Shown: piece by piece, positions 1 through 64,000 of the stretch
Position numbering within the stretch: position 1 is the stretch's first letter
Layout of the letters: each line of letters opens with the position of its first letter
Assembly (NCBI GenBank): GCA_017403185.1
Contig: JAFQON010000013.1
Span: forward strand, 1 to 64,000
From: Clostridia bacterium
Lineage (GTDB): Bacteria > Bacillota > Clostridia > Oscillospirales > Acutalibacteraceae
DNA length: 64,000 nt
Direction of reading: 5' to 3'
Translations under genes and position numbers: made by a program
Notes under the pieces: generated by a model
Seen by the model: only the letters and a program-made list of their open reading frames with translations
The model's database searches: none
What the model was told of the DNA's origin: nothing

Positions 1-133
1 CTGACCACTGGTCAACATAGTCTGCCATGGGGCTTGACGGAGTGATGGGGTAGATGCCTGCAACTTCTGTGAAGGCATATGACACCCATGCAGCGGCGTT
101 GTTACCGTCCATGGTCTTCATTTTTCTTGCCAT
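1..133 (-). CDS. nifJ: Pyruvate:ferredoxin (flavodoxin) oxidoreductase, N-terminal fragment
   Basis: Only the first 44 codons lie in the window; the gene runs off its left edge. The start ATG at 131-133 follows a strong AGGAGGA ribosome site at 142-148. The translation contains a methionine-aspartate-glycine-asparagine start, an Ala-rich stretch, FTEVAGIYPITPSSPMA and YVDQW, which is the signature N-terminus of the pyrimidine-binding domain I of PFOR. The enzyme is cytosolic and oxidises pyruvate to acetyl-CoA and CO2 while reducing ferredoxin; that ferredoxin would feed the hydrogenase encoded at 27.9-36.1 kb (inference). A TATAAT-like box on the minus strand at 195-200 could be its -10. The family call is firm; nothing can be said about the rest of the protein. 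Confidence 0.9.
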   Translation of the reverse strand, partial: MARKMKTMDGNNAAAWVSYAFTEVAGIYPITPSSPMADYVDQWS

Positions 134-320
134 AGTCTTTTCCTCCTAAAAAATTAAGCTTTATCAGTGAATAAATAATAATAAAACACCATTGATTATA
201 CTAACACTTTTCGCTTTGTTTGTAAAGCCTTTAATTAATCCAAATTATACAACTTTTTAACGAAATATTTGTATAATATTTCAGCAGGATGCAAAATTTT
301 GAATTTTGTCAGGCGGTTTA

Positions 321-349
321 TTGACTTTTTTTGCTTTTGGTGGTAATCT
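321..349 (+). promoter_or_regulatory. Sigma-A-type promoter for the phosphoesterase pair
   Basis: TTGACT at 321-326, a 17-base spacer and TAATCT at 344-349, with an extended -10 TG at 341-342. It lies just ahead of the GGAGG ribosome site (369-373) of the gene starting at 381. No other promoter is evident before the second gene at 1404, so the two are probably co-transcribed. Confidence 0.6.
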
Positions 350-380
350 AATAATGTATTTTTTTAATGGAGGTCTTATT

Positions 381-1382
381 ATGGGCTTAAATTTTGTTCA
401 ACAGATTTTCTTCAAAATTTTCACATTCATCATCACCGTTATGTATTCAATTAACGGCGGCATTGTAGCTCCCTCAACGGCAGCTCCCATCAAGGCGGAG
501 AATCCCGATGAAGTGAAGCTTGTTTTTGCAACAATTGCAGACCCTCAGGTTTCAAACTATATGTTCGGCAGATATCAGTCCTTCCAGGAGGCCTGCATGG
601 ACCTGAGAAACGCAGAAACAGAGTTTGATGCAATCGTAGGCATTGGCGATATCGCAGAAAACGGCCTCGCAGAGGAGTATCAGCTTGTTTATGATGAAAT
701 CAACGGCATCAGCGACCGCTATATTATGGCAACGGGCAATCACGATATCAGACTCCGCCTTTACAGCCAGAGTGTAAGCCGTTTTTCAACATTTACAAAT
801 TCACTCAATAAAAATGAGAGCATGACCCAAAACGCATATGCTGAAGGCAAGCTTGCATATACAGAGGTTGTCAACGGCTACAAGTTTATCGTTATGGGTT
901 CAGACAAAACCGAGTTTGAAGAGGCATATATCAGCCCCGAGCAGCTCAAGTGGCTTGACAGTGAGCTTGCTGCAGCAAACGGTGAGCCTGTATTTGTTAT
1001 TCTTCATCAGCCCCTTAAGCTTACTCATAACCTCCCCACCACATGGGGTAACGGCACCAACAAGGAAGCAGGCTCGGTTGGCGATCAGAGCGAAGAAATC
1101 CGTGAAATCCTTACCAAGCACGCAAAGGACGGCAATGTTTTCCTTATTACCGGTCACCTTCATGCAGGCTTCAGCCAGTACAGCTATCAGAACCTTGACG
1201 GCATCCATTCCTTCAATGTTCCCGCCCTTTCAATTGAAAATAAGGACGGTGATGAGGGCGGTAACGGCTCAGGACTCACATATATTGTTGAGGTTTATGA
1301 GGACAAGGTTCTCTTCAGAGCAAGAAACTGCGAAAAAGGCGAGTGGCTCACCAAGTGGGATGTTACTGTTCCCGTTAAATAA
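381..1382 (+). CDS. Membrane-anchored calcineurin-like metallophosphoesterase
   Basis: 333-residue protein of the calcineurin-like phosphoesterase superfamily. The reading frame extends upstream to a TTG at 306, but the ATG at 381 has a GGAGG site seven bases away and an upstream promoter, so it is chosen. Residues 1-30 are hydrophobic (FFKIFTFIITVMYSI) and look like an uncleaved anchor or signal peptide. Metal-site motifs follow in order: ADPQ (about 53-56, where the usual D-x-H reads D-P-Q), GIGD (87-90), GNHD (119-122), LHQP and GHLH. The Gln for His change in the first motif is seen in several exported members of this superfamily. The substrate cannot be read from the sequence; a phosphomonoester or diester outside the cytoplasm is likely. 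It precedes a second exported phosphoesterase by 21 bases. Confidence 0.82.
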   Translation: MGLNFVQQIFFKIFTFIITVMYSINGGIVAPSTAAPIKAENPDEVKLVFATIADPQVSNYMFGRYQSFQEACMDLRNAETEFDAIVGIGDIAENGLAEEYQLVYDEINGISDRYIMATGNHDIRLRLYSQSVSRFSTFTNSLNKNESMTQNAYAEGKLAYTEVVNGYKFIVMGSDKTEFEEAYISPEQLKWLDSELAAANGEPVFVILHQPLKLTHNLPTTWGNGTNKEAGSVGDQSEEIREILTKHAKDGNVFLITGHLHAGFSQYSYQNLDGIHSFNVPALSIENKDGDEGGNGSGLTYIVEVYEDKVLFRARNCEKGEWLTKWDVTVPVK

Positions 1383-1403
1383 TTTAATGAAAGGAAACAC
1401 AAA

Positions 1404-2924
1404 ATGAAAAAGAATTTTCTCAGAATTATCAGTATTGTGCTGTGCTTTGCCCTCGTTATGGGCAGCTCGGTATTCGCATCGGCAGACGGTGAGAACGCAT
1501 CAAGACCCGATAATTCACCCTTCCGTATTTCGGCAGTGTTCAACGGTGATTCCGCAACTCAGAGAGGAATCACATGGTACACAAAGGCAAACACAAAAAG
1601 TGTTGTTGAGCTTGTTGATGAACAGGGTGCACCCGTCAATGCTCAGATTACATATGAAGATGTTTTTGAGTGGGAAGGCAACTATGTTCACAAGGCTCTT
1701 GTTTCGGGCCTTGAGGCAGGCAAAACCTACTATTATGATGTAGGCGATGAAACTGTTCGCAGTGCTGCAGGCACTTTCACAACAGACGATAAAGACGATA
1801 AGGTTGATTTTATCACCTTTGCCGATGTTCAGGCAGGCAATCAGGAGAACTTCAACAGAGGCGCAAGAGTTGTTGAACAGGCATTGAAGATGATGCCCAC
1901 AGCTGAGTTTATGGCAAACCTCGGTGACTTTACCGATGACAGCACAAACGAAGAATGGGATTATTATGATAACGCATTCGGTGCAATCAATATGAGCACA
2001 ACACTTGCTCCCATTGCAGGCAACCATGACGGTCTCGGCGTTGAGAATTGGTTCAACAATATGTTCAATCTTGACACAAGCGAGAGCGTTCAGACCAAGG
2101 ATGGCGTTAACTATTCGTTTGACTACGGCAACATTCACTTTGCCGTTCTTAACACAAACGATATTCTTGCAATCTCAATTCCTCAGCTTGAGTGGCTTGA
2201 GAATGATATGAAGAGCACCGATAAGGATTGGAAAATCGTTCTTATGCACAAGTCACCCTACAGCCTCGGCAAGGATGCAAAGTGGCCCGATGCGCTTTAT
2301 CTGCAGAAGTCGCTCACAAGAATCGTTGACGAGTGCAATGTTGACCTTGTTCTCAGCGGTCATGACCACCAGTATCTCAGAACAAAGCCCCTCACAGGCA
2401 ACAAGGTTGATAAAGACGGTGCAATCTATATTCTTTCAGGCACAGCAGGTGCAAAGAGATATGAAATCCGCACCTTCCTTGCAAATCACTTCCTTGACAC
2501 TGATTTCATTGATGCTCTCACAATCCAGAGAAGCGGCGGCAACTATTGGGACGGCGAAGACTGGGATCAGCAGAACCCCGATTATGAAGGCGGCATCTTC
2601 AGCACATTCTCCGTAAGCGGCGGCACACTGACTGTTAATTCATATGTTGTTTCGGACTACACAACAGACGAAGAGGGCAACATTATCAATGTTAACGAGG
2701 AGCCCAAGGTGACTCTTCATGACACCTTCACCCTCACCAAGGAAACAGGCAAAAACGAAATCACATACACAGGCGACAACACAACAAGCGAGCTTGAGTA
2801 TACTCTCAAAATCGTTCCCAGCTTCCTCGGTCTTGCAACCTATGCAATTGTTGAGTGGCTTCCCAAGTTCCTTATTATGGTGCCCGCTCTTCTTGAAAGC
2901 GTAATTGTTTACGATGTATTTTAA
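1404..2924 (+). CDS. Exported purple-acid-phosphatase-like metallophosphoesterase
   Basis: 506 residues. It has a signal peptide (MKKNFLRIISIVLCFALVMG, cleavage near ASADG) and then a purple acid phosphatase N-terminal, fibronectin-like domain (about 38-125) with the typical ITWYTK and AGKTYYYDVGD elements. The calcineurin-like catalytic domain (about 133-450) has FADVQAG, NLGDFTDD, GNHDG, LMHKSPY and SGHDHQYLR. The last 40 residues are hydrophobic and amphipathic (LGLATYAIVEWLPKFLIM), which suggests a C-terminal membrane association. An AAAGGA site precedes the ATG. It is the second gene of a probable two-gene operon ended by the hairpin at 2941-2976. The likely role is phosphate ester hydrolysis at the cell surface; the substrate is unknown. 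Confidence 0.85.
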   Translation: MKKNFLRIISIVLCFALVMGSSVFASADGENASRPDNSPFRISAVFNGDSATQRGITWYTKANTKSVVELVDEQGAPVNAQITYEDVFEWEGNYVHKALVSGLEAGKTYYYDVGDETVRSAAGTFTTDDKDDKVDFITFADVQAGNQENFNRGARVVEQALKMMPTAEFMANLGDFTDDSTNEEWDYYDNAFGAINMSTTLAPIAGNHDGLGVENWFNNMFNLDTSESVQTKDGVNYSFDYGNIHFAVLNTNDILAISIPQLEWLENDMKSTDKDWKIVLMHKSPYSLGKDAKWPDALYLQKSLTRIVDECNVDLVLSGHDHQYLRTKPLTGNKVDKDGAIYILSGTAGAKRYEIRTFLANHFLDTDFIDALTIQRSGGNYWDGEDWDQQNPDYEGGIFSTFSVSGGTLTVNSYVVSDYTTDEEGNIINVNEEPKVTLHDTFTLTKETGKNEITYTGDNTTSELEYTLKIVPSFLGLATYAIVEWLPKFLIMVPALLESVIVYDVF

Positions 2925-2940
2925 TTCATAATGATATAAT

Positions 2941-2976
2941 AACGGCGGCTTGCACGGATTTGTGCAAGCCGCCGTT
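2941..2976. terminator. Bidirectional intrinsic terminator
   Basis: A perfect 15-base stem (2941-2955 with 2962-2976) around a GGATTT loop, followed by T-rich sequence. It sits between two converging genes (ends 2924 and 2988) and can serve both. Confidence 0.85.
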
Positions 2977-2987
2977 TTATACATTTT

Positions 2988-3527
2988 TTATTTGCTGACA
3001 TGGAATGCCGATGCAACAAAGGGCTGTGCTTCTTTGCTCTTGAGCTGAACATAGAAAAGCTCAAATGCGTGGATTGTTGCGATTGTGCAGATAACGGACA
3101 TCCACACTGCACCGGGCATGAACTGCATTGCAATGGGCAGCACGAAAACGGCACCGCCGAAGATTTTGCCGAGCCAGGTGTGGGGAAGGTAGAGCCTGCC
3201 GAATCTGTGCTTTGACACAAAGGCGCAGATTCCGAACAGCACGCCTGCAGAGATAATCCACACCAGTATCCACCACGGAACAAGCTTTTCTTTGATAAGA
3301 ATTTTTGTTAAGGCAAGATATGTAAGAACATCACCCACGGTGTCGAGCGTTGCGCCAAGCTCGCTTGAGCTGTTTGTTTTTCTTGCGATGGGTCCGTCAA
3401 TGAGGTCTGTGAAACCGCACAGAACATAAACTATCAGAAACGGTGTCGAGATTGATTTCATGCAGAAGAGCGCAATTGCGCCGATAACCCTGCTTAACGA
3501 AACTATGTTTGCGAGATGCTTTTTCAT
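2988..3527 (-). CDS. CDP-alcohol phosphatidyltransferase family protein
   Basis: 179-residue integral membrane protein. It carries the complete CDP-alcohol phosphotransferase signature D-x2-DG-x2-AR-x8-G-x3-D-x3-D, visible as DLIDGPIARK, then SELGATLDTVGD (about residues 42-67). Several hydrophobic segments follow. Such enzymes replace CMP on a CDP-diacylglycerol or CDP-alcohol with another alcohol; phosphatidylglycerophosphate synthase is one family member, but the short length and context do not fix the product. A strong promoter is visible on the minus strand (TTGATT 3584-3589, 17 bases, TATAAT 3561-3566), and AAGGAG precedes the ATG, so it is a single-gene unit. Confidence 0.85.
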   Translation of the reverse strand: MKKHLANIVSLSRVIGAIALFCMKSISTPFLIVYVLCGFTDLIDGPIARKTNSSSELGATLDTVGDVLTYLALTKILIKEKLVPWWILVWIISAGVLFGICAFVSKHRFGRLYLPHTWLGKIFGGAVFVLPIAMQFMPGAVWMSVICTIATIHAFELFYVQLKSKEAQPFVASAFHVSK

Positions 3528-3881
3528 TTTCTTTTTCTCCTTAAATTATATGCGTTACATATTATAATAAAATGTAACCGAATAATCAAGTGTATTTTTG
3601 AAAATGTTGTAATTTTTTGATAAATCACAGGATATTTTGCATCAAATCGTGGCTGTTGGAAAGGAAGCTGAATGCCGTTTTCTTAGACCGAAGGTATACA
3701 AAGGTGCTCCGATGGGAGAAAAATCGGCCAATAAACGAAAAGGTCGGACAACGCTTGCTTTTAAGGAAAGCTGCAAGGGCTGCCCCTACAAAAAAGACTT
3801 TTTACATATTATTCCGTTTATGTTTCAGCGACTTTACAGACAGTCAAAGGGGGCTGATTTTCACAGCCCCCTGACTTGATA
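3528..3881. other. 354-base intergenic region with a possible relic open frame
   Basis: The left part holds the promoter of the CDP-alcohol phosphatidyltransferase (3561-3589, minus). From about 3617 to 3879 two overlapping plus-strand frames stay open. One of them begins at a TTG (3637) and encodes about 80 basic residues with a CKGCPYKK motif. Neither frame has a ribosome site or a clear ATG, and neither resembles a family I know, so no gene is called. The stretch may be a relic or a dispersed repeat. The right edge holds the terminator at 3848-3872. Confidence 0.3.
3848..3872 (-). terminator. Hairpin terminator of the 1155-residue phosphoesterase gene
   Basis: Perfect 9-base stem AGGGGGCTG/CAGCCCCCT (3848-3856 and 3864-3872) with a seven-base loop, 10 bases past the stop codon on the minus strand. 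The U-tract after it is short. Confidence 0.65.
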
Positions 3882-6800
3882 TCAGAATAATTTCCAAATA
3901 ATATTCATAACCCTGCCGATGATGCTGAGCATGAAGTTCAGAGGTTTCCATGTGAGATTGATGTTGATTTTTGAAAGCAGATTTGTGAATAAATCGTCAA
4001 TCGCATCAATTCCAACCTTATCCGAAGGCGATTTGTCATCGCTCTTTTCGATTGCGAAGCGGTCAACTGTTTCCGCCTTGCCGTCAGAAACCTGATAAGC
4101 ATTGTAGTAGAGGGTGTCGCCGTCAACCGTGATTGCCGTGAACATTGAATTTTCAACATCCGCAAGCACCTCTGCACGGGGGAATTTTTCATCCGTTGCG
4201 GCTGCATCCTTGGTGTGGTAAATCTTTACGCCCGAGGTGCCGCAGATTGAATAAATCGTGCCGTTCGGGTCATATTTTGTGAGATACTCATGCCCGTTAT
4301 AGGTTTTTGTGCCCGTTCTGACGGGAACAACCGCATTTGCGTTGAGCACATCGGTTCTCATATAAACATGGTCATGGCCCTGAAGCACCATATCAACGCC
4401 GAGATAGGGGAGAAGTGCGCTCAGTTGGCTTCTGATGCCCTCAACCTCACCGTCATCATAATGTGAGCCGTTGGAATAGAGAGCCTTGTGAAGCACAACG
4501 ATTTTCCATTTGGCATCACTTGATTTTATGTCATTTATCATCCAGTCAAGCTGTGCATTGCCGAGCTTGTCGCCCTCGTCATCGTTGGTGTTGAGCACGG
4601 TGAAATGAACACCGTTGTAATCGTAGGAATAGTAAACGCCGCTGTCAAGCTCCTGCTCGGGGATGTTGGGTATAACAAAGTTCTCCGTAATTACGGCACC
4701 CTCATCCTCGTGGTTGCCCGTTGCAGGCATGAGAGGAAGGTCGAGAAGAGATTCGGTTGAATTGAGGAAATAGTTCCAATGCTTTATGTGTCCGCCTGCA
4801 TCAACCTGATCACCTGCCGAAACAATGAATCTGCCGTCAGGGTAGAGCTCATAAGCGGTGTCGATTACCTCGCCGAAGCGGGCGTATTGGTCTTTTCGCT
4901 GAGCCTGAGGGTCAGTGACATAGAAGAAGGTGAAGGCGTCGTCGCCGCCCTCTGCGGTGGTGATTGTGCCTGCCTCGCTCCACCAGCCAAGCTCTGCATC
5001 GCCCACACGGTAGCTGTATTTTGTGCCGCTTTCAAGACCGCTGAGCTTCACGGTGTGCTTGTTATAATCCCTTTCATATGGCAGAAGAGTGAGAAGAAGA
5101 CCGATATCCGCACCGGGGTAGACCTTGCCGATGCTTTCGCATGAAGCTTCTATGCCGTTGCCCGTTGTGGGCTTGCCTGTGAAATCGGGACTTTCGCTGT
5201 AAGGAATAATTTCGATATCCGTGCCTGTTACACTGTATTTTGTGAGCCATGTGATGTTCACTTCGCTCGAAGAATCCTCGCCGAGATTCATAACCACATG
5301 AGAGGGCAGGCGGTAATTATCCTGAGTCGCTTCAACCTCCACGGGGCCGCTGTATGTAATTGTTGCGGTTGTGTCACGAGTTTCTTCGGGGTTACTGTCA
5401 ATGAGGAAGGAGCTGAGCATCCAATTCATCGTGTAGCCCCACGCCTCATACTGGCTCTGAGTGATGTATTCGCCCATAAGGTGGTCGATTATGGAGTCAA
5501 TCGAGCTGTATTCCTCGGGTACAAGGGGGATTGAAAGAACGGAATTCACAAGGTTTATGAAGCTGTTGTCGCCGCCGAGAAGGGCTTCAACGCTGCCCTG
5601 AAGAATAAGACCGAGAAGGCGGAAAATATTGCCTTCGGGGAAAAGCTCACCCGGATTGAAGTCAAGGTTTGCAAGAATTTCATTCTGAACAAGGTCTGTC
5701 ACAAGCACCTCACGCAGCAGATTGAAAATCTCCTGCGCAGCTTCGCCGCTTTCAAGCCTGTCAAGGATATCGAGCATGAATTCAAGCTCCGAGATATCCT
5801 CGTCGCCCGTGTAGTAGCTATATAAAACAACCGTTGCAAGGTCGCTGAGGGTTGCTCCGCCTTCGTGGGTGGTGCCGATGTAATCGTTGATTTTTTCTGC
5901 GGGAACATCGGTTATTTCATAGCTGAGAAGCTTGTGTATAAGCACCTGAATCTTTGCAACCGTCTGCTCGGGATTATTCACATAAACCTCATCAATCTGC
6001 CCTGCAAGGTCCTTGATGAAGCCCATAACATTCGAGCTTACGGTGAGAATTTCAACAGGACCGATTGCAAGTCCGTTTGTGCCGAGAGCATCAACAATAA
6101 TCTTTTCGAGGTCAAGATTTTTTGTTTCAAGATACTTGAGCAGACCGCCCGTTGCCTGAATTTCTTCAAACAAATCGGTTATAAACGGGTCAATTGTATC
6201 CATAAGGAAGCTTTCAAGTCCGTCTTCGCCGAAAGTTCTGCCGAAGGATTGCGTGAGCCTGAAGGGTGAGGGGTAAACCGTGCCGTCGTCGTCAACAACG
6301 GGAGCGTATTCGTCGATTTCATATGACTGCATTTCCATGGTTATTGTTTCGCCGTCGGATGTGAAGTCGATTGTTTTGTAGTAGTTGGGGTAGCCCGTGA
6401 GAGTGGGAGTGAGAATATCATAAATCGTTTCGCCGTTATCATTCACATGGGACACGGTATCGTTTGAATGAAGATGCCCCGTGAACACATAGTGAAGCCC
6501 CGCATCAGCGTAGGTTTCGGCAACTCTGAGCCAGTCCTGCACAACAAATTTCCAGAGTGTAGCCTCTTCGATATCCATATGGGGGATGAGATTGTGATGC
6601 TGCATTGCAACGGGTGTGAGCCCCTGCTCAACAGCATTTTCACTTTCGTCAACAATCCATTCAAGCAGACCGTCTGCAATTCTGCCGTCGGTAATATGCT
6701 CATTGCCTTCGGCGCCGTTATCCTCGCTGTACATACAGCTGTCGATTGCAATAAGTTTGTAGCCGCCGAGAGTTACGGCATATGAGAGCATACCGCCCTT

Positions 6801-7349
6801 TTTGCCTTCCTCGGGTACAAAGAAGCTGTCCGCCATATCATAGCCGAGATTTTCGTAGATTTCTCTGAACTGCTCGGGCGAGGTTTTCTCAGCAGGCTCC
6901 TTGTAACCGTTTTCAAATGTAACGGCGTTGCTGTTATTGATGTCGTGGTTGCCGGGGATAACAAAAACGGGAATACCTGTTTCATTTTCAAATCTTTCAA
7001 GCCTTTCGGCAAGAGCCTTGTGGCTTTCAAGCTCACCGTCTTTTGTAAGATCGCCGGGGATGAGCACATAGTTTTCGCCGCTTTCAACAGCATTGCGAAG
7101 AACGCCGTCGAGCGCATTGTCAAGCAGCGAATCAAGCATTGTATATTCTTTGTGCTTGTCATGAACGAATTCAAGCCATTCCTCGCTGTTGCCGCCCTTG
7201 AGCGACGGAGCAAGATAATGGATATCTGAAATCACGCCGAAGCGGATTTTTGCCGTGTCCGCACTTACCGTCATGGGTATGCACGAGATAAGCAGGGCAG
7301 CCGCAAGCACGAGGCTTAAAATTTTAAAGTATAATTTCTTATTTTTCAT
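3882..7349 (-). CDS. Large exported protein with two metallophosphoesterase domains
   Basis: 1155 residues. A signal peptide (LSLVLAAALLISCIPMTVSA) precedes a first calcineurin-like domain (about 33-345) with ISDIHY, PGDLTKDGE, GNHDI, MQHHN and FTGHLHSND. A largely helical middle region (about 365-650) matches nothing I recognise. A purple-acid-phosphatase N-terminal domain (about 660-800) and a second catalytic domain (about 805-1090) follow, with VTDPQAQ, SAGDQVDAGG, TGNHEDEG, VLHKALY and LQGHDHVYMR. The last 40 residues are amphipathic and hydrophobic (PLNFMLSIIGRVMNIIW), like the tail of the phosphoesterase at 1404-2924. The two domains differ in their first motif (D-I-H against D-P-Q), so they may act on different esters. 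The gene follows a GH3 gene on the same strand; its weak AGGTGAT ribosome site lies before the ATG. Confidence 0.85.
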   Translation of the reverse strand: MKNKKLYFKILSLVLAAALLISCIPMTVSADTAKIRFGVISDIHYLAPSLKGGNSEEWLEFVHDKHKEYTMLDSLLDNALDGVLRNAVESGENYVLIPGDLTKDGELESHKALAERLERFENETGIPVFVIPGNHDINNSNAVTFENGYKEPAEKTSPEQFREIYENLGYDMADSFFVPEEGKKGGMLSYAVTLGGYKLIAIDSCMYSEDNGAEGNEHITDGRIADGLLEWIVDESENAVEQGLTPVAMQHHNLIPHMDIEEATLWKFVVQDWLRVAETYADAGLHYVFTGHLHSNDTVSHVNDNGETIYDILTPTLTGYPNYYKTIDFTSDGETITMEMQSYEIDEYAPVVDDDGTVYPSPFRLTQSFGRTFGEDGLESFLMDTIDPFITDLFEEIQATGGLLKYLETKNLDLEKIIVDALGTNGLAIGPVEILTVSSNVMGFIKDLAGQIDEVYVNNPEQTVAKIQVLIHKLLSYEITDVPAEKINDYIGTTHEGGATLSDLATVVLYSYYTGDEDISELEFMLDILDRLESGEAAQEIFNLLREVLVTDLVQNEILANLDFNPGELFPEGNIFRLLGLILQGSVEALLGGDNSFINLVNSVLSIPLVPEEYSSIDSIIDHLMGEYITQSQYEAWGYTMNWMLSSFLIDSNPEETRDTTATITYSGPVEVEATQDNYRLPSHVVMNLGEDSSSEVNITWLTKYSVTGTDIEIIPYSESPDFTGKPTTGNGIEASCESIGKVYPGADIGLLLTLLPYERDYNKHTVKLSGLESGTKYSYRVGDAELGWWSEAGTITTAEGGDDAFTFFYVTDPQAQRKDQYARFGEVIDTAYELYPDGRFIVSAGDQVDAGGHIKHWNYFLNSTESLLDLPLMPATGNHEDEGAVITENFVIPNIPEQELDSGVYYSYDYNGVHFTVLNTNDDEGDKLGNAQLDWMINDIKSSDAKWKIVVLHKALYSNGSHYDDGEVEGIRSQLSALLPYLGVDMVLQGHDHVYMRTDVLNANAVVPVRTGTKTYNGHEYLTKYDPNGTIYSICGTSGVKIYHTKDAAATDEKFPRAEVLADVENSMFTAITVDGDTLYYNAYQVSDGKAETVDRFAIEKSDDKSPSDKVGIDAIDDLFTNLLSKININLTWKPLNFMLSIIGRVMNIIWKLF

Positions 7350-7365
7350 TAATTATCACCTAAGA

Positions 7366-7394
7366 GAGCAACCCGCATTTTCAGCGGATTGCTC
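7366..7394 (-). terminator. Hairpin between the GH3 gene and the downstream phosphoesterase gene
   Basis: An 11-base stem with one mismatch (7366-7376 with 7384-7394) lies 20 bases after the GH3 stop and 17 bases before the next ATG on the minus strand. There is no clear U-tract, so it could be a partial terminator or an RNA processing/stability element inside an operon. Confidence 0.45.
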
Positions 7395-7413
7395 CTACCT
7401 TTGCTGTAATTTA

Positions 7414-9831
7414 TCAGATGTTTTTCATAAGAGGACCGATGCCCTTGATTGCGCCGGGGATACCCTTGACAATCTTGCGTATGCCGCCCTTTTCGCCTGC
7501 TATCCATTTAACAAGGCCGTCTGCCATGTCCTCGCTCATTACGCCGCCGCTCATGCTGATGAAATCACGGAACGGAGTCTGAAGAGCGATTGCCTGAGCG
7601 AAGCCTGCGGGAACAACCGTGGTGAGAAGCTTGTAGAAGCGCTTGCCGTTCTTGGTGTGGCTGCAGCTTTCAAAGGTGTCACAGATGCTGAGCGCTCTGT
7701 CGGGTGCATATGTTGCGGGGGGGAGCTCTCTGCCGAGCACTGCAACAAACTGCTCATCGGGAACATTCTGCACATCGCCTGTGTAATAAACGGGAGCAGT
7801 CTTTGAATAGTCGGGGATATCTGCTGCGGCAGCAGTAACATTAACCGTTGCGGTGAGCCTGATATCTGCACTTGATGCGCCTATGAGGATGTCAAATTCG
7901 CCGCTTTCAACGCACCAGTCGCTGATGTTCACATTATAGAAAGCAAAGGCTCTCTTTGAAAGCTCAAATTTAACTTCCTTCTCTTCGCCGGGGTTGAGCC
8001 ATACCTTCTTGAAGCCCTTGAGCTCCTTAACGGGTCTGTAGATTGTGCTTTCTTTATCTGCAACATAAAGCTGAGCGATTTCGTAGCCCGCAACATCGCC
8101 TGTGTTTTTGATTTTGCAGGTAACGGTGAGTGTATCGTTTTCATTCATTGATGATTTATCAAGCTTTATGTCGGAATATTCAAATGTTGTGTATGAAAGA
8201 CCGTAGCCGAAGGGGTAACGCACTGCCTTTGCAGCTTTGTCGTAGTATCTGTAGCCGATATAGACGCTCTCACGGTATTCAACCGAAGCGGGGTTGCCGG
8301 GGAAGTTGTTCACTGCGGGAGTGTCTGCATAAACCATGGGATAGGTTTCGGGGAGCTTACCGCTGGGATTCACCGCACCTGAAAGAATGTCTGCAACAGC
8401 GCCTGCGCCTGCCTGACCGCCGAGATATGAGTTGAGAATAGCTGCAACGCCGTCGTTCCAGGGCATTTCAACAGGTGAACCGCCTGCGAGAACAACAACT
8501 GCATTCTTGTTGACTTTGAGAATTTCGGCAACAAGCTTATCGTGTGCTGCGGGAAGATTCATATGGCTTCTGTCATAGCCCTCAGCCTCGTATTCATCTG
8601 TAAGACCGATGAAGATAACCGCTGTTTCGCATTTCTTTGCAAGCTCTGCAGCCTGAGCGATAAGTGCATCATTCTTCTTGGCCTTTTTGTTTGAGAGCTC
8701 ATAACCCTGAGCGAACTCAACATCAAAGCCTGCTTTTTTGAGCTCGTCAAGAGCATTGTCAAGCTGAGTGGGGTTGATGTGTGAGGAGCCTGCGCCCTGA
8801 TATCTGGGAGTTCTTGCAAGCTCGCCTATAACCGCAACCTTGCCGCTCTTTTTAAGGGGAAGAATACCGTTGTTTTTGAGGAGGACCATGGAGTTTGCGG
8901 CAATTCTTCTTGCAAGGGGCTGATCGTCTGCATCGTTATACTGATAGTTTTCTTTTGCGCCGTCAACTGCTTTCTTGATAAGGTTGAGCATGTTGAGGGC
9001 TCTTTCGTTGAGCACTTCCTCGCTGAGCGTGCCGTTCTTGACAGCTTCAACGATTTTCTTTGTGCCTGAGCCCGATGATGAGGGCATTTCGAGATCGTTG
9101 CCGTTCTGAAGACCAAGCACTCTGTTGTTGACTGCACCCCAGTCGCTGACTACAACGCCCTTGAAGCCCCATTCGTCACGGAGAATTTCAAGCTGAGTGT
9201 GCTTATTTTCGGAGCCGTGAGCACCGTTGATTTTATTGTATGAATTCATTACAGTCCAGGGCTGAGCCTTCTTGACTGCAATTTCAAATGCTGTGAGATA
9301 GATTTCACGCAGCGCTCTTTCGTCAACAACCGAATCGCAGGTCATTCTGCGGGTTTCCTGGCTGTTTGCGCAGAAATGCTTGAGCGATGTGCCCACGCCC
9401 ATTGACTGCACGCCGTTGATGAAGCCTGCAGCAAGCTCACCTGCAAGCACGGGGTCTTCTGAGAAATATTCGAAGTTTCTGCCGCAAAGGGGTGAACGCT
9501 TCATGTTGATACCGGGGCCGAGAAGCACGCCGACTTCTTCTTTAAGGCACTTTTTGCCCAGCGCAACGCCCATTTCATAAAGAAGCTCGGAATCCCATGA
9601 TGCCGCTGTTGTTGCAGCGGTGGGGTAGCTGATTGCGGGCACGCTGTTTGAAAGGCTGTCACCCTTCTTGCTGTAGTCCTTTTTGCGAAGTCCGTGAGGT
9701 CCGTCGCAGACCATGATTGAGGGGAAGCCGTACTTTTCCATTCCCTTGAGATGCCAGAAATCCGCACCGTCGCAAATTGCGGCTTTTTCTTCAAGGGTCA
9801 TCTGAGCGAGAATTTCTTTGGGGTCTTTCAT
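7414..9831 (-). CDS. Glycoside hydrolase family 3 (beta-glucosidase-like)
   Basis: 805 residues without a signal peptide, so cytoplasmic. The order is the GH3 N-terminal barrel (about 10-290), the C-terminal alpha/beta sandwich (about 315-530) and a fibronectin type III-like domain (about 570-640). A C-terminal extension of about 150 residues has no clear domain. Visible motifs are CDGPHGLR, GPGINMKRSPLCGRNFE, KHFCAN and VVVSDWGAV, whose Asp is the expected nucleophile. It should release terminal beta-linked glucose, or a related sugar, from imported oligosaccharides; the exact sugar cannot be read. A TAAGGAGG site precedes the ATG. RmuC ends 12 bases upstream, so the two are probably co-transcribed. 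Confidence 0.9.
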   Translation of the reverse strand: MKDPKEILAQMTLEEKAAICDGADFWHLKGMEKYGFPSIMVCDGPHGLRKKDYSKKGDSLSNSVPAISYPTAATTAASWDSELLYEMGVALGKKCLKEEVGVLLGPGINMKRSPLCGRNFEYFSEDPVLAGELAAGFINGVQSMGVGTSLKHFCANSQETRRMTCDSVVDERALREIYLTAFEIAVKKAQPWTVMNSYNKINGAHGSENKHTQLEILRDEWGFKGVVVSDWGAVNNRVLGLQNGNDLEMPSSSGSGTKKIVEAVKNGTLSEEVLNERALNMLNLIKKAVDGAKENYQYNDADDQPLARRIAANSMVLLKNNGILPLKKSGKVAVIGELARTPRYQGAGSSHINPTQLDNALDELKKAGFDVEFAQGYELSNKKAKKNDALIAQAAELAKKCETAVIFIGLTDEYEAEGYDRSHMNLPAAHDKLVAEILKVNKNAVVVLAGGSPVEMPWNDGVAAILNSYLGGQAGAGAVADILSGAVNPSGKLPETYPMVYADTPAVNNFPGNPASVEYRESVYIGYRYYDKAAKAVRYPFGYGLSYTTFEYSDIKLDKSSMNENDTLTVTCKIKNTGDVAGYEIAQLYVADKESTIYRPVKELKGFKKVWLNPGEEKEVKFELSKRAFAFYNVNISDWCVESGEFDILIGASSADIRLTATVNVTAAAADIPDYSKTAPVYYTGDVQNVPDEQFVAVLGRELPPATYAPDRALSICDTFESCSHTKNGKRFYKLLTTVVPAGFAQAIALQTPFRDFISMSGGVMSEDMADGLVKWIAGEKGGIRKIVKGIPGAIKGIGPLMKNI

Positions 9832-9843
9832 AATATTTCCTCC

Positions 9844-11097
9844 TTATATATCTGAACTTTCTTCCAAACTGAGTATTTCTTCGGCTTTTACGCCGTCGAT
9901 TTCTTCAACAGAGCGGAGCTTTTTACGTATAATCTCATTACGCTTGCCCGCTTCGTCAAGGGATTTGCCTGCTTCATCGATTTTCTGCCTTGCCTTTTGC
10001 AGCACAACGCCGAATTTATCATACTGCACCTTTGCGGCGGCAAGCAGGATTCTCACTTCGTTTGCCTTTTCATTGATTGCAACCGCTCTGAAGCCGAGTG
10101 AAAGAGAATTGAGCAGGGCTGTTATGGTTGTGGGGCCTGCAATCATGATGTTGTGTTCGCTGCGGATTTTCTCGGCAATGCCCGAGCGTGAGGATGCGAT
10201 TTCAGCATACAAGCCTTCCGTAGCAAGGTACATTATCGCAAACGGCGTGGTGGTGGGTACATTTATGTATTTGGTGATTGTTTTTGCTTCGCTGAGAATT
10301 CTTGCTTCAAGGGCTTTTCTTGCGGCTGCAAGCGCCTCGGGGTCGGCAGCATCGGCTGCGTCGCACAAACGCACATAATCCTCCATGGGGAATTTTGAAT
10401 CTATAGGCAGATATGTGAGCTCGCCCTCGTTTGACGGAATATGCACGGCAAATTCAACTCTGTCCCTTGAGCCGGGCACGCACACGAAGTTTGTTTCGTA
10501 CATCCCGGGGATTGTCTGGTCAAGAATTGCGCCGAGCTGCACTTCAGCCCATGTGCCCCTTGCCTTTACATTAGTGAGCACCTTGTTGAGCGCCGTCACA
10601 TTGGCGGTGACTCCGCTTGAAAGCTCTTTCATTTCGCCGAGGGATTTATACACATTCTCAAGCCTGTCAGAAACGGTTTTGAACGAGCTGTCAAGCCTCT
10701 GAGTGAGGGTGGATGTGAGTTTTTCGTCAACGGTGACACGCATTTCTTCAAGCTTCTTTTCGTTGCTCTCTCTCATGCGGTCAACCGCTTCGGTGAGCGC
10801 CTTGCTTTGCTTTGCATTCTGCTCAAGGTTGTTTATGCGTATATTCTCGATTTTTTCGTTCATTTCGCTGAGCCTTGCCGAGGTTTCAACACGCATATTA
10901 TGCTGATTTTCGCCGGATTCTCTGCGGCTTCGCTCAAATTCCGCACCGAGCGAGTGCGAAAGCTCGGTTGTTTTTTCGGATACGGTGTCGATTTTGCGGG
11001 CTATTTCGCCGTTTTCGTTCTTGCCCTGACGCAGCAAAAGCACAATCAGGAGCACGATTACCGCAACAAGCAGTGCGATTATAAGAAAATCCATCAT
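9844..11097 (-). CDS. rmuC: DNA recombination protein RmuC
   Basis: 417 residues. An N-terminal membrane helix (IIALLVAVIVLLIVLLL) is followed by a long coiled coil (about 25-160) and then the RmuC nuclease-like core (about 165-365) with KARGTWAEVQLG, LPIDSKFPMEDYVRL and FAIMYLATEGLYAE. This order is typical of RmuC, which limits rearrangements at inverted repeats in E. coli and has a PD-(D/E)xK-like core. Two ATGs are adjacent (11097 and 11094); the GGAGA at 11101-11105 fits the second slightly better. The gene precedes GH3 on the same strand. Family call firm; biochemical role in this organism inferred. Confidence 0.9.
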   Translation of the reverse strand: MMDFLIIALLVAVIVLLIVLLLRQGKNENGEIARKIDTVSEKTTELSHSLGAEFERSRRESGENQHNMRVETSARLSEMNEKIENIRINNLEQNAKQSKALTEAVDRMRESNEKKLEEMRVTVDEKLTSTLTQRLDSSFKTVSDRLENVYKSLGEMKELSSGVTANVTALNKVLTNVKARGTWAEVQLGAILDQTIPGMYETNFVCVPGSRDRVEFAVHIPSNEGELTYLPIDSKFPMEDYVRLCDAADAADPEALAAARKALEARILSEAKTITKYINVPTTTPFAIMYLATEGLYAEIASSRSGIAEKIRSEHNIMIAGPTTITALLNSLSLGFRAVAINEKANEVRILLAAAKVQYDKFGVVLQKARQKIDEAGKSLDEAGKRNEIIRKKLRSVEEIDGVKAEEILSLEESSDI

Positions 11098-11209
11098 ACT
11101 TCTCCATTGTATTTTTTGTATATCATACCATATATAGAAGAATTAGGCAAGTGTTTTGAGTTTCACATTTCTTTATTTTTTTCTGAATTCCGTTAAGAAA
11201 TCGTATAAG

Positions 11210-11238
11210 TTGAAATTTTATTTGTTTTGTGCTAAAAT
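11210..11238 (+). promoter_or_regulatory. Promoter of the MTA/SAH nucleosidase gene
   Basis: TTGAAA at 11210-11215, an exact 17-base spacer and TAAAAT at 11233-11238, 29 bases ahead of the chosen ATG. Confidence 0.7.
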
Positions 11239-11267
11239 ACATTGTAACTTATTTGGAGGTTATGTTT

Positions 11268-11960
11268 ATGACAGGAATTATCGGTGCAATGCACATTGAA
11301 GTTGAAACAATAAAATCACTTATGGAGAATAAAACCGCCGAAAAAATCGGCGGAGTTGAATTTGTTAAGGGTACGCTTCACGGCAAGGAAATTGTCATTG
11401 CCGTTTGCGGCATCGGCAAGGTTGCTGCGGCAATGTGCACGCAGACGATGATACTTAAATATGCGCCTGACAGAATCATAAATACGGGTGTCGGCGGCAG
11501 CCTGAGCACAAAGCTTGCAATCGGCGATATTGCCGTTGCCGAGAGCCTCGTGCAGCACGATATGGATACCTCTCCTCTGGGCGACCCGATAGGCCTTATC
11601 TCTGGATTGAATATTATCAATATTCCTGCCGATGAAAAGGTGGTTGAAACACTTGTCAAAGGCGTTGAAACCCTTGAAAACATTAAGGCTGTGAAGGGTG
11701 TTATTGCATCGGGAGATCAGTTCATCGCAAGCGAAGAAAAGAAGAAATTCATAACCGAAAATTTTGATGCAATCGTGTGCGAAATGGAGGGCGCAAGCAT
11801 CGCTCAGGTGTGCTTCTCAAACGGAGTGCCTTTCGGCGTTGTGAGGGCTGTTTCAGACTGCGCAGACGGCTCGTCACACATGGATTACGGCGAATTTCTG
11901 CCCATAGCGGCGGCAAATGCGGCAAAGCTTATCGAGTACTTTGTTGCGAATGCGGAATAA
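11268..11960 (+). CDS. mtnN: 5'-methylthioadenosine/S-adenosylhomocysteine nucleosidase
   Basis: 230 residues from the ATG at 11268. Upstream in-frame starts exist, but the GGAGG at 11255-11259 and the promoter position favour this one; a methionine two codons earlier (11262) is possible. The protein begins TGIIGAMHIE and has GIGKVAAA, NTGVGGSL, SGDQF and CEMEGASIAQVC, matching the MTAN/Pfs family, with the Asp in SDCADG near the end as catalytic acid. It hydrolyses the glycosidic bond of MTA and SAH in the cytoplasm, recycling adenine and feeding methionine salvage and autoinducer-2 formation. It is a single-gene unit ended by the hairpin at 11973-11997. Confidence 0.93.
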   Translation: MTGIIGAMHIEVETIKSLMENKTAEKIGGVEFVKGTLHGKEIVIAVCGIGKVAAAMCTQTMILKYAPDRIINTGVGGSLSTKLAIGDIAVAESLVQHDMDTSPLGDPIGLISGLNIINIPADEKVVETLVKGVETLENIKAVKGVIASGDQFIASEEKKKFITENFDAIVCEMEGASIAQVCFSNGVPFGVVRAVSDCADGSSHMDYGEFLPIAAANAAKLIEYFVANAE

Positions 11961-11972
11961 TATGATGAAATG

Positions 11973-11997
11973 AGGGGCTGTCGGATTGACAGCCCCT
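11973..11997. terminator. Bidirectional terminator between mtnN and the lipoprotein gene
   Basis: Perfect 10-base stem AGGGGCTGTC/GACAGCCCCT (11973-11982, 11988-11997) with a GGATT loop, between convergent genes ending at 11960 and 12003. Confidence 0.8.
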
Positions 11998-12002
11998 TGT
12001 GT

Positions 12003-12884
12003 TTATCCATTGGTAAAATTAAACAGAACTCCGTTGTAATTTTCAACATCTCCGCCGTAAGATTTTTTCTTTCCGCATGATATTACAAATTGTGTTGAAT
12101 TATTGTTGTTTTCGTGGTCTGTATACAACAAATCAACAGATTTTATTGTGCCATGTTCACTATCTACTATGCCGTATTTATCTGTAACAATACCGAATTT
12201 TATTATATAAGGCGCACCGATACATTCAATGATTTCTGCAAAGTCGGATTTTTCTGTGATTGAACCATACACTTTGAATTTAACATTGTTTTCATCGAAG
12301 GTGTATAGGCGACAACCCGATATGTCACATTCATCAATATTCATACCTTCCTCAGCAGGTGAACTCAAATAAAAAGCAACTTCATTTCCTTGAGAATCTT
12401 CCATATAAATCTTGCCTTCTGAGGAATAGTCGAATGTGATTGTCCAATCATTTTCTTTGAAATTCTTTACTTTGATTGGAAATGTAAATTCTGTTCCGCC
12501 ATTTAATGATATAATATCATTTGAGTGAAATGAATTTTTGCTTAGATATTCGTCTTTCATTACATACATTATACTGTTGTCTTCTTCGGTTATATTATAC
12601 AAAGATATATCAATCAAGGAAGAAATTAATATTTTAAATTCCTCTATTGAGTTAATTGCTTTTATGTCAACATATTCTCTTTCTGTGGTTTCTTCTTCAA
12701 ATAAGTTGAAAAGGTCGTTGTCATCTTTAATATATTCGGTTTCTTCATCGCGTATTATTTCTTCCTCAAAAACTTCATTGGCATCATTCGAAGTTTTTTT
12801 GATTTCAAAAATGCTGCATCCGGAAAGTATTGACATAACAAGAATTATTGTGACGGTTGCGAATAAAAGTTTTTTAATTTTCAT
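12003..12884 (-). CDS. Predicted lipoprotein of unknown function
   Basis: 293 residues. The N-terminal hydrophobic stretch ends in a lipobox, LSGC (Cys about 23), so it should be lipid-anchored outside the membrane. After it comes an acidic, low-complexity linker rich in Glu, Asp and Asn, then a beta-rich domain of unknown type with no match I can name. Base composition is visibly more AT-rich than the neighbours, hinting at recent acquisition. AAGGAGA precedes the ATG. Its promoter (12929-12957) overlaps an inverted repeat that is repeated in the promoter region of the divergent XRE regulator, so it is probably the target of that regulator. Confidence 0.7.
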   Translation of the reverse strand: MKIKKLLFATVTIILVMSILSGCSIFEIKKTSNDANEVFEEEIIRDEETEYIKDDNDLFNLFEEETTEREYVDIKAINSIEEFKILISSLIDISLYNITEEDNSIMYVMKDEYLSKNSFHSNDIISLNGGTEFTFPIKVKNFKENDWTITFDYSSEGKIYMEDSQGNEVAFYLSSPAEEGMNIDECDISGCRLYTFDENNVKFKVYGSITEKSDFAEIIECIGAPYIIKFGIVTDKYGIVDSEHGTIKSVDLLYTDHENNNNSTQFVISCGKKKSYGGDVENYNGVLFNFTNG

Positions 12885-12928
12885 AACTAATCTCCTTTTT
12901 GCATAATTGATTGATAGTTAGCAATAAC

Positions 12929-12957
12929 ATTATAGGACTATCTGTCCTAAAAGTCAA
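12929..12957 (-). promoter_or_regulatory. Promoter of the lipoprotein gene
   Basis: On the minus strand: TTGACT (12952-12957), 17 bases, TATAAT (12929-12934). The spacer contains the operator at 12933-12949. Confidence 0.7.
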
Positions 12958-12974
12958 TAGGTCGTATTGTCCTA
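12933..12974. promoter_or_regulatory. Twin operators in the divergent lipoprotein/XRE intergenic region
   Basis: Two inverted repeats with the same five-base spacing: TAGGAC-N5-GTCCTA at 12933-12949 (perfect) and TAGGTC-N5-GTCCTA at 12958-12974 (one mismatch). Their centres are 25 bases apart. The first lies between the -35 and -10 of the lipoprotein promoter. The second lies immediately upstream of a TATAAT (12978-12983) that can serve the XRE gene. This is the layout expected for a repressor that controls itself and its neighbour. Confidence 0.65.
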
Positions 12975-13001
12975 AGTTATAATTTAATCGGTGATATTGT
13001 T

Positions 13002-13214
13002 ATGAATTTGCGTATAAAAGATTTGCGGGAGGATAACGACCTTACGCAGAAGCAGATTGCCGAAATTTTGCTTTGCGACCAATCGCTTTATTCCAAATAC
13101 GAACGTAAAGAACGGGAAATTCCGTTGGCGTTAATTATAAAACTTGCAGATTACTATAATGTAAGTGTTGATTACCTTGTGGGCAGAACGAGCAACCCCA
13201 ATATTAATATTTGA
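13002..13214 (+). CDS. Small XRE-family helix-turn-helix regulator
   Basis: 70 residues, essentially one Cro/CI-type HTH domain (LREDNDLTQKQIAEIL, then a recognition helix SLYSKYERKEREIP). The tail DYYNVSVDYLVGRT is typical of short clostridial and phage-type repressors. There is no metal-binding or sensor domain. A weak GGTGAT ribosome site lies six bases before the ATG. It is divergent to the lipoprotein gene, and the twin operators lie between them. It probably represses both; the trigger is unknown. It is ended by the hairpin at 13219-13246. Confidence 0.88.
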   Translation: MNLRIKDLREDNDLTQKQIAEILLCDQSLYSKYERKEREIPLALIIKLADYYNVSVDYLVGRTSNPNINI

Positions 13215-13218
13215 TTTT

Positions 13219-13246
13219 AAAAGACAGCTTTTTCGAGCTGTCTTTT
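13219..13246 (+). terminator. Terminator of the XRE gene
   Basis: Perfect 11-base stem AAAAGACAGCT/AGCTGTCTTTT with a TTTTCG loop, starting five bases after the stop codon. Confidence 0.85.
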
Positions 13247-13298
13247 GTCATTTTGGACAAACAATGCTCACAATTTCAATTGTTTCTTTAACATTTTG

Positions 13299-13327
13299 TT
13301 GACATATAATAAATTATTTGATAAAAT
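13299..13327 (+). promoter_or_regulatory. Strong promoter of the SCP2/aminotransferase/transketolase operon
   Basis: Consensus -35 TTGACA (13299-13304), exactly 17 bases, then TAAAAT (13322-13327). The first gene starts at 13374 behind AAGGAGG. Confidence 0.8.
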
Positions 13328-13373
13328 AAATTGAATATCTTTAATCCTTTAATAAGATAAGGAGGAAATCGAA

Positions 13374-14132
13374 ATGATTGACCAGAAAACCTTGGCGTAC
13401 ATTAACCTGTACGGCGTGCTGGGTACTCTCGAAAACCTTTGCGAGCTTGCTCCCGAGGCACAGAGTATCCTCACAAACAAAAAGCCCATTTCAATCGGCT
13501 TCGATGTTAAGGGCGGCCCCAGTGCCACAATCACCTTTAACAACGGCAGATGCAGAATGGAACAGGGCTGCGCAAAGTGTGATGTCAAGCTTCCCTTCAG
13601 CTCATGTGAGAAGTTTAACGGACTTATTGACGGAACTGTTACACCCATCCCTTCAAAGGGCTTCCTTCACATCAAGTTCCTGCTTAACGATTTCACAAAG
13701 CTTACCGATTTGCTCAACAAGTATATGAGACCCGACCCCGCTGACCTTGAAGACCCTGATTTCTTCCGCATCAGCACTTCTCTTATGCTTTACACAATCA
13801 CCGTTGCAATCGCTCAGATAGGCAACAACGATGAAATCGGCAAGTTCTCGGCTGACCATATGGTTGACGGCGAAATTGCTTTCAGCATCAAGGACGGCCC
13901 CTCTTCAACAATCAGAGTTAAAAACCACAGACTTCTCGGCATCAAGAAGCCCTGCGAATCACCCAGAGCAATCATGGAATTCTCGAGCATTCAGCTTGCA
14001 AGAGACCTCTTTGACGGCAAGGTTAATGCAATTGCCTGCGTAGGCAGCGGCGATATCGTTATGAGAGGCATGATTTCAATGCTCGATAACCTTAACAGAA
14101 TTCTTGACAGAGTTGCTCTGTATTTAGCATAA
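13374..14132 (+). CDS. Tandem SCP2-like (sterol-carrier/lipid-transfer fold) protein
   Basis: 252 residues, no signal peptide. I read two SCP2-like halves. One is at about 36-118 (GFDVKGGPSATITFNNG, then KFNGLIDGTVTP). The clearer one is at about 160-250 (GEIAFSIKDGPSSTIRVKN, AIMEFSSIQLARDLFDGKVN, SGDIVMRG), which has the characteristic edge strands, a phenylalanine-rich helix and the conserved glycine-lysine turn. The SCP2 fold makes a hydrophobic tunnel for acyl chains or other lipids. The role is therefore probably binding or presenting a hydrophobic substrate; this is inference. It is the first gene of a five-gene operon whose last gene is a second such protein, with PLP and thiamine enzymes between them. 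AAGGAGG precedes the ATG. The family call is moderately sure, the double-domain reading less so. Confidence 0.65.
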   Translation: MIDQKTLAYINLYGVLGTLENLCELAPEAQSILTNKKPISIGFDVKGGPSATITFNNGRCRMEQGCAKCDVKLPFSSCEKFNGLIDGTVTPIPSKGFLHIKFLLNDFTKLTDLLNKYMRPDPADLEDPDFFRISTSLMLYTITVAIAQIGNNDEIGKFSADHMVDGEIAFSIKDGPSSTIRVKNHRLLGIKKPCESPRAIMEFSSIQLARDLFDGKVNAIACVGSGDIVMRGMISMLDNLNRILDRVALYLA

Positions 14133-14144
14133 GGAGGAAGAGAA

Positions 14145-15407
14145 ATGAGCATGAAAATTAATACACACGCAAAAAGTGCAGAGCTCTTCCAGAGAGCGGC
14201 AAAGGTTATCCCCTCGGGCCTTTACGGCCATCAGGGTCCCGCTGAAGGCTGCTGCATCCCCGTTTCGGCATACCCTCTTTTCAGCCAGAAGGCTCAGGGA
14301 TCATATTTCTGGGATGTTGACGGGAACAAATACATAGACTATATGTGCGCATACGGCCCCAATGTTCTCGGTTACAATGACCCCGATGTTGATGCGGCTG
14401 TTATGGAGCAGATGAAAATTGAAAACTGCGTTACCGCTCCTTCAACAAAGATTATCGAGTTTGCAGAGCTTATGGTTGACACCGTTGCATCGGCAGACTG
14501 GGCTTTCTTTGCAAAGAACGGCGGCGACACAACAACCGCTGCCATCATGACCGCAAGAGCAGCGACACATAAGAAAAAGATTATCTTCGTTAACGGCTAT
14601 TACCACGGCGTTGCTCCCTGGTGCCAGAAGATTGACTACCCCGGCGTTCTCCCCGAGGATGTAAAAAACAATCTTTATGTTGACTGGAACGATTTTGAAG
14701 GCCTCAAGAAGGTTGTTGAAGAAAACGAAGGCGAAATCGCCGCATTCATCTCAACTCCCTATATGCACGGCAACTTTGTTGATAACATTCTTCCTGCAGA
14801 AGGCTATTGGAAAAAGGTCCGTGACCTCTGCACGGAGAAGGGCATTGTTCTTATCATTGACGATGTTCGCTGCGGCTTCAGACTTGACCTTGCAGGCTCC
14901 GACCATTTCTACGGCATCGAGGCTGACCTTATCTGCTTCTGTAAGGCTCTTGCAAACGGCTGGAACGTTTCGGCTCTTTGCGGTAAGGATTGGCTCAAGA
15001 GCTCAATCAGCGGCCTTTCATACACAGGCAGCTATTGGATGAGCGCTGTTCCCTTCGCAGCGGCTATCGCTTGTATCAACAAGATGAAGGAAATCGACCT
15101 TCCCAAGATTTGCCTTGAAAAGGGCACAATGCTTACTGACGGTCTTAAGGCTGCGGCTGCAAACAACGGCTTCAACCTCAGCGTAACGGGCGAGCCCGCA
15201 CTCTTCTATCTCATGCTTAAGGATGACGATTCACTCATGCTTCATCAGGAGTGGATTGCAGAGGTTGTCAAGAGAGGCGTTTATATGACCAACCACCACA
15301 ACCACTTCATCAACGCTTCGCTTACAGACGAAGATGTGAAGCACACAATTGAAGTCGCTGAAGACGCATTCAAGGCTGTACGCAAGAATCATCCCGAACT
15401 CGGCTGA
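14145..15407 (+). CDS. Class III PLP-dependent aminotransferase (glutamate-1-semialdehyde aminomutase-like)
   Basis: 420 residues. Fold-type I, class III features: YFWDVDGNKYIDYMCAYG near residue 52, the PLP-contacting IIDDVRCGFR (Asp about 240) and FCKALANGWN with the Schiff-base lysine (about 267). It belongs with the GSAM-like branch, but no haem-pathway genes are present here. The N-terminal Gly-rich loop reads GLYGHQGPAEG. The enzyme should move an amino group onto a ketone or aldehyde, possibly the ketose made by the adjacent transketolase. AAGGAGG lies before the ATG, 12 bases after the first gene. The family is firm, the substrate unknown. Confidence 0.88.
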   Translation: MSMKINTHAKSAELFQRAAKVIPSGLYGHQGPAEGCCIPVSAYPLFSQKAQGSYFWDVDGNKYIDYMCAYGPNVLGYNDPDVDAAVMEQMKIENCVTAPSTKIIEFAELMVDTVASADWAFFAKNGGDTTTAAIMTARAATHKKKIIFVNGYYHGVAPWCQKIDYPGVLPEDVKNNLYVDWNDFEGLKKVVEENEGEIAAFISTPYMHGNFVDNILPAEGYWKKVRDLCTEKGIVLIIDDVRCGFRLDLAGSDHFYGIEADLICFCKALANGWNVSALCGKDWLKSSISGLSYTGSYWMSAVPFAAAIACINKMKEIDLPKICLEKGTMLTDGLKAAAANNGFNLSVTGEPALFYLMLKDDDSLMLHQEWIAEVVKRGVYMTNHHNHFINASLTDEDVKHTIEVAEDAFKAVRKNHPELG

Positions 15408-15440
15408 AATTAATTTTTATATATTAAGGAGGAATTTCTC

Positions 15441-16310
15441 ATGGCATTAACCAAGCAGGAATGGCTTGAGCTTGAAAAGCAGGCCAACGAGCTCCGTAAG
15501 CTCTGCCTCGATACCACCTATTGGGCAGGCAGTGCTCACATCGGCGGCGGTATGAGCGTTATGGATATGCTCACCATTCTCTATTACAAGTATATGAAGT
15601 ATGATGTTGCCAACCCCCAGTGGGAGGACAGAGACCGCTTCATTCTCAGCAAAGGTCACGCAGGCGTTGCGCTTGCAAGCCTTGTTTGTCATATCGGCTT
15701 TGATGACAAAGAAAAGCTCAAGACCTTCAACCTGAGCAACTCAACAATGGGCATTCACCTTGACTCAAACAAGGTTAAGGGCATCGACGCTTCAACAGGC
15801 TCACTCGGTCACGGTCTTTCAATCGCTCTCGGCACTGCTCTTGCAGCTAAAGTGCTCGGCAAGGATTACATGACATATTGCATCCTCGGCGACGGCGAAT
15901 GCGACGAAGGCTCAAACTGGGAAGCAGGTATGGCTGCCGCTCACTTCAAGGCAGACAACCTCATCGCTTTTGTTGACCGCAACAAGTGCATGATTGACGG
16001 CCCCACAGAGGAAGTTATGAAGCTTGAACCCCTTGCAGACAAGTGGCGTTCATTCGGCTTCGAGGTTATCGAGGTTGACGGTCACAACATGAACGCTCTT
16101 TCAGAGGCTATTGATGCAGCTCTTGCAATCAAAGAGAAGCCTGTTATGATTATCGCTGACACAATCAAGGGCGCAGGCGTTGATTACATGGAAGGCGACT
16201 ATAAGTGGCATTACGGCGCACTTAATGAAGAAAAATATGAGCTTGCAAAGGCAAGCCTTGAAAAATACTATGCACAGCGTGTAGCCCGTGCAGAAAAGGA
16301 GGGCATCTGA
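15441..16310 (+). CDS. Transketolase-like enzyme, N-terminal (thiamine-binding) subunit
   Basis: 289 residues, equivalent to the N-terminal half of transketolase. The thiamine diphosphate motif starts GDGECDEGSNWEAG and ends DRNK; SKGHAGVALASL and TGSLGHGLSIALG are also typical. Transketolases move a two-carbon ketol unit from a ketose to an aldehyde. The C-terminal half is encoded by the next gene, two bases downstream, so the two form an alpha2beta2-type enzyme. Split transketolases occur in many anaerobes, some in central metabolism and some in specialised pathways. The setting beside an aminotransferase and lipid-binding-type proteins favours a specialised role, but a pentose-phosphate role is not excluded. 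GGAGG precedes the ATG. Confidence 0.9.
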   Translation: MALTKQEWLELEKQANELRKLCLDTTYWAGSAHIGGGMSVMDMLTILYYKYMKYDVANPQWEDRDRFILSKGHAGVALASLVCHIGFDDKEKLKTFNLSNSTMGIHLDSNKVKGIDASTGSLGHGLSIALGTALAAKVLGKDYMTYCILGDGECDEGSNWEAGMAAAHFKADNLIAFVDRNKCMIDGPTEEVMKLEPLADKWRSFGFEVIEVDGHNMNALSEAIDAALAIKEKPVMIIADTIKGAGVDYMEGDYKWHYGALNEEKYELAKASLEKYYAQRVARAEKEGI

Positions 16311-16312
16311 TC

Positions 16313-17323
16313 ATGGCAGGAGGACTTACATATACCGCTACCGAATCAACCGCTTTCTCAACGGCTGAAATTTACGGTAAGGCTCTTTGTGAGCTTGGCG
16401 AAAAGCATCCTGAGGTTGTTGCTCTCACAGCCGACCTCGGCAAATCAACAAAAATCGGTATGTTCGGTGAGAAATTCCCCGACAGATACTTCAATGTAGG
16501 CATTGCAGAGCAGAATATGTTCGGTATGGCTGCAGGTATGGCAAGGGCAGGTCTTGTTCCCTTCCTTTCAACCTTCTCGGTTTTCGCTTCTCTCAGAAGT
16601 GCCGATCAGCTTCACACCGACATCTGCTACCAGAATGTTAACGCAAAAATCATCGCTACCCATGCAGGCACATCCTTCGGTCAGGCAGGCTCAACCCATC
16701 ACGCTATCTGCGATATGGCTGTTGCCCGTTCAATCCCCAACCTCACCGTTATCTGCCCTGCAGACGGTCTTGAAACATATAACGCAGTTCACGCTGCATA
16801 CGATAACTTCGGCCCCTACTACATCCGTATCAACAGAGGCTTTGACCGTGTTCTTTATGAGAATTCGGACTACGGCTTCGAAGTTGGTAAGGCTGTTACA
16901 ATCAACGAAGGCTCGGATATCACAATCATTGCCTGCGGTTCATGCGTATTCCAGGCATATCAGGCTGCAAAATTCCTTGAAACAAACGACGGTCTCAAGG
17001 TAAGAGTTCTCAATATGCACACCATCAAGCCCATTGATAAGGAAGCTATCATCAAGGCTGTTATGGAAACACGCCGCATCATCACCGCTGAAGACCACAA
17101 CATTCTCGGCGGTCTCGGCTCAGCAGTTGCTGAAGTTATCGTTGAAGCAGGTAAGGGCTGTGCATTCAAGCAGCTCGGTATCCCCGACAAGTTTGCACCC
17201 ATCGGTCTCCACGAGGATATCATGTCCACCCTCGGCATCGACCAGAACGGCATTATTGCAGCTGTTCGTGAAGTTATGGGTAAGGACTTCGAGCTCGACG
17301 ACGACTGGGATGACGAAGCTTAA
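16313..17323 (+). CDS. Transketolase-like enzyme, C-terminal (pyrimidine-binding) subunit
   Basis: 336 residues: the pyrimidine-binding domain (about 15-180) with the essential glutamate in NVGIAEQNMFGMAAGMA, then the C-terminal transketolase domain (about 200-320) with HTIKPID and AEDHNILGG. It lacks the N-terminal domain, which the preceding gene supplies. It starts two bases after that gene's stop, with its ribosome site (AAAGGAGGG) inside the preceding coding end, so translation is coupled. A palindromic element (17324-17400) follows before the fifth gene. Confidence 0.9.
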   Translation: MAGGLTYTATESTAFSTAEIYGKALCELGEKHPEVVALTADLGKSTKIGMFGEKFPDRYFNVGIAEQNMFGMAAGMARAGLVPFLSTFSVFASLRSADQLHTDICYQNVNAKIIATHAGTSFGQAGSTHHAICDMAVARSIPNLTVICPADGLETYNAVHAAYDNFGPYYIRINRGFDRVLYENSDYGFEVGKAVTINEGSDITIIACGSCVFQAYQAAKFLETNDGLKVRVLNMHTIKPIDKEAIIKAVMETRRIITAEDHNILGGLGSAVAEVIVEAGKGCAFKQLGIPDKFAPIGLHEDIMSTLGIDQNGIIAAVREVMGKDFELDDDWDDEA

Positions 17324-17400
17324 TTTGAGTTCTTTTCACTTTCTCGCTCGTTGCGTATAACGATACGCGTCCTCGCTGCGAAAGCGAAAATAATCTCAAA
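17324..17400. repeat. 77-base palindromic element (REP-like hairpin)
   Basis: Long imperfect inverted repeat: TTTGAG at one end and CTCAAA at the other, nearly matching inner arms (TTTTCACTTTCTCGC against GCGAAAGCGAAAA) and a perfect core GCGTAT-AACG-ATACGC (17353-17368). It begins directly after a stop codon inside an operon. It may weaken read-through into the last gene or be a mobile palindromic repeat. It has no good U-tract. Confidence 0.6.
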
Positions 17401-17437
17401 TTCTGAAACCTAATACTAACCGAAAGGAATGATTTAT

Positions 17438-18244
17438 ATGGCTTCAAGAGAAGACATTCTGACCAATAAAATTTTCCTTTGTGCGGTTCTGCCCCTTATC
17501 AAAACCATTGCTATGGATGACCCCAAGCTTGCCAAGAAATTTGAGCACGCTCATGCGGTTATTCAGGTGAGCGCAAAAGACCCCGATTCGCCCGACGGCA
17601 AGTTTGCAACTCATTTTGTTGTTAACAGCGGCGAGTGGATTTGCCACACCGATAAGGTTGCCACCAATGCTCACATTGAGCTTGAGTTCAAGAGCATTGA
17701 AACAATGAACGCATTCTTCAAAGGAAAAATCGGCCCCTCAACTCTCCCCGCAATGAAGGGCGTTGCAAAGAAACCTGCAGTTTTTGCTGCGTTTATGATG
17801 ACTCTTCTCAAAATGTCCTCACTTCTCACGGCTACCGAAGCTCCTGAGGATGAAGAGGGCAAGAGATTGCTTGTTAAATGCTATTTCTACCTGCTTTCAA
17901 GCGGCATAAGCACACTCAACAAGCAGGGTCACGAAGAGATTCACAACTGGACTCTCAAGAGCCCCGACAGAGTTTATGCCTGGGCAGTTAACGGCTACCC
18001 CGAGATTTCGGCATATATCCGCATCAAGGCGGGCAAGTCAAAGGCGGGCAGAGGCGTTTACAAGCGTGCTCTTCCCTTCTTCACCATGAGATTTGACAGC
18101 CTTGACAGTGCACTCGGTATTCTTATGGGTACTGCAGATATGCTTGAATTCACCAAGACGGGCAAGCTTATCATGGACGGCGCACCCGAATTCGGCGCAG
18201 AAATCGGCAACTACATGATGATGGTCGGCGACTACGCAAGATAA
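17438..18244 (+). CDS. Second tandem SCP2-like protein
   Basis: 268 residues from the ATG at 17438. An ATG three codons earlier abuts the AAAGGA site and is less likely. Like the first gene of the operon it shows two SCP2-type halves: about 40-125 (FATHFVVNSGEWICHTDK, then IETMNAFFKGKIGPST) and about 180-265 (AYIRIKAGKSKAG, TMRFDSLDSALGILMGTAD, GKLIMDG). A helical insert lies between them. There is no signal peptide. The shared architecture with the 13374-14132 product suggests both handle hydrophobic intermediates of the pathway; the two differ enough in sequence to have separate ligands. It ends at the terminator 18248-18279. Confidence 0.6.
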   Translation: MASREDILTNKIFLCAVLPLIKTIAMDDPKLAKKFEHAHAVIQVSAKDPDSPDGKFATHFVVNSGEWICHTDKVATNAHIELEFKSIETMNAFFKGKIGPSTLPAMKGVAKKPAVFAAFMMTLLKMSSLLTATEAPEDEEGKRLLVKCYFYLLSSGISTLNKQGHEEIHNWTLKSPDRVYAWAVNGYPEISAYIRIKAGKSKAGRGVYKRALPFFTMRFDSLDSALGILMGTADMLEFTKTGKLIMDGAPEFGAEIGNYMMMVGDYAR

Positions 18245-18247
18245 ATA

Positions 18248-18279
18248 AAAAAACGGTCTGCAGATGCAGGCCGTTTTTT
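18248..18279 (+). terminator. Terminator of the SCP2/aminotransferase/transketolase operon
   Basis: A 15-base stem with one G-T pair (18248-18262, 18265-18279), two-base loop and a run of seven T, three bases after the stop. Confidence 0.88.
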
Positions 18280-18281
18280 TA

Positions 18282-18388
18282 GTGATATACGGTAAAACCG
18301 TGTGATATATTGCTTCGCAATGTGATATTTTCGGCGACGCCGAAAGTGATATACGCCTTGCGGCGTGTTAAGGAAGGGCTCCGCCCTT
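18282..18388. repeat. Array of short palindromes separated by GTGATAT
   Basis: The exact heptamer GTGATAT occurs at 18282, 18302, 18322 and 18346. Each copy is followed by a different short perfect palindrome: ACGGT-AAA-ACCGT, ATTGC-TTC-GCAAT, TTTCGGC-GAC-GCCGAAA and ACGCC-TTGC-GGCGT. A fifth hairpin, AAGGGC-TCC-GCCCTT (18374-18388), closes the array. The spacer is constant and the stems vary, while each stem keeps its pairing. The array lies between convergent genes. Confidence 0.75.
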
Positions 18389-18403
18389 GCCCGTTAATAT
18401 GAA

Positions 18404-19060
18404 TCATTCATCCAGATTTTTTACCGTGGGCAGGTTCCAGTGGAATATCGTTGCAAGAATTCGTATGATTAATACGGAGCCTGCGCCGAGAATGATTGCG
18501 AGCGTTGTTGAGCAAATACTATAATGTATTAATAAGTAATATATAATTGCGCCCACGATTGCCGCAAGTGCATAGACTCTTTTGCGCAGGATTTTGGGCA
18601 CCTTGCCTGCCATTATGTCACGCATAACGCCGCCTCCCACGCCCGTGAGAGTGGCAACAAAAATTGAGAGGAACATATTCTCCTCAAAGCCGCAGGCGAT
18701 TGAGCTGTTTACGCCGCCCACCACAAAAACCGCAAGACCGATTGAATCGAATATGTTGATAACCTGCGAATACACATCGTAGTGTTTTTTTATTCTCTTT
18801 CCGAAGAAATAGGCAATGATAAAAACAACAAGCGAGGTAGCGACCGCCGTTACGGCATAGACCGATTTGCGGAATGCCATGGGCGGAGTGTAGCCGAGAA
18901 TGAGGTCTCTCACAATGCCGCCGCCAACCGCTGTTACCGTGCCCAGCACAAGTGCGCCGAAAATATCGAATTTCTTTTCAAGCGCAGTGATGACACCCGT
19001 TATCGCAAAGGCGATTGTGCCGATTATTTCAATTATGAGCATTACAAGTTCAATATTCAT
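18404..19060 (-). CDS. TRIC/UPF0126-type membrane channel protein
   Basis: 218 residues from the ATG at 19060. A longer frame exists, but GGAG lies eight bases before this ATG and the family begins here. Six to seven hydrophobic segments form two repeats, each with the glycine-rich signature GTVTAVGGGIVRD (about 40-52) and ATLTGVGGGVMRD (about 125-137). This is the UPF0126/YadS family, related to trimeric intracellular cation channels, so a K+-type cation channel is likely; the ion is not proven here. The ATG overlaps the stop of tadA (ATGA), so the two are translationally coupled. Confidence 0.88.
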   Translation of the reverse strand: MNIELVMLIIEIIGTIAFAITGVITALEKKFDIFGALVLGTVTAVGGGIVRDLILGYTPPMAFRKSVYAVTAVATSLVVFIIAYFFGKRIKKHYDVYSQVINIFDSIGLAVFVVGGVNSSIACGFEENMFLSIFVATLTGVGGGVMRDIMAGKVPKILRKRVYALAAIVGAIIYYLLIHYSICSTTLAIILGAGSVLIIRILATIFHWNLPTVKNLDE

Positions 19061-19524
19061 GGCGTTTTCTCCGGCTTTCTTTTTCTTAAATCGGCAAAAA
19101 ATTCTGAGAGCAAGGCGGCGCATTCCTCTGCCATAAAGCCGCCGACAACCTCGGGCTTGTGGTTATACGGCAGGTCAAAAAGATTGACAACCGAGCCGCA
19201 CGAGCCGGCTTTTTTATCTGAAGCGCCGTAAACGAGTCTGCGTATCCGTGAGTTTATTATTGCACCCGTGCACATAGGGCAGGGCTCGAGCGTGACATAC
19301 ATTTCGCATTCCCAAAGCCGCCAGCCGCCGAGTTTTTTGCAGGCGAGGTCGATTGCTTCAATTTCAGCGTGGGCAAGGGCGTTTTTGCCGTATTCTCTGC
19401 GGTTTCTGCCAACCGAAACAACCTCGCCATTGCGCACGATGACCGCACCGACGGGCACCTCAAGCTCATCAGCGGCAAGCTTTGCCTGTTCAATTGCAAG
19501 GGTCATAAAATCAAAATCGGTCAT
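19057..19524 (-). CDS. tadA: tRNA-specific adenosine deaminase
   Basis: 155 residues from the ATG at 19524 (AGGA six bases before it). Zinc deaminase motifs: HAEIEAI (His ligand and catalytic Glu, about 52-54) and EPCPMCTGAI (two Cys ligands, about 82-88). VPVGAVIV and GSVVNLFD are typical of TadA rather than other deaminases. It converts the wobble adenosine of tRNA-Arg(ACG) to inosine. The stop overlaps the start of the channel gene. Confidence 0.92.
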   Translation of the reverse strand: MTDFDFMTLAIEQAKLAADELEVPVGAVIVRNGEVVSVGRNRREYGKNALAHAEIEAIDLACKKLGGWRLWECEMYVTLEPCPMCTGAIINSRIRRLVYGASDKKAGSCGSVVNLFDLPYNHKPEVVGGFMAEECAALLSEFFADLRKRKPEKTP

Positions 19525-19537
19525 AACTGTTCCTAAA

Positions 19538-19570
19538 TGCAAGGGCGACTTGGAAAAGCCGCCCTCTGCA
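19538..19570 (-). terminator. Hairpin after glgP
   Basis: Imperfect stem (19538-19551 with 19556-19570) five bases past the glgP stop on the minus strand. The U-tract in that direction is weak, so it may only partly separate glgP from tadA. Confidence 0.4.
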
Positions 19571-19574
19571 ATTT

Positions 19575-21983
19575 TTATTTTCTCAAATCAATCTTCTCAA
19601 CATTCCAGATATCTCTTGCATAGTCGTTGATTGAACGGTCTGCAGCGAATACGCCTGCACCTGCGATGTTCATGAGTGACATGGTGTCCCATCTCTTGGT
19701 ATCATGCCATATCTCCTCAGCGGTTTTCTGAATGTTTCTGTAATCCGCAAAGTCTGCAAGCACCATGTAGGGGTCGTGGTTGATAATCACATTGCTGATT
19801 TCGCCGAACATCTTGCCGTCGATTCCCTTGTTGATGTAATCCATAACGCTGTGGATTTCAGCGTTGTTATTATAATAATTCTGAGGCACATATCCGCTTC
19901 TCCTGAGCTCATTCACCTCGGGAGTGCTCATGCCGAAGATAAGAATGTTGTCTTTGCCTACCGCATCATAAATTTCAACATTTGCGCCGTCCATGGTGCC
20001 GAGCGTGATTGCACCGTTAATCATCAGCTTCATGTTGCCTGTGCCGCTTGCTTCGGTGCCTGCGAGTGAAATCTGCTCGCTGATATCGGCTGCGGGCATA
20101 AGAGCCTCAGCCATGGTAACATTGTAATCCTCCATGTAAACAACCTTGAGAAGGTCCTTTACATCGGGGTCATTGTTGATAAGATTTGCAAGTGAGCAGA
20201 TGAATTCGATGATTTTCTTTGCCATATAGTAGCCTGAGGCTGCCTTTGCGCCGAAAATATAAGTGTGCGGCGTGTGATTGCCGTTCGGATTTGCCTTGAT
20301 TTCAAGATATTTTGCGAGAATATTGAGTGCGTTGAGATTCTGCCTCTTGTATTCGTGAAGTCTTTTTACCTGAACATCAAAAATTGATGAGGGGTCGAGG
20401 CTGATGCCTGTTTTGCTCTTTACAAGCTTTGCAAAATCCTCTTTGTTTGCGGTCTTGATTTTACGAAGATTTTCAAGCACAGCCGCATCGTCTTTGTAAT
20501 TACGCAGCTTCTCAAGGTTGCCTGCATCATAAACAAAGCCGTCGCCGATAAGGTCTGTGAGCATACCCGTAAGGCGGGGATTTGCCTGGCAGAGCCAGCG
20601 GCGGTGAGCGATGCCGTTTGTTACATTGGTGAATTTATTAGGCTCAAGGGTGTAGAATTCGTTGAAAATCGTATCTTTGAGAATCTGACTGTGAAGAGCC
20701 GAAACACCGTTTACCTTGTGGCAAACAGCAACGCAGAGGTTAGCCATTTTAACCGCACCGTTTGAGATAACCGCCATTCTCTCAACTCTGCCCGCATCAC
20801 GGGTTGCATCCCAGATTTTTCTTCTGAAGCGGTTGTCAATTTCCTTGACAATCTCATAAACTCGGGGGAGCAGACGCATGAAGAGGTCCTCACTCCAGCA
20901 TTCAAGAGCCTCTGCCATAACGGTGTGATTGGTGTATGCACAGCATTCTTCAACGGTTTTGAAGGCGTCATCCCAGCTGTAGCCGCATTCGTCAAGCAGA
21001 ATTCTCATAAGCTCGGGAATTGCCATTGTGGGGTGAGTGTCGTTGATATGAATTGCGTTTTTCTCTGCAAAATTGTCAAGTGAGCCGTAGTGCCTGAGGT
21101 GACGGGCAACGATATCCTGAATTGAAGCAGATACAAGGAAATACTGCTGACGAAGGCGCAGGCTCTTGCCCTCCTGATGATTGTCGGCAGGGTAAAGCAC
21201 CTTGCTGATGACCTCTGCCATAGCCTTCTCTTCCATAGCGTGCATATAATCGCCACGGTTGAACATCGCCATGTCGATGCCGTCAACCTTTGCAGACCAC
21301 AGGCGGAGCACAGCAGCTCCCTTTCCGTCCTTGCCCGCAACCATCATATCATAGGGCACAGCTTTGACGGTTTTGCAGCCCACAAGCTCAACCTGATGGA
21401 ATGGGCCCTCCCAACTGTCAACAACCTGACCTTCAAATTTAACATCAACGGTCATATCCTCTCTGGGCACAAGCCATACTTCGCCGCCGGGAAGCCAGAA
21501 ATCGGGCATCTCGGTCTGCCAGCCGTCAATGATTTTCTGCTTAAAAATGCCGTATTCGTAAAGGATTGAGTAGCCCATGCCGTTGTAGCCCTGATTTGCA
21601 AGCGCATCAAGGTAGCAGGCTGCAAGCCTGCCCAGACCGCCGTTGCCCAGACCCGCATCGGGCTCGCAGTCATAGAGCTTGTCGAGCTTTACACCGAAGG
21701 AAGCAAGAGCTTCTCTTGCTGTTTCAGTGAGATTTAAGTTGTAAAGGGTGTTTTTGAGGGCTCTGCCCATAAGAAATTCCATGCAGAGATAATAAACCCT
21801 TTTTTGACCCTTTTCTGCTGATGCTTTGTCAAATTCCCTGCGGGAATCCCTGACCATATCTCTTACTATGATTGAAAGAGCTCTGTAAAACTGCTCGTTT
21901 GTAGCGTCCTTGGGGGATACGCCGAAAAAGTGTGAAAGCTTTGAAGAAATCATTTCTTCAAGCTGTGCTTTGGTAATTGCCAT
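19575..21983 (-). CDS. glgP: Glycogen/starch/alpha-glucan phosphorylase
   Basis: 802 residues, full length for the family. Visible are GLGNGGLGRLAACYLDAL near residue 110, HINDTHPT, VTNGIAHRRWL, FDVQVKRLHEYKRQ and EASGTGNMKLMING with the PLP lysine. It phosphorolyses the non-reducing ends of glycogen or maltodextrin to glucose-1-phosphate in the cytoplasm. A ribosome site AGGAGG and a promoter on the minus strand (22014-22042) support an independent unit. No allosteric phosphorylation site is evident. Confidence 0.95.
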   Translation of the reverse strand: MAITKAQLEEMISSKLSHFFGVSPKDATNEQFYRALSIIVRDMVRDSRREFDKASAEKGQKRVYYLCMEFLMGRALKNTLYNLNLTETAREALASFGVKLDKLYDCEPDAGLGNGGLGRLAACYLDALANQGYNGMGYSILYEYGIFKQKIIDGWQTEMPDFWLPGGEVWLVPREDMTVDVKFEGQVVDSWEGPFHQVELVGCKTVKAVPYDMMVAGKDGKGAAVLRLWSAKVDGIDMAMFNRGDYMHAMEEKAMAEVISKVLYPADNHQEGKSLRLRQQYFLVSASIQDIVARHLRHYGSLDNFAEKNAIHINDTHPTMAIPELMRILLDECGYSWDDAFKTVEECCAYTNHTVMAEALECWSEDLFMRLLPRVYEIVKEIDNRFRRKIWDATRDAGRVERMAVISNGAVKMANLCVAVCHKVNGVSALHSQILKDTIFNEFYTLEPNKFTNVTNGIAHRRWLCQANPRLTGMLTDLIGDGFVYDAGNLEKLRNYKDDAAVLENLRKIKTANKEDFAKLVKSKTGISLDPSSIFDVQVKRLHEYKRQNLNALNILAKYLEIKANPNGNHTPHTYIFGAKAASGYYMAKKIIEFICSLANLINNDPDVKDLLKVVYMEDYNVTMAEALMPAADISEQISLAGTEASGTGNMKLMINGAITLGTMDGANVEIYDAVGKDNILIFGMSTPEVNELRRSGYVPQNYYNNNAEIHSVMDYINKGIDGKMFGEISNVIINHDPYMVLADFADYRNIQKTAEEIWHDTKRWDTMSLMNIAGAGVFAADRSINDYARDIWNVEKIDLRK

Positions 21984-22013
21984 TTATCCATCCTCCTAAA
22001 AGTATACTGTATA

Positions 22014-22042
22014 ATATTACACTAAAATTCAATATATTACAA
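22014..22042 (-). promoter_or_regulatory. Probable glgP promoter
   Basis: Minus strand TTGTAA (22037-22042), 17 bases, TAATAT (22014-22019), about 30 bases ahead of the glgP ATG. Confidence 0.5.
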
Positions 22043-22074
22043 CAAATTTTTTACAATAATTTAATTTTATGCAC

Positions 22075-22103
22075 TTGTAAGGCATAGAAATTTGGGGTAT
22101 AAT
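22075..22103 (+). promoter_or_regulatory. Promoter of the CPBP protease gene
   Basis: TTGTAA (22075-22080), 17 bases, TATAAT (22098-22103). Transcription would begin near 22110, only about five bases before the first in-frame TTG, so the message is leaderless or starts further in. Confidence 0.65.
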
Positions 22104-22114
22104 ATTTAAAAAAT

Positions 22115-23158
22115 TTGGGAAATCTGTTAAATTCGGTGATAAATTTGGAATTTTATAACAATTTTCAGCTTGAAAACCGTTTCAGGCAGAAAGAAGAAAA
22201 AAAGAGCATAAGGCTTATGAGCGGCCTTGCGGCACTCGGAGTGGCGGGATATCTTATGATTAATTTTATGATGTCGTTTCCGCTTATTCTGATGCCTGCG
22301 GTTTCAGACCTTTATATGAATGACCCCACATTCCAAAGCGTTGTGACAATATTTTTGTCAGTTTTCGGTATGCTTATACCGTTTGGACTGTGCGGATTTT
22401 ACCTCGAAAAGAGAACGGGCAGGGAGGTTTACAAGTTCAATAAGCCTGTGAGCGTGCCTCTGATGATTACCGCTGTTTTTCTGGGCTTTTTTGTATGCCT
22501 TGTCGGCAATTATGTGACAAGCCTTTTTGTTGAGGCTATGAGCAGCATCGGAATCACTCTCACGGCTCCCGAACTCGCAACTCCCGAGGATTTGCCCGGC
22601 AGAATAATTTATGCGGTTGCAATAGCGGTTGTGCCCGCTCTGGTGGAGGAATTTGCGATAAGAGGGGCTGTGATGCAGCCGCTCAGAAGGCACGGAGATT
22701 GGTTTGCGATTGTTGCATCCGCAATTGTTTTTGCCGTGCTTCACGGCAACCTTATTCAGGCTCCGTTTGCGCTTATTGCGGGCATCGGCATCGGCTACGC
22801 CGTGTGCGTTACCGAGAGTATGTGGACGGGTGTTATTATTCATTTTTGCAACAATCTTTATGCGGTTGTGACCGAATTCATGATTGCCGATATTCCCGAT
22901 GAGGAAAGGCTCAATACGGTTTATTATATAGTCATGGTCGTGCTTTATGCCGTTTCGATTGCGGGCACCGTGGCGTTCGTGGTGATCAGAAACAACTGCA
23001 GGCTTTTGCGCCCTGCATCGGTTTTGAGCGGCGGACAGAAAATGGCGGCATTCATTTTCTCCCTTCCGATGATAGCGGCTCTGGCGGTTATGCTTGCCAT
23101 GACGACGCAGTATGTTGACGCCTCAGCCTTGTTTGAAAAAATAAAGGATGTTTTTTAG
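22115..23158 (+). CDS. CPBP-family intramembrane glutamic endopeptidase (CAAX protease-like)
   Basis: 347 residues with about eight membrane segments. The active-site motifs of the CPBP/Abi family are all present: VEEFAIRG (EExxxR, about residue 180), FAVLHGN (second motif) and IHFCNN (third motif). Bacterial members are proteases or scaffolds of unknown substrate; some give self-immunity to bacteriocins. The start is uncertain: TTG at 22115 lies almost at the predicted transcript start, GTG at 22136 lacks a ribosome site, and TTG at 22145 has a weak GGTGA five bases before it. It is a single-gene unit ended by the hairpin at 23211-23257. Confidence 0.85.
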   Translation: MGNLLNSVINLEFYNNFQLENRFRQKEEKKSIRLMSGLAALGVAGYLMINFMMSFPLILMPAVSDLYMNDPTFQSVVTIFLSVFGMLIPFGLCGFYLEKRTGREVYKFNKPVSVPLMITAVFLGFFVCLVGNYVTSLFVEAMSSIGITLTAPELATPEDLPGRIIYAVAIAVVPALVEEFAIRGAVMQPLRRHGDWFAIVASAIVFAVLHGNLIQAPFALIAGIGIGYAVCVTESMWTGVIIHFCNNLYAVVTEFMIADIPDEERLNTVYYIVMVVLYAVSIAGTVAFVVIRNNCRLLRPASVLSGGQKMAAFIFSLPMIAALAVMLAMTTQYVDASALFEKIKDVF

Positions 23159-23210
23159 CGAAAAATGAAGAAAAAAGCTTCGGATATGCAGAGTATATCA
23201 CGATGAAAAT

Positions 23211-23257
23211 AAAAGCGGCTTGCATCGGAATTCATATTCCTTTGCAAGCCGCTTTTT
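23211..23257. terminator. Bidirectional terminator
   Basis: A 14-base perfect outer stem (23211-23224 with 23243-23256) with an inner GGAAT/ATTCC pairing and a T-run on each strand, between convergent genes. Confidence 0.88.
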
Positions 23258-23297
23258 GGTTGCTTTTTTTGTTAGAGATACAATTGACGTTTTATTT

Positions 23298-25157
23298 TTA
23301 ATTTTCAGGAAGCTTATTGGCTTCAAAATGGATTCTTGGATGGTCTTTTAAAGAGTAGGAAGGCAAATCATCTTTTTTGCAGGCGAAATATATATCTATC
23401 GGCGGTTGATAGTCAGTGGTATCAAAAACAAGGTTGAAGGTCGTGATTTTGCCCATGTGAAGTTTTTTCAGATTTTGATTATCAAGAAAAGCAAAGTCGC
23501 CAACCCGATCAACCGAATCGGGTATTACAAAGTCCTCGTCTTGCTTGCCTGCGGGATAAAGACAAAGCTCGGTTTTATCCTTGCTGTATAAAATACCGTC
23601 AATACTTGTGTAGTACTCATTTTTTTCAGAAACAGTTATTTCTTCAAGGGAAACGCAGCCTGCAAAGCCTATGATGGATTCTGTGCCCTCTTCGCCGATA
23701 TTTACATATTCCACATTGCTGCCGATGTGCAATTTTTCAAGATTTGAACAGTTTTTAAAGCAACTGAGAATATGCGTCACTTTGTCGTTAATCACATATT
23801 TTTTTGCATTGCCGTTTGCGGGCAGGGTTATGATGTTTTTCATATCTGCGGTGCAGAGTGCGCCGTATTTATCAATTGCAAAATTTTTATTGCCCGAATC
23901 AACGATTATTTTCTGAAGGTTTTTACACAGAGAAAAAATGTTTTCCTGTTCCACAGAGAATTCATCGTTGTAGTCAAATTTTTCAAGACCTTTGCCTATA
24001 TAAACATATTTAAGACTGTCACAGCCGTAAAAAGCGCTGTCATCAATCACTTTGACGGAGTCGGGAATGATTATTCTTTCAAGCCATTTTCCCCTGATAA
24101 AGTTTATGCGTTCAACAGTATCGGGAACTTCAAATGTTTTACCATCCTTCATCGGAGGATACCATAAAAGAGCGCTCTGTTCTTTGTTGTAAAGCACACC
24201 GTCAAGGCATGAATAATTCGGATTAGTGCCGTCAATTGTGATTTTTTCAAGGTTCGTGAATTGAAAAAGATATTCCTCTATATCAACTGTTGAGTTTGTA
24301 AGAATAATTTCGGTTATGAGTTCATTGTTTATCATTGCGTCATAGAAAAAAGAATCTGCGTTTTCGGGGAATTCAAGTGTTCTTATATCTGCAGGCACAA
24401 AAACAATTTCTTTTGTATCATTTTTGTAAATCAGCCCCTGTTCATCGCAATAATAGCTCAGACTGCCTGCGGGGAATGTAACATTTTCCAAATTGTCGCA
24501 ACAATAAAAGCAATGGGTAAATTCGCCCGAAAAGTTCGGCGACATATGAAGCTCTCTGAGATTAGGGCATCTGTAAAATGCGTTGCTGTAAATGCTTGTG
24601 ACGGTTTCAGGTATTGTATATTTTTCTTGAGACAGTGCGGGCGGATATACGATAAGATTTGTCATATCCTTGGTATAAAGAACGCCCGTTTTGTCTGTCA
24701 TAAAGTGTTGGCTTTGCGGATTTACGACTATATTTACAAGGCTGTCGCAGCCGAAAAAAGCACTGCGCCCGATAGCTGATAAAGAAGCGGGCAGAACAAC
24801 TTTTTTCAAACCGCTGTTATCAGAAAATGTATTTGTTCCGATTTCTTCAAAACCCTCTGTCAGGATAACAGTTTCAGCAACAAGGTTTGTATTGCTGAGA
24901 TTGGCTGTTATCTTATCATATGCGGCTCTTGTCAATGTGCGTGCTTTGCTGCCGTCAATGGTCAGGGTGCAGCTTTCTTTATCGAAGGTATAGCTTGTCT
25001 TTTCAGGTGCTGATTCGGTTTCGGCAACGGTTGATTCTGTTGTTGTGATGGCAGCAGATGTCTGTTCCTGCTGCGGTTGCGGTTTGCTGCAGGAAAACAG
25101 CGAGGCAATAATTGTAATGATTATAAAAACTGATAAAGTTCTTTTTATTGTGTTCAT
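23298..25157 (-). CDS. BspA-type leucine-rich-repeat lipoprotein
   Basis: 619 residues. An N-terminal hydrophobic segment ends in lipobox LFSC, so it should be lipid-anchored. A short Gln/Thr/Glu linker follows, then many LRR_5 (Treponema/BspA-type) repeats, recognisable by units such as LKKVVLPASLSAIGRSAFFG and IPDSVKVIDDSAFYGCDSL. They alternate with blocks of the type GVLYTKDMTNLIVYPP. Such surface proteins often bind host or bacterial ligands; the partner is unknown. It has a strong promoter (25179-25207) with three evenly spaced TGTAA boxes immediately upstream, suggesting activation by a response regulator. Confidence 0.85.
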   Translation of the reverse strand: MNTIKRTLSVFIIITIIASLFSCSKPQPQQEQTSAAITTTESTVAETESAPEKTSYTFDKESCTLTIDGSKARTLTRAAYDKITANLSNTNLVAETVILTEGFEEIGTNTFSDNSGLKKVVLPASLSAIGRSAFFGCDSLVNIVVNPQSQHFMTDKTGVLYTKDMTNLIVYPPALSQEKYTIPETVTSIYSNAFYRCPNLRELHMSPNFSGEFTHCFYCCDNLENVTFPAGSLSYYCDEQGLIYKNDTKEIVFVPADIRTLEFPENADSFFYDAMINNELITEIILTNSTVDIEEYLFQFTNLEKITIDGTNPNYSCLDGVLYNKEQSALLWYPPMKDGKTFEVPDTVERINFIRGKWLERIIIPDSVKVIDDSAFYGCDSLKYVYIGKGLEKFDYNDEFSVEQENIFSLCKNLQKIIVDSGNKNFAIDKYGALCTADMKNIITLPANGNAKKYVINDKVTHILSCFKNCSNLEKLHIGSNVEYVNIGEEGTESIIGFAGCVSLEEITVSEKNEYYTSIDGILYSKDKTELCLYPAGKQDEDFVIPDSVDRVGDFAFLDNQNLKKLHMGKITTFNLVFDTTDYQPPIDIYFACKKDDLPSYSLKDHPRIHFEANKLPEN

Positions 25158-25178
25158 AAAATCCCTCCTTACACCTTT

Positions 25179-25207
25179 ATTCTAATTGGAGGTGTGAGTC
25201 AAGTCAA
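25179..25207 (-). promoter_or_regulatory. Promoter of the LRR lipoprotein gene
   Basis: Minus strand TTGACT (25202-25207), exactly 17 bases, TAGAAT (25179-25184). Confidence 0.7.
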
Positions 25208-25208
25208 A

Positions 25209-25234
25209 TTACAGTTCAGTTACAAAAAATTACA
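25209..25234 (-). promoter_or_regulatory. Three TGTAA direct repeats at 10-11 base spacing
   Basis: On the minus strand TGTAA occurs at 25209-25213, 25220-25224 and 25230-25234, all on one helix face and ending next to the -35 box. This is the geometry of OmpR/PhoB-type response-regulator sites. Confidence 0.5.
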
Positions 25235-25260
25235 GTATTGTAATGTTGAGATATAACGCA

Positions 25261-25289
25261 AGAAGCCGGTACCTGAGGTACCGGCTTCT
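25261..25289. terminator. Perfect 13-base hairpin
   Basis: AGAAGCCGGTACC/GGTACCGGCTTCT around TGA. On the minus strand it follows the rod-shaped element at 25310-25385 and could end a small RNA. The following U content is low, so the role is uncertain. Confidence 0.5.
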
Positions 25290-25309
25290 GCATGGGGTTG
25301 AATTGAGGA

Positions 25310-25385
25310 GGGGTATTGCGTACTCAAATAATGAGCAGCACCTTGCAGGTTGCGGCTCCTGCTTGGTACACTTGAATAATACCCC
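25310..25385. ncRNA. Unidentified 76-base rod-shaped inverted repeat, possible small RNA
   Basis: The stretch folds end to end on either strand: GGGGTATT (25310-25317) with AATACCCC (25378-25385), CAA with TTG, GAGCAG (25333-25338) with CTGCTT (25359-25364), and a terminal ACCT-TGC-AGGT hairpin (25340-25350). A separate 13-base hairpin lies 20 bases away. It lacks a T-arm and other tRNA marks, and I do not recognise 6S, SRP or riboswitch signatures. The remainder of the 330-base gap (25158-25487) holds the LRR promoter region and no gene that I can support. Confidence 0.35.
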
Positions 25386-25487
25386 GAAAATATTAATTGC
25401 GTGTGAATTCAATTTTAACAGTTGTAAGATATTTTATTAACTTAGCTGCAAATGCAGTTACACTGTGACACGGAGTGTAAAAACTTG

Positions 25488-26381
25488 TTATTTTATGCTG
25501 TTTTCAAACTTTTCACGAAGCTCCGTCTTTACCGTATCCTTGAGAAGGTTGAGGCGGAGAATTTCGTTTGACTTCATGCAGTCACGGGACATAAAGTCGC
25601 CTGCAACGATGTTTACTCTTTCGAGCATAACGGGGTCGGCAGCAATATCCGCCATAAGAGAGGGGAAGAGCTTGCGTGTGGTTTCGTCAAGGTCGTCGGG
25701 CCATTTTGTCCAACCGTTTTCGGTGCCCAGGTTCGGAGTCTGCTGAGTCTGAAACCAGAAGAAGCCCTCCGATTCGATTTCAAGCAGATATTTCTGAATT
25801 TCTTTTATGAATTTTTCGGGTTTATAGCCATAGACATCGGCATTCCACGGTGCATCGAGAGGGCAGTTGCAGCTGTAATCGTACTCTTTGTGTGCGTTGA
25901 TGATTATATATTTTTTGCCCGATTTGCGGATATCGCCCATAGTTATGTTGCGGATATCGCCAAACTCGGTGAGAGCATATTTTTCGGGGCTGAGCAGCTC
26001 TTTGATAAGGCGGTTTGTTTCGGCGGTATTGCTGTCGTAGCTGAGCTTTACGGGGCCGATTTTCTGGTTCATATAGGTCTGAAGGCTGATGACGAAAAAT
26101 TCGTCGGATTCATCGAGAATTTTTTTGAGATTTTCAAACACAGCCTGCGCAGTCATACCCTTCATGATGCCGTGTGCAGCAAAAAGTCTGCCTTTTTTAT
26201 CCGCTTTTATTCTGATATCGAAGAAACGCACACCGCAGAGATATTGTTCATAGAGCGAGCCGCACTGGCATCTTGCAAGCTTGCTCATGCCTGTTGTGGC
26301 GGAATTGTGCGAGCCGGGCATAACGATTTTTGTGATTTTTGCATCGTCTTTGATATATGACATCCAATTCTTGTAAAACAT
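25488..26381 (-). CDS. PI-PLC-like phosphodiesterase (PLC X domain)
   Basis: 297 residues. The X-domain barrel features of bacterial phosphatidylinositol-specific phospholipase C are visible: WMSYI, MPGSHNSAT (first catalytic His, about residue 25), VRFFDIRI (about 52-59) and AAHGI (second catalytic His, about 70). Most bacterial relatives are secreted and have a signal peptide; this one starts directly with the domain (MFYKNWMSYIKDD) and so should stay in the cytoplasm. It starts three bases after rlmI ends on the same strand, so the two are in one operon. The substrate could be a glycerophosphodiester rather than membrane phosphatidylinositol. Confidence 0.8.
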   Translation of the reverse strand: MFYKNWMSYIKDDAKITKIVMPGSHNSATTGMSKLARCQCGSLYEQYLCGVRFFDIRIKADKKGRLFAAHGIMKGMTAQAVFENLKKILDESDEFFVISLQTYMNQKIGPVKLSYDSNTAETNRLIKELLSPEKYALTEFGDIRNITMGDIRKSGKKYIIINAHKEYDYSCNCPLDAPWNADVYGYKPEKFIKEIQKYLLEIESEGFFWFQTQQTPNLGTENGWTKWPDDLDETTRKLFPSLMADIAADPVMLERVNIVAGDFMSRDCMKSNEILRLNLLKDTVKTELREKFENSIK

Positions 26382-26384
26382 AAT

Positions 26385-27608
26385 TTACACCACCTGAAAA
26401 ATATAGAATTTGAGGTAATCCGTTTCGGGCACATTCCACAAAACGGGATGGTCACACGATTGCTGGCGGGCTTCAATCTGCTTTAGCTGCACGCCTGCAT
26501 CTGCTGCAGCATCGTGAAGCATTTTGACAAACAAGTCATTTCTCATAAAGTGAGAGCACGAGCAGGTTGCGAAGTAGCCGCCACGGGGGAGAAGCTTCAT
26601 TGCCCTGTAGTTGATTTCTTTGTATCCTCTTTCGGCATTTTTAACCGTTTTGCGGCTTTTGGTGAAGGCGGGAGGGTCAAGAATGATGAAATCGTAGGGC
26701 TTGCCGCCTTTTGCTTCAAGCTCGGGCAGAAGGTCAAAAACATCGGCTGCAAGAAAATCCATTCTGCCGTCAAGTCCGTTTCGCTGAGCGTTTGACCTTG
26801 CCATTTCAACCGCCGTTTCGGAAATGTCAACCGCAGTTACCCTCTCAGCGCCGCCCATTGCGGCATTGAGTGCAAAGGAGCCCGTGTGCGTGAAGCAGTC
26901 GAGCACCCTTTTGCCCTTTGCTATTTTCGCGACGGCAAGACGGTTGTATTTTTGGTCAAGGAAAAATCCCGTTTTTTGCCCGTTTTCAACATCCACGAGA
27001 TATTTTATTCCGTTTTCGCATATTTCGGTGATTGCGGAATCAGGGTGGGGGATTGGGTCATACCAACCCTTGTATTGCTCAAGGCCTTCAAGTTCACGGA
27101 TTGCAACATCATTGCGTTCATAAAGTCCGTTGATTTCTTCGCCGCTGTCATGCAGAATTTTCACAAGAGTTGTGTAAATCATATCCTTGATTTTATCCAT
27201 GCCGTAGGATAACACCTGAGCAACAAGGATGTCGGAGAATCGGTCAACCGTAAGCCCGGGCAGACCGTCCGCTTCGCCGAAAATCAGGCGGCAGCAGGAG
27301 AAGTCGCTGCCCATGACGGTTTTTCTGTAATCCACGGCATATTTCAGCCTTCGTTCCCAGAATGCGGGGGAGAATGCTTCGTTTGCGTTTGAGGACAGAA
27401 TTCTTACCCTGATTTTGCTTTTTTCGCTCAGAAAGCCCGTGCCGAGATATGAGCCCTTCTGCGAAAGCACATCAACAAGGCAGCCGTTTTCAAATTCACC
27501 GAAGGACTGCGTAATTTCAGCATCGTATACCCACGGATGACCTCTTTTGATTGAGGCTTCCGCCTTCTTTGTGACTGTTACAATGGGAAAGTTTCTTTTG
27601 TTCTTCAT
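26385..27608 (-). CDS. rlmI: Class I SAM-dependent rRNA methyltransferase (RlmI-like)
   Basis: 407 residues: an N-terminal PUA domain (about 8-90, beginning at IKRGHPWVYDAEI), an EEHEE-type linker and a Rossmann methyltransferase domain (about 190-400). SAM-site motifs are VLDCFTHTGSFALNAA and DFIILDPPAFTKS. RlmI methylates C1962 of 23S rRNA at C5 in E. coli. A conserved Cys is present in the ATCSCSH stretch. The promoter on the minus strand is near-consensus (TTGACA 27663-27668, 17 bases, TATTAT 27640-27645). Confidence 0.88.
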   Translation of the reverse strand: MKNKRNFPIVTVTKKAEASIKRGHPWVYDAEITQSFGEFENGCLVDVLSQKGSYLGTGFLSEKSKIRVRILSSNANEAFSPAFWERRLKYAVDYRKTVMGSDFSCCRLIFGEADGLPGLTVDRFSDILVAQVLSYGMDKIKDMIYTTLVKILHDSGEEINGLYERNDVAIRELEGLEQYKGWYDPIPHPDSAITEICENGIKYLVDVENGQKTGFFLDQKYNRLAVAKIAKGKRVLDCFTHTGSFALNAAMGGAERVTAVDISETAVEMARSNAQRNGLDGRMDFLAADVFDLLPELEAKGGKPYDFIILDPPAFTKSRKTVKNAERGYKEINYRAMKLLPRGGYFATCSCSHFMRNDLFVKMLHDAAADAGVQLKQIEARQQSCDHPVLWNVPETDYLKFYIFQVV

Positions 27609-27639
27609 ATGTTTGTACCGCTTTTTTGTTATTTTTTAA

Positions 27640-27668
27640 ATAATATCATTTATCGCATTGAATGTCAA
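27640..27668 (-). promoter_or_regulatory. rlmI promoter
   Basis: Consensus TTGACA (27663-27668), exactly 17 bases, TATTAT (27640-27645) on the minus strand. Confidence 0.72.
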
Positions 27669-27681
27669 ATCCGTCAAATTC

Positions 27682-27707
27682 TGCAAGTTAGTTTTTTCTA
27701 ACTTGCA
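27682..27707. promoter_or_regulatory. Perfect 10-base inverted repeat between rlmI and the hydrogenase operon
   Basis: TGCAAGTTAG-TTTTTT-CTAACTTGCA, 14 bases upstream of the rlmI -35 box and about 90 bases upstream of the hydrogenase -10. It could be an operator or a short terminator; on the plus strand there is nothing upstream to terminate, so an operator is a real option. Confidence 0.45.
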
Positions 27708-27797
27708 AAAAGGAATAAATATACAAAAAACACAAAAAAAATACTGCATAATCGTGCAAAAATAATTGATAAAAAAGTAGCATTTTCAACAATTATA

Positions 27798-27806
27798 TGC
27801 TATAAT
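27798..27806 (+). promoter_or_regulatory. Extended -10 of the hydrogenase operon
   Basis: TGCTATAAT, a perfect extended -10, about 100 bases before the first ATG. No good -35 is seen at 16-18 bases, as is common for extended -10 promoters. It leaves a leader of about 95 bases. Confidence 0.55.
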
Positions 27807-27907
27807 ACATTAGAATGCAGGACTACGGGCATTATTGTTCGTATTTTGCAAAATAATTCGGTATGTTTTATAAACAGATAAAATATTCATTCAGGAGGAA
27901 TGGCTCA

Positions 27908-28405
27908 ATGGTAAAGAAGATCAGCAACTTACCCTTTACCGGCACTCCCGAGCAGGAGGCTCAGCTTAAGGCAGTTATTGCAGAGTGCACGGGTGACAAG
28001 AGCATGCTTATGCATGTTATGCAGGAGGCACAGAATATTTACGGTTATCTGCCCATCGAGGTTCAGACCATGATTGCAGACGGCATGAATGTTCCCCTTC
28101 AGAAGGTTTACGGCGTAGCAAGCTTCTATGCTCTTTTCTCGCTCACACCCAAGGGTAAATACAACATCTCTGTTTGCCTCGGTACAGCTTGCTATGTTAA
28201 AGGCTCACAGGAAATTCTCGACAAAATCTGCGAAGTGCTCGGAATTGCTCCCGGCGAATGCACTGAGGACCTCAACTTCTCGGTTGAAGCCTGCCGCTGC
28301 ATCGGCGCCTGCGGTCTTGCTCCCGTTTTCACAATCAATGATGATGTTTACGGCAGAGTAACACCCGACGAGATTCCCGACATTATTGCAAAATATAAAA
28401 ACTGA
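27908..28405 (+). CDS. hydC: NuoE-like 2Fe-2S subunit of electron-bifurcating [FeFe] hydrogenase
   Basis: 165 residues from the ATG at 27908, chosen for the AGGAGGAAT at 27893-27901; an in-frame start 45 bases earlier is less likely. It is the 24-kDa (NuoE/HndA) type: YGYLPIEVQTMIADGM, VYGVASFYALF, and [2Fe-2S] ligands CLGTAC, then ACRCIGAC. In HydABC/Hnd complexes this subunit works with the NuoF-like and catalytic subunits to couple NADH and ferredoxin oxidation to H2 production. Those two genes lie at the far end of this operon, with a set of regulatory-type genes between. Confidence 0.88.
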   Translation: MVKKISNLPFTGTPEQEAQLKAVIAECTGDKSMLMHVMQEAQNIYGYLPIEVQTMIADGMNVPLQKVYGVASFYALFSLTPKGKYNISVCLGTACYVKGSQEILDKICEVLGIAPGECTEDLNFSVEACRCIGACGLAPVFTINDDVYGRVTPDEIPDIIAKYKN

Positions 28406-28437
28406 TCCGACCGCAAAGCGGAAATGAGGGATTTGGT

Positions 28438-28794
28438 ATGACAATCAACACTATCAGAGATTTACTCGGCGCAGAGGTTCTTTGCGGCGGCGAAAGCCTT
28501 GACAGAGAGATTCACTCCGCCTGCGGCAGTGACATGATGAGCGATGTGCTCGCATATGTTAAAGACCAGGCAGTGCTTATGACGGGCCTTGTCAATGCGC
28601 AGGTAATCCGCACGGCTGAGATGATGGATATGCACTGCATTGTGTTTGTGCGCTCCAAAAAGCCGTCGCAGGATATGCTTGACCTTGCGGCTGAGAGCGG
28701 AATGGTTATTCTCACAACGCCCAGACGAATGTATGAGGCTTGCGGTATACTTTATTCTAACGGACTCAAAGGAAATGGTGAATTAAATGGCTGA
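28438..28794 (+). CDS. DRTGG-domain protein
   Basis: 118 residues consisting of one DRTGG-type domain: a compact alpha/beta fold with a start like TINTIRDLLGAEVLCGG, a central MTGLVNAQVIRTAEMM and a C-terminal VILTTPRRMYEACGILY. DRTGG domains occur in phosphotransacetylases and CBS proteins and are thought to bind a small ligand or mediate contacts; function is not established. It overlaps the next gene by eight bases. A second DRTGG gene lies at 30509-30835 in the same operon. Confidence 0.75.
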   Translation: MTINTIRDLLGAEVLCGGESLDREIHSACGSDMMSDVLAYVKDQAVLMTGLVNAQVIRTAEMMDMHCIVFVRSKKPSQDMLDLAAESGMVILTTPRRMYEACGILYSNGLKGNGELNG

Positions 28795-29209
28795 ACCCTT
28801 GGTTTTCCGATTTGAAGTTGACGGCGATAACTTCACCTCGGCAGGTCAGGCTTCCGTGCAGGTCAAAAAGAATCTGCGTGAACTCGGAGTTGACCCCGAA
28901 ACAATCCGCAGGGTTTCAATCGCTATGTATGAAGGCGAAATAAACATGGTCATTCATGCAAAGGGCGGTGTTGCGGAGGTTATCGTCAGCGACGAAAGTG
29001 TTGAAATTATTCTCAGGGACTCAGGTCCCGGCATTGCCAACATCGAGCAGGCCATGCAGGAGGGCTTCTCAACAGCTCCCGATAATGTGCGCTCGCTCGG
29101 CTTCGGTGCCGGCATGGGTCTGCCGAATATGAAAAGATACACCGACTATATGCACATAGACTCGGTTGTAGGTGAAGGTACCACCATCACGATGAAGGTT
29201 AACTTCTGA
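28787..29209 (+). CDS. RsbW/SpoIIAB-like serine/threonine-kinase-type ATPase
   Basis: 140 residues, one GHKL ATPase domain: N-box YEGEINMVIHA, G1 RDSGPGI and G2 FGAGMGLPNMK. This is the anti-sigma-factor kinase type, which can bind and inhibit a sigma factor or phosphorylate an antagonist; no sigma gene lies nearby. It overlaps the preceding DRTGG gene. In this setting it may relay the state of the H-cluster protein encoded next; that is inference. Confidence 0.82.
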   Translation: MAEPLVFRFEVDGDNFTSAGQASVQVKKNLRELGVDPETIRRVSIAMYEGEINMVIHAKGGVAEVIVSDESVEIILRDSGPGIANIEQAMQEGFSTAPDNVRSLGFGAGMGLPNMKRYTDYMHIDSVVGEGTTITMKVNF

Positions 29210-29226
29210 CAGGAGATGTATTTGAT

Positions 29227-30522
29227 ATGAATACATATATCCATTCGGTGTCACTCGACTCATCAAAATGCACGGGCTGCACAACCTGCATGAAGCATTG
29301 TCCCACAGAGGCAATCAGAATCCGCAACGGCTGTGCGGTGATTGATTCCGAACGCTGCATTGACTGCGGAGAGTGCATACGAAACTGTCCCAACAACGCC
29401 AAAAAGAGCATATGCAACTCTTTTGACGAAATACAGAACTACAAGTATAAAATCGCACTGCCCGCACCTGCACTGCTCGCTCAGTTTGATAATCTTGACA
29501 ATGCGGGGTTTGTGCTTCAGGGGCTTCTCGACATCGGCTTTGACGAGGTGTTTGAGGTTTCAAAGGCTGCGGAGCTTGTGTCGGCTTACACAAGGCTTTA
29601 CCTTCAGACCGAAGGTATCAAAAAGCCCGTTATAAGCACGGCGTGCCCTGTTGTGGCAAGGCTTATAGTGCTGCGTTTTCCGTTTCTTAAGGATAATTTG
29701 CTGCCTTTGCTCCCCCCCATGGAGGTTGCGGCGGCTATGGCAAAAAAGGAAGCTCTTGAAAAGCATCCCGAGCTTAAGGCGGAGGAAATATGCACCTGCT
29801 TTATTTCTCCCTGCCCTGCAAAGATGAGCTATGCGAGAAACGGCTTCGGCAGTTATAAAAGCGAGGTTGACCTTGTAGTTTCAATGAGCGAGATTTATCT
29901 CAAGCTCATAAATGTTATGGACCGTGAAAAAGCGTGCGACGCAGTATCGCAGGCAGGCAGAATCGGCGTAAGCTGGGCTATCTGCGGCGGTGAAGGCTCC
30001 GCTCTTTTAAACGATAAAATCCTTGCGGCTGACGGAATAAACAATGTTATCTCCGTGCTTGACCAGATTGAAGACGGCAACATCCCGCCTATCGATTTTG
30101 TTGAGCTCAACGCTTGCCCGAGCGGCTGTGTGGGCGGAGTTTTAACAATTGAAAATCCCTATGTTGCAAAAAACAGACTCCACACCTTAAGGCGCTATAT
30201 GCCGATTTCGCTCAACAGCATATCTGACGAGGAATACATTCCCAAGGAGAGCTTCATAAGCGATATTCCGAGCTACAAGCCTCTCAACAGGCTGAGCGAC
30301 AATCTGGGCGAATCCATGCGGCTTATGTCGCAGATTCAGGCTCTTCGCAAGGAGCTGCCGGGTATTGACTGCGGCTCATGCGGTGCTCCGAATTGCAGAG
30401 CGTTTGCAGAGGATATTGTTATGGGCAATGCTGACAGAAACGAGTGCATAATCGCCTACAAGGAGCTTATAAAAAAATACATAAAGGATTATGACGGAGG
30501 TGAGACGGTTGACGGTAAATGA
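29227..30522 (+). CDS. [FeFe]-hydrogenase-like protein, putative H2 sensor
   Basis: 431 residues. Two ferredoxin-type [4Fe-4S] motifs (CTGCTTCMKHCP and CIDCGECIRNCP, about 16-65) precede an H-cluster domain (about 75-345). Its four expected ligands can be placed: TACPVV, SPCPAK and NACPSGCVGG. The residue before the first ligand Cys is Ala where active enzymes usually have the proton-relay Cys. The C-terminus has a further cluster motif, DCGSCGAPNC, before EC. This matches the HydS/group C sensory branch, but the PAS domain usual there is missing and the protein ends soon after. A stand-alone DRTGG protein starts at its very end. The likely role is sensing H2 or redox state and signalling to the ATPases in the operon. 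The sensor idea rests on these motifs and context. Confidence 0.78.
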   Translation: MNTYIHSVSLDSSKCTGCTTCMKHCPTEAIRIRNGCAVIDSERCIDCGECIRNCPNNAKKSICNSFDEIQNYKYKIALPAPALLAQFDNLDNAGFVLQGLLDIGFDEVFEVSKAAELVSAYTRLYLQTEGIKKPVISTACPVVARLIVLRFPFLKDNLLPLLPPMEVAAAMAKKEALEKHPELKAEEICTCFISPCPAKMSYARNGFGSYKSEVDLVVSMSEIYLKLINVMDREKACDAVSQAGRIGVSWAICGGEGSALLNDKILAADGINNVISVLDQIEDGNIPPIDFVELNACPSGCVGGVLTIENPYVAKNRLHTLRRYMPISLNSISDEEYIPKESFISDIPSYKPLNRLSDNLGESMRLMSQIQALRKELPGIDCGSCGAPNCRAFAEDIVMGNADRNECIIAYKELIKKYIKDYDGGETVDGK

Positions 30523-30835
30523 GCTTGCTCAGTACAAGGGCTTCACAGCAGTCGCAATGCCTGACGGTGAGCGTGAAATCAAAGGCGTTTACATCGGCGA
30601 CCTTCTCAGCTGGGTAATGGGCAGAGCAAAGGCTGACGATGCGTGGATAACGATAATGTCCAACATCAACATCGTTGCCGTTGCTTCGCTTGCAGACACA
30701 GCCTGCATAATTCTTGCGGAGGGAGTTTCGCTTGATGCGTCGGTGGTTGAAACCGCAAACGCAAAGGGCGTCAACATCCTCACTGCCGAAATGCCTGCCT
30801 ATGAAACGGCAACGGCAATCGGTGCTTTAACATGA
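30509..30835 (+). CDS. Second DRTGG-domain protein
   Basis: 108 residues from a TTG start at 30509. An ATG at 30491 is in frame but has no ribosome site, whereas GGAGG (30496-30500) lies eight bases before the TTG. The start therefore overlaps the end of the hydrogenase-like gene by 14 bases. The product begins TVNELAQYKG, then GVYIGDLLSWVM and a conserved SNINIVAVASL core. It is related to the product of 28438-28794, though clearly diverged. Its stop overlaps the ATG of the PHP gene (ATGA). Confidence 0.75.
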   Translation: MTVNELAQYKGFTAVAMPDGEREIKGVYIGDLLSWVMGRAKADDAWITIMSNINIVAVASLADTACIILAEGVSLDASVVETANAKGVNILTAEMPAYETATAIGALT

Positions 30836-31563
30836 AAAAGTATTATTACGATCTCCATATTCATTCCTGCCTTTCACCCTGCGGCGATGACGACATGACC
30901 CCCAACAATATTGCGGGCATGGGCGTTGTTGCAAAGCTGGATATCATGGCACTCACGGACCACAACACCTGCCTCAACTGCCCCGCTTTTTTCAAAACGG
31001 CAGAGGCAAACGGAATTGTGCCCGTTGCGGGTATGGAGCTTACCACTGCGGAGGATATTCACCTTGTCTGCCTTTTTGAAGAGCTTTCAGATGCGCTGAA
31101 ATTCAGCGAAGAGGTGAACACACGCAGAATACCGTTCAAAAACAGAGTTGATATTTTCGGTCAGCAGATGATAATGGATGAAAACGACGAGGTAATCGGA
31201 GTTGACGATTTTCTGCTTTCAAATGCAACGCAGATAACCGTTGATGAAGCCCCGCTGCTTGTGAATTCCTTCGGCGGAATATGCTACCCCGCTCATATCG
31301 ACAGGGAAGCAAACGGAATTGTGGCAACACTCGGTGTTTTTCCCGATATGCCGTATTTTCCGTGTGCCGAGTTTCACGACAGCGACAAGATTGCTTCATA
31401 CAGTGAGCGATTCCCGATAATTTCGGACAAGCCGCTTGTTGTTTCGTCGGATGCGCATTATCTGTGGGATATCAGCGGCAGGCTCAACTGCTTTGAGCTT
31501 GAGGTTGAGGAAGAAACGCCCGAAAATATACGCAAAAAGCTTTTTGAAAGGCTAAGGGGCTGA
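30832..31563 (+). CDS. PHP-domain phosphoesterase
   Basis: 243 residues. The metal-binding motifs of the PHP superfamily are present: DLHIHSCLSPCG (about 7-18), TDHN (about 42-45), GMELTT, YPAHID and VSSDAHYL near the C-terminus. PHP enzymes hydrolyse phosphomonoesters or phosphodiesters such as 3',5'-nucleotides. Its position between two GHKL ATPases suggests a signalling phosphatase or nuclease, but the substrate is not readable. Coupled to the preceding gene by an ATGA overlap. Confidence 0.82.
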   Translation: MKKYYYDLHIHSCLSPCGDDDMTPNNIAGMGVVAKLDIMALTDHNTCLNCPAFFKTAEANGIVPVAGMELTTAEDIHLVCLFEELSDALKFSEEVNTRRIPFKNRVDIFGQQMIMDENDEVIGVDDFLLSNATQITVDEAPLLVNSFGGICYPAHIDREANGIVATLGVFPDMPYFPCAEFHDSDKIASYSERFPIISDKPLVVSSDAHYLWDISGRLNCFELEVEEETPENIRKKLFERLRG

Positions 31564-31570
31564 AAGGCTT

Positions 31571-32128
31571 ATGAAAGAACTGTCACTCAATATTCTCGAT
31601 ATCTCCATGAATTCCGTCAAGGCGGGAGCGGAGAATATTCTGATAAAGCTCGTTGAAACAGCTGACACGCTCACCCTTACCATTAAGGATGACGGTTGCG
31701 GAATGAGTGAGGATACAGTGAAGAATGTTATGAATCCGTTTTACACAACGAGAACAACGAGGAAGGTCGGTCTCGGTGTGCCGCTGCTTAAGCTTGCCGC
31801 TGAGCAGACGGGCGGGGGAATAACAATAAGCTCCGTGAGCGAAAAGGATAATCCTGACGAGCACGGAACAACCGTCACGGCGGAATTTTTCAAAAATCAT
31901 CTTGATTTCACCCCGCTCGGTGATATAGTTTCAACCGTCACAACCCTTATTCAGGGCTCGCCTGACAGAGAGTGGAGATTTGAACACATTCTTGACGGCG
32001 GCAGCGTTGAGCTTGACACAAAGGAGCTTCGTGAAATTCTCGGCGATGTTCCGCTTGACAATTATGAGGTTATAAAATGGATAGAAGGCTACCTCAGAGA
32101 GGGCTATGAATCCGTTAATAATGTTTAA
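31571..32128 (+). CDS. Histidine-kinase-type (GHKL) ATP-binding protein
   Basis: 185 residues. A GHKL domain (about 1-112): N-box DISMNSVKAGA, G1 DDGCGM, F-box FYTTRTT and G2 VGLGVPLLKLAAEQTGG. No phospho-acceptor His domain is present, so it is a bare ATPase module with a C-terminal extension of about 75 residues. It sits seven bases after the PHP gene. With the RsbW-like protein it forms a pair of ATPases flanking the sensor-type gene. Confidence 0.8.
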   Translation: MKELSLNILDISMNSVKAGAENILIKLVETADTLTLTIKDDGCGMSEDTVKNVMNPFYTTRTTRKVGLGVPLLKLAAEQTGGGITISSVSEKDNPDEHGTTVTAEFFKNHLDFTPLGDIVSTVTTLIQGSPDREWRFEHILDGGSVELDTKELREILGDVPLDNYEVIKWIEGYLREGYESVNNV

Positions 32129-32151
32129 TATTTAAAGAGAGGATAGATGTT

Positions 32152-32523
32152 ATGAAATCATTGGCTGAGCTTGCTGCAATCAGAGATAAGATGAAGGACA
32201 AGGTTGTTCTTCGTGAAGGCAGCGGCGAAATCAGAGTTGTTGTCGGCATGGCAACCTGCGGTATCGCAGCAGGAGCAAGACCCGTTCTCAACGCTTTTGT
32301 TGAAGGCGTAAGCAATGCAGGCCTTGCAGAAAAGGTTACCGTTTCTCAGACAGGCTGCATCGGCGTTTGTCAGTACGAGCCCGTTGTTGAAATCTTCGAG
32401 GCAGACAAAGAGAAGGTTACTTACATCAAAATGACCGCTGAAAAGGCAGCTGAGGTTATTGAAAAGCACCTCAAGGGCGGCAAGGTAATTCAGGAATACA
32501 CAATCAGCAACGCTATCTCATAA
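32152..32523 (+). CDS. Thioredoxin-like [2Fe-2S] ferredoxin (HndB-type)
   Basis: 123 residues of the thioredoxin-like ferredoxin fold: VGMATCGIAAGA, then SQTGCIGVCQYEP. Three cysteines are visible, as is usual for the small HndB-type proteins of Hnd/HydABC loci; the four-Cys version forms the N-terminus of the next gene's product. Likely an accessory electron-transfer subunit of the hydrogenase. GAGAGGA precedes the ATG. Confidence 0.82.
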   Translation: MKSLAELAAIRDKMKDKVVLREGSGEIRVVVGMATCGIAAGARPVLNAFVEGVSNAGLAEKVTVSQTGCIGVCQYEPVVEIFEADKEKVTYIKMTAEKAAEVIEKHLKGGKVIQEYTISNAIS

Positions 32524-32539
32524 TGGAGGTTAAAGAAAT

Positions 32540-34342
32540 ATGATTCGTTCCCATGTATTGATTTGCGGCGGTACCGGCTGTACTTCATCGGGCAGTAAGG
32601 TACTTATGTCCACCTTCGAAAGCGAAATCGAAAAGAACGGTCTCGCAGAAGAAGTAAAGGTTGTTCAGACGGGCTGCTTCGGCCTTTGCGCTCTCGGCCC
32701 TGTTGTTATCATTTACCCCGAAGGCACCTTCTACAGCCGTGTTCAGGAAGGCGATGTTGCAGAAATCGTTTCAGAGCATCTTCTTAAGGGCCGTCTTGTT
32801 GACAGACTTGTTTACAAGGATGCTGACGAAAGCGTTATCGAAGAAGCAGGCAAAACAATTTCTCTTAACGACACAAACTTCTATAAGACTCAGAAGAGAG
32901 TTGCTCTTCGCAACTGCGGTCTTATCGACCCCGAAAACATTGACGAATATATCGCAATGGACGGCTATGCAGCTCTCGGTAAGGTTCTTACAGAGATGAC
33001 ACCTGAAGAGGTTGTTCAGGTTGTCAAGGATTCAGGCCTTCGCGGCAGAGGCGGCGGCGGATTCTCAACAGGTCTCAAGTGGAGCTTCACTGCAGCCAAC
33101 TCGGCAGATCAGAAGTATGTTGTATGTAACGCCGACGAAGGCGACCCCGGTGCATTCATGGACCGTTCGGTTCTTGAAGGTGACCCCCACTGCCTTATCG
33201 AAGCTATGGCAATCTGCGGCTACGCAACAGGCGCAACCGAAGGTTATGTATATGTTCGTGCAGAGTATCCCATCGCTGTTAAGCGTCTCCAGCTTGCTAT
33301 CGACCAGGCAAGAGAATACGGACTTCTCGGCAAGAATATTTTTGACAGCGGTTTTGATTTTGACCTCTTCATCCGTCTCGGTGCAGGTGCATTCGTTTGC
33401 GGTGAAGAAACAGCTCTCATGACCTCAATTGAAGGCAACAGAGGTGAGCCCAGACCCCGTCCTCCCTATCCCGCAGTAAAGGGTCTCTTCGGCAAGCCCA
33501 CAACAGAAAACAATGTTGAAACCTTTGCCAACATTCCTCAGATCATCCTCAAGGGTGCAGACTGGTTTGCATCAATGGGCACTGAGAAGTCAAAGGGCAC
33601 AAAGGTATTCGCACTCGGCGGCAAGATTGAAAACACAGGTCTTGTTGAAATCCCCATGGGTACAACCCTGCGTGAAATCATCTATGATATCGGCGGCGGC
33701 ATCCCCAACGGCAAGAAGTTCAAGGCAGCTCAGACGGGCGGCCCCTCAGGCGGCTGTATCCCCGTAAGCCTTATTGATACCCCCATTGACTACGATAACC
33801 TCACAGCTATCGGCTGCATGATGGGTTCGGGCGGTCTTATCGTTATGGACGAAGACAACTGTATGGTTGACATTGCTAAGTTCTTCCTCGACTTCACAGT
33901 TGATGAGTCCTGCGGTAAGTGTGCTCCCTGCCGTATCGGCACAAAGCGCATGATGGAAATTCTTGAGAAGATTACCGAAGGTAACGGCACTCTTGAGGAT
34001 ATTGATAAGCTTGAAGAGCTTGCATACTATATCAAAGAAAACTCACTCTGCGGTCTCGGTCAGACTGCTCCCAACCCCGTTCTTGCAACACTTAAGTTCT
34101 TCCGTGAAGAATACATTGCTCATGTTGTTGATAAGAAGTGCCCCGCAGGCGTATGTAAGAGCCTTCTTAACTACTCAATCGTTGAGGACAAGTGCCGTGG
34201 CTGTACTCTCTGTGCAAGAAAGTGCCCCGTTGGCGCAATCAGCGGCACAGTCAAGAATCCTCATACCATCGACACAACCAAGTGTATCAAGTGCGGCGCT
34301 TGCATGGATTCATGTAAGTTCGGTGCAATCATCAAAGGCTAA
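32540..34342 (+). CDS. hydB: NuoF-like NADH-binding subunit of [FeFe] hydrogenase
   Basis: 600 residues: an N-terminal thioredoxin-like [2Fe-2S] domain (about 1-95; GGTGCTSSG, TGCFGLCALGP) and a NuoF core with FMN/NADH motifs GRGGGGFSTGLKW, NADEGDPGAFMDR and FVCGEETALMTSIEG. A SLBB segment, the [4Fe-4S] motif CGKCAPCRIGTKRM and two ferredoxin clusters (CRGCTLCARKCP, CIKCGACMDSC) follow. In HydABC this subunit carries the flavin where electron bifurcation or confurcation between NADH, ferredoxin and the H-cluster takes place. A TGGAGG site precedes the ATG. Confidence 0.93.
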   Translation: MIRSHVLICGGTGCTSSGSKVLMSTFESEIEKNGLAEEVKVVQTGCFGLCALGPVVIIYPEGTFYSRVQEGDVAEIVSEHLLKGRLVDRLVYKDADESVIEEAGKTISLNDTNFYKTQKRVALRNCGLIDPENIDEYIAMDGYAALGKVLTEMTPEEVVQVVKDSGLRGRGGGGFSTGLKWSFTAANSADQKYVVCNADEGDPGAFMDRSVLEGDPHCLIEAMAICGYATGATEGYVYVRAEYPIAVKRLQLAIDQAREYGLLGKNIFDSGFDFDLFIRLGAGAFVCGEETALMTSIEGNRGEPRPRPPYPAVKGLFGKPTTENNVETFANIPQIILKGADWFASMGTEKSKGTKVFALGGKIENTGLVEIPMGTTLREIIYDIGGGIPNGKKFKAAQTGGPSGGCIPVSLIDTPIDYDNLTAIGCMMGSGGLIVMDEDNCMVDIAKFFLDFTVDESCGKCAPCRIGTKRMMEILEKITEGNGTLEDIDKLEELAYYIKENSLCGLGQTAPNPVLATLKFFREEYIAHVVDKKCPAGVCKSLLNYSIVEDKCRGCTLCARKCPVGAISGTVKNPHTIDTTKCIKCGACMDSCKFGAIIKG

Positions 34343-34360
34343 TAGAGGAGGCATACTATA

Positions 34361-36106
34361 ATGGAAATGGTAAACATTAAAATAAACAATATGCCCCTGA
34401 GCGTTCCCAAGGGCATCACAATCCTTGAGGCTGCAAGATATGCGGGCATTGAAATCCCCACTCTCTGCTACCTTAAGGAAATTAACGAGATCGGCGCTTG
34501 CCGTATGTGTATGGTAGAGGTTAAGGGTGCCCGTTCACTCGTTGCATCCTGCGTATTCCCCGTAAACGAGGGTATGGAAATCTTCACAAACACAGAGAAG
34601 GTAAGAAAGAGCCGCAAGACAAACCTTGAGCTTGTTCTTTCAACCCATAACAAATCCTGTCTCACCTGCGTACGCAGCGGTAACTGCGAGCTTCAGAAGC
34701 TCTGCAAGGATTACGGTGTAGACGATGCAAACGCTTTTGAAGGCGTTTATCCCGAAGCACAGTATGACGATTCGGCTGCTCATATGATCAGAGATAACAG
34801 CAAGTGTATCCTCTGCCGTCGCTGCGTTGCTGCCTGTGACAATCAGGCTATCAGCGTTATCGGCGCAAGCGCAAGAGGCTTTGATACACACATCAGCTCA
34901 CCCTTTGAGCTTCCCCTCAACGATTTCTCATGCGTATCCTGCGGTCAGTGTATCGTTAACTGCCCCGTTGGCGCAATCTATGAGAAGGACGATACCGCAA
35001 AGGTATTTGAAGCAATTGCAGACCCCGACAAGTTTGTTGTTGTTAACACTGCACCTTCAATCCGTGTTACTCTCGGCGAATGCTTCGGCAACGAAATCGG
35101 CACAAATGTAACAGGCAAGATGGTTGCTGCTCTTCGCAGACTCGGCTTCAACAAGGTGTTCGATACCGATTTCTCAGCAGACCTTACCATCATGGAAGAA
35201 GCAACAGAGCTTCTTGACAGAATCAACAACGGCGGTGTTCTGCCCCTTATCACATCCTGCTCACCCGGTTGGGTTAAGTATTGCGAGCATTACTTCCCCG
35301 AGCAGATTGACCATCTTTCAAGCTGTAAGTCACCTCAGCAGATGTTCGGTGCAGTTATCAAGACATGGTATGCAAAGAAGATGAACCTTGACCCCAAGGA
35401 TATCGTTGTTGTAAGCATCATGCCCTGTACTGCAAAGAAATTCGAAGCAGGCAGAGCAGACCAGTCTGCAAGCGGTTATGCTGATGTTGACTACGCACTC
35501 ACCACCCGTGAGCTCGGCAGAATGATTGAAACTGCAGGCATCACCTTCAATGCACTTCCCGATGAAGAATTTGATAATCCCCTCGGCGAAGGCTCAGGCG
35601 CAGGCGTTATCTTCGGCGCAACAGGCGGCGTTATGGAAGCTGCTCTCAGAACTGCTTATGAAGTTCTTACAGGCGAAGAGCTCAAGGCTGTTGAGTTCAC
35701 AGAGGTAAGAGGCACAGACGGCATCAAGGAAGCTACCTACACCATCGCAGGCAAGGAAATCAAGGTTTGCGCAGCAAGCGGCCTTAAGAATGCTCAGGCT
35801 GTTATGGAAAAGGTTAAGGCAGGCACAGCTGATTATCAGTTCATCGAAATCATGGCTTGCCCCGGCGGCTGTGTAAACGGCGGCGGTCAGCCCGTACAGC
35901 CCGCAAGCGTTCGCAACTTCGTTGACCTCAAGGGTATCAGAGGCAAGGCTCTCTATGAAGCAGATGCTAATCTCCCCGTAAGAAAGTCACACGAAAACGA
36001 AGCTGTGAAGGCAGTTTACGCTGAGTATTTTGAGAAGCCCGGCAGCCATGTTGCTCACGAGGTTCTTCACACTCACTATGTAAAGCGCGGTAAGTACAGC
36101 AAATAA
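34361..36106 (+). CDS. hydA: Catalytic [FeFe] hydrogenase subunit
   Basis: 581 residues. Order: a plant-type [2Fe-2S] domain (about 1-80), a His-ligated cluster motif HNKSCLTCVRSGNC, two [4Fe-4S] motifs (CILCRRCVAACD, CVSCGQCIVNCP) and the H-cluster domain (about 225-560). L1 reads TSCSPGW (the common form is TSCCPxW), L2 MPCTAKKFE and L3 EIMACPGGCVNGGGQP. It reduces protons with electrons from ferredoxin and, through the NuoF-like subunit, NADH. A GAGGAGG site precedes the ATG. It is the last gene of the operon, which is ended at 36136-36169. The maturases HydE, HydF and HydG are not in this window. Confidence 0.95.
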   Translation: MEMVNIKINNMPLSVPKGITILEAARYAGIEIPTLCYLKEINEIGACRMCMVEVKGARSLVASCVFPVNEGMEIFTNTEKVRKSRKTNLELVLSTHNKSCLTCVRSGNCELQKLCKDYGVDDANAFEGVYPEAQYDDSAAHMIRDNSKCILCRRCVAACDNQAISVIGASARGFDTHISSPFELPLNDFSCVSCGQCIVNCPVGAIYEKDDTAKVFEAIADPDKFVVVNTAPSIRVTLGECFGNEIGTNVTGKMVAALRRLGFNKVFDTDFSADLTIMEEATELLDRINNGGVLPLITSCSPGWVKYCEHYFPEQIDHLSSCKSPQQMFGAVIKTWYAKKMNLDPKDIVVVSIMPCTAKKFEAGRADQSASGYADVDYALTTRELGRMIETAGITFNALPDEEFDNPLGEGSGAGVIFGATGGVMEAALRTAYEVLTGEELKAVEFTEVRGTDGIKEATYTIAGKEIKVCAASGLKNAQAVMEKVKAGTADYQFIEIMACPGGCVNGGGQPVQPASVRNFVDLKGIRGKALYEADANLPVRKSHENEAVKAVYAEYFEKPGSHVAHEVLHTHYVKRGKYSK

Positions 36107-36135
36107 TTTCTGACACAGAACTCTATGTGATAAAC

Positions 36136-36169
36136 AAAGGCGTTGTGTTCTTTTGAACACAGCGCCTTT
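36136..36169 (+). terminator. Terminator of the hydrogenase operon
   Basis: A 15-base stem with one T-G pair (36136-36150 with 36155-36169), TTTT loop and a T-run, 30 bases past the hydA stop. Confidence 0.88.
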
Positions 36170-36208
36170 TTATAATTTGAAGTTTGTTCCAAGCAGATAC
36201 AGCCGAAA

Positions 36209-36234
36209 AAAAAGCACCCCGAAGGGCGCTTTTT
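36209..36234 (-). terminator. Terminator of the HtrA-like protease gene
   Basis: An 11-base stem with one mismatch and a CGAA loop, followed on the minus strand by eight T, directly after the protease stop. Confidence 0.82.
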
Positions 36235-36235
36235 C

Positions 36236-37858
36236 TTAGTATCCGAACTGGTCAAAATATTCAAACGGGTCAATATAGTAAGCGGTGGTTGTTTCGGGCA
36301 TTGTGCTGTCGCCTTTATCCTCAACAAGAGTGATTTCAACCTCAAATTCCTGAATGGAATAGTCGCTGTTGACACGGCAGATTGAAAGTTTCATCTTGTC
36401 GCCCACCTTGCCGCCGTCAATTTTTTCAAGGAGCACATCTGCAGTAGTGAGCGGCTTGCCGTCAACGGCGGTAATCATGTCATACTGCCTGATTTCGGTG
36501 TTTGCAAGTGAGCTGTCGGAGCTGATTTCATTGATGATGAGGGTGCCTGCAGGCAAGCCCTTAATCTGAGCTATCATGCTGTACTGTGCGCTTGCGCTGA
36601 CGGGATAATATGTGATACCGAGCTTGGGTCTGTTGGGCACATAGTTATAATCAATGAGAGCCTCTATAACTTCCTTTGCAGAGGTGATGGGAATTGCAAA
36701 GCCCATGCCCTCGTAATCCGTTGCTGCGATTTTCTGTGAGTTGATGCCGATAACCTGACCGTAAACATTAACGAGAGCGCCGCCTGAATTACCGGGGTTG
36801 ATTGCCGCATCGTGCTGAATACACTTCATTGTGTAGCCGATTTCGCTGCTGACGGGTCTGTCGATTGCGGACACAAAGCCGCCCGTGAAGGAGCCGAAGA
36901 ATTCAACGCCGCCGGGGTTGCCGATTGCATACACGCTGTCGCCAACCTGAAGCGCATCGGAGTTGCCGAATTCGGCTGCAGGCAAACCCTTTGCTTTGAT
37001 TTTGAGCACGCCAAGGTCAGTCCTTGTGTCAACACCAACGATTTCGGCATCATAGGTGGTGCCGTCTTCGGTCTGCACTCTAACACTGATGCCCGGGTCG
37101 CTGATAACATGGGCACAGGTGATGATATAGGTGTATTGCTTTGAAGCGTCTTCACCCATAATAACTCCCGTGCCTTCGCCTGCGGAGGAGTTGCTCTTCT
37201 GGGTGTAAACAACAATACCCACTATGCTTGGCTTTACCTTTGAAGCAATCTGTGCTGTTGTGAGAGCACCGTCAATCGCCGCCGCAGTGGGAGTGACAGG
37301 CGATTCATTTATATTAAGGTCAGGTGCACCGTCATTTGAGCCGGGAGTCTTGCCGCCGTCAGCCGAGGTGCCGGGCTTGCTGCCGCCGCTCTTGGCAATT
37401 GATGCAACGCCGAAGCCGAGCGCAAAAACAAGCACAATCGCAATGCAGGCTGCAAATATTTTAAGACCCTTCTTCTTTTTCTTGGGCTTCTGAGGCGCCG
37501 GCTGCTGATTGAATTGGGGATTATACTGCTGATTATATTGCGGGTTTACGGGCGTATTGTAAGGCGTGCCCTGATTGGTGTGGTAGTATGCCGTGCCGCT
37601 CTGTTGTGTATAATAGCCCTGATTGGTATAAGGCTGCTGAGTGTAAACAGGGTTTTCCTGCCTCGGGGCGGCATTGGGAACCTCCTGAGCATCTACTGTA
37701 GGAATGTCATTTTCAACAGCTTCACGGGTTGCTTCAGGTGTGGAGCTGCACTCTTGAGCCGCTTCGCTGAAATCCTGTTCAACCGTTTCTTCTGCCTTGA
37801 TTTCGGTTTCAGGCTCGTTTTCCGGGATATAAGGATTTTTGTTGAATTCGTCGTTCAT
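36236..37858 (-). CDS. HtrA/DegP-like membrane serine protease with PDZ domain
   Basis: 540 residues. A cytoplasmic N-terminus of about 130 residues (acidic, then Tyr/Gln/Asn/Pro-rich repeats) ends in KPKKKKKG, followed by one membrane helix (about 133-153). The trypsin-like domain (about 200-405) has its triad in TCAHVISD (His), TRTDLGVL (Asp) and INPGNSGGALVN (Ser). A PDZ domain covers about 420-510. This is the usual Gram-positive HtrA arrangement, with the protease outside the membrane for protein quality control. It lies downstream of the two-component pair on the same strand but is separated by 94 bases. Confidence 0.92.
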   Translation of the reverse strand: MNDEFNKNPYIPENEPETEIKAEETVEQDFSEAAQECSSTPEATREAVENDIPTVDAQEVPNAAPRQENPVYTQQPYTNQGYYTQQSGTAYYHTNQGTPYNTPVNPQYNQQYNPQFNQQPAPQKPKKKKKGLKIFAACIAIVLVFALGFGVASIAKSGGSKPGTSADGGKTPGSNDGAPDLNINESPVTPTAAAIDGALTTAQIASKVKPSIVGIVVYTQKSNSSAGEGTGVIMGEDASKQYTYIITCAHVISDPGISVRVQTEDGTTYDAEIVGVDTRTDLGVLKIKAKGLPAAEFGNSDALQVGDSVYAIGNPGGVEFFGSFTGGFVSAIDRPVSSEIGYTMKCIQHDAAINPGNSGGALVNVYGQVIGINSQKIAATDYEGMGFAIPITSAKEVIEALIDYNYVPNRPKLGITYYPVSASAQYSMIAQIKGLPAGTLIINEISSDSSLANTEIRQYDMITAVDGKPLTTADVLLEKIDGGKVGDKMKLSICRVNSDYSIQEFEVEITLVEDKGDSTMPETTTAYYIDPFEYFDQFGY

Positions 37859-37952
37859 GGTAGTTACCCTCCGGTAGTGTTTATGAAAGTATTGTAATAG
37901 CTGTATATTAATTCAATTTGAACACAGCATTAAAAAAATTTCAAATTTTACA

Positions 37953-39455
37953 TCAGTTGAGCGGAAGCTGGAAGATGAATTCGGTGTACAGTCCTTCTTC
38001 ACTACGTGCAGCAATCTGACCGCCGTGAAGCTCAATAATGGTTTTGACAATATAAAGACCCATGCCTGCGCCTTTGATATCGTAGCTTCTGGATTTGTCG
38101 ATTTTATAGAATCTCTCAAATATTTTGTCAATTTCATCGCTGGGTATTCCTCTGCCGCTGTTGCGGATTTTTATAATAACCTTTTCCGCATCCGACTTTG
38201 AGGATACATCTATATATCCGCCGTCGGGGGTGAATTTGACGGCGTTGTCAACGAGATTGTAAACAACCTGATTTATCATGTCTTTGTCGGCGGTAATCAT
38301 GTTGCTTTTGAAGGAGTCAAGCCCGCGGATTTCGATATGCTTATTGTCAATCATCTGCTCAAAGCTGAGCAGGGTGTGGAATATCATTTCGGAAATATCG
38401 AAATTTGTAGGCTTCAAATCAAGCTCGCCTGCTTCGATTTTGCTCATGTTGAGCATTCCCGTAACAAGCCTTGAAAGCCGTTTGACCTCATCTGAAACGA
38501 TTTTGAGGTATTGCGCTTCTTTTTCAGGCTCGATTGTGCCGTCAAGAATGCCGTCAATAAATCCGCCGATGGTGGTCATGGGGGTCTTCAGCTCATGCGA
38601 AACATTGGCAACGAAGCTTCGGCGTGACATTTCGAGCGTTGCAAGAGCCTGCGCCATGGAGTTGAATGCCTGAACGAGCTCATCGGTTTCATCGTGACCC
38701 CAGATACGTATTTTTCCTCGGTTAATACTTATTCGTTTTGAAAAATCGCCTGTTGCATATTGCTTTGCCGCTGCCGACATTTCACGAAGCGGCTTTGTGA
38801 GCCTGAAAGACACAAGATAAACAAGAATGAAGGCCACAAAAAATGCAAACAGGGTTGCATATGTGAACATTTTCAATATACCTGCAACATAGGGAGTGAG
38901 CCCGTCAACAATTGACTGAGTAGAGAAAACAACCGCAACCGTTTTGCCGTCAACAACAATGGGTGAGCTTACAACAAAATGAACATCGTCAAGTATTCCG
39001 CCAAGATCGCCCGTTTTGCAAACGGTGCCCTGCATTGCCTGCTCCATTATATCAGCGGGGATGGAGTAGCGGTTGTGCACCATGCAGTTGCCGGTGTAAA
39101 GTGCCATGTTGGATTGCAGAATTTCCTTGCAATAGACCACATGACCCTCGGGATTGACAATGAAAAAGTCAGCATCAACAGCGTTCGAAATCTGCAGAAG
39201 CGTGTTGCAAATAACAATAACTGAGCTTCTGCTGCTTTCATCAAGGTAATCGGATTTGAGCACATCCCTTGTATTCTGAGCAACGCTGACGGTGTTTTCG
39301 GCAAGAAGAGTGTTTTTTTCGTTCATCCACAGCCCTGATACAAAAAGCAAGAGAGCTCCGCCTATAAAGACGAAGCTTGCAAGAATAATTGAAATTGTAA
39401 CAAGAAAGTATTTTCGGAACAGACCGGATTTTCTTCTCTTTGCCACATCAAACAC
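37953..39455 (-). CDS. Sensor histidine kinase
   Basis: 500 residues. Two membrane helices (about 17-38 and 194-216) bracket an extracellular domain of about 150 residues. A HAMP domain (about 217-285), HisKA with the phospho-acceptor in SHELKTPMTTIGG and a catalytic ATPase domain (NLVDNAVKF, RNSGRGIP, GAGMGLYIVKTI) follow. The extracellular region resembles a PAS-like (dCACHE/PhoQ-type) sensor, but the stimulus is unknown. It starts five bases after the response regulator gene, so the two form a cognate pair. Confidence 0.92.
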   Translation of the reverse strand: MFDVAKRRKSGLFRKYFLVTISIILASFVFIGGALLLFVSGLWMNEKNTLLAENTVSVAQNTRDVLKSDYLDESSRSSVIVICNTLLQISNAVDADFFIVNPEGHVVYCKEILQSNMALYTGNCMVHNRYSIPADIMEQAMQGTVCKTGDLGGILDDVHFVVSSPIVVDGKTVAVVFSTQSIVDGLTPYVAGILKMFTYATLFAFFVAFILVYLVSFRLTKPLREMSAAAKQYATGDFSKRISINRGKIRIWGHDETDELVQAFNSMAQALATLEMSRRSFVANVSHELKTPMTTIGGFIDGILDGTIEPEKEAQYLKIVSDEVKRLSRLVTGMLNMSKIEAGELDLKPTNFDISEMIFHTLLSFEQMIDNKHIEIRGLDSFKSNMITADKDMINQVVYNLVDNAVKFTPDGGYIDVSSKSDAEKVIIKIRNSGRGIPSDEIDKIFERFYKIDKSRSYDIKGAGMGLYIVKTIIELHGGQIAARSEEGLYTEFIFQLPLN

Positions 39456-39460
39456 TCCGA

Positions 39461-40150
39461 TTAATCTTTTGTTTCAAATTTGTAGCCGACACTCCAGACG
39501 GTTTTGAGCTCCCATTTATCAGAAACACCCTCAAGTTTTTCACGCAGGCGTTTGACATGAACATCAACCGTTCTTGAATCGCCGTAGTAATCGAATCCCC
39601 ATACCTCATCAAGAAGCTGGTCTCTTGTGAAAACTCTGTTGGGATTGCTTGCAAGGTGATAGATGAGCTCAAGCTCTTTGGGCGGAGTATCAACTTTTTT
39701 GTTGTCAACACGCAGCTCATAGTTTGTGAGGTTGATTGCGAGCTTGTCATAACGAACCTCTTTAACATCGGTCTTTTCTGCCGAGCCGCTTCTGCGCAGC
39801 ACAGCCTTTACCCTTGCCATAACCTCTTTTGCATCAAAGGGCTTGACAACATAGTCATCTGCGCCAAGCTCAAAGCCGAGCACCTTGTCAAAGGTTTCGC
39901 CCTTTGCGGTAAGCATTATAATCGGCTTGTCCGAGACTTTTCTGACCTCACGGCATACCTGCCAGCCGTCAAGCACGGGCAGCATGATATCAAGAATCAT
40001 AAGGTCGGGTGAAAGCTCCTGAAACATCTTCACGGCATCGCCGCCGTTGTGCGCAAGGGCAACCTCATAGCCGTCCTTTTCAAGATAAAGTCTGAGAAGC
40101 TCACAAATATTGTTATCGTCATCTACAACAAGGATTTTTTCTGCTGCCAT
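39461..40150 (-). CDS. OmpR-family response regulator
   Basis: 229 residues: receiver domain (about 1-118; acidic pocket VDDDNN, phospho-acceptor Asp in LMILDIMLP, conserved Lys in VVKPFDAKE) and a winged-helix DNA-binding domain (about 130-228; FTRDQLLDEVWGFDY, SRTVDVHVKRLREKL). Paired with the kinase five bases downstream. A TATAAT on the minus strand at 40210-40215 could be the promoter. TTACA boxes at 40226 and 40259 (33 bases, three helical turns) echo the box sequence ahead of the LRR lipoprotein gene; a link is speculative. Confidence 0.93.
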   Translation of the reverse strand: MAAEKILVVDDDNNICELLRLYLEKDGYEVALAHNGGDAVKMFQELSPDLMILDIMLPVLDGWQVCREVRKVSDKPIIMLTAKGETFDKVLGFELGADDYVVKPFDAKEVMARVKAVLRRSGSAEKTDVKEVRYDKLAINLTNYELRVDNKKVDTPPKELELIYHLASNPNRVFTRDQLLDEVWGFDYYGDSRTVDVHVKRLREKLEGVSDKWELKTVWSVGYKFETKD

Positions 40151-40276
40151 AAATACATCCCCTCCTGGTTTTACCTGTTGTGAAGATTTTCCTTCACTCT
40201 ACAGTTATAATTATACACTCTTTTTTTACATTTTTGTGAATTGGCAGATAATAATTTGTTACAAATGAATTGCAAA

Positions 40277-41308
40277 TTATTTAATACCGAACTTGAACAC
40301 TGTGCAGGAATAGAATTTTTCACCCGCATCAAAGGTGCACTGCGGGAATTCGGGCATATTGGGTGTGTTGGGGTAATACTGTGTTTCAAGGCAGAAGCCT
40401 GCGTGCTGAATAAGCGGGTTGCCCTTTTTGCCGATGATTGTTCCGTCAAGGAAGTTGCCCGTGTAAAGCTGAACGCCGCAAAGGTCGGTGTGAACCTCAA
40501 GCATTCTGCCGCTTTCGGGTTCATATGCAACAGCTGCAGGGCCGTCGCCGTCATTGAGGCAGAAGTTGTGGTCATAGCCCTTGCCGATACGGATTTGCTC
40601 ATCGTCGGCAGTGATATCCCTGCCGATTGCTTTTGCCTGCCTGAAATCAAATGCAGTGCCCTCAACCTTGCGGACTTCGCCGGTAGGGATGCTGTTTTCG
40701 TCAATGGGGGTGTACGCATCTGCGTTAATCATGAGCTCATGACCAAGCACATCACCCTTGCCTGCAAGGTTGAAGTATGCGTGGTTTGTCATGTTGATAA
40801 CGGTTTTCTTATCGCTCACGGCAAAATATTCGATTTTGAGCGCATTGTCCTCGTGAAGAGTGAATACGACTCTGAAATCCACCTTGCCGGGGAAGCCCAT
40901 TGCGCCGTCGGGGCTTGTGTAGCTCATTTCAAGGCTGTTATCGTCAATGATAATTGCCTTCCACACAGCGGTTGAAAGCTCAGCGCCGCCGTGAAGGCAG
41001 GTGATGCCTTTCTCATTCTTTTCAACATTGTATTCAACACCGTCAATTGTGAACTTGCCGCCTGCAATGCGGTTTGCGTATCTGCCTACGGTCATTCCCT
41101 CGTAGTCGGAGTGGTTTTCGTGGCCGTCAATTGAGTCAAAGCCTGCAAGCACATCGGCAAAAACGTCGTTTTTATCGGCAACATAAATGCTGTTGATTGT
41201 TGCGCCGTAGGTGATGATGTCAACGGCTGTTTCGCTTGCGTTTTTTATTGTGTAGCAGTCAACAACTCTGCCGTCTGCGGTTGTGCCGAAATTATTTTTA
41301 ACTATCAT
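40277..41308 (-). CDS. galM: Aldose 1-epimerase (mutarotase)
   Basis: 343 residues, full length for GalM. Visible are YGATINSIYV, GRYANRIAGGKF, NMTNHAYFNL with a catalytic His and, near the end, FCLETQYYPNTPN with the catalytic Glu. It interconverts alpha and beta anomers of glucose and galactose, which supports use of the sugars released by GH3 and phosphorylase activity. It follows the EFR1 gene by 24 bases on the same strand. Confidence 0.92.
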   Translation of the reverse strand: MIVKNNFGTTADGRVVDCYTIKNASETAVDIITYGATINSIYVADKNDVFADVLAGFDSIDGHENHSDYEGMTVGRYANRIAGGKFTIDGVEYNVEKNEKGITCLHGGAELSTAVWKAIIIDDNSLEMSYTSPDGAMGFPGKVDFRVVFTLHEDNALKIEYFAVSDKKTVINMTNHAYFNLAGKGDVLGHELMINADAYTPIDENSIPTGEVRKVEGTAFDFRQAKAIGRDITADDEQIRIGKGYDHNFCLNDGDGPAAVAYEPESGRMLEVHTDLCGVQLYTGNFLDGTIIGKKGNPLIQHAGFCLETQYYPNTPNMPEFPQCTFDAGEKFYSCTVFKFGIK

Positions 41309-41332
41309 GGTAATTCCTCCGTTTTTTTACCG

Positions 41333-42076
41333 TCAGTCAACGGTATTTTCATAATTATATCTGCGTCGGGTCTGTGTGCCCTTGCCGTATTGAATTGATG
41401 CCTTGGGGCAGCGGTTTATGCACGCCGTGCAGTGCTGACATTTCGATTTTACCCAAACCGGTTTACCGTTTTTGATTTCAATTGCATTGTCGGGGCATAT
41501 TTTTGCGCAAAGTCCGCATGAAACGCAGCTTTCATCCGCATAAAACTTTTTTGTTTTTCTGAAAGGGTCATAAAGAAGCGAAACAAACGCACTTTTTGCG
41601 CTGCCATTGGTGCTGCCTTTGCGTGCATTTTCACGGTTTAAAATATCCTTGCAGATGGTTTCAAGCTCCTTGTCTGCGTGGTGAAGGTATTTTTGCGCCT
41701 TCTCTTTTTCGCAAGGGTCATACATAACCACATAATTATCGGGCATTTTAAGCGAAAAGCTGTAGTCAGGGCTTCTGCCGAGCTTTTTTGAGAGCATCTT
41801 ATCGGCGTTTCCCGTGTCTGCACCGCAGGTGATAACGCAGAAAACATATTTGCCGAGCGAATTGTTTACCTCCGGCATAGCCGCAAAGCGTTTTATAATT
41901 TCGGGCAGTCCCCAGAAATAAACAGGGAAAACGAAGCCTGTTATTTCATCATCCGCCGAGCCGTGAATTCCGTTTTTTATTGCATCAACGATGTCGACGG
42001 GTGTTTCGTTGACTGCAGAAGCGATAACCTCGGCAGCGTGCTTTGAATTGCCCGTGCCGGAAAAATAATAAATCAT
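41333..42076 (-). CDS. EFR1-type protein: flavodoxin domain fused to two [4Fe-4S] clusters
   Basis: 247 residues. An N-terminal flavodoxin-like domain (FSGTGNSKHAAEVIA, the phosphate loop for FMN, about 4-18; PVYFWGLPEII) is followed by a ferredoxin domain with CVSCGLCAKICP and CQHCTACINRCP (about 183-225). Proteins of this kind, frequent in Clostridia, move electrons between ferredoxin and unknown acceptors; no defined substrate is known. It precedes galM in a probable two-gene operon. Confidence 0.88.
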   Translation of the reverse strand: MIYYFSGTGNSKHAAEVIASAVNETPVDIVDAIKNGIHGSADDEITGFVFPVYFWGLPEIIKRFAAMPEVNNSLGKYVFCVITCGADTGNADKMLSKKLGRSPDYSFSLKMPDNYVVMYDPCEKEKAQKYLHHADKELETICKDILNRENARKGSTNGSAKSAFVSLLYDPFRKTKKFYADESCVSCGLCAKICPDNAIEIKNGKPVWVKSKCQHCTACINRCPKASIQYGKGTQTRRRYNYENTVD

Positions 42077-42154
42077 AAAATCACCTTAAAAAATTTTATC
42101 ATTACTGAAATTTTTTGTCAATAAGTATTTACGGACCGATTGTGGCATAATAGA

Positions 42155-42172
42155 ATTGAACGATAGTTCAAT
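42155..42172. promoter_or_regulatory. 18-base operator-like palindrome upstream of the Asn/Gln peptide gene
   Basis: ATTGAAC-GATA-GTTCAAT, a perfect seven-base inverted repeat, a few bases downstream of a -10-like CATAAT (42146-42151) and 26 bases before the ATG. The form resembles TetR-family operators. No TetR gene lies in the window. Confidence 0.55.
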
Positions 42173-42197
42173 CAAAAAACAAAGAGGAGTTTACACA

Positions 42198-42317
42198 ATG
42201 GAAAAGAATAATCAGCAGAACAACCAGAACAACCAGAACAATCAGAACAGCAAGAATCAGCAGAATAACCAGAACAACAAGAATCAGCAGAACAAGAAGA
42301 ACAGAGAGAACTTCTAA
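42198..42317 (+). CDS. 39-residue Asn/Gln-rich peptide
   Basis: A short frame with ATG at 42198 and TAA at 42315-42317, preceded by GAGGAG eight bases upstream. The product is built almost only of Asn, Gln and Lys in NNQ/NKNQQN units and ends KKNRENF. It is an isolated unit: an operator-like palindrome lies in front, and a perfect hairpin terminator (42326-42345) follows eight bases after the stop. The composition recalls gamma-type spore proteins or a prion-like disordered peptide, but I recognise no family. The defined signals on both sides make a real gene likely. Confidence 0.7.
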   Translation: MEKNNQQNNQNNQNNQNSKNQQNNQNNKNQQNKKNRENF

Positions 42318-42325
42318 AGAAAAAA

Positions 42326-42345
42326 GCGGTATCGAAAGATACCGC
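42326..42345. terminator. Bidirectional terminator
   Basis: Perfect GCGGTATC-GAAA-GATACCGC hairpin with T-runs on both strands, between the peptide gene and the convergent DUF554 gene. Confidence 0.9.
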
Positions 42346-42350
42346 AATTT

Positions 42351-43076
42351 TTATGCTCTGATATATTCAATTAACACAAGAATATAATGGTATGCCACGG
42401 GCAGAAGAAGTGCGGGCACCATGTTGAGGGTTTTGAATTTCTTTTGCAAAAGAAAATTCAGTCCTATTGCCATGATGATTGCGTAGCCGACCATACATAT
42501 CTGCTCAAGCAGCTCGCCCTGAAGCACTCCGCTGAGCACGCCTGCAAGCAGCGAAATGCCGCCCTGATAAAGCAGAATGGGGATAAAGGTGAAAATAACG
42601 CCGTAGCCGAGGGTTGCGGCAAAGATGATTGCATTCACAAAGTCAAGCGCACTTTTGACAAAGAGCACTGAGCTGTCACCCGTAAGGCCGTCATTGATTG
42701 AGCCGACTATTGACATTGCACCCACGCAGAAAAGCACGGTGCTGTTGATGAAGCCTGCCGCAAAGCCGTCGGATTTGAATTTACTTTCAATCCCCTTGCA
42801 AAAGCGGCTGAAGCGGTCGTCAAGCTTCAGAAGCTCACCCGCAAAGGTGCCGAGAACAAGAAATATAACAAGCATCAGTTCACCGCTGCTTTTGAGCTTG
42901 CCGTTCTCAACCGTAAACATATTTGAAATAACACCGTTCAAGCCGATTATGAGAATTGCAAGCCCGAGTGCTTTGTTGATGCTTTCGGTGTAGCTTTCTT
43001 TTATACCTTTTTTAAGCAGCAGTCCTATCAGTCCGCCGACTATAACCGCAACCGCATTGACAAGTGTGCCAATCAT
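42351..43076 (-). CDS. DUF554 family membrane protein
   Basis: 241 residues, six to seven hydrophobic segments with glycine-rich helices. The N-terminus GTLVNAVAVIVGGLIGLLL and the stretch LVIFLVLGTFAGELLKLDDR are typical of DUF554 (YdfK/YqgA-type). The function is unknown; a transport role is only suggested by the topology. Confidence 0.85.
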   Translation of the reverse strand: MIGTLVNAVAVIVGGLIGLLLKKGIKESYTESINKALGLAILIIGLNGVISNMFTVENGKLKSSGELMLVIFLVLGTFAGELLKLDDRFSRFCKGIESKFKSDGFAAGFINSTVLFCVGAMSIVGSINDGLTGDSSVLFVKSALDFVNAIIFAATLGYGVIFTFIPILLYQGGISLLAGVLSGVLQGELLEQICMVGYAIIMAIGLNFLLQKKFKTLNMVPALLLPVAYHYILVLIEYIRA

Positions 43077-43167
43077 AAATATTCCTCCGTGATGTGTATA
43101 TCCGAAAAAACATTTTAATACTTTACTGCAAAAAAGTCAAGTGCGCACTTTGTGCATATCACATCTG

Positions 43168-43196
43168 TTGACGGTTGCCGAACGGCGGATTATATG
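43168..43196 (+). promoter_or_regulatory. Promoter of the 51-residue peptide gene
   Basis: TTGACG (43168-43173), 17 bases, TATATG (43191-43196), 36 bases before the ATG. Confidence 0.5.
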
Positions 43197-43231
43197 ATAA
43201 AATCGAATAAAATAAAACGGAGGTGCAGATC

Positions 43232-43387
43232 ATGTTTTCAATCATTGCATTTTTAAGCGACATTCCTTATTACATTGCTGCTCTTGTTGAGCAGCTTACC
43301 GGCTCGGATGCTTCGGCAATAACCGATTTGTTCGGCAAAGGCTTTGCAGGAATAATTGAGCTTGCAGAAAAGCTTCTCGGTGCTTAA
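43232..43387 (+). CDS. 51-residue hydrophobic peptide of unknown function
   Basis: ATG at 43232 with GGAGGTG 8-9 bases upstream, stop TAA at 43385-43387. The product is mainly hydrophobic and likely helical (FSIIAFLSDIPYYIAALVEQ, then FGKGFAGIIELAEKLLG) and has no charged signal or Cys. It has its own promoter and a bidirectional terminator 14 bases after the stop. It could be a small membrane-associated protein, a leaderless peptide or a toxin-type peptide; no family is recognised. The strong ribosome site and terminator argue that it is real. Confidence 0.65.
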   Translation: MFSIIAFLSDIPYYIAALVEQLTGSDASAITDLFGKGFAGIIELAEKLLGA

Positions 43388-43401
43388 TATCCCAACAAAA
43401 A

Positions 43402-43427
43402 AATCCTCTGCAATTGAGCAGAGGATT
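43402..43427. terminator. Bidirectional terminator
   Basis: Perfect 10-base stem AATCCTCTGC/GCAGAGGATT with an AATTGA loop and T-runs on both strands. It ends the 51-residue peptide gene and the oad operon. Confidence 0.9.
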
Positions 43428-43433
43428 AATTTT

Positions 43434-44639
43434 TTATTTGCCGAACATAAGAAGCAGGAAGCCTGCCGCAACTGCCGAGCCGATAACGCCTGCAACATTC
43501 GGTCCCATAGCGTGCATGAGAAGGAAGTTTGTGGGGTTATACTTTCTGCCCTCAGTCTGGGCAACACGGGCTGCCATGGGCACGGCGGAAACGCCTGCCG
43601 CACCGATGAGGGGATTGATTTTGCCGCCTGTAATAAGGTAGAGCAGCTTGCCGAGAAGCACACCGCCTGCCGTTGAGAATGCAAAGGCAAGAAGACCGAG
43701 ACCGACAATCATAAGTGTTTTAACCTGAATGAAGTCAACACCGTTTGCCGTTGCGCCGACGGTAACGCCAAGCATAATTGTGACGATATTGGTGAGCGCA
43801 TTCTGCGCTGTATCGCTGAGCCTGTCCGTAACGCCGCACTCCTTGAGAAGGTTGCCGAGCATAAGCATGCCGACCAGGGGAGCTGCATCGGGAAGAATGA
43901 GAGCAACTATAACAAAAACAACAATGGGGAAGATGATCTTCTCAACCTTGCTGACCTTGCGAAGCTGCTTCATTTCAACTTCTCTTTCCTTCTTTGTGGT
44001 GAGAAGCTTCATAATGGGCGGCTGAATGATGGGAATAAGCGCCATATATGAATATGCCGCAAGAGCAATGGGTGCAAGCATATGGCTCGCAAGCTTTGAG
44101 GCAACGAGAATTGCCGTGGGGCCGTCTGCGCCGCCGATAATTGCGATTGATGCCGCCTCCTGAGGTGTGAAGCCGAGCAGAATTGCGATAACAAACGCAA
44201 CATAAATACCGAGCTGAGCTGCCGCACCGAGAAGAAGGCTGATGGGGTTTGCAAGAAGGGGACCGAAATCGGTCATTGCGCCGATTCCGAGGAATATAAG
44301 ACAGGGGAAGATTGAACTTTTAACACCTGCATATATCAGCCGCAGAACGCCGTCGTCATACCAGTGAGCGCCCTCAACCTTCTGAGCCGCATCCATAAGA
44401 CCTGCGGGGTCATCCATCATGCCTGCGCCGGGCATATTGGCAAGAAGAATGCCGAATGCAATGGGCACGAGCAGAAGGGGCTCAAACTTTTTCGCAATGG
44501 CGAGGAAGAGGAAAACAAAGGCAACGAGAATCATAACGCCGTATTTCCAACCTTCAGCGGTGAAAAGCAGATTGATGCCTGAATTCTCCCATATGCCGAG
44601 AGCTATATCTTTGATTAATGATAAATCCATAGGGGGCAA
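43434..44639 (-). CDS. oadB: Na+-translocating decarboxylase, beta subunit
   Basis: 401 residues, about eleven membrane segments. The central IIGGADGPTAILVASKLA and the DFGPLLANP stretch are hallmarks of OadB/GcdB/MmdB, with the conserved Asp that takes part in Na+ transport. It decarboxylates the carboxybiotin carried by the 44648-45073 product and pumps about two Na+ out of the cell. Last gene of the oadA-oadG-biotin carrier-oadB operon, eight bases after the carrier gene. Confidence 0.93.
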   Translation of the reverse strand: MPPMDLSLIKDIALGIWENSGINLLFTAEGWKYGVMILVAFVFLFLAIAKKFEPLLLVPIAFGILLANMPGAGMMDDPAGLMDAAQKVEGAHWYDDGVLRLIYAGVKSSIFPCLIFLGIGAMTDFGPLLANPISLLLGAAAQLGIYVAFVIAILLGFTPQEAASIAIIGGADGPTAILVASKLASHMLAPIALAAYSYMALIPIIQPPIMKLLTTKKEREVEMKQLRKVSKVEKIIFPIVVFVIVALILPDAAPLVGMLMLGNLLKECGVTDRLSDTAQNALTNIVTIMLGVTVGATANGVDFIQVKTLMIVGLGLLAFAFSTAGGVLLGKLLYLITGGKINPLIGAAGVSAVPMAARVAQTEGRKYNPTNFLLMHAMGPNVAGVIGSAVAAGFLLLMFGK

Positions 44640-44647
44640 AGTCCTCC

Positions 44648-45073
44648 TTAGCCGATAACAGCGAGAACTTCGTCGGTATCAACGGTTGATCCCTTTGAAA
44701 CGAGAATCTGCTTAACTGTGCCTGCGCAGGGAGCAACGATTTCATTTTCCATCTTCATTGCTTCAAGGATAATGAGAACATCGCCTGCGTTAACTGCTGA
44801 GCCTACAGCTGTGTTAACTGCGAGGATTGTGCCGGGCATGGGAGCTGCAATCTTTGTGCCGTCTGCAGGAGCAGCTGCAGGAGCGGGTGCGGGAGCTGCT
44901 TCGGGTGCCGCTGCGGGAGCGGGTGCTGCTGCAGGTGCAGGAGCTGCAACGGGTGCAGCTGCAACAGGTGCTGCCATGGGGATTACTGCATCGGTAACAT
45001 TTGTGATAACTGCATCGGTTTCTTCAACCTCTACCTCGTATGCTTTACCGTTAAGGTTTACAATGTATTTCAT
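44648..45073 (-). CDS. Biotin carrier protein of the decarboxylase
   Basis: 141 residues. A short N-terminal domain (MKYIVNLNGKAYEVEVEE) leads into an Ala/Pro-rich flexible linker of about 35 residues. The biotinyl domain (about 73-141) carries the biotinylation motif EAMKMEN (Lys about 109). It ferries CO2 from the carboxyltransferase to the membrane decarboxylase. In many enzymes this domain is fused to the alpha subunit; here it is separate, as in methylmalonyl-CoA and some oxaloacetate decarboxylases. Confidence 0.92.
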   Translation of the reverse strand: MKYIVNLNGKAYEVEVEETDAVITNVTDAVIPMAAPVAAAPVAAPAPAAAPAPAAAPEAAPAPAPAAAPADGTKIAAPMPGTILAVNTAVGSAVNAGDVLIILEAMKMENEIVAPCAGTVKQILVSKGSTVDTDEVLAVIG

Positions 45074-45078
45074 AATGA

Positions 45079-45582
45079 TTATTCCTCCACTTTCTTGATT
45101 GATTTGAAGCTGAGTCTTTCAAGCGGAATGCCGCTTTCGTTGCTTATGATTGCCATAATTGCTGCTACGGTGTTTTCGTCAACACCTTCAAGCTCAAGAC
45201 CTGCGGGAGCAAGGCATCTGATTGATTTGAAGCTGAGCTTTTCAAGCGGAATGCCGCTCTGATGGCTTACAAGTGCCATAACAACAGCTGCAGTGCGCTC
45301 ATCTGTATCAATCAGACGGAGCCCGCCGGGGGCCGTAACTGCAGGAGCCGATACCGAAGCAGCCTGAGCGGTAGCTGCTGAAGGTGCCGATGCGGGGGAA
45401 CTTTCGGCAACGATGGGCTCATCGGGAACCGAGGATACTCTGCTTTCAACGGCTCTGAATATTTTTGAGAGAAAAACAATGAGGACTGCGAGGATTGCAA
45501 GCTCAAGAAGAACAACTGCTATACCTGCAACCGCAACAAACATTGTTTCCGACATGGTGAGAGAGGCTTTATCTGCAAACAT
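45079..45582 (-). CDS. OadG-type small membrane subunit with a duplicated C-terminal module
   Basis: 167 residues. One N-terminal membrane helix (about 13-38, VAVAGIAVVLLELAILAVLI) as in OadG/MmdD, an Ala/Ser/Pro linker, then two copies of the same module: VSHQSGIPLEKLSFKSIR and ISNESGIPLERLSFKSIK, 41 codons apart. OadG-type subunits tether and stabilise the complex; the tandem SGIPLE(K/R)LSFKSI module is similar to a motif seen in some MmdD/OadG proteins. The DNA repeat is recorded separately. It lies between the alpha gene (11 bases) and the carrier gene (five bases). Confidence 0.82.
   Translation of the reverse strand: MFADKASLTMSETMFVAVAGIAVVLLELAILAVLIVFLSKIFRAVESRVSSVPDEPIVAESSPASAPSAATAQAASVSAPAVTAPGGLRLIDTDERTAAVVMALVSHQSGIPLEKLSFKSIRCLAPAGLELEGVDENTVAAIMAIISNESGIPLERLSFKSIKKVEE
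45098..45258. repeat. 38-base direct repeat inside the OadG-type gene
   Basis: Copies at 45098-45135 and 45221-45258 are 36/38 identical and exactly 123 bases apart, in frame. This is a recent internal duplication, or one kept homogeneous. Confidence 0.85.
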
Positions 45583-45593
45583 AGTTAACCCCC

Positions 45594-46973
45594 TCAGTCA
45601 ATTCTCTTGATTGTATAGGCGAATGTGTTCTTTTTCAGTGCTTCACGCTTTTCAAAGAAAGCCTCTGCCTGAGCGGGGAATGCGATATATGAAAGAACAT
45701 CCTCAATGCTCTTTGCCTTGTCGCCGAGATATTCCTTTGCTTCTTCAAGACCGGGAGCAAGGGTATCTGCGAATCTGCCCGTGAAGGGCTCTTCATCGCC
45801 GAGCACAAGCTTCTGGAGCTCTTCGCTCACCTTGCCGGGAGCCTGACCGTATTCGCCCTTGATATAGCTCTTTACTTCCTTTGAAATGTTCTTGTATCTT
45901 TCGCCTGCAAGAACATTGGCAGTTGCCTGAACACCGACCATCTGGCTCATGGGTGTTACGAGGGGAGGATAGCCGAGGTCCTCACGCACTCTGGGAGTTT
46001 CAAGCAGAACCTCATCGAGCTTATCAAGCTTCTTCTGAGCAGTGAGCTGAGCAACAAGGTTTGAGAGCATACCGCCGGGAATCTGATAAATCAGAGCGTC
46101 GGTTTGGGTGCCCATAACAACGGGATTGAGAAGTCCGCTGTCGAGTGCCTTTGCACGGATGGGCTTGAAGAAATCGTTGATTTCCTTGCATACATTCTCG
46201 TCAACATCAACCTCATAGCCGTACTGCTTGAGAGTGTAGACGAGAGTTTCGGTTGCGGGCTGTGATGTGCCGCCCGAGAAGCAGGAGATAGCCGAGTCAA
46301 TAACATCTGCGCCTGCTTCAACGCACTTGAGAAGTGTCATGAAGCCGAGACCTGTTGTTGAGTGGGTGTGAACAACGATGGGAACCTTTACATTTGCTTT
46401 GAGAGCCTTAACAAGGTCATAACCCTCTTTGGGGCTCATGATGCCTGCCATATCCTTAACGCAGATTGACTGAACGCCGAGAGCTTCAATCTGCTTCGCA
46501 AGCTTTACATAGTTATCAAGGTTGTGGATGGGGCTGATTGTGTAGCAGATTGTGCCTGATGCGTGTGCACCGCACTTGAGGGTTTCGTCAACTGCCACTT
46601 CGATATTGCGCACATCGTTGAGTGCATCAAATATTCTGATGATGTCGATGCCGTTTTCAACGCTCTTGCGGATAAACATACGAACAACATCGTCGGGGTA
46701 ATGCTTGTAGCCGAGAAGGTTCTGACCTCTGAGAAGCATCTGGAGCTTGGTGTTGGGGCAGGCTGCCTTGATTTTTCTCAGTCTTTCCCAAGGGTCTTCA
46801 TTGAGGTAACGAAGGCAGGAGTCAAAGGTTGCTCCGCCCCAGCACTCGAGTGAGTAATAGCCTGCCTTGTCGAGCTTTTCAAGAACGGGTGCGAAGTCCT
46901 TGAAGGGCATTCTTGTTGCGATAAGCGACTGGTTGGCATCTCTGAGCACTGTTTCCGTGAAATTAACTTTCAT
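45594..46973 (-). CDS. oadA: Oxaloacetate decarboxylase alpha subunit (carboxyltransferase)
   Basis: 459 residues, lacking the biotin domain of the longer alpha subunits. A TIM-barrel carboxyltransferase with TVLRDANQSLIATRM (metal-binding Asp, about 9-23), the carbamylated-lysine motif CVKDMAGIM and the metal-binding HTHSTTGLGFM. The alpha-helical C-terminal domain includes GEYGQAPGKVSEELQ. These features belong to the pyruvate/oxaloacetate type, not to the acyl-CoA type. The complex would convert oxaloacetate to pyruvate while pumping Na+, conserving energy. First gene of the operon. Confidence 0.92.
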   Translation of the reverse strand: MKVNFTETVLRDANQSLIATRMPFKDFAPVLEKLDKAGYYSLECWGGATFDSCLRYLNEDPWERLRKIKAACPNTKLQMLLRGQNLLGYKHYPDDVVRMFIRKSVENGIDIIRIFDALNDVRNIEVAVDETLKCGAHASGTICYTISPIHNLDNYVKLAKQIEALGVQSICVKDMAGIMSPKEGYDLVKALKANVKVPIVVHTHSTTGLGFMTLLKCVEAGADVIDSAISCFSGGTSQPATETLVYTLKQYGYEVDVDENVCKEINDFFKPIRAKALDSGLLNPVVMGTQTDALIYQIPGGMLSNLVAQLTAQKKLDKLDEVLLETPRVREDLGYPPLVTPMSQMVGVQATANVLAGERYKNISKEVKSYIKGEYGQAPGKVSEELQKLVLGDEEPFTGRFADTLAPGLEEAKEYLGDKAKSIEDVLSYIAFPAQAEAFFEKREALKKNTFAYTIKRID

Positions 46974-47023
46974 AAAAACTCATGTTCCTTTCTGTGTTTA
47001 TCGTGAAATTATTATAACCTGAA

Positions 47024-48406
47024 TTAAAACTCAATTCGTGAAGCGATATAATCTTCAAGAGCATCGATTGAAATTCTCTCCTGCTGCATGGTGTCACGGT
47101 CTCTTACCGTTACGCAGTTATCCTCGAGTGAATCGAAGTCGAAGGTGATGCAGATGGGAGTGCCGATTTCGTCCTCACGGCGGTATCTCTTGCCGATTGA
47201 GCCGGTTTCGTCAAAGTCAATCATGAACTTCTTCTGAAGCTTTTCGTAAACCTTGAGGGCATCTGCCGAAAGCTTCTTTGAAAGGGGAAGAACGGCAGCC
47301 TTGAAGGGCGCAATTGCGGGGCTGAGGTGAAGAACAACTCTTGTGTCGTTCTTTTCTGCATCGATAACCTCTTCATCGTATGCTTCGCAGAGAAGAGCGA
47401 GCACCGTTCTGTCAAGACCGTAGGTTGACTCGATAATGAAGGGGATGTATTTTTCGTTGGTTTCGGGGTCGAGATAATCCATCTTCTGACCGCTGTATTC
47501 CTGATGCCTTGTAAGGTCAAAGTTTGTTCTGTTGTGGGTGCCGTTGATTTCGCCCCAGCCGAAGGGGAAGAGGAATTCAATATCGCAGGCAGCCTTTGCA
47601 TAGTGAGCAAGCTTTTCGTGATCGTGATAACGGAGATTTTCAGCCTTGATGCCGAGATCTTGATAATACTTCATGCCGTATTCCTTGAAGTAATCGTAAA
47701 GGTCTGTATCGGTGCCTTCCTTGCAGAAGGTCTGGAACTCCATCTGCTCAAACTCGATTGTTCTGAAGGTGAAGTTACCGGGTGTGATTTCATTTCTGAA
47801 AGCCTTGCCTATCTGACCGATGCTGAAGGGAAGCTTTGCTCTCATTGTTCTCTGAACATTGAGGTAGTTGACATATTCACCCTGAGCATTTTCGGGGCGA
47901 AGATAGATAACGCTTTTGCTGTCGTTTGTAACGCCTCTGAAGGTCTGGAACATAAGGTTGAATTCTCTGATACCTGTGAAGTTATGCTTGCCGCAGTGGG
48001 GGCAGGGGATTGAATGAGCCTTGATGTATTCAAACATCTCTTCTTTGGTCATGCCGTCTGCATGTGCATCGGGGTCAAAATCGTCGATAAGGTTGTCTGC
48101 TCTGTGACGCATTTTGCATTCCTTGCAGTCAAGCAGAGGGTCTGAGAAGCTGGCAACATGGCCGCTTGCCTCCCATACTCTGGGGTGCATGAGGATATCG
48201 GCATCAACCTCGTAGCTGTTCTTTCTCTCTTGAATGAATCTTTTACGCCAGGTGTCCTTGACATTGTTTTTCATTCTTGCGCCGAGAGGGCCGTAATCCC
48301 AGGTGTTTGCAAGGCCGCCGTAGATTTCGCTGCCTGCAAAAATGAAGCCTCTGCCCTTGCAGAGAGCCACGATTTTTTCCATGGTTTTTTCGGTATTTTT
48401 CATCAT
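47024..48406 (-). CDS. glyS: Glycyl-tRNA synthetase (single-chain, homodimer type)
   Basis: 460 residues from the ATG at 48406 (GGGAG eight bases upstream); an in-frame TTG two codons earlier is less likely. The eukaryote-like alpha2 enzyme: SEIYGGLANTWDYGPLGARM (motif region near residue 20), class II motif 2 region FRNEITPGNFTFRTIEFEQME, motif 3 region ESTYGLDRTVLALL, and a C-terminal anticodon-binding domain from about 355. A CxxC pair (DCKECKMRH) suggests a bound zinc. It charges tRNA-Gly. No T-box leader is visible in the 141 bases upstream. Confidence 0.95.
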   Translation of the reverse strand: MMKNTEKTMEKIVALCKGRGFIFAGSEIYGGLANTWDYGPLGARMKNNVKDTWRKRFIQERKNSYEVDADILMHPRVWEASGHVASFSDPLLDCKECKMRHRADNLIDDFDPDAHADGMTKEEMFEYIKAHSIPCPHCGKHNFTGIREFNLMFQTFRGVTNDSKSVIYLRPENAQGEYVNYLNVQRTMRAKLPFSIGQIGKAFRNEITPGNFTFRTIEFEQMEFQTFCKEGTDTDLYDYFKEYGMKYYQDLGIKAENLRYHDHEKLAHYAKAACDIEFLFPFGWGEINGTHNRTNFDLTRHQEYSGQKMDYLDPETNEKYIPFIIESTYGLDRTVLALLCEAYDEEVIDAEKNDTRVVLHLSPAIAPFKAAVLPLSKKLSADALKVYEKLQKKFMIDFDETGSIGKRYRREDEIGTPICITFDFDSLEDNCVTVRDRDTMQQERISIDALEDYIASRIEF

Positions 48407-48485
48407 ATCCAAAACTCCCGCATTTTAATATTTTTACACTATTATGATACCCAAAATATACCTTAAAGTCAATGCCGTGAAAAAC

Positions 48486-48514
48486 AAAAAAGACCGTTTT
48501 TTGCGGTCTTTTTT
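48486..48514 (-). terminator. Terminator of the zinc-ribbon protein gene
   Basis: Perfect 11-base stem AAAAAAGACCG/CGGTCTTTTTT with a seven-base loop, 34 bases past the stop on the minus strand. Confidence 0.85.
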
Positions 48515-48547
48515 GGTAAAATGTGCTATTAATTATTTTAAATAATA

Positions 48548-49129
48548 TTATTTATCGGGAAAACGGATTTTCAATTCCTTTTTTATCGCCGAAAGAAGCT
48601 TGTTGTTGTGGCACTTTATGCCGAAGCGTTCATCGCCGCAGCAGATGATTGCCTCGGGCACGCTTCGCCATAAAGACGATATGGCGGCAAAGGCGGTAAC
48701 ATCCTCTGTGCTGATGCTGAATTCTTCTGTTTCGGCAAATTTTGCGGGCATAACACCGCTTATTTTATCCTCCGAAAAGGTAATATAGCATTGCTTGCTC
48801 TGAATGACGGCAAAGGCGGTGTTGAATGCAGTCAGTATTGCCAGAATAACAAACAGTCCGCAGGAGAACAGTGTTTTGGTTTCAACAAATCCTTCGTCAA
48901 GCAGGTCTGTGAGGGGGAACACCGCAATCAGTGCAGCGCAGGCGACAATCTGAGCGATGTTTGCAATAACCGTGCGTGATATGTAGTCACTGTACCGTAT
49001 AGTCACTGTGCCGTCTGATGCTGCCGTGACTTCCTCTGCAGGAACGGCTGCACGGATGACGGATTTGCCGCAGTTGGGGCAGATATCCTCGCTTTTCTTT
49101 ATTCTCTTGCCGCAAAAATCACATTTCAT
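48548..49129 (-). CDS. Zinc-ribbon membrane protein of unknown function
   Basis: 193 residues from the ATG at 49129, set by GGAGGT seven bases before it; a longer frame has no such site. The N-terminus is a zinc ribbon, CDFCGKRIKKSEDICPNCGK. After about 40 polar residues come two membrane helices (about 55-80 and 90-112, the second ending AFAVIQSK) and a cytoplasmic-type C-terminal domain that resembles a PH-like (bPH) fold (KQCYITFSEDKISGV). Such zinc-ribbon membrane proteins are common in Firmicutes; the function is unknown. Confidence 0.65.
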   Translation of the reverse strand: MKCDFCGKRIKKSEDICPNCGKSVIRAAVPAEEVTAASDGTVTIRYSDYISRTVIANIAQIVACAALIAVFPLTDLLDEGFVETKTLFSCGLFVILAILTAFNTAFAVIQSKQCYITFSEDKISGVMPAKFAETEEFSISTEDVTAFAAISSLWRSVPEAIICCGDERFGIKCHNNKLLSAIKKELKIRFPDK

Positions 49130-49194
49130 CTCAATTACCTCCGAATTTTTTCTTTTCACCTATAAGACGATTCAAATGCGGAGTTGGTCTAAGA

Positions 49195-49228
49195 AAATGA
49201 ATAATGAAAAATGAAAAATGAATAATTA
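49195..49228. repeat. AATGAAAA-type simple tandem repeat
   Basis: Degenerate tandem of AATGAATAATGAAAAATG units in the gap between two minus-strand genes. It contains no gene; such tracts are common between genes. Confidence 0.5.
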
Positions 49229-49294
49229 AGGGTCTGTGACGCTTATTATAATCGGGCAAGGGCATAGCCCTTCCGAAAAAAATTGCAGCGAAAT

Positions 49295-49588
49295 TCAAAC
49301 AAGCATAGCGAGAAATTCGCCGATTTTTTCGCTTACGGTCATTAGAATATCTTCATTTTCTGTCATAAATTCCGTGAATTTCTCAAGAAAGGTTTTGCTG
49401 AAGCTATCCATAAAACCGAAAAAAGCTTCGTCGCTTCCGCCGAAAAAAACTTCAACAATACTGCCCAGAGCAAGTTCAAGAGGGCCGAAAAGAACATCAA
49501 GCGGACCGTAGCCGAAATTGCCCGCAACGGCGCAAATGAGCAGGTACGGCAGAAGTATCGGCAAGAAAATAATTACAACTGAACCCAT
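49295..49588 (-). CDS. Small membrane protein of unknown function next to the HTH-lipase gene
   Basis: 97 residues. The N-terminal half is hydrophobic (VVIIFLPILLPYLLICAVAG, then GPLELALGSIVEVFFGG), the C-terminal half amphipathic and helical (SFSKTFLEKFTEFMTENEDI). An excellent AAGGAGG lies before the ATG. It begins 11 bases after the HTH-lipase gene stops, on the same strand, so the two are almost certainly co-transcribed. This suggests it partners with, anchors or is controlled with that protein. No family recognised. Confidence 0.7.
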   Translation of the reverse strand: MGSVVIIFLPILLPYLLICAVAGNFGYGPLDVLFGPLELALGSIVEVFFGGSDEAFFGFMDSFSKTFLEKFTEFMTENEDILMTVSEKIGEFLAMLV

Positions 49589-49599
49589 AAAAATCCTCC

Positions 49600-51225
49600 T
49601 TATTTAAGGTTTTCAATCATCTCAAAAAGCTCGGTGTAAAAATTGAGGGTAGGCTTGTTTTTGGCGTTGAGCCCTATAACGGTGCCGTGGTCTCCCTTGC
49701 GTGTTTCGGCAACATACCATATGCCCGTCTGAATATCCTTCTTATCCTCGGGGAATACGGTGTGGCTTTCACCGAACGGATACTGTGCGGAAACAACATT
49801 TACAAGCCCGTCGTTTTCCTTCCACGATTTGTCAATGCTTATGCCGCCTTCGGTTGTGCCTGTGTATGCACCCATTGCAAGCGCAAACGGATAGAGCACG
49901 GGCAGCGTTGATGCGGCGGGCAGGTGATTGCCGAGAATCGAGCTCTCAGAGGTTGTGCTGTATGCGTATGAGAAATAGTAAATACCCTCAACGGTTTTGA
50001 TTTTTTTGTTGAGCTGTGCCGCACCGTCGGGCGAGAGGTCGTATGCTGCATGGTCATTGCCTGCTGCCGTGAGGGCTGCAATTGCGCCCCGTGCATCGCT
50101 TTCACCGATTCCGAACTGGTCAAGGCTGAAATCGTAAACGCCGTTTATCGGTGAGGATATACCTGCAATGCCGAAGCAGAGCGACATGAGCAGGTCGGTT
50201 GTATCCGAAATTCCAACGGAGCTGCCGAGCGTGTTGATAATCTCGGTGAGTGTTGAGCCGTTGTGCGGAGCGCAGAGAGCGGTTACGGAATGAATGCAAT
50301 CGCCCTTGCCGCCCGTGAAAAGCGGCGAGGTTTCGTCGCCCGTCGCTTTCATCTCCGCTTCGTCGCCGTATTCAAGCAGAGAGGCAAGCAGCCTGACCGT
50401 TGCGCCGCCGAAGGAATGCCCCACAAGATTTATTTTCACCTTCTGACCGCCGTTGATTTTTTCGCCCCAGTTTTCAACAAGGGGAGCGGTGTAGGTTCTG
50501 CCGTAGCGTTCGTGATTGTGCTCCTTTGAATGTGCTTCGCCGTAGTCAACGGTTGTGCCTGTAAGCTGCGCATAAAGCTCGCACGCTCTGTCCCATGCAC
50601 TTGAAACAGGGCCGATACTCGGGGTATAAACGGTGTAGCCCTCAACCTCAAGATTCTTTTTGAGGTCGTATGCACCGCCGCCCCAATACTGAGCAACATT
50701 ATTTATTCCGCTGCCCTCGCCCCAGCCGCCGAGGCCGTGAACGAGCACGAAGGGGTATTCAACTTTGCCGCCGTTGAGCTCATACCAATAATCTTTGATT
50801 TCATCCGAATATACGGGCACAAGCACCGCCGATACAGCTATCAGAATGATAAGAATAACCGATATTATTTTTTTGAACAGCTTTCTTTTGCTCTTTTTCG
50901 GCATTTCGGGTGCAGGCTCGGATTGAGCCTCTGACCCGTCATCCGTTATTTTTTCATTTTCTGCGATATTCTCTTTTTCTTCGGGCACCTCTTCAGTTTC
51001 GGTCACAAGCTCCTGCGGTGTTTCTGCGGCTTCATCCTTTAAAAGGTAGTCGGTCGATACGCCGAAAAGCTCGCTCATTGCAATAATTTTATCTATATCG
51101 GGAAGAGAGCCGCTTGACTCCCACTTGGAAACAGACTGACGGGATACCCCCAATTTTTCTGCGAAGGCCTCCTGAGAGAGCCCCTTCTCTTTTCTAAGTT
51201 TCAGTATTTTCTCGGAAATGTTCAT
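49600..51225 (-). CDS. XRE HTH domain fused through a membrane helix to a family I.5-type lipase
   Basis: 541 residues. An N-terminal XRE HTH (about 1-65; LRKEKGLSQEAFAEKLGVSR) is followed by an acidic linker (about 66-110), a basic KSKRKLFKK and one membrane helix (about 120-141). An extracellular alpha/beta-hydrolase matches Geobacillus/staphylococcal lipases: FVLVHGLGGWG; Zn-site-type residues in AWDRACELYAQL, EAHSKEHNHERYG and VYDFSLDQFGI; nucleophile in VGHSFGG; catalytic Asp in ENDGLVNVVS; catalytic His in GDHGTVIG. All hydrolase residues look intact. The predicted topology puts DNA binding inside and lipase outside. GGAGG precedes the ATG. A near-consensus promoter lies at 51374-51402. 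Confidence 0.88.
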   Translation of the reverse strand: MNISEKILKLRKEKGLSQEAFAEKLGVSRQSVSKWESSGSLPDIDKIIAMSELFGVSTDYLLKDEAAETPQELVTETEEVPEEKENIAENEKITDDGSEAQSEPAPEMPKKSKRKLFKKIISVILIILIAVSAVLVPVYSDEIKDYWYELNGGKVEYPFVLVHGLGGWGEGSGINNVAQYWGGGAYDLKKNLEVEGYTVYTPSIGPVSSAWDRACELYAQLTGTTVDYGEAHSKEHNHERYGRTYTAPLVENWGEKINGGQKVKINLVGHSFGGATVRLLASLLEYGDEAEMKATGDETSPLFTGGKGDCIHSVTALCAPHNGSTLTEIINTLGSSVGISDTTDLLMSLCFGIAGISSPINGVYDFSLDQFGIGESDARGAIAALTAAGNDHAAYDLSPDGAAQLNKKIKTVEGIYYFSYAYSTTSESSILGNHLPAASTLPVLYPFALAMGAYTGTTEGGISIDKSWKENDGLVNVVSAQYPFGESHTVFPEDKKDIQTGIWYVAETRKGDHGTVIGLNAKNKPTLNFYTELFEMIENLK

Positions 51226-51322
51226 GTTCGTCCTCCTTCAGATTTCACCACAATTTTAGCTCGTTTCGGCGGTATCTTCTACCAACTTTGGCGGACATTT
51301 GCAAAAATCGGGCAAAAAATGC

Positions 51323-51353
51323 TGTAAAGTCGGGTTTACATTGTGCCTGTAAA
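51323..51353. promoter_or_regulatory. TGTAAA/TTTACA boxes in the leader of the HTH-lipase gene
   Basis: TGTAAA (51323-51328) and TTTACA (51335-51340) form a perfect inverted repeat with a six-base spacer. A third TGTAAA lies at 51348-51353. All are downstream of the -10, in the 5' leader. They may be where the HTH domain of the fused protein binds. Confidence 0.35.
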
Positions 51354-51373
51354 GCACATTTTACTCTGATAAG

Positions 51374-51402
51374 ATGATAACATTTTTATTTTATGCAGTC
51401 AA
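51374..51402 (-). promoter_or_regulatory. Promoter of the HTH-lipase/small membrane protein operon
   Basis: Minus strand TTGACT (51397-51402), 17 bases, TATCAT (51374-51379). The leader is about 140 bases. Confidence 0.65.
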
Positions 51403-51412
51403 TATAAAAACA

Positions 51413-51437
51413 CCCCGCCGATTTTACATCGACGGGG
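51413..51437 (-). terminator. mgtE terminator
   Basis: A 10-base stem with one mismatch (51413-51422 with 51428-51437) followed on the minus strand by a run of T, eight bases after the mgtE stop. Confidence 0.8.
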
Positions 51438-51444
51438 ATTAATT

Positions 51445-52800
51445 CTATATAAGAAATAATTTTGCGAGACCGAAGTAAATAACAAGCGTTACGATGTCAA
51501 CCAGAGTTGCTATCATCGGGCCTGCCATCAGTGCGGGGTCGAGCTTTACGATTTTTGCGAATATCGGGAGCGAGCAGCCTATGAGCTTTGCAACGACGAT
51601 TGCGCAGAACATTGCAAGCGACACCACAAGGAACACTTTAAAATCGCCTTCGCAGAAAAGATACATTCTCAGGATGTTTGCCACGGCAAGCACGGCACCG
51701 CAGATTGATGCCACACGCAGCTCCTTGAGCACGATTTTGAAATAATCCTTTATTTCAATTTCGCCCACGGCAAGACCTCTGATGATAAGGGTTGAAACCT
51801 GGCTGCCTGCGTTACCGCCGGTGCCCATGAGCATGGGCATTGATGCGGTGAGAGCAACGAAGCCCGCAAGCAGTGTTTCATAGCCTTCGATTATTTTGCC
51901 CGTGAAGGTGCCCGAAACCATAAGAATAAGCAGCCACAGAATTCTGTTTTTTGCAAGCTTGAAAACGCCCGTTTTGAGATATTCGTCATCCGAAGGGGCA
52001 AGCAAAGCCATCTTCTCAAAGTCCTCGGTGGTTTCTTCTTCGATAACATCCACGATATCGTCAACCGTGATGATGCCCACGAGCCTGTTTTCTCTGTCAA
52101 CAACGGGAACGCTCAGAAGGTCGTATTTTTTAACGATATCGGCAACATATTCACGGTCATCGTGAGTGTTGACGGAGATAAGTTGGGCATCATCCTCCAT
52201 AATATCGCCTACAAGGGTGTCCTGCTCGCAGAGAAGAAGAGAGAGCAGGGGGATGCTGCCGAGCAGATGATGCTCTTTATCAATGCAGTAGCAGGTGTAG
52301 ACGGTTTCTTTGTCCACGCCTGTTTTTCTTATTTTTTCAATCGCTTCCGCAGCGGTAAGGCTTGTGCGCAGGTGGACCATTTCAATGGTCATGAGGCTGC
52401 CTGCACAGTCCTCGGGATAATTGAGAAATTTGTTGATAAGCTTTCGTGTTTCTGGGTCTGAGTGAGCAAGAACTCTTGTTACAACACTTGCGGGAACTTC
52501 TTCAAGAAAGTCAACCGTATCGTCAAGGAACATTTCATCAAGCAGTCGTTCAAGCTCGGTGTCTGTTATCGAGCGAACAAGCTCCGCCTGAGTTTCGCTC
52601 TCAAGGTATGCAAATGCCTCTGCCGAAACATCCTTCGGAAGAATACGGAAGGCACGCAGCCTGTCCTTGGGTTCAAGCTCTTCAATAAGCAGAGCAATGT
52701 CAACCACATTAAGCTCGCACAGAAGCTCACGCAATGCGGAAATCTCGCCTTTTTCGCAAAGCTGAGCAATCTGCTCGAGCAGAATTTCAAAATTTTCCAA
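51445..52800 (-). CDS. mgtE: MgtE-type magnesium transporter
   Basis: 451 residues from a TTG at 52800. No ATG is in frame near it; the GGAGA at 52810-52814 fits this start with a spacing of about ten. Order: an MgtE N-domain of helical repeats (about 1-125), two CBS domains (about 130-250, ending VDDIVDVIEEE) and five membrane helices (about 280-450). The family core is TGGNAGSQVSTLIIRGLA; the channel-lining LMAGPMIATLVDI carries the conserved Asp. MgtE is a Mg2+ channel gated by cytoplasmic Mg2+ through the CBS domains. The ribosome site can be hidden in a hairpin of the leader. Confidence 0.94.
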   Translation of the reverse strand: MENFEILLEQIAQLCEKGEISALRELLCELNVVDIALLIEELEPKDRLRAFRILPKDVSAEAFAYLESETQAELVRSITDTELERLLDEMFLDDTVDFLEEVPASVVTRVLAHSDPETRKLINKFLNYPEDCAGSLMTIEMVHLRTSLTAAEAIEKIRKTGVDKETVYTCYCIDKEHHLLGSIPLLSLLLCEQDTLVGDIMEDDAQLISVNTHDDREYVADIVKKYDLLSVPVVDRENRLVGIITVDDIVDVIEEETTEDFEKMALLAPSDDEYLKTGVFKLAKNRILWLLILMVSGTFTGKIIEGYETLLAGFVALTASMPMLMGTGGNAGSQVSTLIIRGLAVGEIEIKDYFKIVLKELRVASICGAVLAVANILRMYLFCEGDFKVFLVVSLAMFCAIVVAKLIGCSLPIFAKIVKLDPALMAGPMIATLVDIVTLVIYFGLAKLFLI

Positions 52801-52806
52801 AAAAAA

Positions 52807-52963
52807 GCATCTCCTTTCACGGATTACCGCATCGGAGACGCAAACACAGAAAAGCGATTTTGTTTAAAAATCACTCGGCAGCTCCAACGAAGCGGTAATA
52901 TATTCTGTTATGTATCTACTTCGGGGGTTGGGAATATCGGAACTGCCCAAGGATTTTCACCAC
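52807..52963 (-). promoter_or_regulatory. Structured 5' leader of mgtE, possible riboswitch
   Basis: On the minus strand the leader can form nested helices: CTTGGGCAGTTCC (52939-52951) with GGAGCTGCCGAG (52874-52885), and inside it CCAAC/CGAAG arms (52919-52931 with 52884-52892). Then GTGATTTT/AAAATCGC forms a hairpin (52854-52874). Last, GCGTCTCC (52834-52841) pairs with GGAGATGC (52807-52814), which holds the ribosome site. A GGTGAAAATCC box begins the element. The sequence does not carry the M-box consensus that I know for mgtE leaders. Regulation of mgtE by this leader is inference. Confidence 0.5.
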
Positions 52964-52986
52964 ACATTCAAAAAATATTTTACTCT

Positions 52987-53222
52987 CTAATCCTACACCC
53001 AAAATCGCATCAAGTCAAGTAAAAATGCAAAAAAATTCAAAAGATTAAAATATTCAACAAAAACGGAGAAAAACGGCGATATACGGTTAAAATCGGATGA
53101 AAACGGGAGAAATCAGCGCATAATTTGCGCTTGGCATTTCAAAAAATTGACCTTTTTGCATCAAAAAACAGCCGTGTTTGCGCTTAGGTTGAGAGAAGAT
53201 TGAAAATTCTCTCGGAAAGGAG
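52987..53222. other. AT-rich gap between the mgtE leader and the phage head genes
   Basis: No gene is supported. The stretch holds loosely repeated AAAAACGG units (53057-53110) and a GCGCA-TAATT-TGCGC inverted repeat (53117-53131). The AAGGAG ribosome site of the terminase gene is at its end. No integrase, attachment site or clear consensus promoter is seen. Confidence 0.4.
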
Positions 53223-53231
53223 ATGGTCGTC

Positions 53232-53702
53232 TTGACCGAAAAAGAACGCCTTTTTTGTGCCTATTATGCCGAAGACGGTGATGCAAGAGGCTGCGCCGCA
53301 AGAGCGGGTTTTGTTATCGCACCACGAAGAAGTGCGGCAAGGCTGCTTGCCAAGGAAGAAATCAGGGCGGAGATTTCACGGCTCGAAAAAGAAAAGAGAG
53401 CTACCGCAGCGCTCGTTGAAAAAGGTTTGCGACGCCTTGCCTTCGGCTCGGTTGCGGATGCCATGCGTCTGATGCTGTGTGAGGATACCCTTACTGCCGA
53501 GGAAATCGAAAAGCTTGACCTTTTCAATGTTTCCGATATAAAACGCCCCAAGGGCGGCGGACTTGAAATCAAGTTTTTTGACAGGCTCAAGGCTCTTGAA
53601 CGGCTTGAAAAGCTCGGCACGGGCGAAGAAAACACGCAGAGCAGCTTTGTTCAGGCTCTTGCAGAGGGAGCAAGGCTGCTTTCGCAGGAGGATGACTCTT
53701 GA
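53232..53702 (+). CDS. Phage terminase small subunit (XtmA-like)
   Basis: 156 residues from the TTG at 53232, nine bases after AAGGAG; the in-frame ATG at 53223 directly abuts that site. The protein has the terminase-small helix-turn-helix start (TEKERLFCAYYAEDGDARGCAARAGF, then SAARLLAKEEIRAEI), similar to PBSX XtmA. The C-terminal half is charged and helical. It recognises DNA for packaging together with the large subunit, whose TTG start overlaps this stop (TTGA). First gene of the phage-type block. Confidence 0.82.
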   Translation: MTEKERLFCAYYAEDGDARGCAARAGFVIAPRRSAARLLAKEEIRAEISRLEKEKRATAALVEKGLRRLAFGSVADAMRLMLCEDTLTAEEIEKLDLFNVSDIKRPKGGGLEIKFFDRLKALERLEKLGTGEENTQSSFVQALAEGARLLSQEDDS

Positions 53703-54970
53703 TAAACAGTAAAAAAGCAGCATTCACTCCGTTTTCTTCAAAGCAGATGAAGGCACTGTGCTGGTGGATGCCCGACAGCCCCTTCTGCGCCCGTGATGCA
53801 ATTATCTGCGACGGTGCGGTGAGGTCGGGCAAAACGCTGTGTATGTCAGTTTCATTTACGGCATGGGCATTTTCGTGCTTTTCGGATTGCTCGTTTGCCA
53901 TGTGCGGCAAAACGATTGCTTCACTACGCCGCAATGTTATAACGGTCATTCTGCCCGTGCTGCGTGAGCTGGGCTTTGAGTGCGTTGAAAAGCATTCAAA
54001 AAATCTTATTGAAATCACCTACGGCGGAGTGACTAACCGTTTTTATCTTTTCGGCGGCAAGGATGAGGGCTCAGCAGCACTCATTCAGGGCATGACCCTT
54101 GCGGGAGTGCTGCTCGATGAAGTTACGCTCATGCCCCGCTCCTTTGTTGAGCAGGCACTTGCACGATGCTCGGTTGAAGGGTCAAAGCTCTGGTTTAATT
54201 GCAACCCCGAGCATCCGATGCACTGGTTTCACGAGGAGTGGATAAAAAAGCACGAAGAGAAAAACTGCTTTTATCTGCATTTCATGATGAAGGATAATCC
54301 TTCGCTCACACCCTCTATTATCCGCCGCTACGAGAAGCTCTATTCGGGCGCATTTTATGAAAGGTTTGTTCTCGGCAGATGGGTGGCGGCGCAAGGCAGC
54401 GTGTATCCCATGTTTTCACACGAAAAGCATATTGCACCCCCTCCCGACAGCTTTGAAGAGTATTACATTTCATGCGATTACGGCACGGTCAACCCCTCCT
54501 CCTTCGGTTTGTGGGGCAAAAACGGCGGTGTGTGGCACAGAATCCGTGAATATTACTTCGATTCACGCACCGAGGGCAGGCAGAAAACCGACGGCGAGCA
54601 CTACGATGCTTTGTGTGAGCTTGCGGGCAGCCTGCCGGTTGAAGCCGTTATTGTTGACCCGTCGGCGGCAAGCTTTATGGAGTGCATAAGGCGTGCAGGC
54701 AGATTCAGGGTCATACCCGCAAAAAACGATGTTATTGACGGAATAAGGCGTGTTTCGGATTGCCTTAAGGAGCAGAAAATCATGTTTTCGCCCGAATGTA
54801 AGGACACAATCAGGGAATTCGGTCTTTACAGATGGGAGGAGAACTCCGCAAAGGATTCCGTCAGAAAAGAAAATGACCACGCAATGGACGATATCCGCTA
54901 TTTTGTTTCAACCGTTGTGACAAAGCAGGATGACGGCGGATTTTTTGCCCTTGCGGCGAGAAGAAAGTGA
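53699..54970 (+). CDS. Phage terminase large subunit (XtmB-like)
   Basis: 423 residues, TTG start with GGAGG seven bases ahead. The ATPase part has Walker A CDGAVRSGKT (about 37-46) and Walker B VLLDEVTLM. The RNase-H-like nuclease part keeps its acidic residues in SCDYGTVNPS, VIVDPSAASF and HAMDDIRYF. All catalytic motifs look intact, so the packaging motor may be active. Overlaps the small subunit gene and precedes the portal by 13 bases. Confidence 0.92.
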   Translation: MINSKKAAFTPFSSKQMKALCWWMPDSPFCARDAIICDGAVRSGKTLCMSVSFTAWAFSCFSDCSFAMCGKTIASLRRNVITVILPVLRELGFECVEKHSKNLIEITYGGVTNRFYLFGGKDEGSAALIQGMTLAGVLLDEVTLMPRSFVEQALARCSVEGSKLWFNCNPEHPMHWFHEEWIKKHEEKNCFYLHFMMKDNPSLTPSIIRRYEKLYSGAFYERFVLGRWVAAQGSVYPMFSHEKHIAPPPDSFEEYYISCDYGTVNPSSFGLWGKNGGVWHRIREYYFDSRTEGRQKTDGEHYDALCELAGSLPVEAVIVDPSAASFMECIRRAGRFRVIPAKNDVIDGIRRVSDCLKEQKIMFSPECKDTIREFGLYRWEENSAKDSVRKENDHAMDDIRYFVSTVVTKQDDGGFFALAARRK

Positions 54971-54983
54971 AAGGAGGATGTGA

Positions 54984-56114
54984 ATGGGAATATTCAAAAG
55001 CCGAAAAATATCAAGAGTTTCCGCACCGGTGACACAGAATGCAAGCAGGCACCCCTTCGGAATTATTGACGGCTATGTGCCTTTGGCAGCACCGCAGATG
55101 CGGCTTTATTATGCTCTCAGGGAGGCGGTGCCCGTTATTGATGCGGCGATATTCAAGCTGGTGCGGCTTACGGGCGGATTTGCCGTTGAATGCGACAATG
55201 CGGCGGCCCAGTCAGCGGTTGACGAATTTGTTCAGTCTGTGCCTGTAGGAGGCAACAGGCAGGGGCTTGCGGCGTTTATATCGAGCTATTTTGAGCAGCT
55301 TCTCACCTGCGGCACTGCGGTTGGCGAGATTGTAACCGATACCGACGGCGTGCCGAGAGCACTTTTTAACGCTCCGCTCGAAAACATTGAGCTCAAACGC
55401 TGCAAAAACGGTTTCGATATTGAAATCTATACCCGTAACGGCGCAGAGCTTCGCAAGGTAACAAGGCCTGAGATGTGCCTTCTCAGTGTGCTCAATCCCG
55501 ACCCCGGTGCACTTACGGGCAATTCAATGCTCAGGGGTCTGCCGTTTGTAAGCTCGATTCTGCTCAAGATTTTCGACAGCATCGGCGCAAACTGGGAAAG
55601 AGTGGGCAATCTTCGCTTTGCAGTGACCTACAACCCCAAAAACGATGCGATGGACAGGGCGTATGCAAAGGACAGAGCGCTTCAGGTTGCAAAGGAATGG
55701 GGCGAGGCAATGCAGAGCGGCTCCGAAATCAGGGATTTTGTTGCCGTGGGTGATGTTCAGATTAAGGTTATCGGAGCAGATAATCAGATTCTTGACAGCG
55801 AGGTGCCCGTCAGGCAGATGCTTGAACAGATTGTTGCAAAAACAGGTCTGCCGCCCTTTATGCTCGGGCTTTCGTGGTCAAGCACGGAGCGAATGTCCGC
55901 TCAGCAGGCGGATATGCTCACAAGCGAGCTTGAAGCCTACAGAAGAATTCTGACGCCCGTTATCAGAAAAATCTGCACCGCATATCTGCGAGGCATCGGT
56001 TTTTCCTGCGCAGTAAATGTGGTGTGGGATGATATCACGTTGCAGGATGAGGTTGAGCTGAGCAGAGCCGAGCTTTACCGAGCGCAGGCAGAAAAAATAA
56101 GGAGAGGTGAATAA
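54984..56114 (+). CDS. Phage portal protein
   Basis: 376 residues with the pattern of PBSX/SPP1-like portals: FGIIDGYVPLAAP, a core with VIDAAIFKLVRLTGG, a helical stem-like region GLPFVSSILLKIFDSIGANW and, later, TGLPPFMLGLSWSSTER. Forms the dodecameric DNA channel at one vertex of the head. GGAGG precedes the ATG. The gene is intact in length. Confidence 0.85.
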   Translation: MGIFKSRKISRVSAPVTQNASRHPFGIIDGYVPLAAPQMRLYYALREAVPVIDAAIFKLVRLTGGFAVECDNAAAQSAVDEFVQSVPVGGNRQGLAAFISSYFEQLLTCGTAVGEIVTDTDGVPRALFNAPLENIELKRCKNGFDIEIYTRNGAELRKVTRPEMCLLSVLNPDPGALTGNSMLRGLPFVSSILLKIFDSIGANWERVGNLRFAVTYNPKNDAMDRAYAKDRALQVAKEWGEAMQSGSEIRDFVAVGDVQIKVIGADNQILDSEVPVRQMLEQIVAKTGLPPFMLGLSWSSTERMSAQQADMLTSELEAYRRILTPVIRKICTAYLRGIGFSCAVNVVWDDITLQDEVELSRAELYRAQAEKIRRGE

Positions 56115-56152
56115 TCACGGAAAAGGAAAAAAATATTCTGCCCGATGAGGAA

Positions 56153-56971
56153 TTGGAGCTTATCGGACAGTTTGCAAGAAAAGAGCTCAGCAGGGAGGAG
56201 CTTTACACATTTTCGCTCATTCTCTGCGACAACGAAATCGACAGGGATAACGAGAAATTTACCGTTTCTGCCCTGCACACCCTTGCTAAGCTCTTTGTGG
56301 GCAAGACGGGAATTTTTGACCACAACATGAAAAGCAAGGATCAGACGGCGAGAATTTACTCAGCCGAGGTTATGACCGATGAAGCACGAAAAACCGCTGA
56401 CGGCGAGGTGTATACATACATCAAGGCGAAGGCGTACATGGTCAGAACCGAAAAGAACAAAGATCTTATCACGGAGATTGATGCGGGAATCAAAAAGGAA
56501 ACCAGCGTCGGCTGCTGCGTGAGGGATATAAGCTGCTCAATCTGCGGAAAAAACATCAAAACAGAGGGCTGCGAGCATCAGAAGGGCAAGAGCTACGGCG
56601 GCAGGCTTTGCTGCTACCTTCTTTCTGAGCCTTCGGATGCGTATGAATGGTCATTTGTTGCGGTGCCTGCGCAGAAGAATGCGGGGGTTATCAAATCCTT
56701 TGATATGAGCGGCGAAAGGGAAAAGCTTGCCGAAATGGCAATGGAATTCAGACAGGAGCTTGAAACAGATATAATCCGCTTCGCTTCCTCTGTTATTCCC
56801 GAAATGAAGCAGGCCGCAGTTGAGGAAATCTGCGAAAATCTTTCACTTAAGTCATTGCGTGAAATGCGTGATGCACTGCGTGAAAACGCAAGAAAAAATC
56901 TGCCCGTAATCAGACAGCTTGATGTCTGCGGCGCAGAGGTAAACAATGAAAATTCCGAATATAAAATCTAA
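56153..56971 (+). CDS. XkdF-like phage head protein (putative prohead protease/scaffold region)
   Basis: 272 residues from the TTG at 56153. The start is uncertain: the frame is open back to 56111, directly behind a strong AGGAGAGG site (56099-56107), but only ATA and ATC codons stand there. If an ATC at 56114 were used the protein would gain 13 residues (TEKEKNILPDEE). The sequence has FDHNMKSKDQTARIYSAEV, a region with CSICGK and a Cys/His cluster, KKETSVGCCVRD and AYEWSFVAVPAQKNAG. This is the pattern of XkdF-type proteins, which sit between portal and capsid genes in PBSX-like elements. The protease role is inferred from position. Confidence 0.65.
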   Translation: MELIGQFARKELSREELYTFSLILCDNEIDRDNEKFTVSALHTLAKLFVGKTGIFDHNMKSKDQTARIYSAEVMTDEARKTADGEVYTYIKAKAYMVRTEKNKDLITEIDAGIKKETSVGCCVRDISCSICGKNIKTEGCEHQKGKSYGGRLCCYLLSEPSDAYEWSFVAVPAQKNAGVIKSFDMSGEREKLAEMAMEFRQELETDIIRFASSVIPEMKQAAVEEICENLSLKSLREMRDALRENARKNLPVIRQLDVCGAEVNNENSEYKI

Positions 56972-56983
56972 GGAGGAAAAATT

Positions 56984-57322
56984 ATGTCAGTATCATTCGG
57001 CGGTTTTAATGAGAATACCGCAACTTTTAAAACAACAGAGGATATCGCAAAGAAATCCGCTGTTAAAATGAGCGAGTCAAACACCGTTGCTGCCTGCTCG
57101 GGCGGCGAGCCCTTCTGCGGCATCGTAACTGAATGCAGCGGCGGCTATGCAAGCGTGCAGCTCAGCGGCACAGTCACAGCAGCCTACAGCGGCAGTGTGC
57201 CCGAGGTTGGCTACACAAAGCTTGCGGGTGACGGTGCGGCTGTTACGGTTTCGGATAACGGCAGAGAATACCTCGTTATCTCGGTTGACGAAACGGCACA
57301 GACGGTTACATTTCTTATGTAA
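56984..57322 (+). CDS. Small phage head protein (decoration-like, DUF2190 type)
   Basis: 112 residues, beta-rich, with a glycine/serine-rich centre (GGYASVQLSGTVTAAYSG) and a C-terminal EYLVISVDETAQTVTFLM. The size, composition and place before the major capsid gene are like capsid-decorating or DUF2190 proteins. The family assignment is moderate. Confidence 0.6.
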   Translation: MSVSFGGFNENTATFKTTEDIAKKSAVKMSESNTVAACSGGEPFCGIVTECSGGYASVQLSGTVTAAYSGSVPEVGYTKLAGDGAAVTVSDNGREYLVISVDETAQTVTFLM

Positions 57323-57340
57323 GGAAAGGAGAGAAACATA

Positions 57341-58345
57341 ATGGCTAATTATGACAATATCAAACTCGAAAAGGGGCTCTACGCTTCGGGTAACTTTACA
57401 AAGGCGCTTGAAAGCATCGACCCCACCGAAAATTATAAGGGCACTTCCCTTGAAGGCCTTGACGCATATCAGCGTCAGCTCAAACGCTTCGGCATCAAGG
57501 TGGGCGGCCCTTCAAGCGATGTTGTGGATAAGTTCTTCAGAAATTCGGACAGTGCAGTGCTCTTCCCCGAATACATTTCAAGAGCGGTAAAGCAGGGCCT
57601 TGAGCAGGCTGATATTCTTTCGGATATCGTTGCGTCAACCACCGTTATTGACGGTATGGATTACCGCTCAATCACTTCAATTCCCACGGAGGATGAAAAG
57701 GAGCTTAAGGTTGTCAAGGAGGGCGCATTTATCCCCGAAACCACTGTTCACACCAAGGATAACCTTGTCAATCTCAAGAAGAGAGGCAGAAGCCTTGTTG
57801 CTTCATATGAGGCAATCAGATTCCAGCGCCTTGACCTCTTTACCGTCACTCTCAGACAGATCGGTGCATATATTGCAAGAACTCTTCTCAAGGATGCAAT
57901 CGGCGTTATTGAAAACGGTGACGGCAATGACAATGCGGCAGAGGTTGTGAGCTGTGCACAGTCGGGCACTCTTACATATGCCGACCTTGTTAACTTCTGG
58001 AACGGCTTTGACCCCTATGAGCTCAACACAATCATCGCTGATCCCGCTGTTATGGCGCAGATGCTCAACATGGAGCAGTTCAGGGATGCTGCGGCAGGCC
58101 TTAACTTCCACGGCAAGGGCGATATGATAACGCCTCTCGGCTCAAAGCTTCTCAAATCCGCTGCCGTCGGTGAGGGCACACTCATCGGTCTTGACAAGAG
58201 CGCTGCGCTTGAAATGGTTAAGGCAGGCGACATTATGACGGAATATGACAAGCTCATTGACCGCCAGCTTGAAAGAGCCGTTATCAGCTGCACTGCAGGC
58301 TTTGCAAAGATTTTTGACGGAGCATCAAAGGTGCTTGCCGTTTAA
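57341..58345 (+). CDS. Phage major capsid protein (HK97 fold, XkdG-like)
   Basis: 334 residues. The HK97-type pattern shows FPEYISRAVKQGLEQADILSD near residue 75, a P-domain and E-loop region (STTVIDGMDYRS, IPETTVHTKDNLVNLKK) and a C-terminal GADIMTEYDKLIDRQ-type stretch. It forms the shell. The codon use is like that of the surrounding chromosome. GGAGAGA precedes the ATG. Confidence 0.82.
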   Translation: MANYDNIKLEKGLYASGNFTKALESIDPTENYKGTSLEGLDAYQRQLKRFGIKVGGPSSDVVDKFFRNSDSAVLFPEYISRAVKQGLEQADILSDIVASTTVIDGMDYRSITSIPTEDEKELKVVKEGAFIPETTVHTKDNLVNLKKRGRSLVASYEAIRFQRLDLFTVTLRQIGAYIARTLLKDAIGVIENGDGNDNAAEVVSCAQSGTLTYADLVNFWNGFDPYELNTIIADPAVMAQMLNMEQFRDAAAGLNFHGKGDMITPLGSKLLKSAAVGEGTLIGLDKSAALEMVKAGDIMTEYDKLIDRQLERAVISCTAGFAKIFDGASKVLAV

Positions 58346-58359
58346 CGGAGGGATTATCT

Positions 58360-58725
58360 TTGATTGACTGTCTGAGCATTCTCTCAACATTAAGGGAGTA
58401 TTATTCCGCTCAGGGTACGGATGAGGAGCTTGCTCCTCTCTGTACCGCAGCGGCAAAAGAGATTCTGCCGAGAATAAAACCCAATGCGGAGCATTCCGAT
58501 ATAAGACTCATAAACCTTGCGGCGGCAATTGTGAATCACCGCCTGTGCATGAGAAGCCTTCACTCCGCAGACGGTGTAACTTCGTTCAAGGCTGGCGATG
58601 TTACCGTGAGCATCTCGCCGTCAGCTCTCATTGAGCAGGCTGAAAAAGAAAAAGCGGCTGCAACCGTGGCTGCACTTCCGCTTCTCAGGGATGACGGATT
58701 TTTCTTCGGGCAGGTGAGCATATGA
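58360..58725 (+). CDS. Head-tail connector-like protein
   Basis: 121 residues from a TTG at 58360 (GGAGG eight bases ahead). Helical, with ILSTLREYYSAQG, PLCTAAAKEILPRI and a C-terminal AKEKAAATVAAL stretch. The position just after the capsid gene is that of the XkdH/gp6-type adaptor. Its stop overlaps the next ATG. Confidence 0.65.
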   Translation: MIDCLSILSTLREYYSAQGTDEELAPLCTAAAKEILPRIKPNAEHSDIRLINLAAAIVNHRLCMRSLHSADGVTSFKAGDVTVSISPSALIEQAEKEKAAATVAALPLLRDDGFFFGQVSI

Positions 58726-59057
58726 ATATTTCTCCCATTTTTGAAAACTACGGCAGACCCGCCGCATTTGTATCCAAAGACGGTGAAGAGCTGAGCGAAA
58801 TGAAGGCTTTTATAAGCCCTCTGCGCTATAAGAATAAAATGTATCTTTACGGTGTCAATACCGAAATCGGCTACAATTCACAGGGACATTATCTTTACAT
58901 AGGACCTCCTGACCCCGACCTTACCGCCGCCGATGACGGCGAATATATCGCCTGCCTCGGTGAAAAATACAGAATTGACAGGGCGGAAAAGGTCTACAAA
59001 GGCAACGAAGTATTTTATATCTGGGCGATAATCAGGGTTATCGTTGAGATAGACTGA
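58722..59057 (+). CDS. Head completion/joining protein-like
   Basis: 111 residues with ISPLRYKNKMYLYG, YIGPPDPDLTAADDGEYI and a beta-rich end, like small head-closure proteins of PBSX-like phages. It overlaps the preceding gene by four bases. Confidence 0.6.
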   Translation: MNISPIFENYGRPAAFVSKDGEELSEMKAFISPLRYKNKMYLYGVNTEIGYNSQGHYLYIGPPDPDLTAADDGEYIACLGEKYRIDRAEKVYKGNEVFYIWAIIRVIVEID

Positions 59058-59067
59058 GAGGTGAAGC

Positions 59068-59910
59068 ATGAGTGAAATAAGCGCATTGCCCGCAAATATT
59101 GTTGCGTGGCTCAAAAGCAGGGAAGAGCTTGCGGATATCAGATTCCTCACGGAATTCCCTGCATTAAAGAAGGCGGTGCCTCTTAAGCACACCACGGTTG
59201 CCGTGGGTATTGAAAGCATGGAAATTGTTGATTCGTTTGTTGAGAATGATGAGGGCGTGCTTGTTGAAAACGAATACTGCAGGCAGGCAAAAATCAAGCT
59301 CAGGCTTTCGATTCATGCGCCGTATTCGGCAGGCGGTGAGGAATGCCACGATGCGTTTACGGATATTATCGACTGCCTGACCTTTGCTTCGGGGCTCGAT
59401 ATTCTTTATTCGGGCTGTGACGACATTGTGTCGGACAGAGATACGGATGCCTTTGTGCTCGGTGCTTGGGCGATGGTCAACGCATCGCTCTGCCCTGCGG
59501 CTACATCAAGCCTTGATTTTCCGTCTTTCATCACCAAAGACCTGCTCTGCGGCTCGCATATTCAGAATGCGGATATCCACCTTTCCCCCGAGCAGAAGCT
59601 CTCTCTCGATTCTCCGTTTGTTACGGGTTCATATTTCGGCACGGGTGCGGCATCCCGCACGGTTTCGCTGGATTTTGTGCCGAGCCTTATCATTATCATA
59701 AGAGACGGTATGCCGCTTATTGAATCGGATTTTACCGCAAGAACCAATTATACAATTGCGGCAATCGGCTTTAACGGAGCGGCATCAATGGGGCTTGAAT
59801 ATACAAGCGGCGGCTTCAGGGTGAGCAATTCAACAACGCAGACCTACGGCGGCTGCTACCCCAATCTCAACGAGCTCAATAAAACATATCAGTTCATAGC
59901 GTTCAGGTAA
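59068..59910 (+). CDS. Phage structural protein with a tail-type C-terminal domain
   Basis: 280 residues. The N-terminal part (about 1-120) resembles minor tail or completion proteins (TTVAVGIESMEIVDSF, KIKLRLSIHAPYSAGG). The C-terminal part, after a Ser/Pro-rich link, is beta-rich (SLDFVPSLIIIIRDG, NYTIAAIGFNGAASMG) and ends NELNKTYQFIAFR, like the end domain of phage collar or tail-tip proteins. GAGGTGA precedes the ATG. It is the last gene of the block; no tail tube, tape measure, lysis or integrase genes follow. Confidence 0.6.
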   Translation: MSEISALPANIVAWLKSREELADIRFLTEFPALKKAVPLKHTTVAVGIESMEIVDSFVENDEGVLVENEYCRQAKIKLRLSIHAPYSAGGEECHDAFTDIIDCLTFASGLDILYSGCDDIVSDRDTDAFVLGAWAMVNASLCPAATSSLDFPSFITKDLLCGSHIQNADIHLSPEQKLSLDSPFVTGSYFGTGAASRTVSLDFVPSLIIIIRDGMPLIESDFTARTNYTIAAIGFNGAASMGLEYTSGGFRVSNSTTQTYGGCYPNLNELNKTYQFIAFR

Positions 59911-59938
59911 TCTACGGTTAGCTTTTTACCTATAAGAA

Positions 59939-59968
59939 AGGCTGCCCCGTCAATCGGCGGGACAGCCT
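59939..59968. terminator. Bidirectional terminator after the phage block
   Basis: AGGCTG-C-CCCG arm with CGGG-A-CAGCCT around an eight-base loop, between the end of the phage block (59910) and the ChbG gene stop (59975). Confidence 0.75.
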
Positions 59969-59974
59969 GATTTA

Positions 59975-60874
59975 TTATTTTCTCATTGCTGCAAGGTCAC
60001 GGTAGTTGATAAGCTTGATGCCGTGTGCCTCAATGTGCTGCTTTGTTTTGGGGTCATTCATAACCTGATATTCCCACACTCTTCTGTTCCAGCAGCCCGT
60101 TGTGCCTTTGAGGTCGTCGGTTTCAATTGAGGGGTGAAGGTAGGTTTCGGTTACGCCGTTGGGAATGTTTGCATAGAGGTCATAGAGATATTCCTTGAAA
60201 TTCTCATAGCTTTCATCCTGAGGGCCGCCCCATTCGTTGGGGATGAGGTAATCGGGGATTGCAACGCCCTGAGCGTTTGCGAATGCGATGATTTTGCCGA
60301 ACACCATCTCAATAAGGCTCTTGTCAACATTGATATCGAGCATCGAGTTGCCCATCATTGCATCGGTAACATTGCCCGGCAGGCGGAAGGGCAGACCGTA
60401 TTCGCCCGCAAGGGCAAGAGTTGTCTGCAGAAGCTCGAAGCGGCCCGTTTCGATGCCGTAGAGTGAACCCATATGATTATCAAGGTGCGAGGGATTAACA
60501 AGGCCGAGCTTCTTGCAGCGCTCAATCTGTGCTCTGATTTCGCCTTCAACCTCGTCAATATCAACATTTTGTTCAACCTGATCGCTTTCGTGCCACATGA
60601 AGCCCTCTTCGTCACGGAGCGAATCGGTGTTGTTTGAATTCACGGGTGCCCAGCGATAGTTTGACCATTCGCTCGTGAGGGTAAGATGAACACCGATTGC
60701 AAACTGCGGATTTTCGCCCGCAAATCTGCAGGCCTCGGGTGCCCATGCGCAGGGAGCCATGATTGTTGATGATGTGAGAGCACTCTTTTCGTTTTTAAGA
60801 AGCTCCATAACAGCGAGGTTTGCGCCTCTGCACATTCCGAAATCGTCTGCGTTGATGATAAGATATCTGTCCAT
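59975..60874 (-). CDS. ChbG/YdjC-family carbohydrate deacetylase
   Basis: 299 residues. YdjC motifs: YLIINADDFGMCRGAN (metal-binding Asp, about 4-19), GVHLTLTSEW (about 62) and PSHLDNHMGSLYG (metal-binding His, about 124-136). Such enzymes remove acetyl groups from N-acetylglucosamine oligosaccharides such as diacetylchitobiose. It precedes GH92 in the opposite order of transcription (GH92 is upstream, 13 bases), so the two share an operon for glycan breakdown. Confidence 0.9.
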   Translation of the reverse strand: MDRYLIINADDFGMCRGANLAVMELLKNEKSALTSSTIMAPCAWAPEACRFAGENPQFAIGVHLTLTSEWSNYRWAPVNSNNTDSLRDEEGFMWHESDQVEQNVDIDEVEGEIRAQIERCKKLGLVNPSHLDNHMGSLYGIETGRFELLQTTLALAGEYGLPFRLPGNVTDAMMGNSMLDINVDKSLIEMVFGKIIAFANAQGVAIPDYLIPNEWGGPQDESYENFKEYLYDLYANIPNGVTETYLHPSIETDDLKGTTGCWNRRVWEYQVMNDPKTKQHIEAHGIKLINYRDLAAMRK

Positions 60875-60887
60875 TTTTACTTCTCCT

Positions 60888-62936
60888 TTAAATCAAATCT
60901 TTATACTGAATTTTATTGCCGTCAAATTTGTTCACATCGAGCTCTTTATCGCCGATAAAGGCTTTGTCAACCTGCTTTATTCCCTTGACATATTCGGGTC
61001 TGCCGGGGCAGAAGGGGTAAAGACCGAGCACACCGAAAATATACCATATAGCCGTTGTGCCGTTGTCCTCGTCACCGGGGAAGCCGTCATCCTCATATGA
61101 AAAAAGCTCATCGCAGATTTTTTTGACCCAATGTTCGGTTTTCTCAACCTCGCCAAGCTCCGAATAAATATAAGGAATATGGAAGGAGGGCTGATTGTTC
61201 ATGCCGCACTGACCGAAGTCAACCGCCGCCATCTCGGTTATCTCGTGAATTTCGCAGCCGTAGCCGATGATTTCATAATACGGCGGAGTTGCAAAAAGCT
61301 CATCTATTTTTGCAATCAGCTTATCCTTGCCGCCATAGAGCTTTGCGAGCCCCTCCATATCGTGGGGCACTGCGAATGAATTCTGCCACGCACTGCCCTC
61401 TGTGTAATCCCTGCCCCAGCCGATGGGTGTGAAGTCGGGGCGGAATTCGCCTTTTTTGTTCTTTGCACGCATAAAGCCCGTTTCGGGGTCAAAGAGATTT
61501 TTGTAGTTGAGAGCACGCTTTCTGTATTCTTTTTCGATATCCTTTTTGCCGAGTATTTTTGCAATTTCTGCTATGCACCAGTCGCCGTAAGCCGCATCAA
61601 GAGTGAGGTTTACGGTCTCTTTTTCTTCCTCGTAGGGCACATAGCCGAGCTTGCAGTAGCTCTCTGCACCGTTTCTGCCGAAGCGTTTGTGAGGCGCATT
61701 TGTAACGGAATGCTTTATCATTCCTTCAAGTGCAATTTCAAGAGTGTCATTATCAATGAAGCCCTTCACCGCACCGTCGGCGATAACCGCATCAACGAGC
61801 GTGCTCGGCATACAGCCGCATTCGCCGATTGAAAGCCAGCGGGGGAGCCAACCGCTCTCTTTGTATTCATTGATGAATGCTGCAAGCATTTCACGCAGCT
61901 CATCTTTTGCGACAAGGGCAAAGAAGGGGTAAACCGTGCGGTATGTATCCCAAAAGCCGTTGTCGGTGTATCTCACGCCGCTGCGGATTGAGCCGTCGTG
62001 GGGGCAGTAGTGAATCGGGTTGCCGTTTTTATCGTATTCGTAGCATTTATGGGGGTAGAGGAATGCACGGTACATACACGAATAGAAGGTCTTGAAGAGC
62101 TTTTTGTCTTTGGTTTCTATTTTAACTCTTGAAAGATACTCTTCCCATGTGTTTTCGGCAAAAGCCTTTGTGTCTTCAAGCGATTTGCCCGAAAGCTCTG
62201 TTTCAAGATTGAGAAGAGCCTGTTCAAAGCTGATGTACGAGGTTGAAAGGCGGATATCCGTCACTTTGCTTGTGAGCGCAAGGTGAATTCCCGCTTTTTT
62301 ACCCCTGCATTTTGTGCCTTTTCTGAATTTATCGTCACTGCTGACGAGCGTTTTTTCTGCATCAACGCTGCCTTCGGGGAAGCGGAACACGATATATGTT
62401 TTAAATTTCACCGCTTCACCGCTCATGTGCATATCGGTTGATGCAAAGAGAGTGCTTGTTTTTTCATCAAAACGGTAGCTGCACATTCCTTTTACGGGGG
62501 TGACGGAGAAATAATTGTCGCCGTCTTCGTCAAAGGAAATTCGTATCTGTGCACCTCTTTCGGAGGGCGAAAGCTCGAAAACAGATCTTGAGCGAAGCAA
62601 ACGGAATTTAAGATAGTGCGGAGTAAGCACCGCTTCCTCGGGCCTGAAGCCCGACCAACGCTCTTCGCCGTCAAAGCCGCCGAGAAGCTTGTTCTGCGGT
62701 GTCATCAGCATTGCTCCGTAATCCGCAATCCACGGTGAGGGCTGATGAGTGAGCCTGATTCCTTCAAGGCTGCGGCTGTCGGGGTGGTAATACCATCTGA
62801 TGTTACCCTCAACATTCTGCGGACAAAATGCCGCCATGCCGAAGGGGAGCTGAACAAGCGGCAGGGTGTTGCCGTTTGAATAGCGGTGAACGGATTTGCT
62901 GCCTTGCTTTGTGTTGACATAATCAAGATATCTCAT
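60888..62936 (-). CDS. Glycoside hydrolase family 92 (alpha-mannosidase type)
   Basis: 682 residues, no signal peptide. The N-terminal beta-sandwich starts YLDYVNTKQGSKSVHRYSNG with LVQLPFGMAAFCPQN. The (alpha/alpha)6 catalytic domain has FWDTYRTVYPFFALV, TLDAAYGDWCIAEIA, NQPSFHIPYIY and GDEDNGTTAIWYIFGVLGLYP. GH92 enzymes are Ca2+-dependent exo-alpha-mannosidases acting on N-glycan or yeast mannans; most relatives are secreted, so a cytoplasmic form implies imported oligosaccharides. The ATG overlaps the stop of the flagellin methylase gene (ATGA). Confidence 0.88.
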   Translation of the reverse strand: MRYLDYVNTKQGSKSVHRYSNGNTLPLVQLPFGMAAFCPQNVEGNIRWYYHPDSRSLEGIRLTHQPSPWIADYGAMLMTPQNKLLGGFDGEERWSGFRPEEAVLTPHYLKFRLLRSRSVFELSPSERGAQIRISFDEDGDNYFSVTPVKGMCSYRFDEKTSTLFASTDMHMSGEAVKFKTYIVFRFPEGSVDAEKTLVSSDDKFRKGTKCRGKKAGIHLALTSKVTDIRLSTSYISFEQALLNLETELSGKSLEDTKAFAENTWEEYLSRVKIETKDKKLFKTFYSCMYRAFLYPHKCYEYDKNGNPIHYCPHDGSIRSGVRYTDNGFWDTYRTVYPFFALVAKDELREMLAAFINEYKESGWLPRWLSIGECGCMPSTLVDAVIADGAVKGFIDNDTLEIALEGMIKHSVTNAPHKRFGRNGAESYCKLGYVPYEEEKETVNLTLDAAYGDWCIAEIAKILGKKDIEKEYRKRALNYKNLFDPETGFMRAKNKKGEFRPDFTPIGWGRDYTEGSAWQNSFAVPHDMEGLAKLYGGKDKLIAKIDELFATPPYYEIIGYGCEIHEITEMAAVDFGQCGMNNQPSFHIPYIYSELGEVEKTEHWVKKICDELFSYEDDGFPGDEDNGTTAIWYIFGVLGLYPFCPGRPEYVKGIKQVDKAFIGDKELDVNKFDGNKIQYKDLI

Positions 62937-64000
62937 GCTTTTTCTCCTTCCGAGAGAATGTTTATAAGGTTTTCGGTGCCGTAGTAACGGCTTTTTTTCA
63001 TTGAACGGAAAAGATAATCCAGATTATCTGAGCAATGCTCAATTTCTTTTGAATATTTTTGAGAAATATCGGTGCGCTGTTCCTTCGTGAGTGCTCCGAG
63101 AGCTGCGTGCAGCCGCTTTACTGCGATGACCGATACGGCGGCGAATTTTGCTTTTGTGAGCACATCGCCGTCATAGGCGGCAGTGATAAAATAACGGAAA
63201 ATGAAGTAAATCATAAGTTGCTCATATTCCCAATCAGGGGCGACGAAGCCTTGCATATCAACGCATTCGATGTTGCGGAGCTTATCGCCGAAATCGGGTC
63301 TTATAAATTCAAGTGTGCTGAAATCCGCAGAAAATCTGTTGAGTGCACGCTTTGCTTTTGTCTGAGAATAAGTGTGCTCATGAGAAAGAAAAAATTCCGC
63401 ACTGAGAAAAGCCGCTTTTTCAAGGCAATCTTCTTTTATAAGCTGCTGCAACGCCTGAGAAAATTCCAAAAAAGCACAAATCCTGTGCTCAACTGAAAAT
63501 TTTCTTTGCTGAAGTATATCTATCGCCTTTTTTCGTGCAGCAAGCAGCGTAAAATATAATTCCGCATCAAAATCCGAGGGAATGATTGCGCCGTCGGTTT
63601 CTTTTGAAACAAGGGCTGCGGGCTCGTCGCTTTCAAATATCAGCCTTGCCGCTTCGGGGCAGGAGAGAGAAAGACCCTCTTCAAGCCTTGCACCGAATGC
63701 GTTTGTGAATCGGGGGAATTTTCTGCAGGTCAGGCAGAGATTTTCGTGACCGATTTCTTTATACATCTCACAAAGACCGCTGTCGAGCAGAAACGGGCAT
63801 CTGTTGCCCTGAGCGGCAAATATGCTCTCACCGTCACCGTCAGCCGTGATAAGGCTGCGGATTTTATCGCCGTAAGGGCTGCTTAAGCTGCCGTATTTTT
63901 CAAGACTTTCGCCGTCAATAACGATATCCCAGCCTGCGCAGCAGGTGTCGGGGCATCTGTCGGCGATGCAGGCGAATTTTTCAAAATAAACGGGGCGTGT
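62933..64000 (-). CDS. fliB: Flagellin lysine-N-methylase (FliB-like), 3' part
   Basis: At least 356 residues, open at the right edge. The edge sequence reads YFEKFACIADRCPDTCCAGW, then CPFLLDSGLCEMYKEIGHENLC and CRKFPR: the cysteine-rich N-terminal region typical of FliB, probably a metal or Fe-S cluster site. FliB methylates lysines on flagellin, which implies that the organism is flagellated. Only the first few residues should be missing. It is transcribed towards the GH92 gene and coupled to it by an ATGA overlap. Confidence 0.88.
   Translation of the reverse strand, partial: TRPVYFEKFACIADRCPDTCCAGWDIVIDGESLEKYGSLSSPYGDKIRSLITADGDGESIFAAQGNRCPFLLDSGLCEMYKEIGHENLCLTCRKFPRFTNAFGARLEEGLSLSCPEAARLIFESDEPAALVSKETDGAIIPSDFDAELYFTLLAARKKAIDILQQRKFSVEHRICAFLEFSQALQQLIKEDCLEKAAFLSAEFFLSHEHTYSQTKAKRALNRFSADFSTLEFIRPDFGDKLRNIECVDMQGFVAPDWEYEQLMIYFIFRYFITAAYDGDVLTKAKFAAVSVIAVKRLHAALGALTKEQRTDISQKYSKEIEHCSDNLDYLFRSMKKSRYYGTENLINILSEGEKA

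What the first reader, a model, noticed from the sequence alone, without database searches (positions are those of the whole stretch)
13299..18279. Operon pairing two double SCP2-like proteins with a class III aminotransferase and a split transketolase: possible SPT-independent route to sphingoid-type amino-diols
Seen: one consensus promoter, five tightly spaced genes and one terminator. The outer genes encode SCP2-like proteins (each apparently two domains); the inner three encode a class III PLP aminotransferase and both halves of a transketolase. Known: transketolase adds a C2 ketol to an aldehyde to give a 1,3-dihydroxy-2-ketone, class III transaminases convert ketones to amines, and SCP2 folds bind acyl chains. 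Inference: with a fatty aldehyde as acceptor the two reactions yield R-CHOH-CHNH2-CH2OH, the sphinganine headgroup, without serine palmitoyltransferase. The alternative is an amino-sugar or other small amino-polyol pathway.
Basis: partly seen in the sequence, partly recalled or inferred. Interest (0 to 1): 0.75.

Follow-up and report, generated by a model that had tools for sequence, protein, structure and literature searches.

The report
Lipid-type transketolase–aminotransferase gut operon
Gut bacteria carry a conserved five-gene operon whose two enzymes and two carrier-type proteins look built to break down (or possibly make) sphingosine-like amino-lipids by an unusual route, though no activity has been measured.

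Summary
In detail: one promoter, five genes, one terminator at 13299-18281. The order SCP2-like protein, FumI-type aminotransferase, two transketolase halves, second SCP2-like protein is kept in 63 of 80 named loci; 10 more are cut by contig ends and 7 show only the SCP-aminotransferase pair. In three genomes it is split into SCP-aminotransferase and transketolase-SCP loci.

New evidence favours a long-chain substrate. The aminotransferase groups with FumI, which deaminates the sphingoid analogue hydrolysed fumonisin B1. The transketolase is not the housekeeping one; it keeps its catalytic residues but has lost the Asp/Arg pair of the acceptor pocket in all 75 and 78 distinct sequences counted. 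A sister system lacks the aminotransferase and has a zinc alcohol dehydrogenase and, in one of three loci, an ALDH3-family gene.

Synthesis remains possible. There is no assay, structure or lipid evidence, and stereochemistry is an open problem.

The parts
13299..13327 (+). sigma-70-like promoter TTGACA-17-TAAAAT with extended -10
   Evidence: 11 of 12 matches
13374..14132 (+). SCPa: double SCP2-like protein, partner of the aminotransferase
   Evidence: the same 4 of 293 class genomes (own included) carry SCPa and AT
14145..15407 (+). FumI-type class III PLP aminotransferase (putative catalytic Lys267)
15441..16310 (+). TKa: ThDP-binding half of a split transketolase; acceptor-pocket Arg (human R101 / E. 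coli R91) is Asn
16313..17323 (+). TKb: pyrimidine/C-terminal half; human D424 (E. coli D469) is Ala, human R318 is Ala
17438..18244 (+). SCPb: second double SCP2-like protein, partner of the transketolase (start at 17429 also possible)
18246..18281 (+). intrinsic terminator hairpin with T run

Best explanation
The operon encodes a two-step breakdown route for long-chain 2-amino-1,3-diols (sphingoid bases or close analogues). Step 1: the FumI-type aminotransferase, served by SCPa, moves the 2-amino group to a keto acid and leaves a long-chain 1,3-dihydroxy-2-ketone. Step 2: the split transketolase, served by SCPb, removes C1-C2 as a ThDP-bound ketol, releases a fatty aldehyde and passes the ketol to an aldose phosphate of the pentose-phosphate pool. 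Shown: gene content, conservation, pairing of each SCP2-like protein with its enzyme, FumI relationship, retained catalytic residues, lost Asp/Arg acceptor-pocket pair. Inferred: lipid substrate, carrier role of the SCP proteins, direction, exact headgroup.
For: AT: 301 bits to FumI against 161 to the next PDB match; FumI falls with the ten operon-type ATs in a 16-sequence tree (84/100); 28 positions are shared by FumI and all ten ATs and by none of four comparison enzymes, a gap counting as absent. FumI deaminates hydrolysed fumonisin B1 with pyruvate (PMC2933618, passages). TK: group apart from 7 housekeeping pairs; D424A and E423Q in 75 of 75, R101N in 78 of 78 distinct sequences; Glu366, His37/77/110/258, Asp155 and Asn185 equivalents all kept. 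E. coli D469T is called propanal-accepting and gives a hydrophobic surface for non-polar acceptors (PMC10787763, passages); D469 salt-bridges R91 (PMC5073344, passages). Modules: SCPa goes with AT and SCPb with TK even when unlinked, in G021, G035 and G542. Sister loci: TKa-TKb-SCPb-ADH-MerR in 3 of 3, plus an ALDH3-family gene in one (411 bits to human fatty aldehyde dehydrogenase); their TKs share D424A and R101N. TetR genes lie downstream of the operon in G300, G541 and G682 (Pfam TetR_N shown for G300 and G541).
Against: No assay, structure or lipid data. The own genome shows no ALDH3-type enzyme: its one full aldehyde dehydrogenase is of the methylmalonate-semialdehyde type (the second, two-piece match I take from recall to be ProA). 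The ALDH3 gene is in one of three sister loci; its best NCBIfam model is benzaldehyde dehydrogenase MdlD, below cut-off. SCPa-AT stands without a neighbouring TK in several loci, and G095 and G360, 2 of 4 class carriers of SCPa-AT, show no SCPb at all. Two transketolase-like pairs without SCPb also have odd residues at these places. Three of four phosphate-site residues are kept. SPT-made sphingoids are 2S,3R (PMC6148460, passage), while known transketolases handle the 3S, D-xylulose-like form (recalled). Carriage by 42 of 44 same-genus relatives could mean a core biosynthetic role.
Confidence: 0.42

Rival explanations
1. Synthesis direction: the transketolase adds a C2 ketol to a fatty aldehyde and the aminotransferase aminates the product, giving sphinganine-type amino-diols without serine palmitoyltransferase.
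For: Same enzymes and partners; no alpha-oxoamine synthase beyond 21 bits in the own genome; near-core presence in the genus; no transporter among the five genes; transketolase-transaminase cascades are an established synthetic route to chiral amino-alcohols (PMC5813273, abstract start and passages).
Against: No neighbour gene family is shared by more than 10 of 80 loci, so no linked supplier of aldehyde or acyltransferase stands out (neighbours were clustered, not annotated). FumI and DesAB act in breakdown; the sister system holds ADH genes and one ALDH3; SCPa-AT occurs without TK.
Confidence: 0.25
2. Small amino-polyol or amino-sugar pathway: both enzymes act on short, water-soluble substrates and the SCP2-like proteins are not lipid carriers.
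For: S345, H416 and R474 (human numbers) are kept in 75 of 75; in G021 the SCPa-AT pair follows D-glutamate cyclase, carboxyltransferase and alanine racemase genes and precedes a PALP gene, which also follows it in G035; the sister ADH resembles polyol dehydrogenases.
Against: Loss of the Asp and Arg of the acceptor pocket and of R318; FumI relationship; two separate SCP2-like proteins kept with the two enzymes; ALDH3 in one sister locus.
Confidence: 0.18
3. Steroid side-chain enzyme of the DesAB (steroid-17,20-desmolase) kind, with SCP2-like sterol carriers.
For: DesAB is a split transketolase in an operon with a zinc dehydrogenase, and its C2 unit is proposed to feed the pentose-phosphate pathway (PMC3735941, passages); the sister loci also hold a zinc dehydrogenase.
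Against: DesA is on average 28% identical to TktA (PMC12876203, passage), whereas the operon TK is 45% identical to its own housekeeping pair; no desC- or desD-like gene in the window operon; an aminotransferase has no obvious role. DesAB sequences were not held, so no direct comparison was made.
Confidence: 0.05
4. A second ordinary pentose-phosphate transketolase that happens to sit with unrelated genes.
For: All catalytic residues checked are kept.
Against: Order conserved in 63 of 80 loci, and all five genes found at 29-65% identity in G541, G682 and G761; modules co-occur when unlinked; constant pocket change; separate housekeeping pair in the genome.
Confidence: 0.05

Closest known systems
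FumI, aminopentol (hydrolysed fumonisin B1) aminotransferase, PDB 6hbs
   Same: Groups together in the tree; 38% identity; 28 shared diagnostic positions; FumI acts on a long-chain 2-amino polyol
   Different: FumI's substrate has no 1-hydroxyl; no transketolase or SCP2-like partner is named in the passages I saw
DesAB steroid-17,20-desmolase of Clostridium scindens
   Same: Split transketolase proposed to cut a C2 ketol from a lipid, with a redox partner acting at the ketone (PMC3735941, passages)
   Different: Different partner genes and presumably substrate: here an aminotransferase and SCP2-like proteins; sequences not compared
Carboxydothermus split transketolase (PDB 6yaj/6yak) and housekeeping split transketolases
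   Same: Same two-chain make-up and catalytic residues
   Different: Operon TK lacks the D424/R101 pair and R318 (human numbers) and lies in its own group
Serine palmitoyltransferase and sphingosine-1-phosphate lyase
   Same: Would enter or leave the same long-chain-base pool
   Different: Chemistry here would be transamination plus ketol transfer
Engineered transketolase-transaminase cascades (PMC5813273)
   Same: Same two reaction types giving amino-alcohols
   Different: Laboratory construct making 2-amino-1,3,4-butanetriol, no carrier proteins

Membership tests
FumI-type aminotransferase | Class III sequence with catalytic Lys and FumI as closest solved relative | tested here: met
   301 vs 161 bits; Lys267 in 93 of 93 distinct sequences; falls with FumI (84/100), FumI branch long and its exact place unsure
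FumI-type aminotransferase | Deamination of a long-chain 2-amino polyol | not testable with these tools
   needs an enzyme assay
Transketolase | ThDP-site, catalytic Glu and active-site His residues | tested here: met
   75 of 75 (TKb) and 78 of 78 (TKa) distinct sequences
Sugar-phosphate (pentose-phosphate) transketolase | Acceptor and phosphate residues D424, R101, R318 (human numbers) | tested here: not met
   Ala, Asn and Ala/Ser/Thr in all copies counted; kept in 7 of 7 housekeeping pairs; S345, H416, R474 are kept in the operon copies
DesAB steroid-17,20-desmolase | Operon with desC and desD | tested here: not met
   no such gene among the five
DesAB steroid-17,20-desmolase | Sequence clade with DesAB | not tested
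   DesAB sequences not held
SCP2 family (PF02036) | Score above the curated cut-off | tested here: inconclusive
   window SCPa 20.3 of 21.3, SCPb none; 4 of 7 distant relatives above cut-off, 3 of 7 without a match
SCP2 family (PF02036) | Hydrophobic ligand tunnel | not testable with these tools
   structure prediction switched off
Sphingolipid synthesis by serine palmitoyltransferase | Alpha-oxoamine synthase gene in the genome | tested here: not met
   best TIGR01825 match 21.4 bits over 119 of 385 positions; genome 80% complete; relatives not searched
Sphingosine-1-phosphate lyase route | S1P lyase gene | not tested

The most novel reading that the evidence does not exclude
A natural transamination-plus-ketol-transfer pathway for sphingoid-type amino-diols in gut anaerobes, independent of both serine palmitoyltransferase and sphingosine-1-phosphate lyase, in which each enzyme has its own double-SCP2 lipid presenter; a sister version replaces the aminotransferase by an alcohol dehydrogenase and treats a hydroxylated, non-amino headgroup.
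Probability: 0.5. Interest if true: 0.85.

Novelty: new variant of a known kind. Interest (0 to 1): 0.7.

Why it matters
[quoted passage not shown] A widespread gut operon that enters or leaves the pool by transamination and ketol transfer would add another door, tie lipid breakdown to the pentose-phosphate pathway, and offer enzymes for fumonisin-like toxins and for making amino-diols. I saw nothing on such an operon in the listings of six searches of the held open-licence library, of which longer hit lists were shown only in part.

Tried and rejected
Rejected: ordinary housekeeping transketolase (own group, second pair in genome). Glutamate-1-semialdehyde aminomutase, the model that NCBIfam comes nearest to (233 bits, cut-off 398): FumI is far closer. 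A conserved extra neighbour as a clue: no family of ORFs of 90 aa or more occurs in more than 10 of 80 loci. Led nowhere: PMC7910519 on sphinganine in gut bacteria (none of six terms tried occurs); rumen fumonisin breakdown, PMC7590051 (passages: reports inconsistent, no metabolite identified); PDB profile searches with the SCP alignments (nothing meaningful).

Not done: searches for S1P lyase, ceramidases and acyltransferases in carriers; serine palmitoyltransferase beyond the own genome; comparison with DesAB; any structure.
Full report
OBSERVATION. The window lies in a 2.40 Mb draft genome, 80.3% complete; close named matches are Oscillospiraceae/Clostridia bins, many with herbivore-gut sample names. 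The operon is as described: promoter-like site 13299-13327, five + strand genes, terminator hairpin 18246-18281. Gaps are 12, 33 and 2 bases, then 105-114 before the last gene. Pfam gives Aminotran_3, Transketolase_N and Transket_pyr/Transketolase_C for the inner three; SCPa is just under the SCP2 cut-off and SCPb has no match. SCPa and SCPb profiles match each other; SCPa is an internal duplication, while the halves of SCPb show no detectable homology. Of 7 distant SCP proteins tested, 4 pass the SCP2 cut-off, including both of operon L174, and 3 give no match.

CONSERVATION. Of 99 genomes (own included), 49 hold the aminotransferase at E 1e-60 or better, among them 42 of 44 same-genus relatives. 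Of the two without it, G003 has TKb-SCPb at a contig end and G033, 75% complete, shows neither AT nor SCPb. Of 19 longer loci fetched around the AT, 16 show all five genes in order and 3 only SCPa-AT. All five genes occur in order in 63 of these 80 (the last gene cut in some); 10 are cut by a contig end; 7 show SCPa-AT only, of which L134 stops at the contig end and L131 close to it. Named hosts include Treponema, Lachnospiraceae and bins called Propionibacteriaceae and Bifidobacteriaceae; bins can be contaminated.

TWO MODULES. In G021 and G035, SCPa-AT and TKa-TKb-SCPb lie at different places, as they do in the distant genome G542. Among 293 class genomes (own included, at least 90% complete asked for), SCPa and AT occur in the same 4. 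SCPb occurs in 5: G000 and G300 with SCPa-AT, and G130, G200 and G259 without. Two of the 4 SCPa-AT carriers, G095 and G360, show no SCPb. Among 398 phylum genomes, SCPb occurs in 5, all with SCPa and AT; AT itself was not searched in that set. So AT never lacks SCPa in these samples and SCPb always lies beside the transketolase, but SCPa-AT can occur alone.

SISTER SYSTEM. G130, G200 (one genus) and G259 (another family) hold TKa-TKb-SCPb, then a zinc alcohol dehydrogenase and a MerR regulator (Pfam-tested in G130 and G259). G259 adds an ALDH3-family aldehyde dehydrogenase: best PDB match 6k0z 474 bits, ALDH3A1 414, human fatty aldehyde dehydrogenase 411, benzaldehyde dehydrogenase 376, other classes 260 or less; its best NCBIfam model is benzaldehyde dehydrogenase, below cut-off. 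A dehydrogenase in the aminotransferase's place makes sense if both set the ketone beside the bond that the transketolase cuts. This is inference.

AMINOTRANSFERASE. Best solved relative FumI, 301 bits; next 161. In a 16-sequence tree FumI falls with the ten operon-type ATs (84/100) and apart from aminomutase-type enzymes; its exact place among the deepest ATs is unsure and its branch long. Twenty-eight positions are shared by FumI and all ten ATs and not by four comparison enzymes; a gap there counted as absent. FumI turns hydrolysed fumonisin B1 and pyruvate into the 2-keto compound and alanine (PMC2933618, passages).

TRANSKETOLASE. A separate split pair lies on another contig and is closer to the Carboxydothermus enzyme (TKb 377 against 270 bits). 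In a 25-sequence tree the SCPb-linked transketolases form a group (94/95) apart from seven housekeeping pairs. Over 75 distinct TKb and 78 distinct TKa sequences the catalytic residues checked are unchanged, while D424 is Ala and E423 Gln in 75 of 75, R318 Ala/Ser/Thr in 75 of 75 and R101 Asn in 78 of 78 (human numbers). These sequences come from the loci; incomplete copies and copies with stops were left out. Deeper relatives: G541 has Gly at 318; the sister loci and G542 keep R318; all share D424A and R101N where checked. Seven of seven housekeeping pairs keep R318, D424 and R101. Two other pairs without SCPb (G053, G095) also differ at some of these places, so such changes alone do not prove a lipid substrate. 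In E. coli, D469 salt-bridges R91 (PMC5073344, passages) and D469T is called propanal-accepting with a hydrophobic surface for non-polar acceptors (PMC10787763, passages). The kept H110 (E. coli H100) suggests that a hydroxylated ketol is still handled; H100L was one of the changes used for pyruvate (same paper).

MECHANISM AND DIRECTION. Both reactions are reversible in principle. For breakdown: FumI and DesAB act in breakdown; one sister locus holds an aldehyde oxidiser; TetR genes lie downstream of the operon in G541 and G682 (one genus) and, three to four genes on, in G300; MerR genes lie in the sister loci; SCPa-AT can stand alone. For synthesis: near-universal presence in the genus, no transporter among the five genes, and no alpha-oxoamine synthase beyond 21 bits in the own genome. 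Against oxidation of a fatty aldehyde in this very genome: its one full aldehyde dehydrogenase is of the methylmalonate-semialdehyde type. Against either: SPT-made sphingoids are 2S,3R (PMC6148460, passage), while known transketolases handle the 3S form (recalled), so altered stereochoice or another isomer would be needed.

COMPARISON. It works most like DesAB, a split transketolase proposed to remove a two-carbon ketol from a steroid and feed it to the pentose-phosphate pathway (PMC3735941, passages), combined with FumI-type deamination. It is not filed as DesAB: the operon partners differ and the sequences could not be compared.

VERDICT. Real, conserved and not housekeeping. No function has been measured.

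Noticed in passing
window 13002-13214 and 13218-13247: A 70-codon helix-turn-helix-like gene (judged by eye), followed by a strong hairpin, lies just upstream of the operon promoter; its conservation was not tested.
   Followed up: no
window 17322-17403: The TKb-SCPb spacer holds a stable hairpin (z -2.9 for 17320-17440), and this spacer runs from about 20 to 700 bases in relatives; possible attenuation of the last gene.
   Followed up: no
L040 7662-17776; L041 5717-8032: In G021 SCPa-AT follows class IV aminotransferase, D-glutamate cyclase, carboxyltransferase, LamB/YcsF and alanine racemase genes and precedes a PALP gene; in G035 a PALP and a PfkB gene follow.
   Followed up: partly
L156 4665-8134: In G300 the operon is followed by a VOC protein, an old-yellow-enzyme flavoprotein nearest to BaiCD (below cut-off) and a TetR regulator.
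   Followed up: partly
L155 1195-2574: A glutamate 2,3-aminomutase gene (above cut-off) lies upstream of the transketolase-SCP-ADH-MerR-ALDH3 cluster in G259.
   Followed up: no
L157 8059-9285: The aminotransferase of G360 is reported with two in-frame TGA codons: broken gene, sequencing error or recoding.
   Followed up: no
L164 and L165: Two further split transketolase-like pairs (G095, G053) with unusual residues at the acceptor site; only the transketolase residues were looked at, function unknown.
   Followed up: partly
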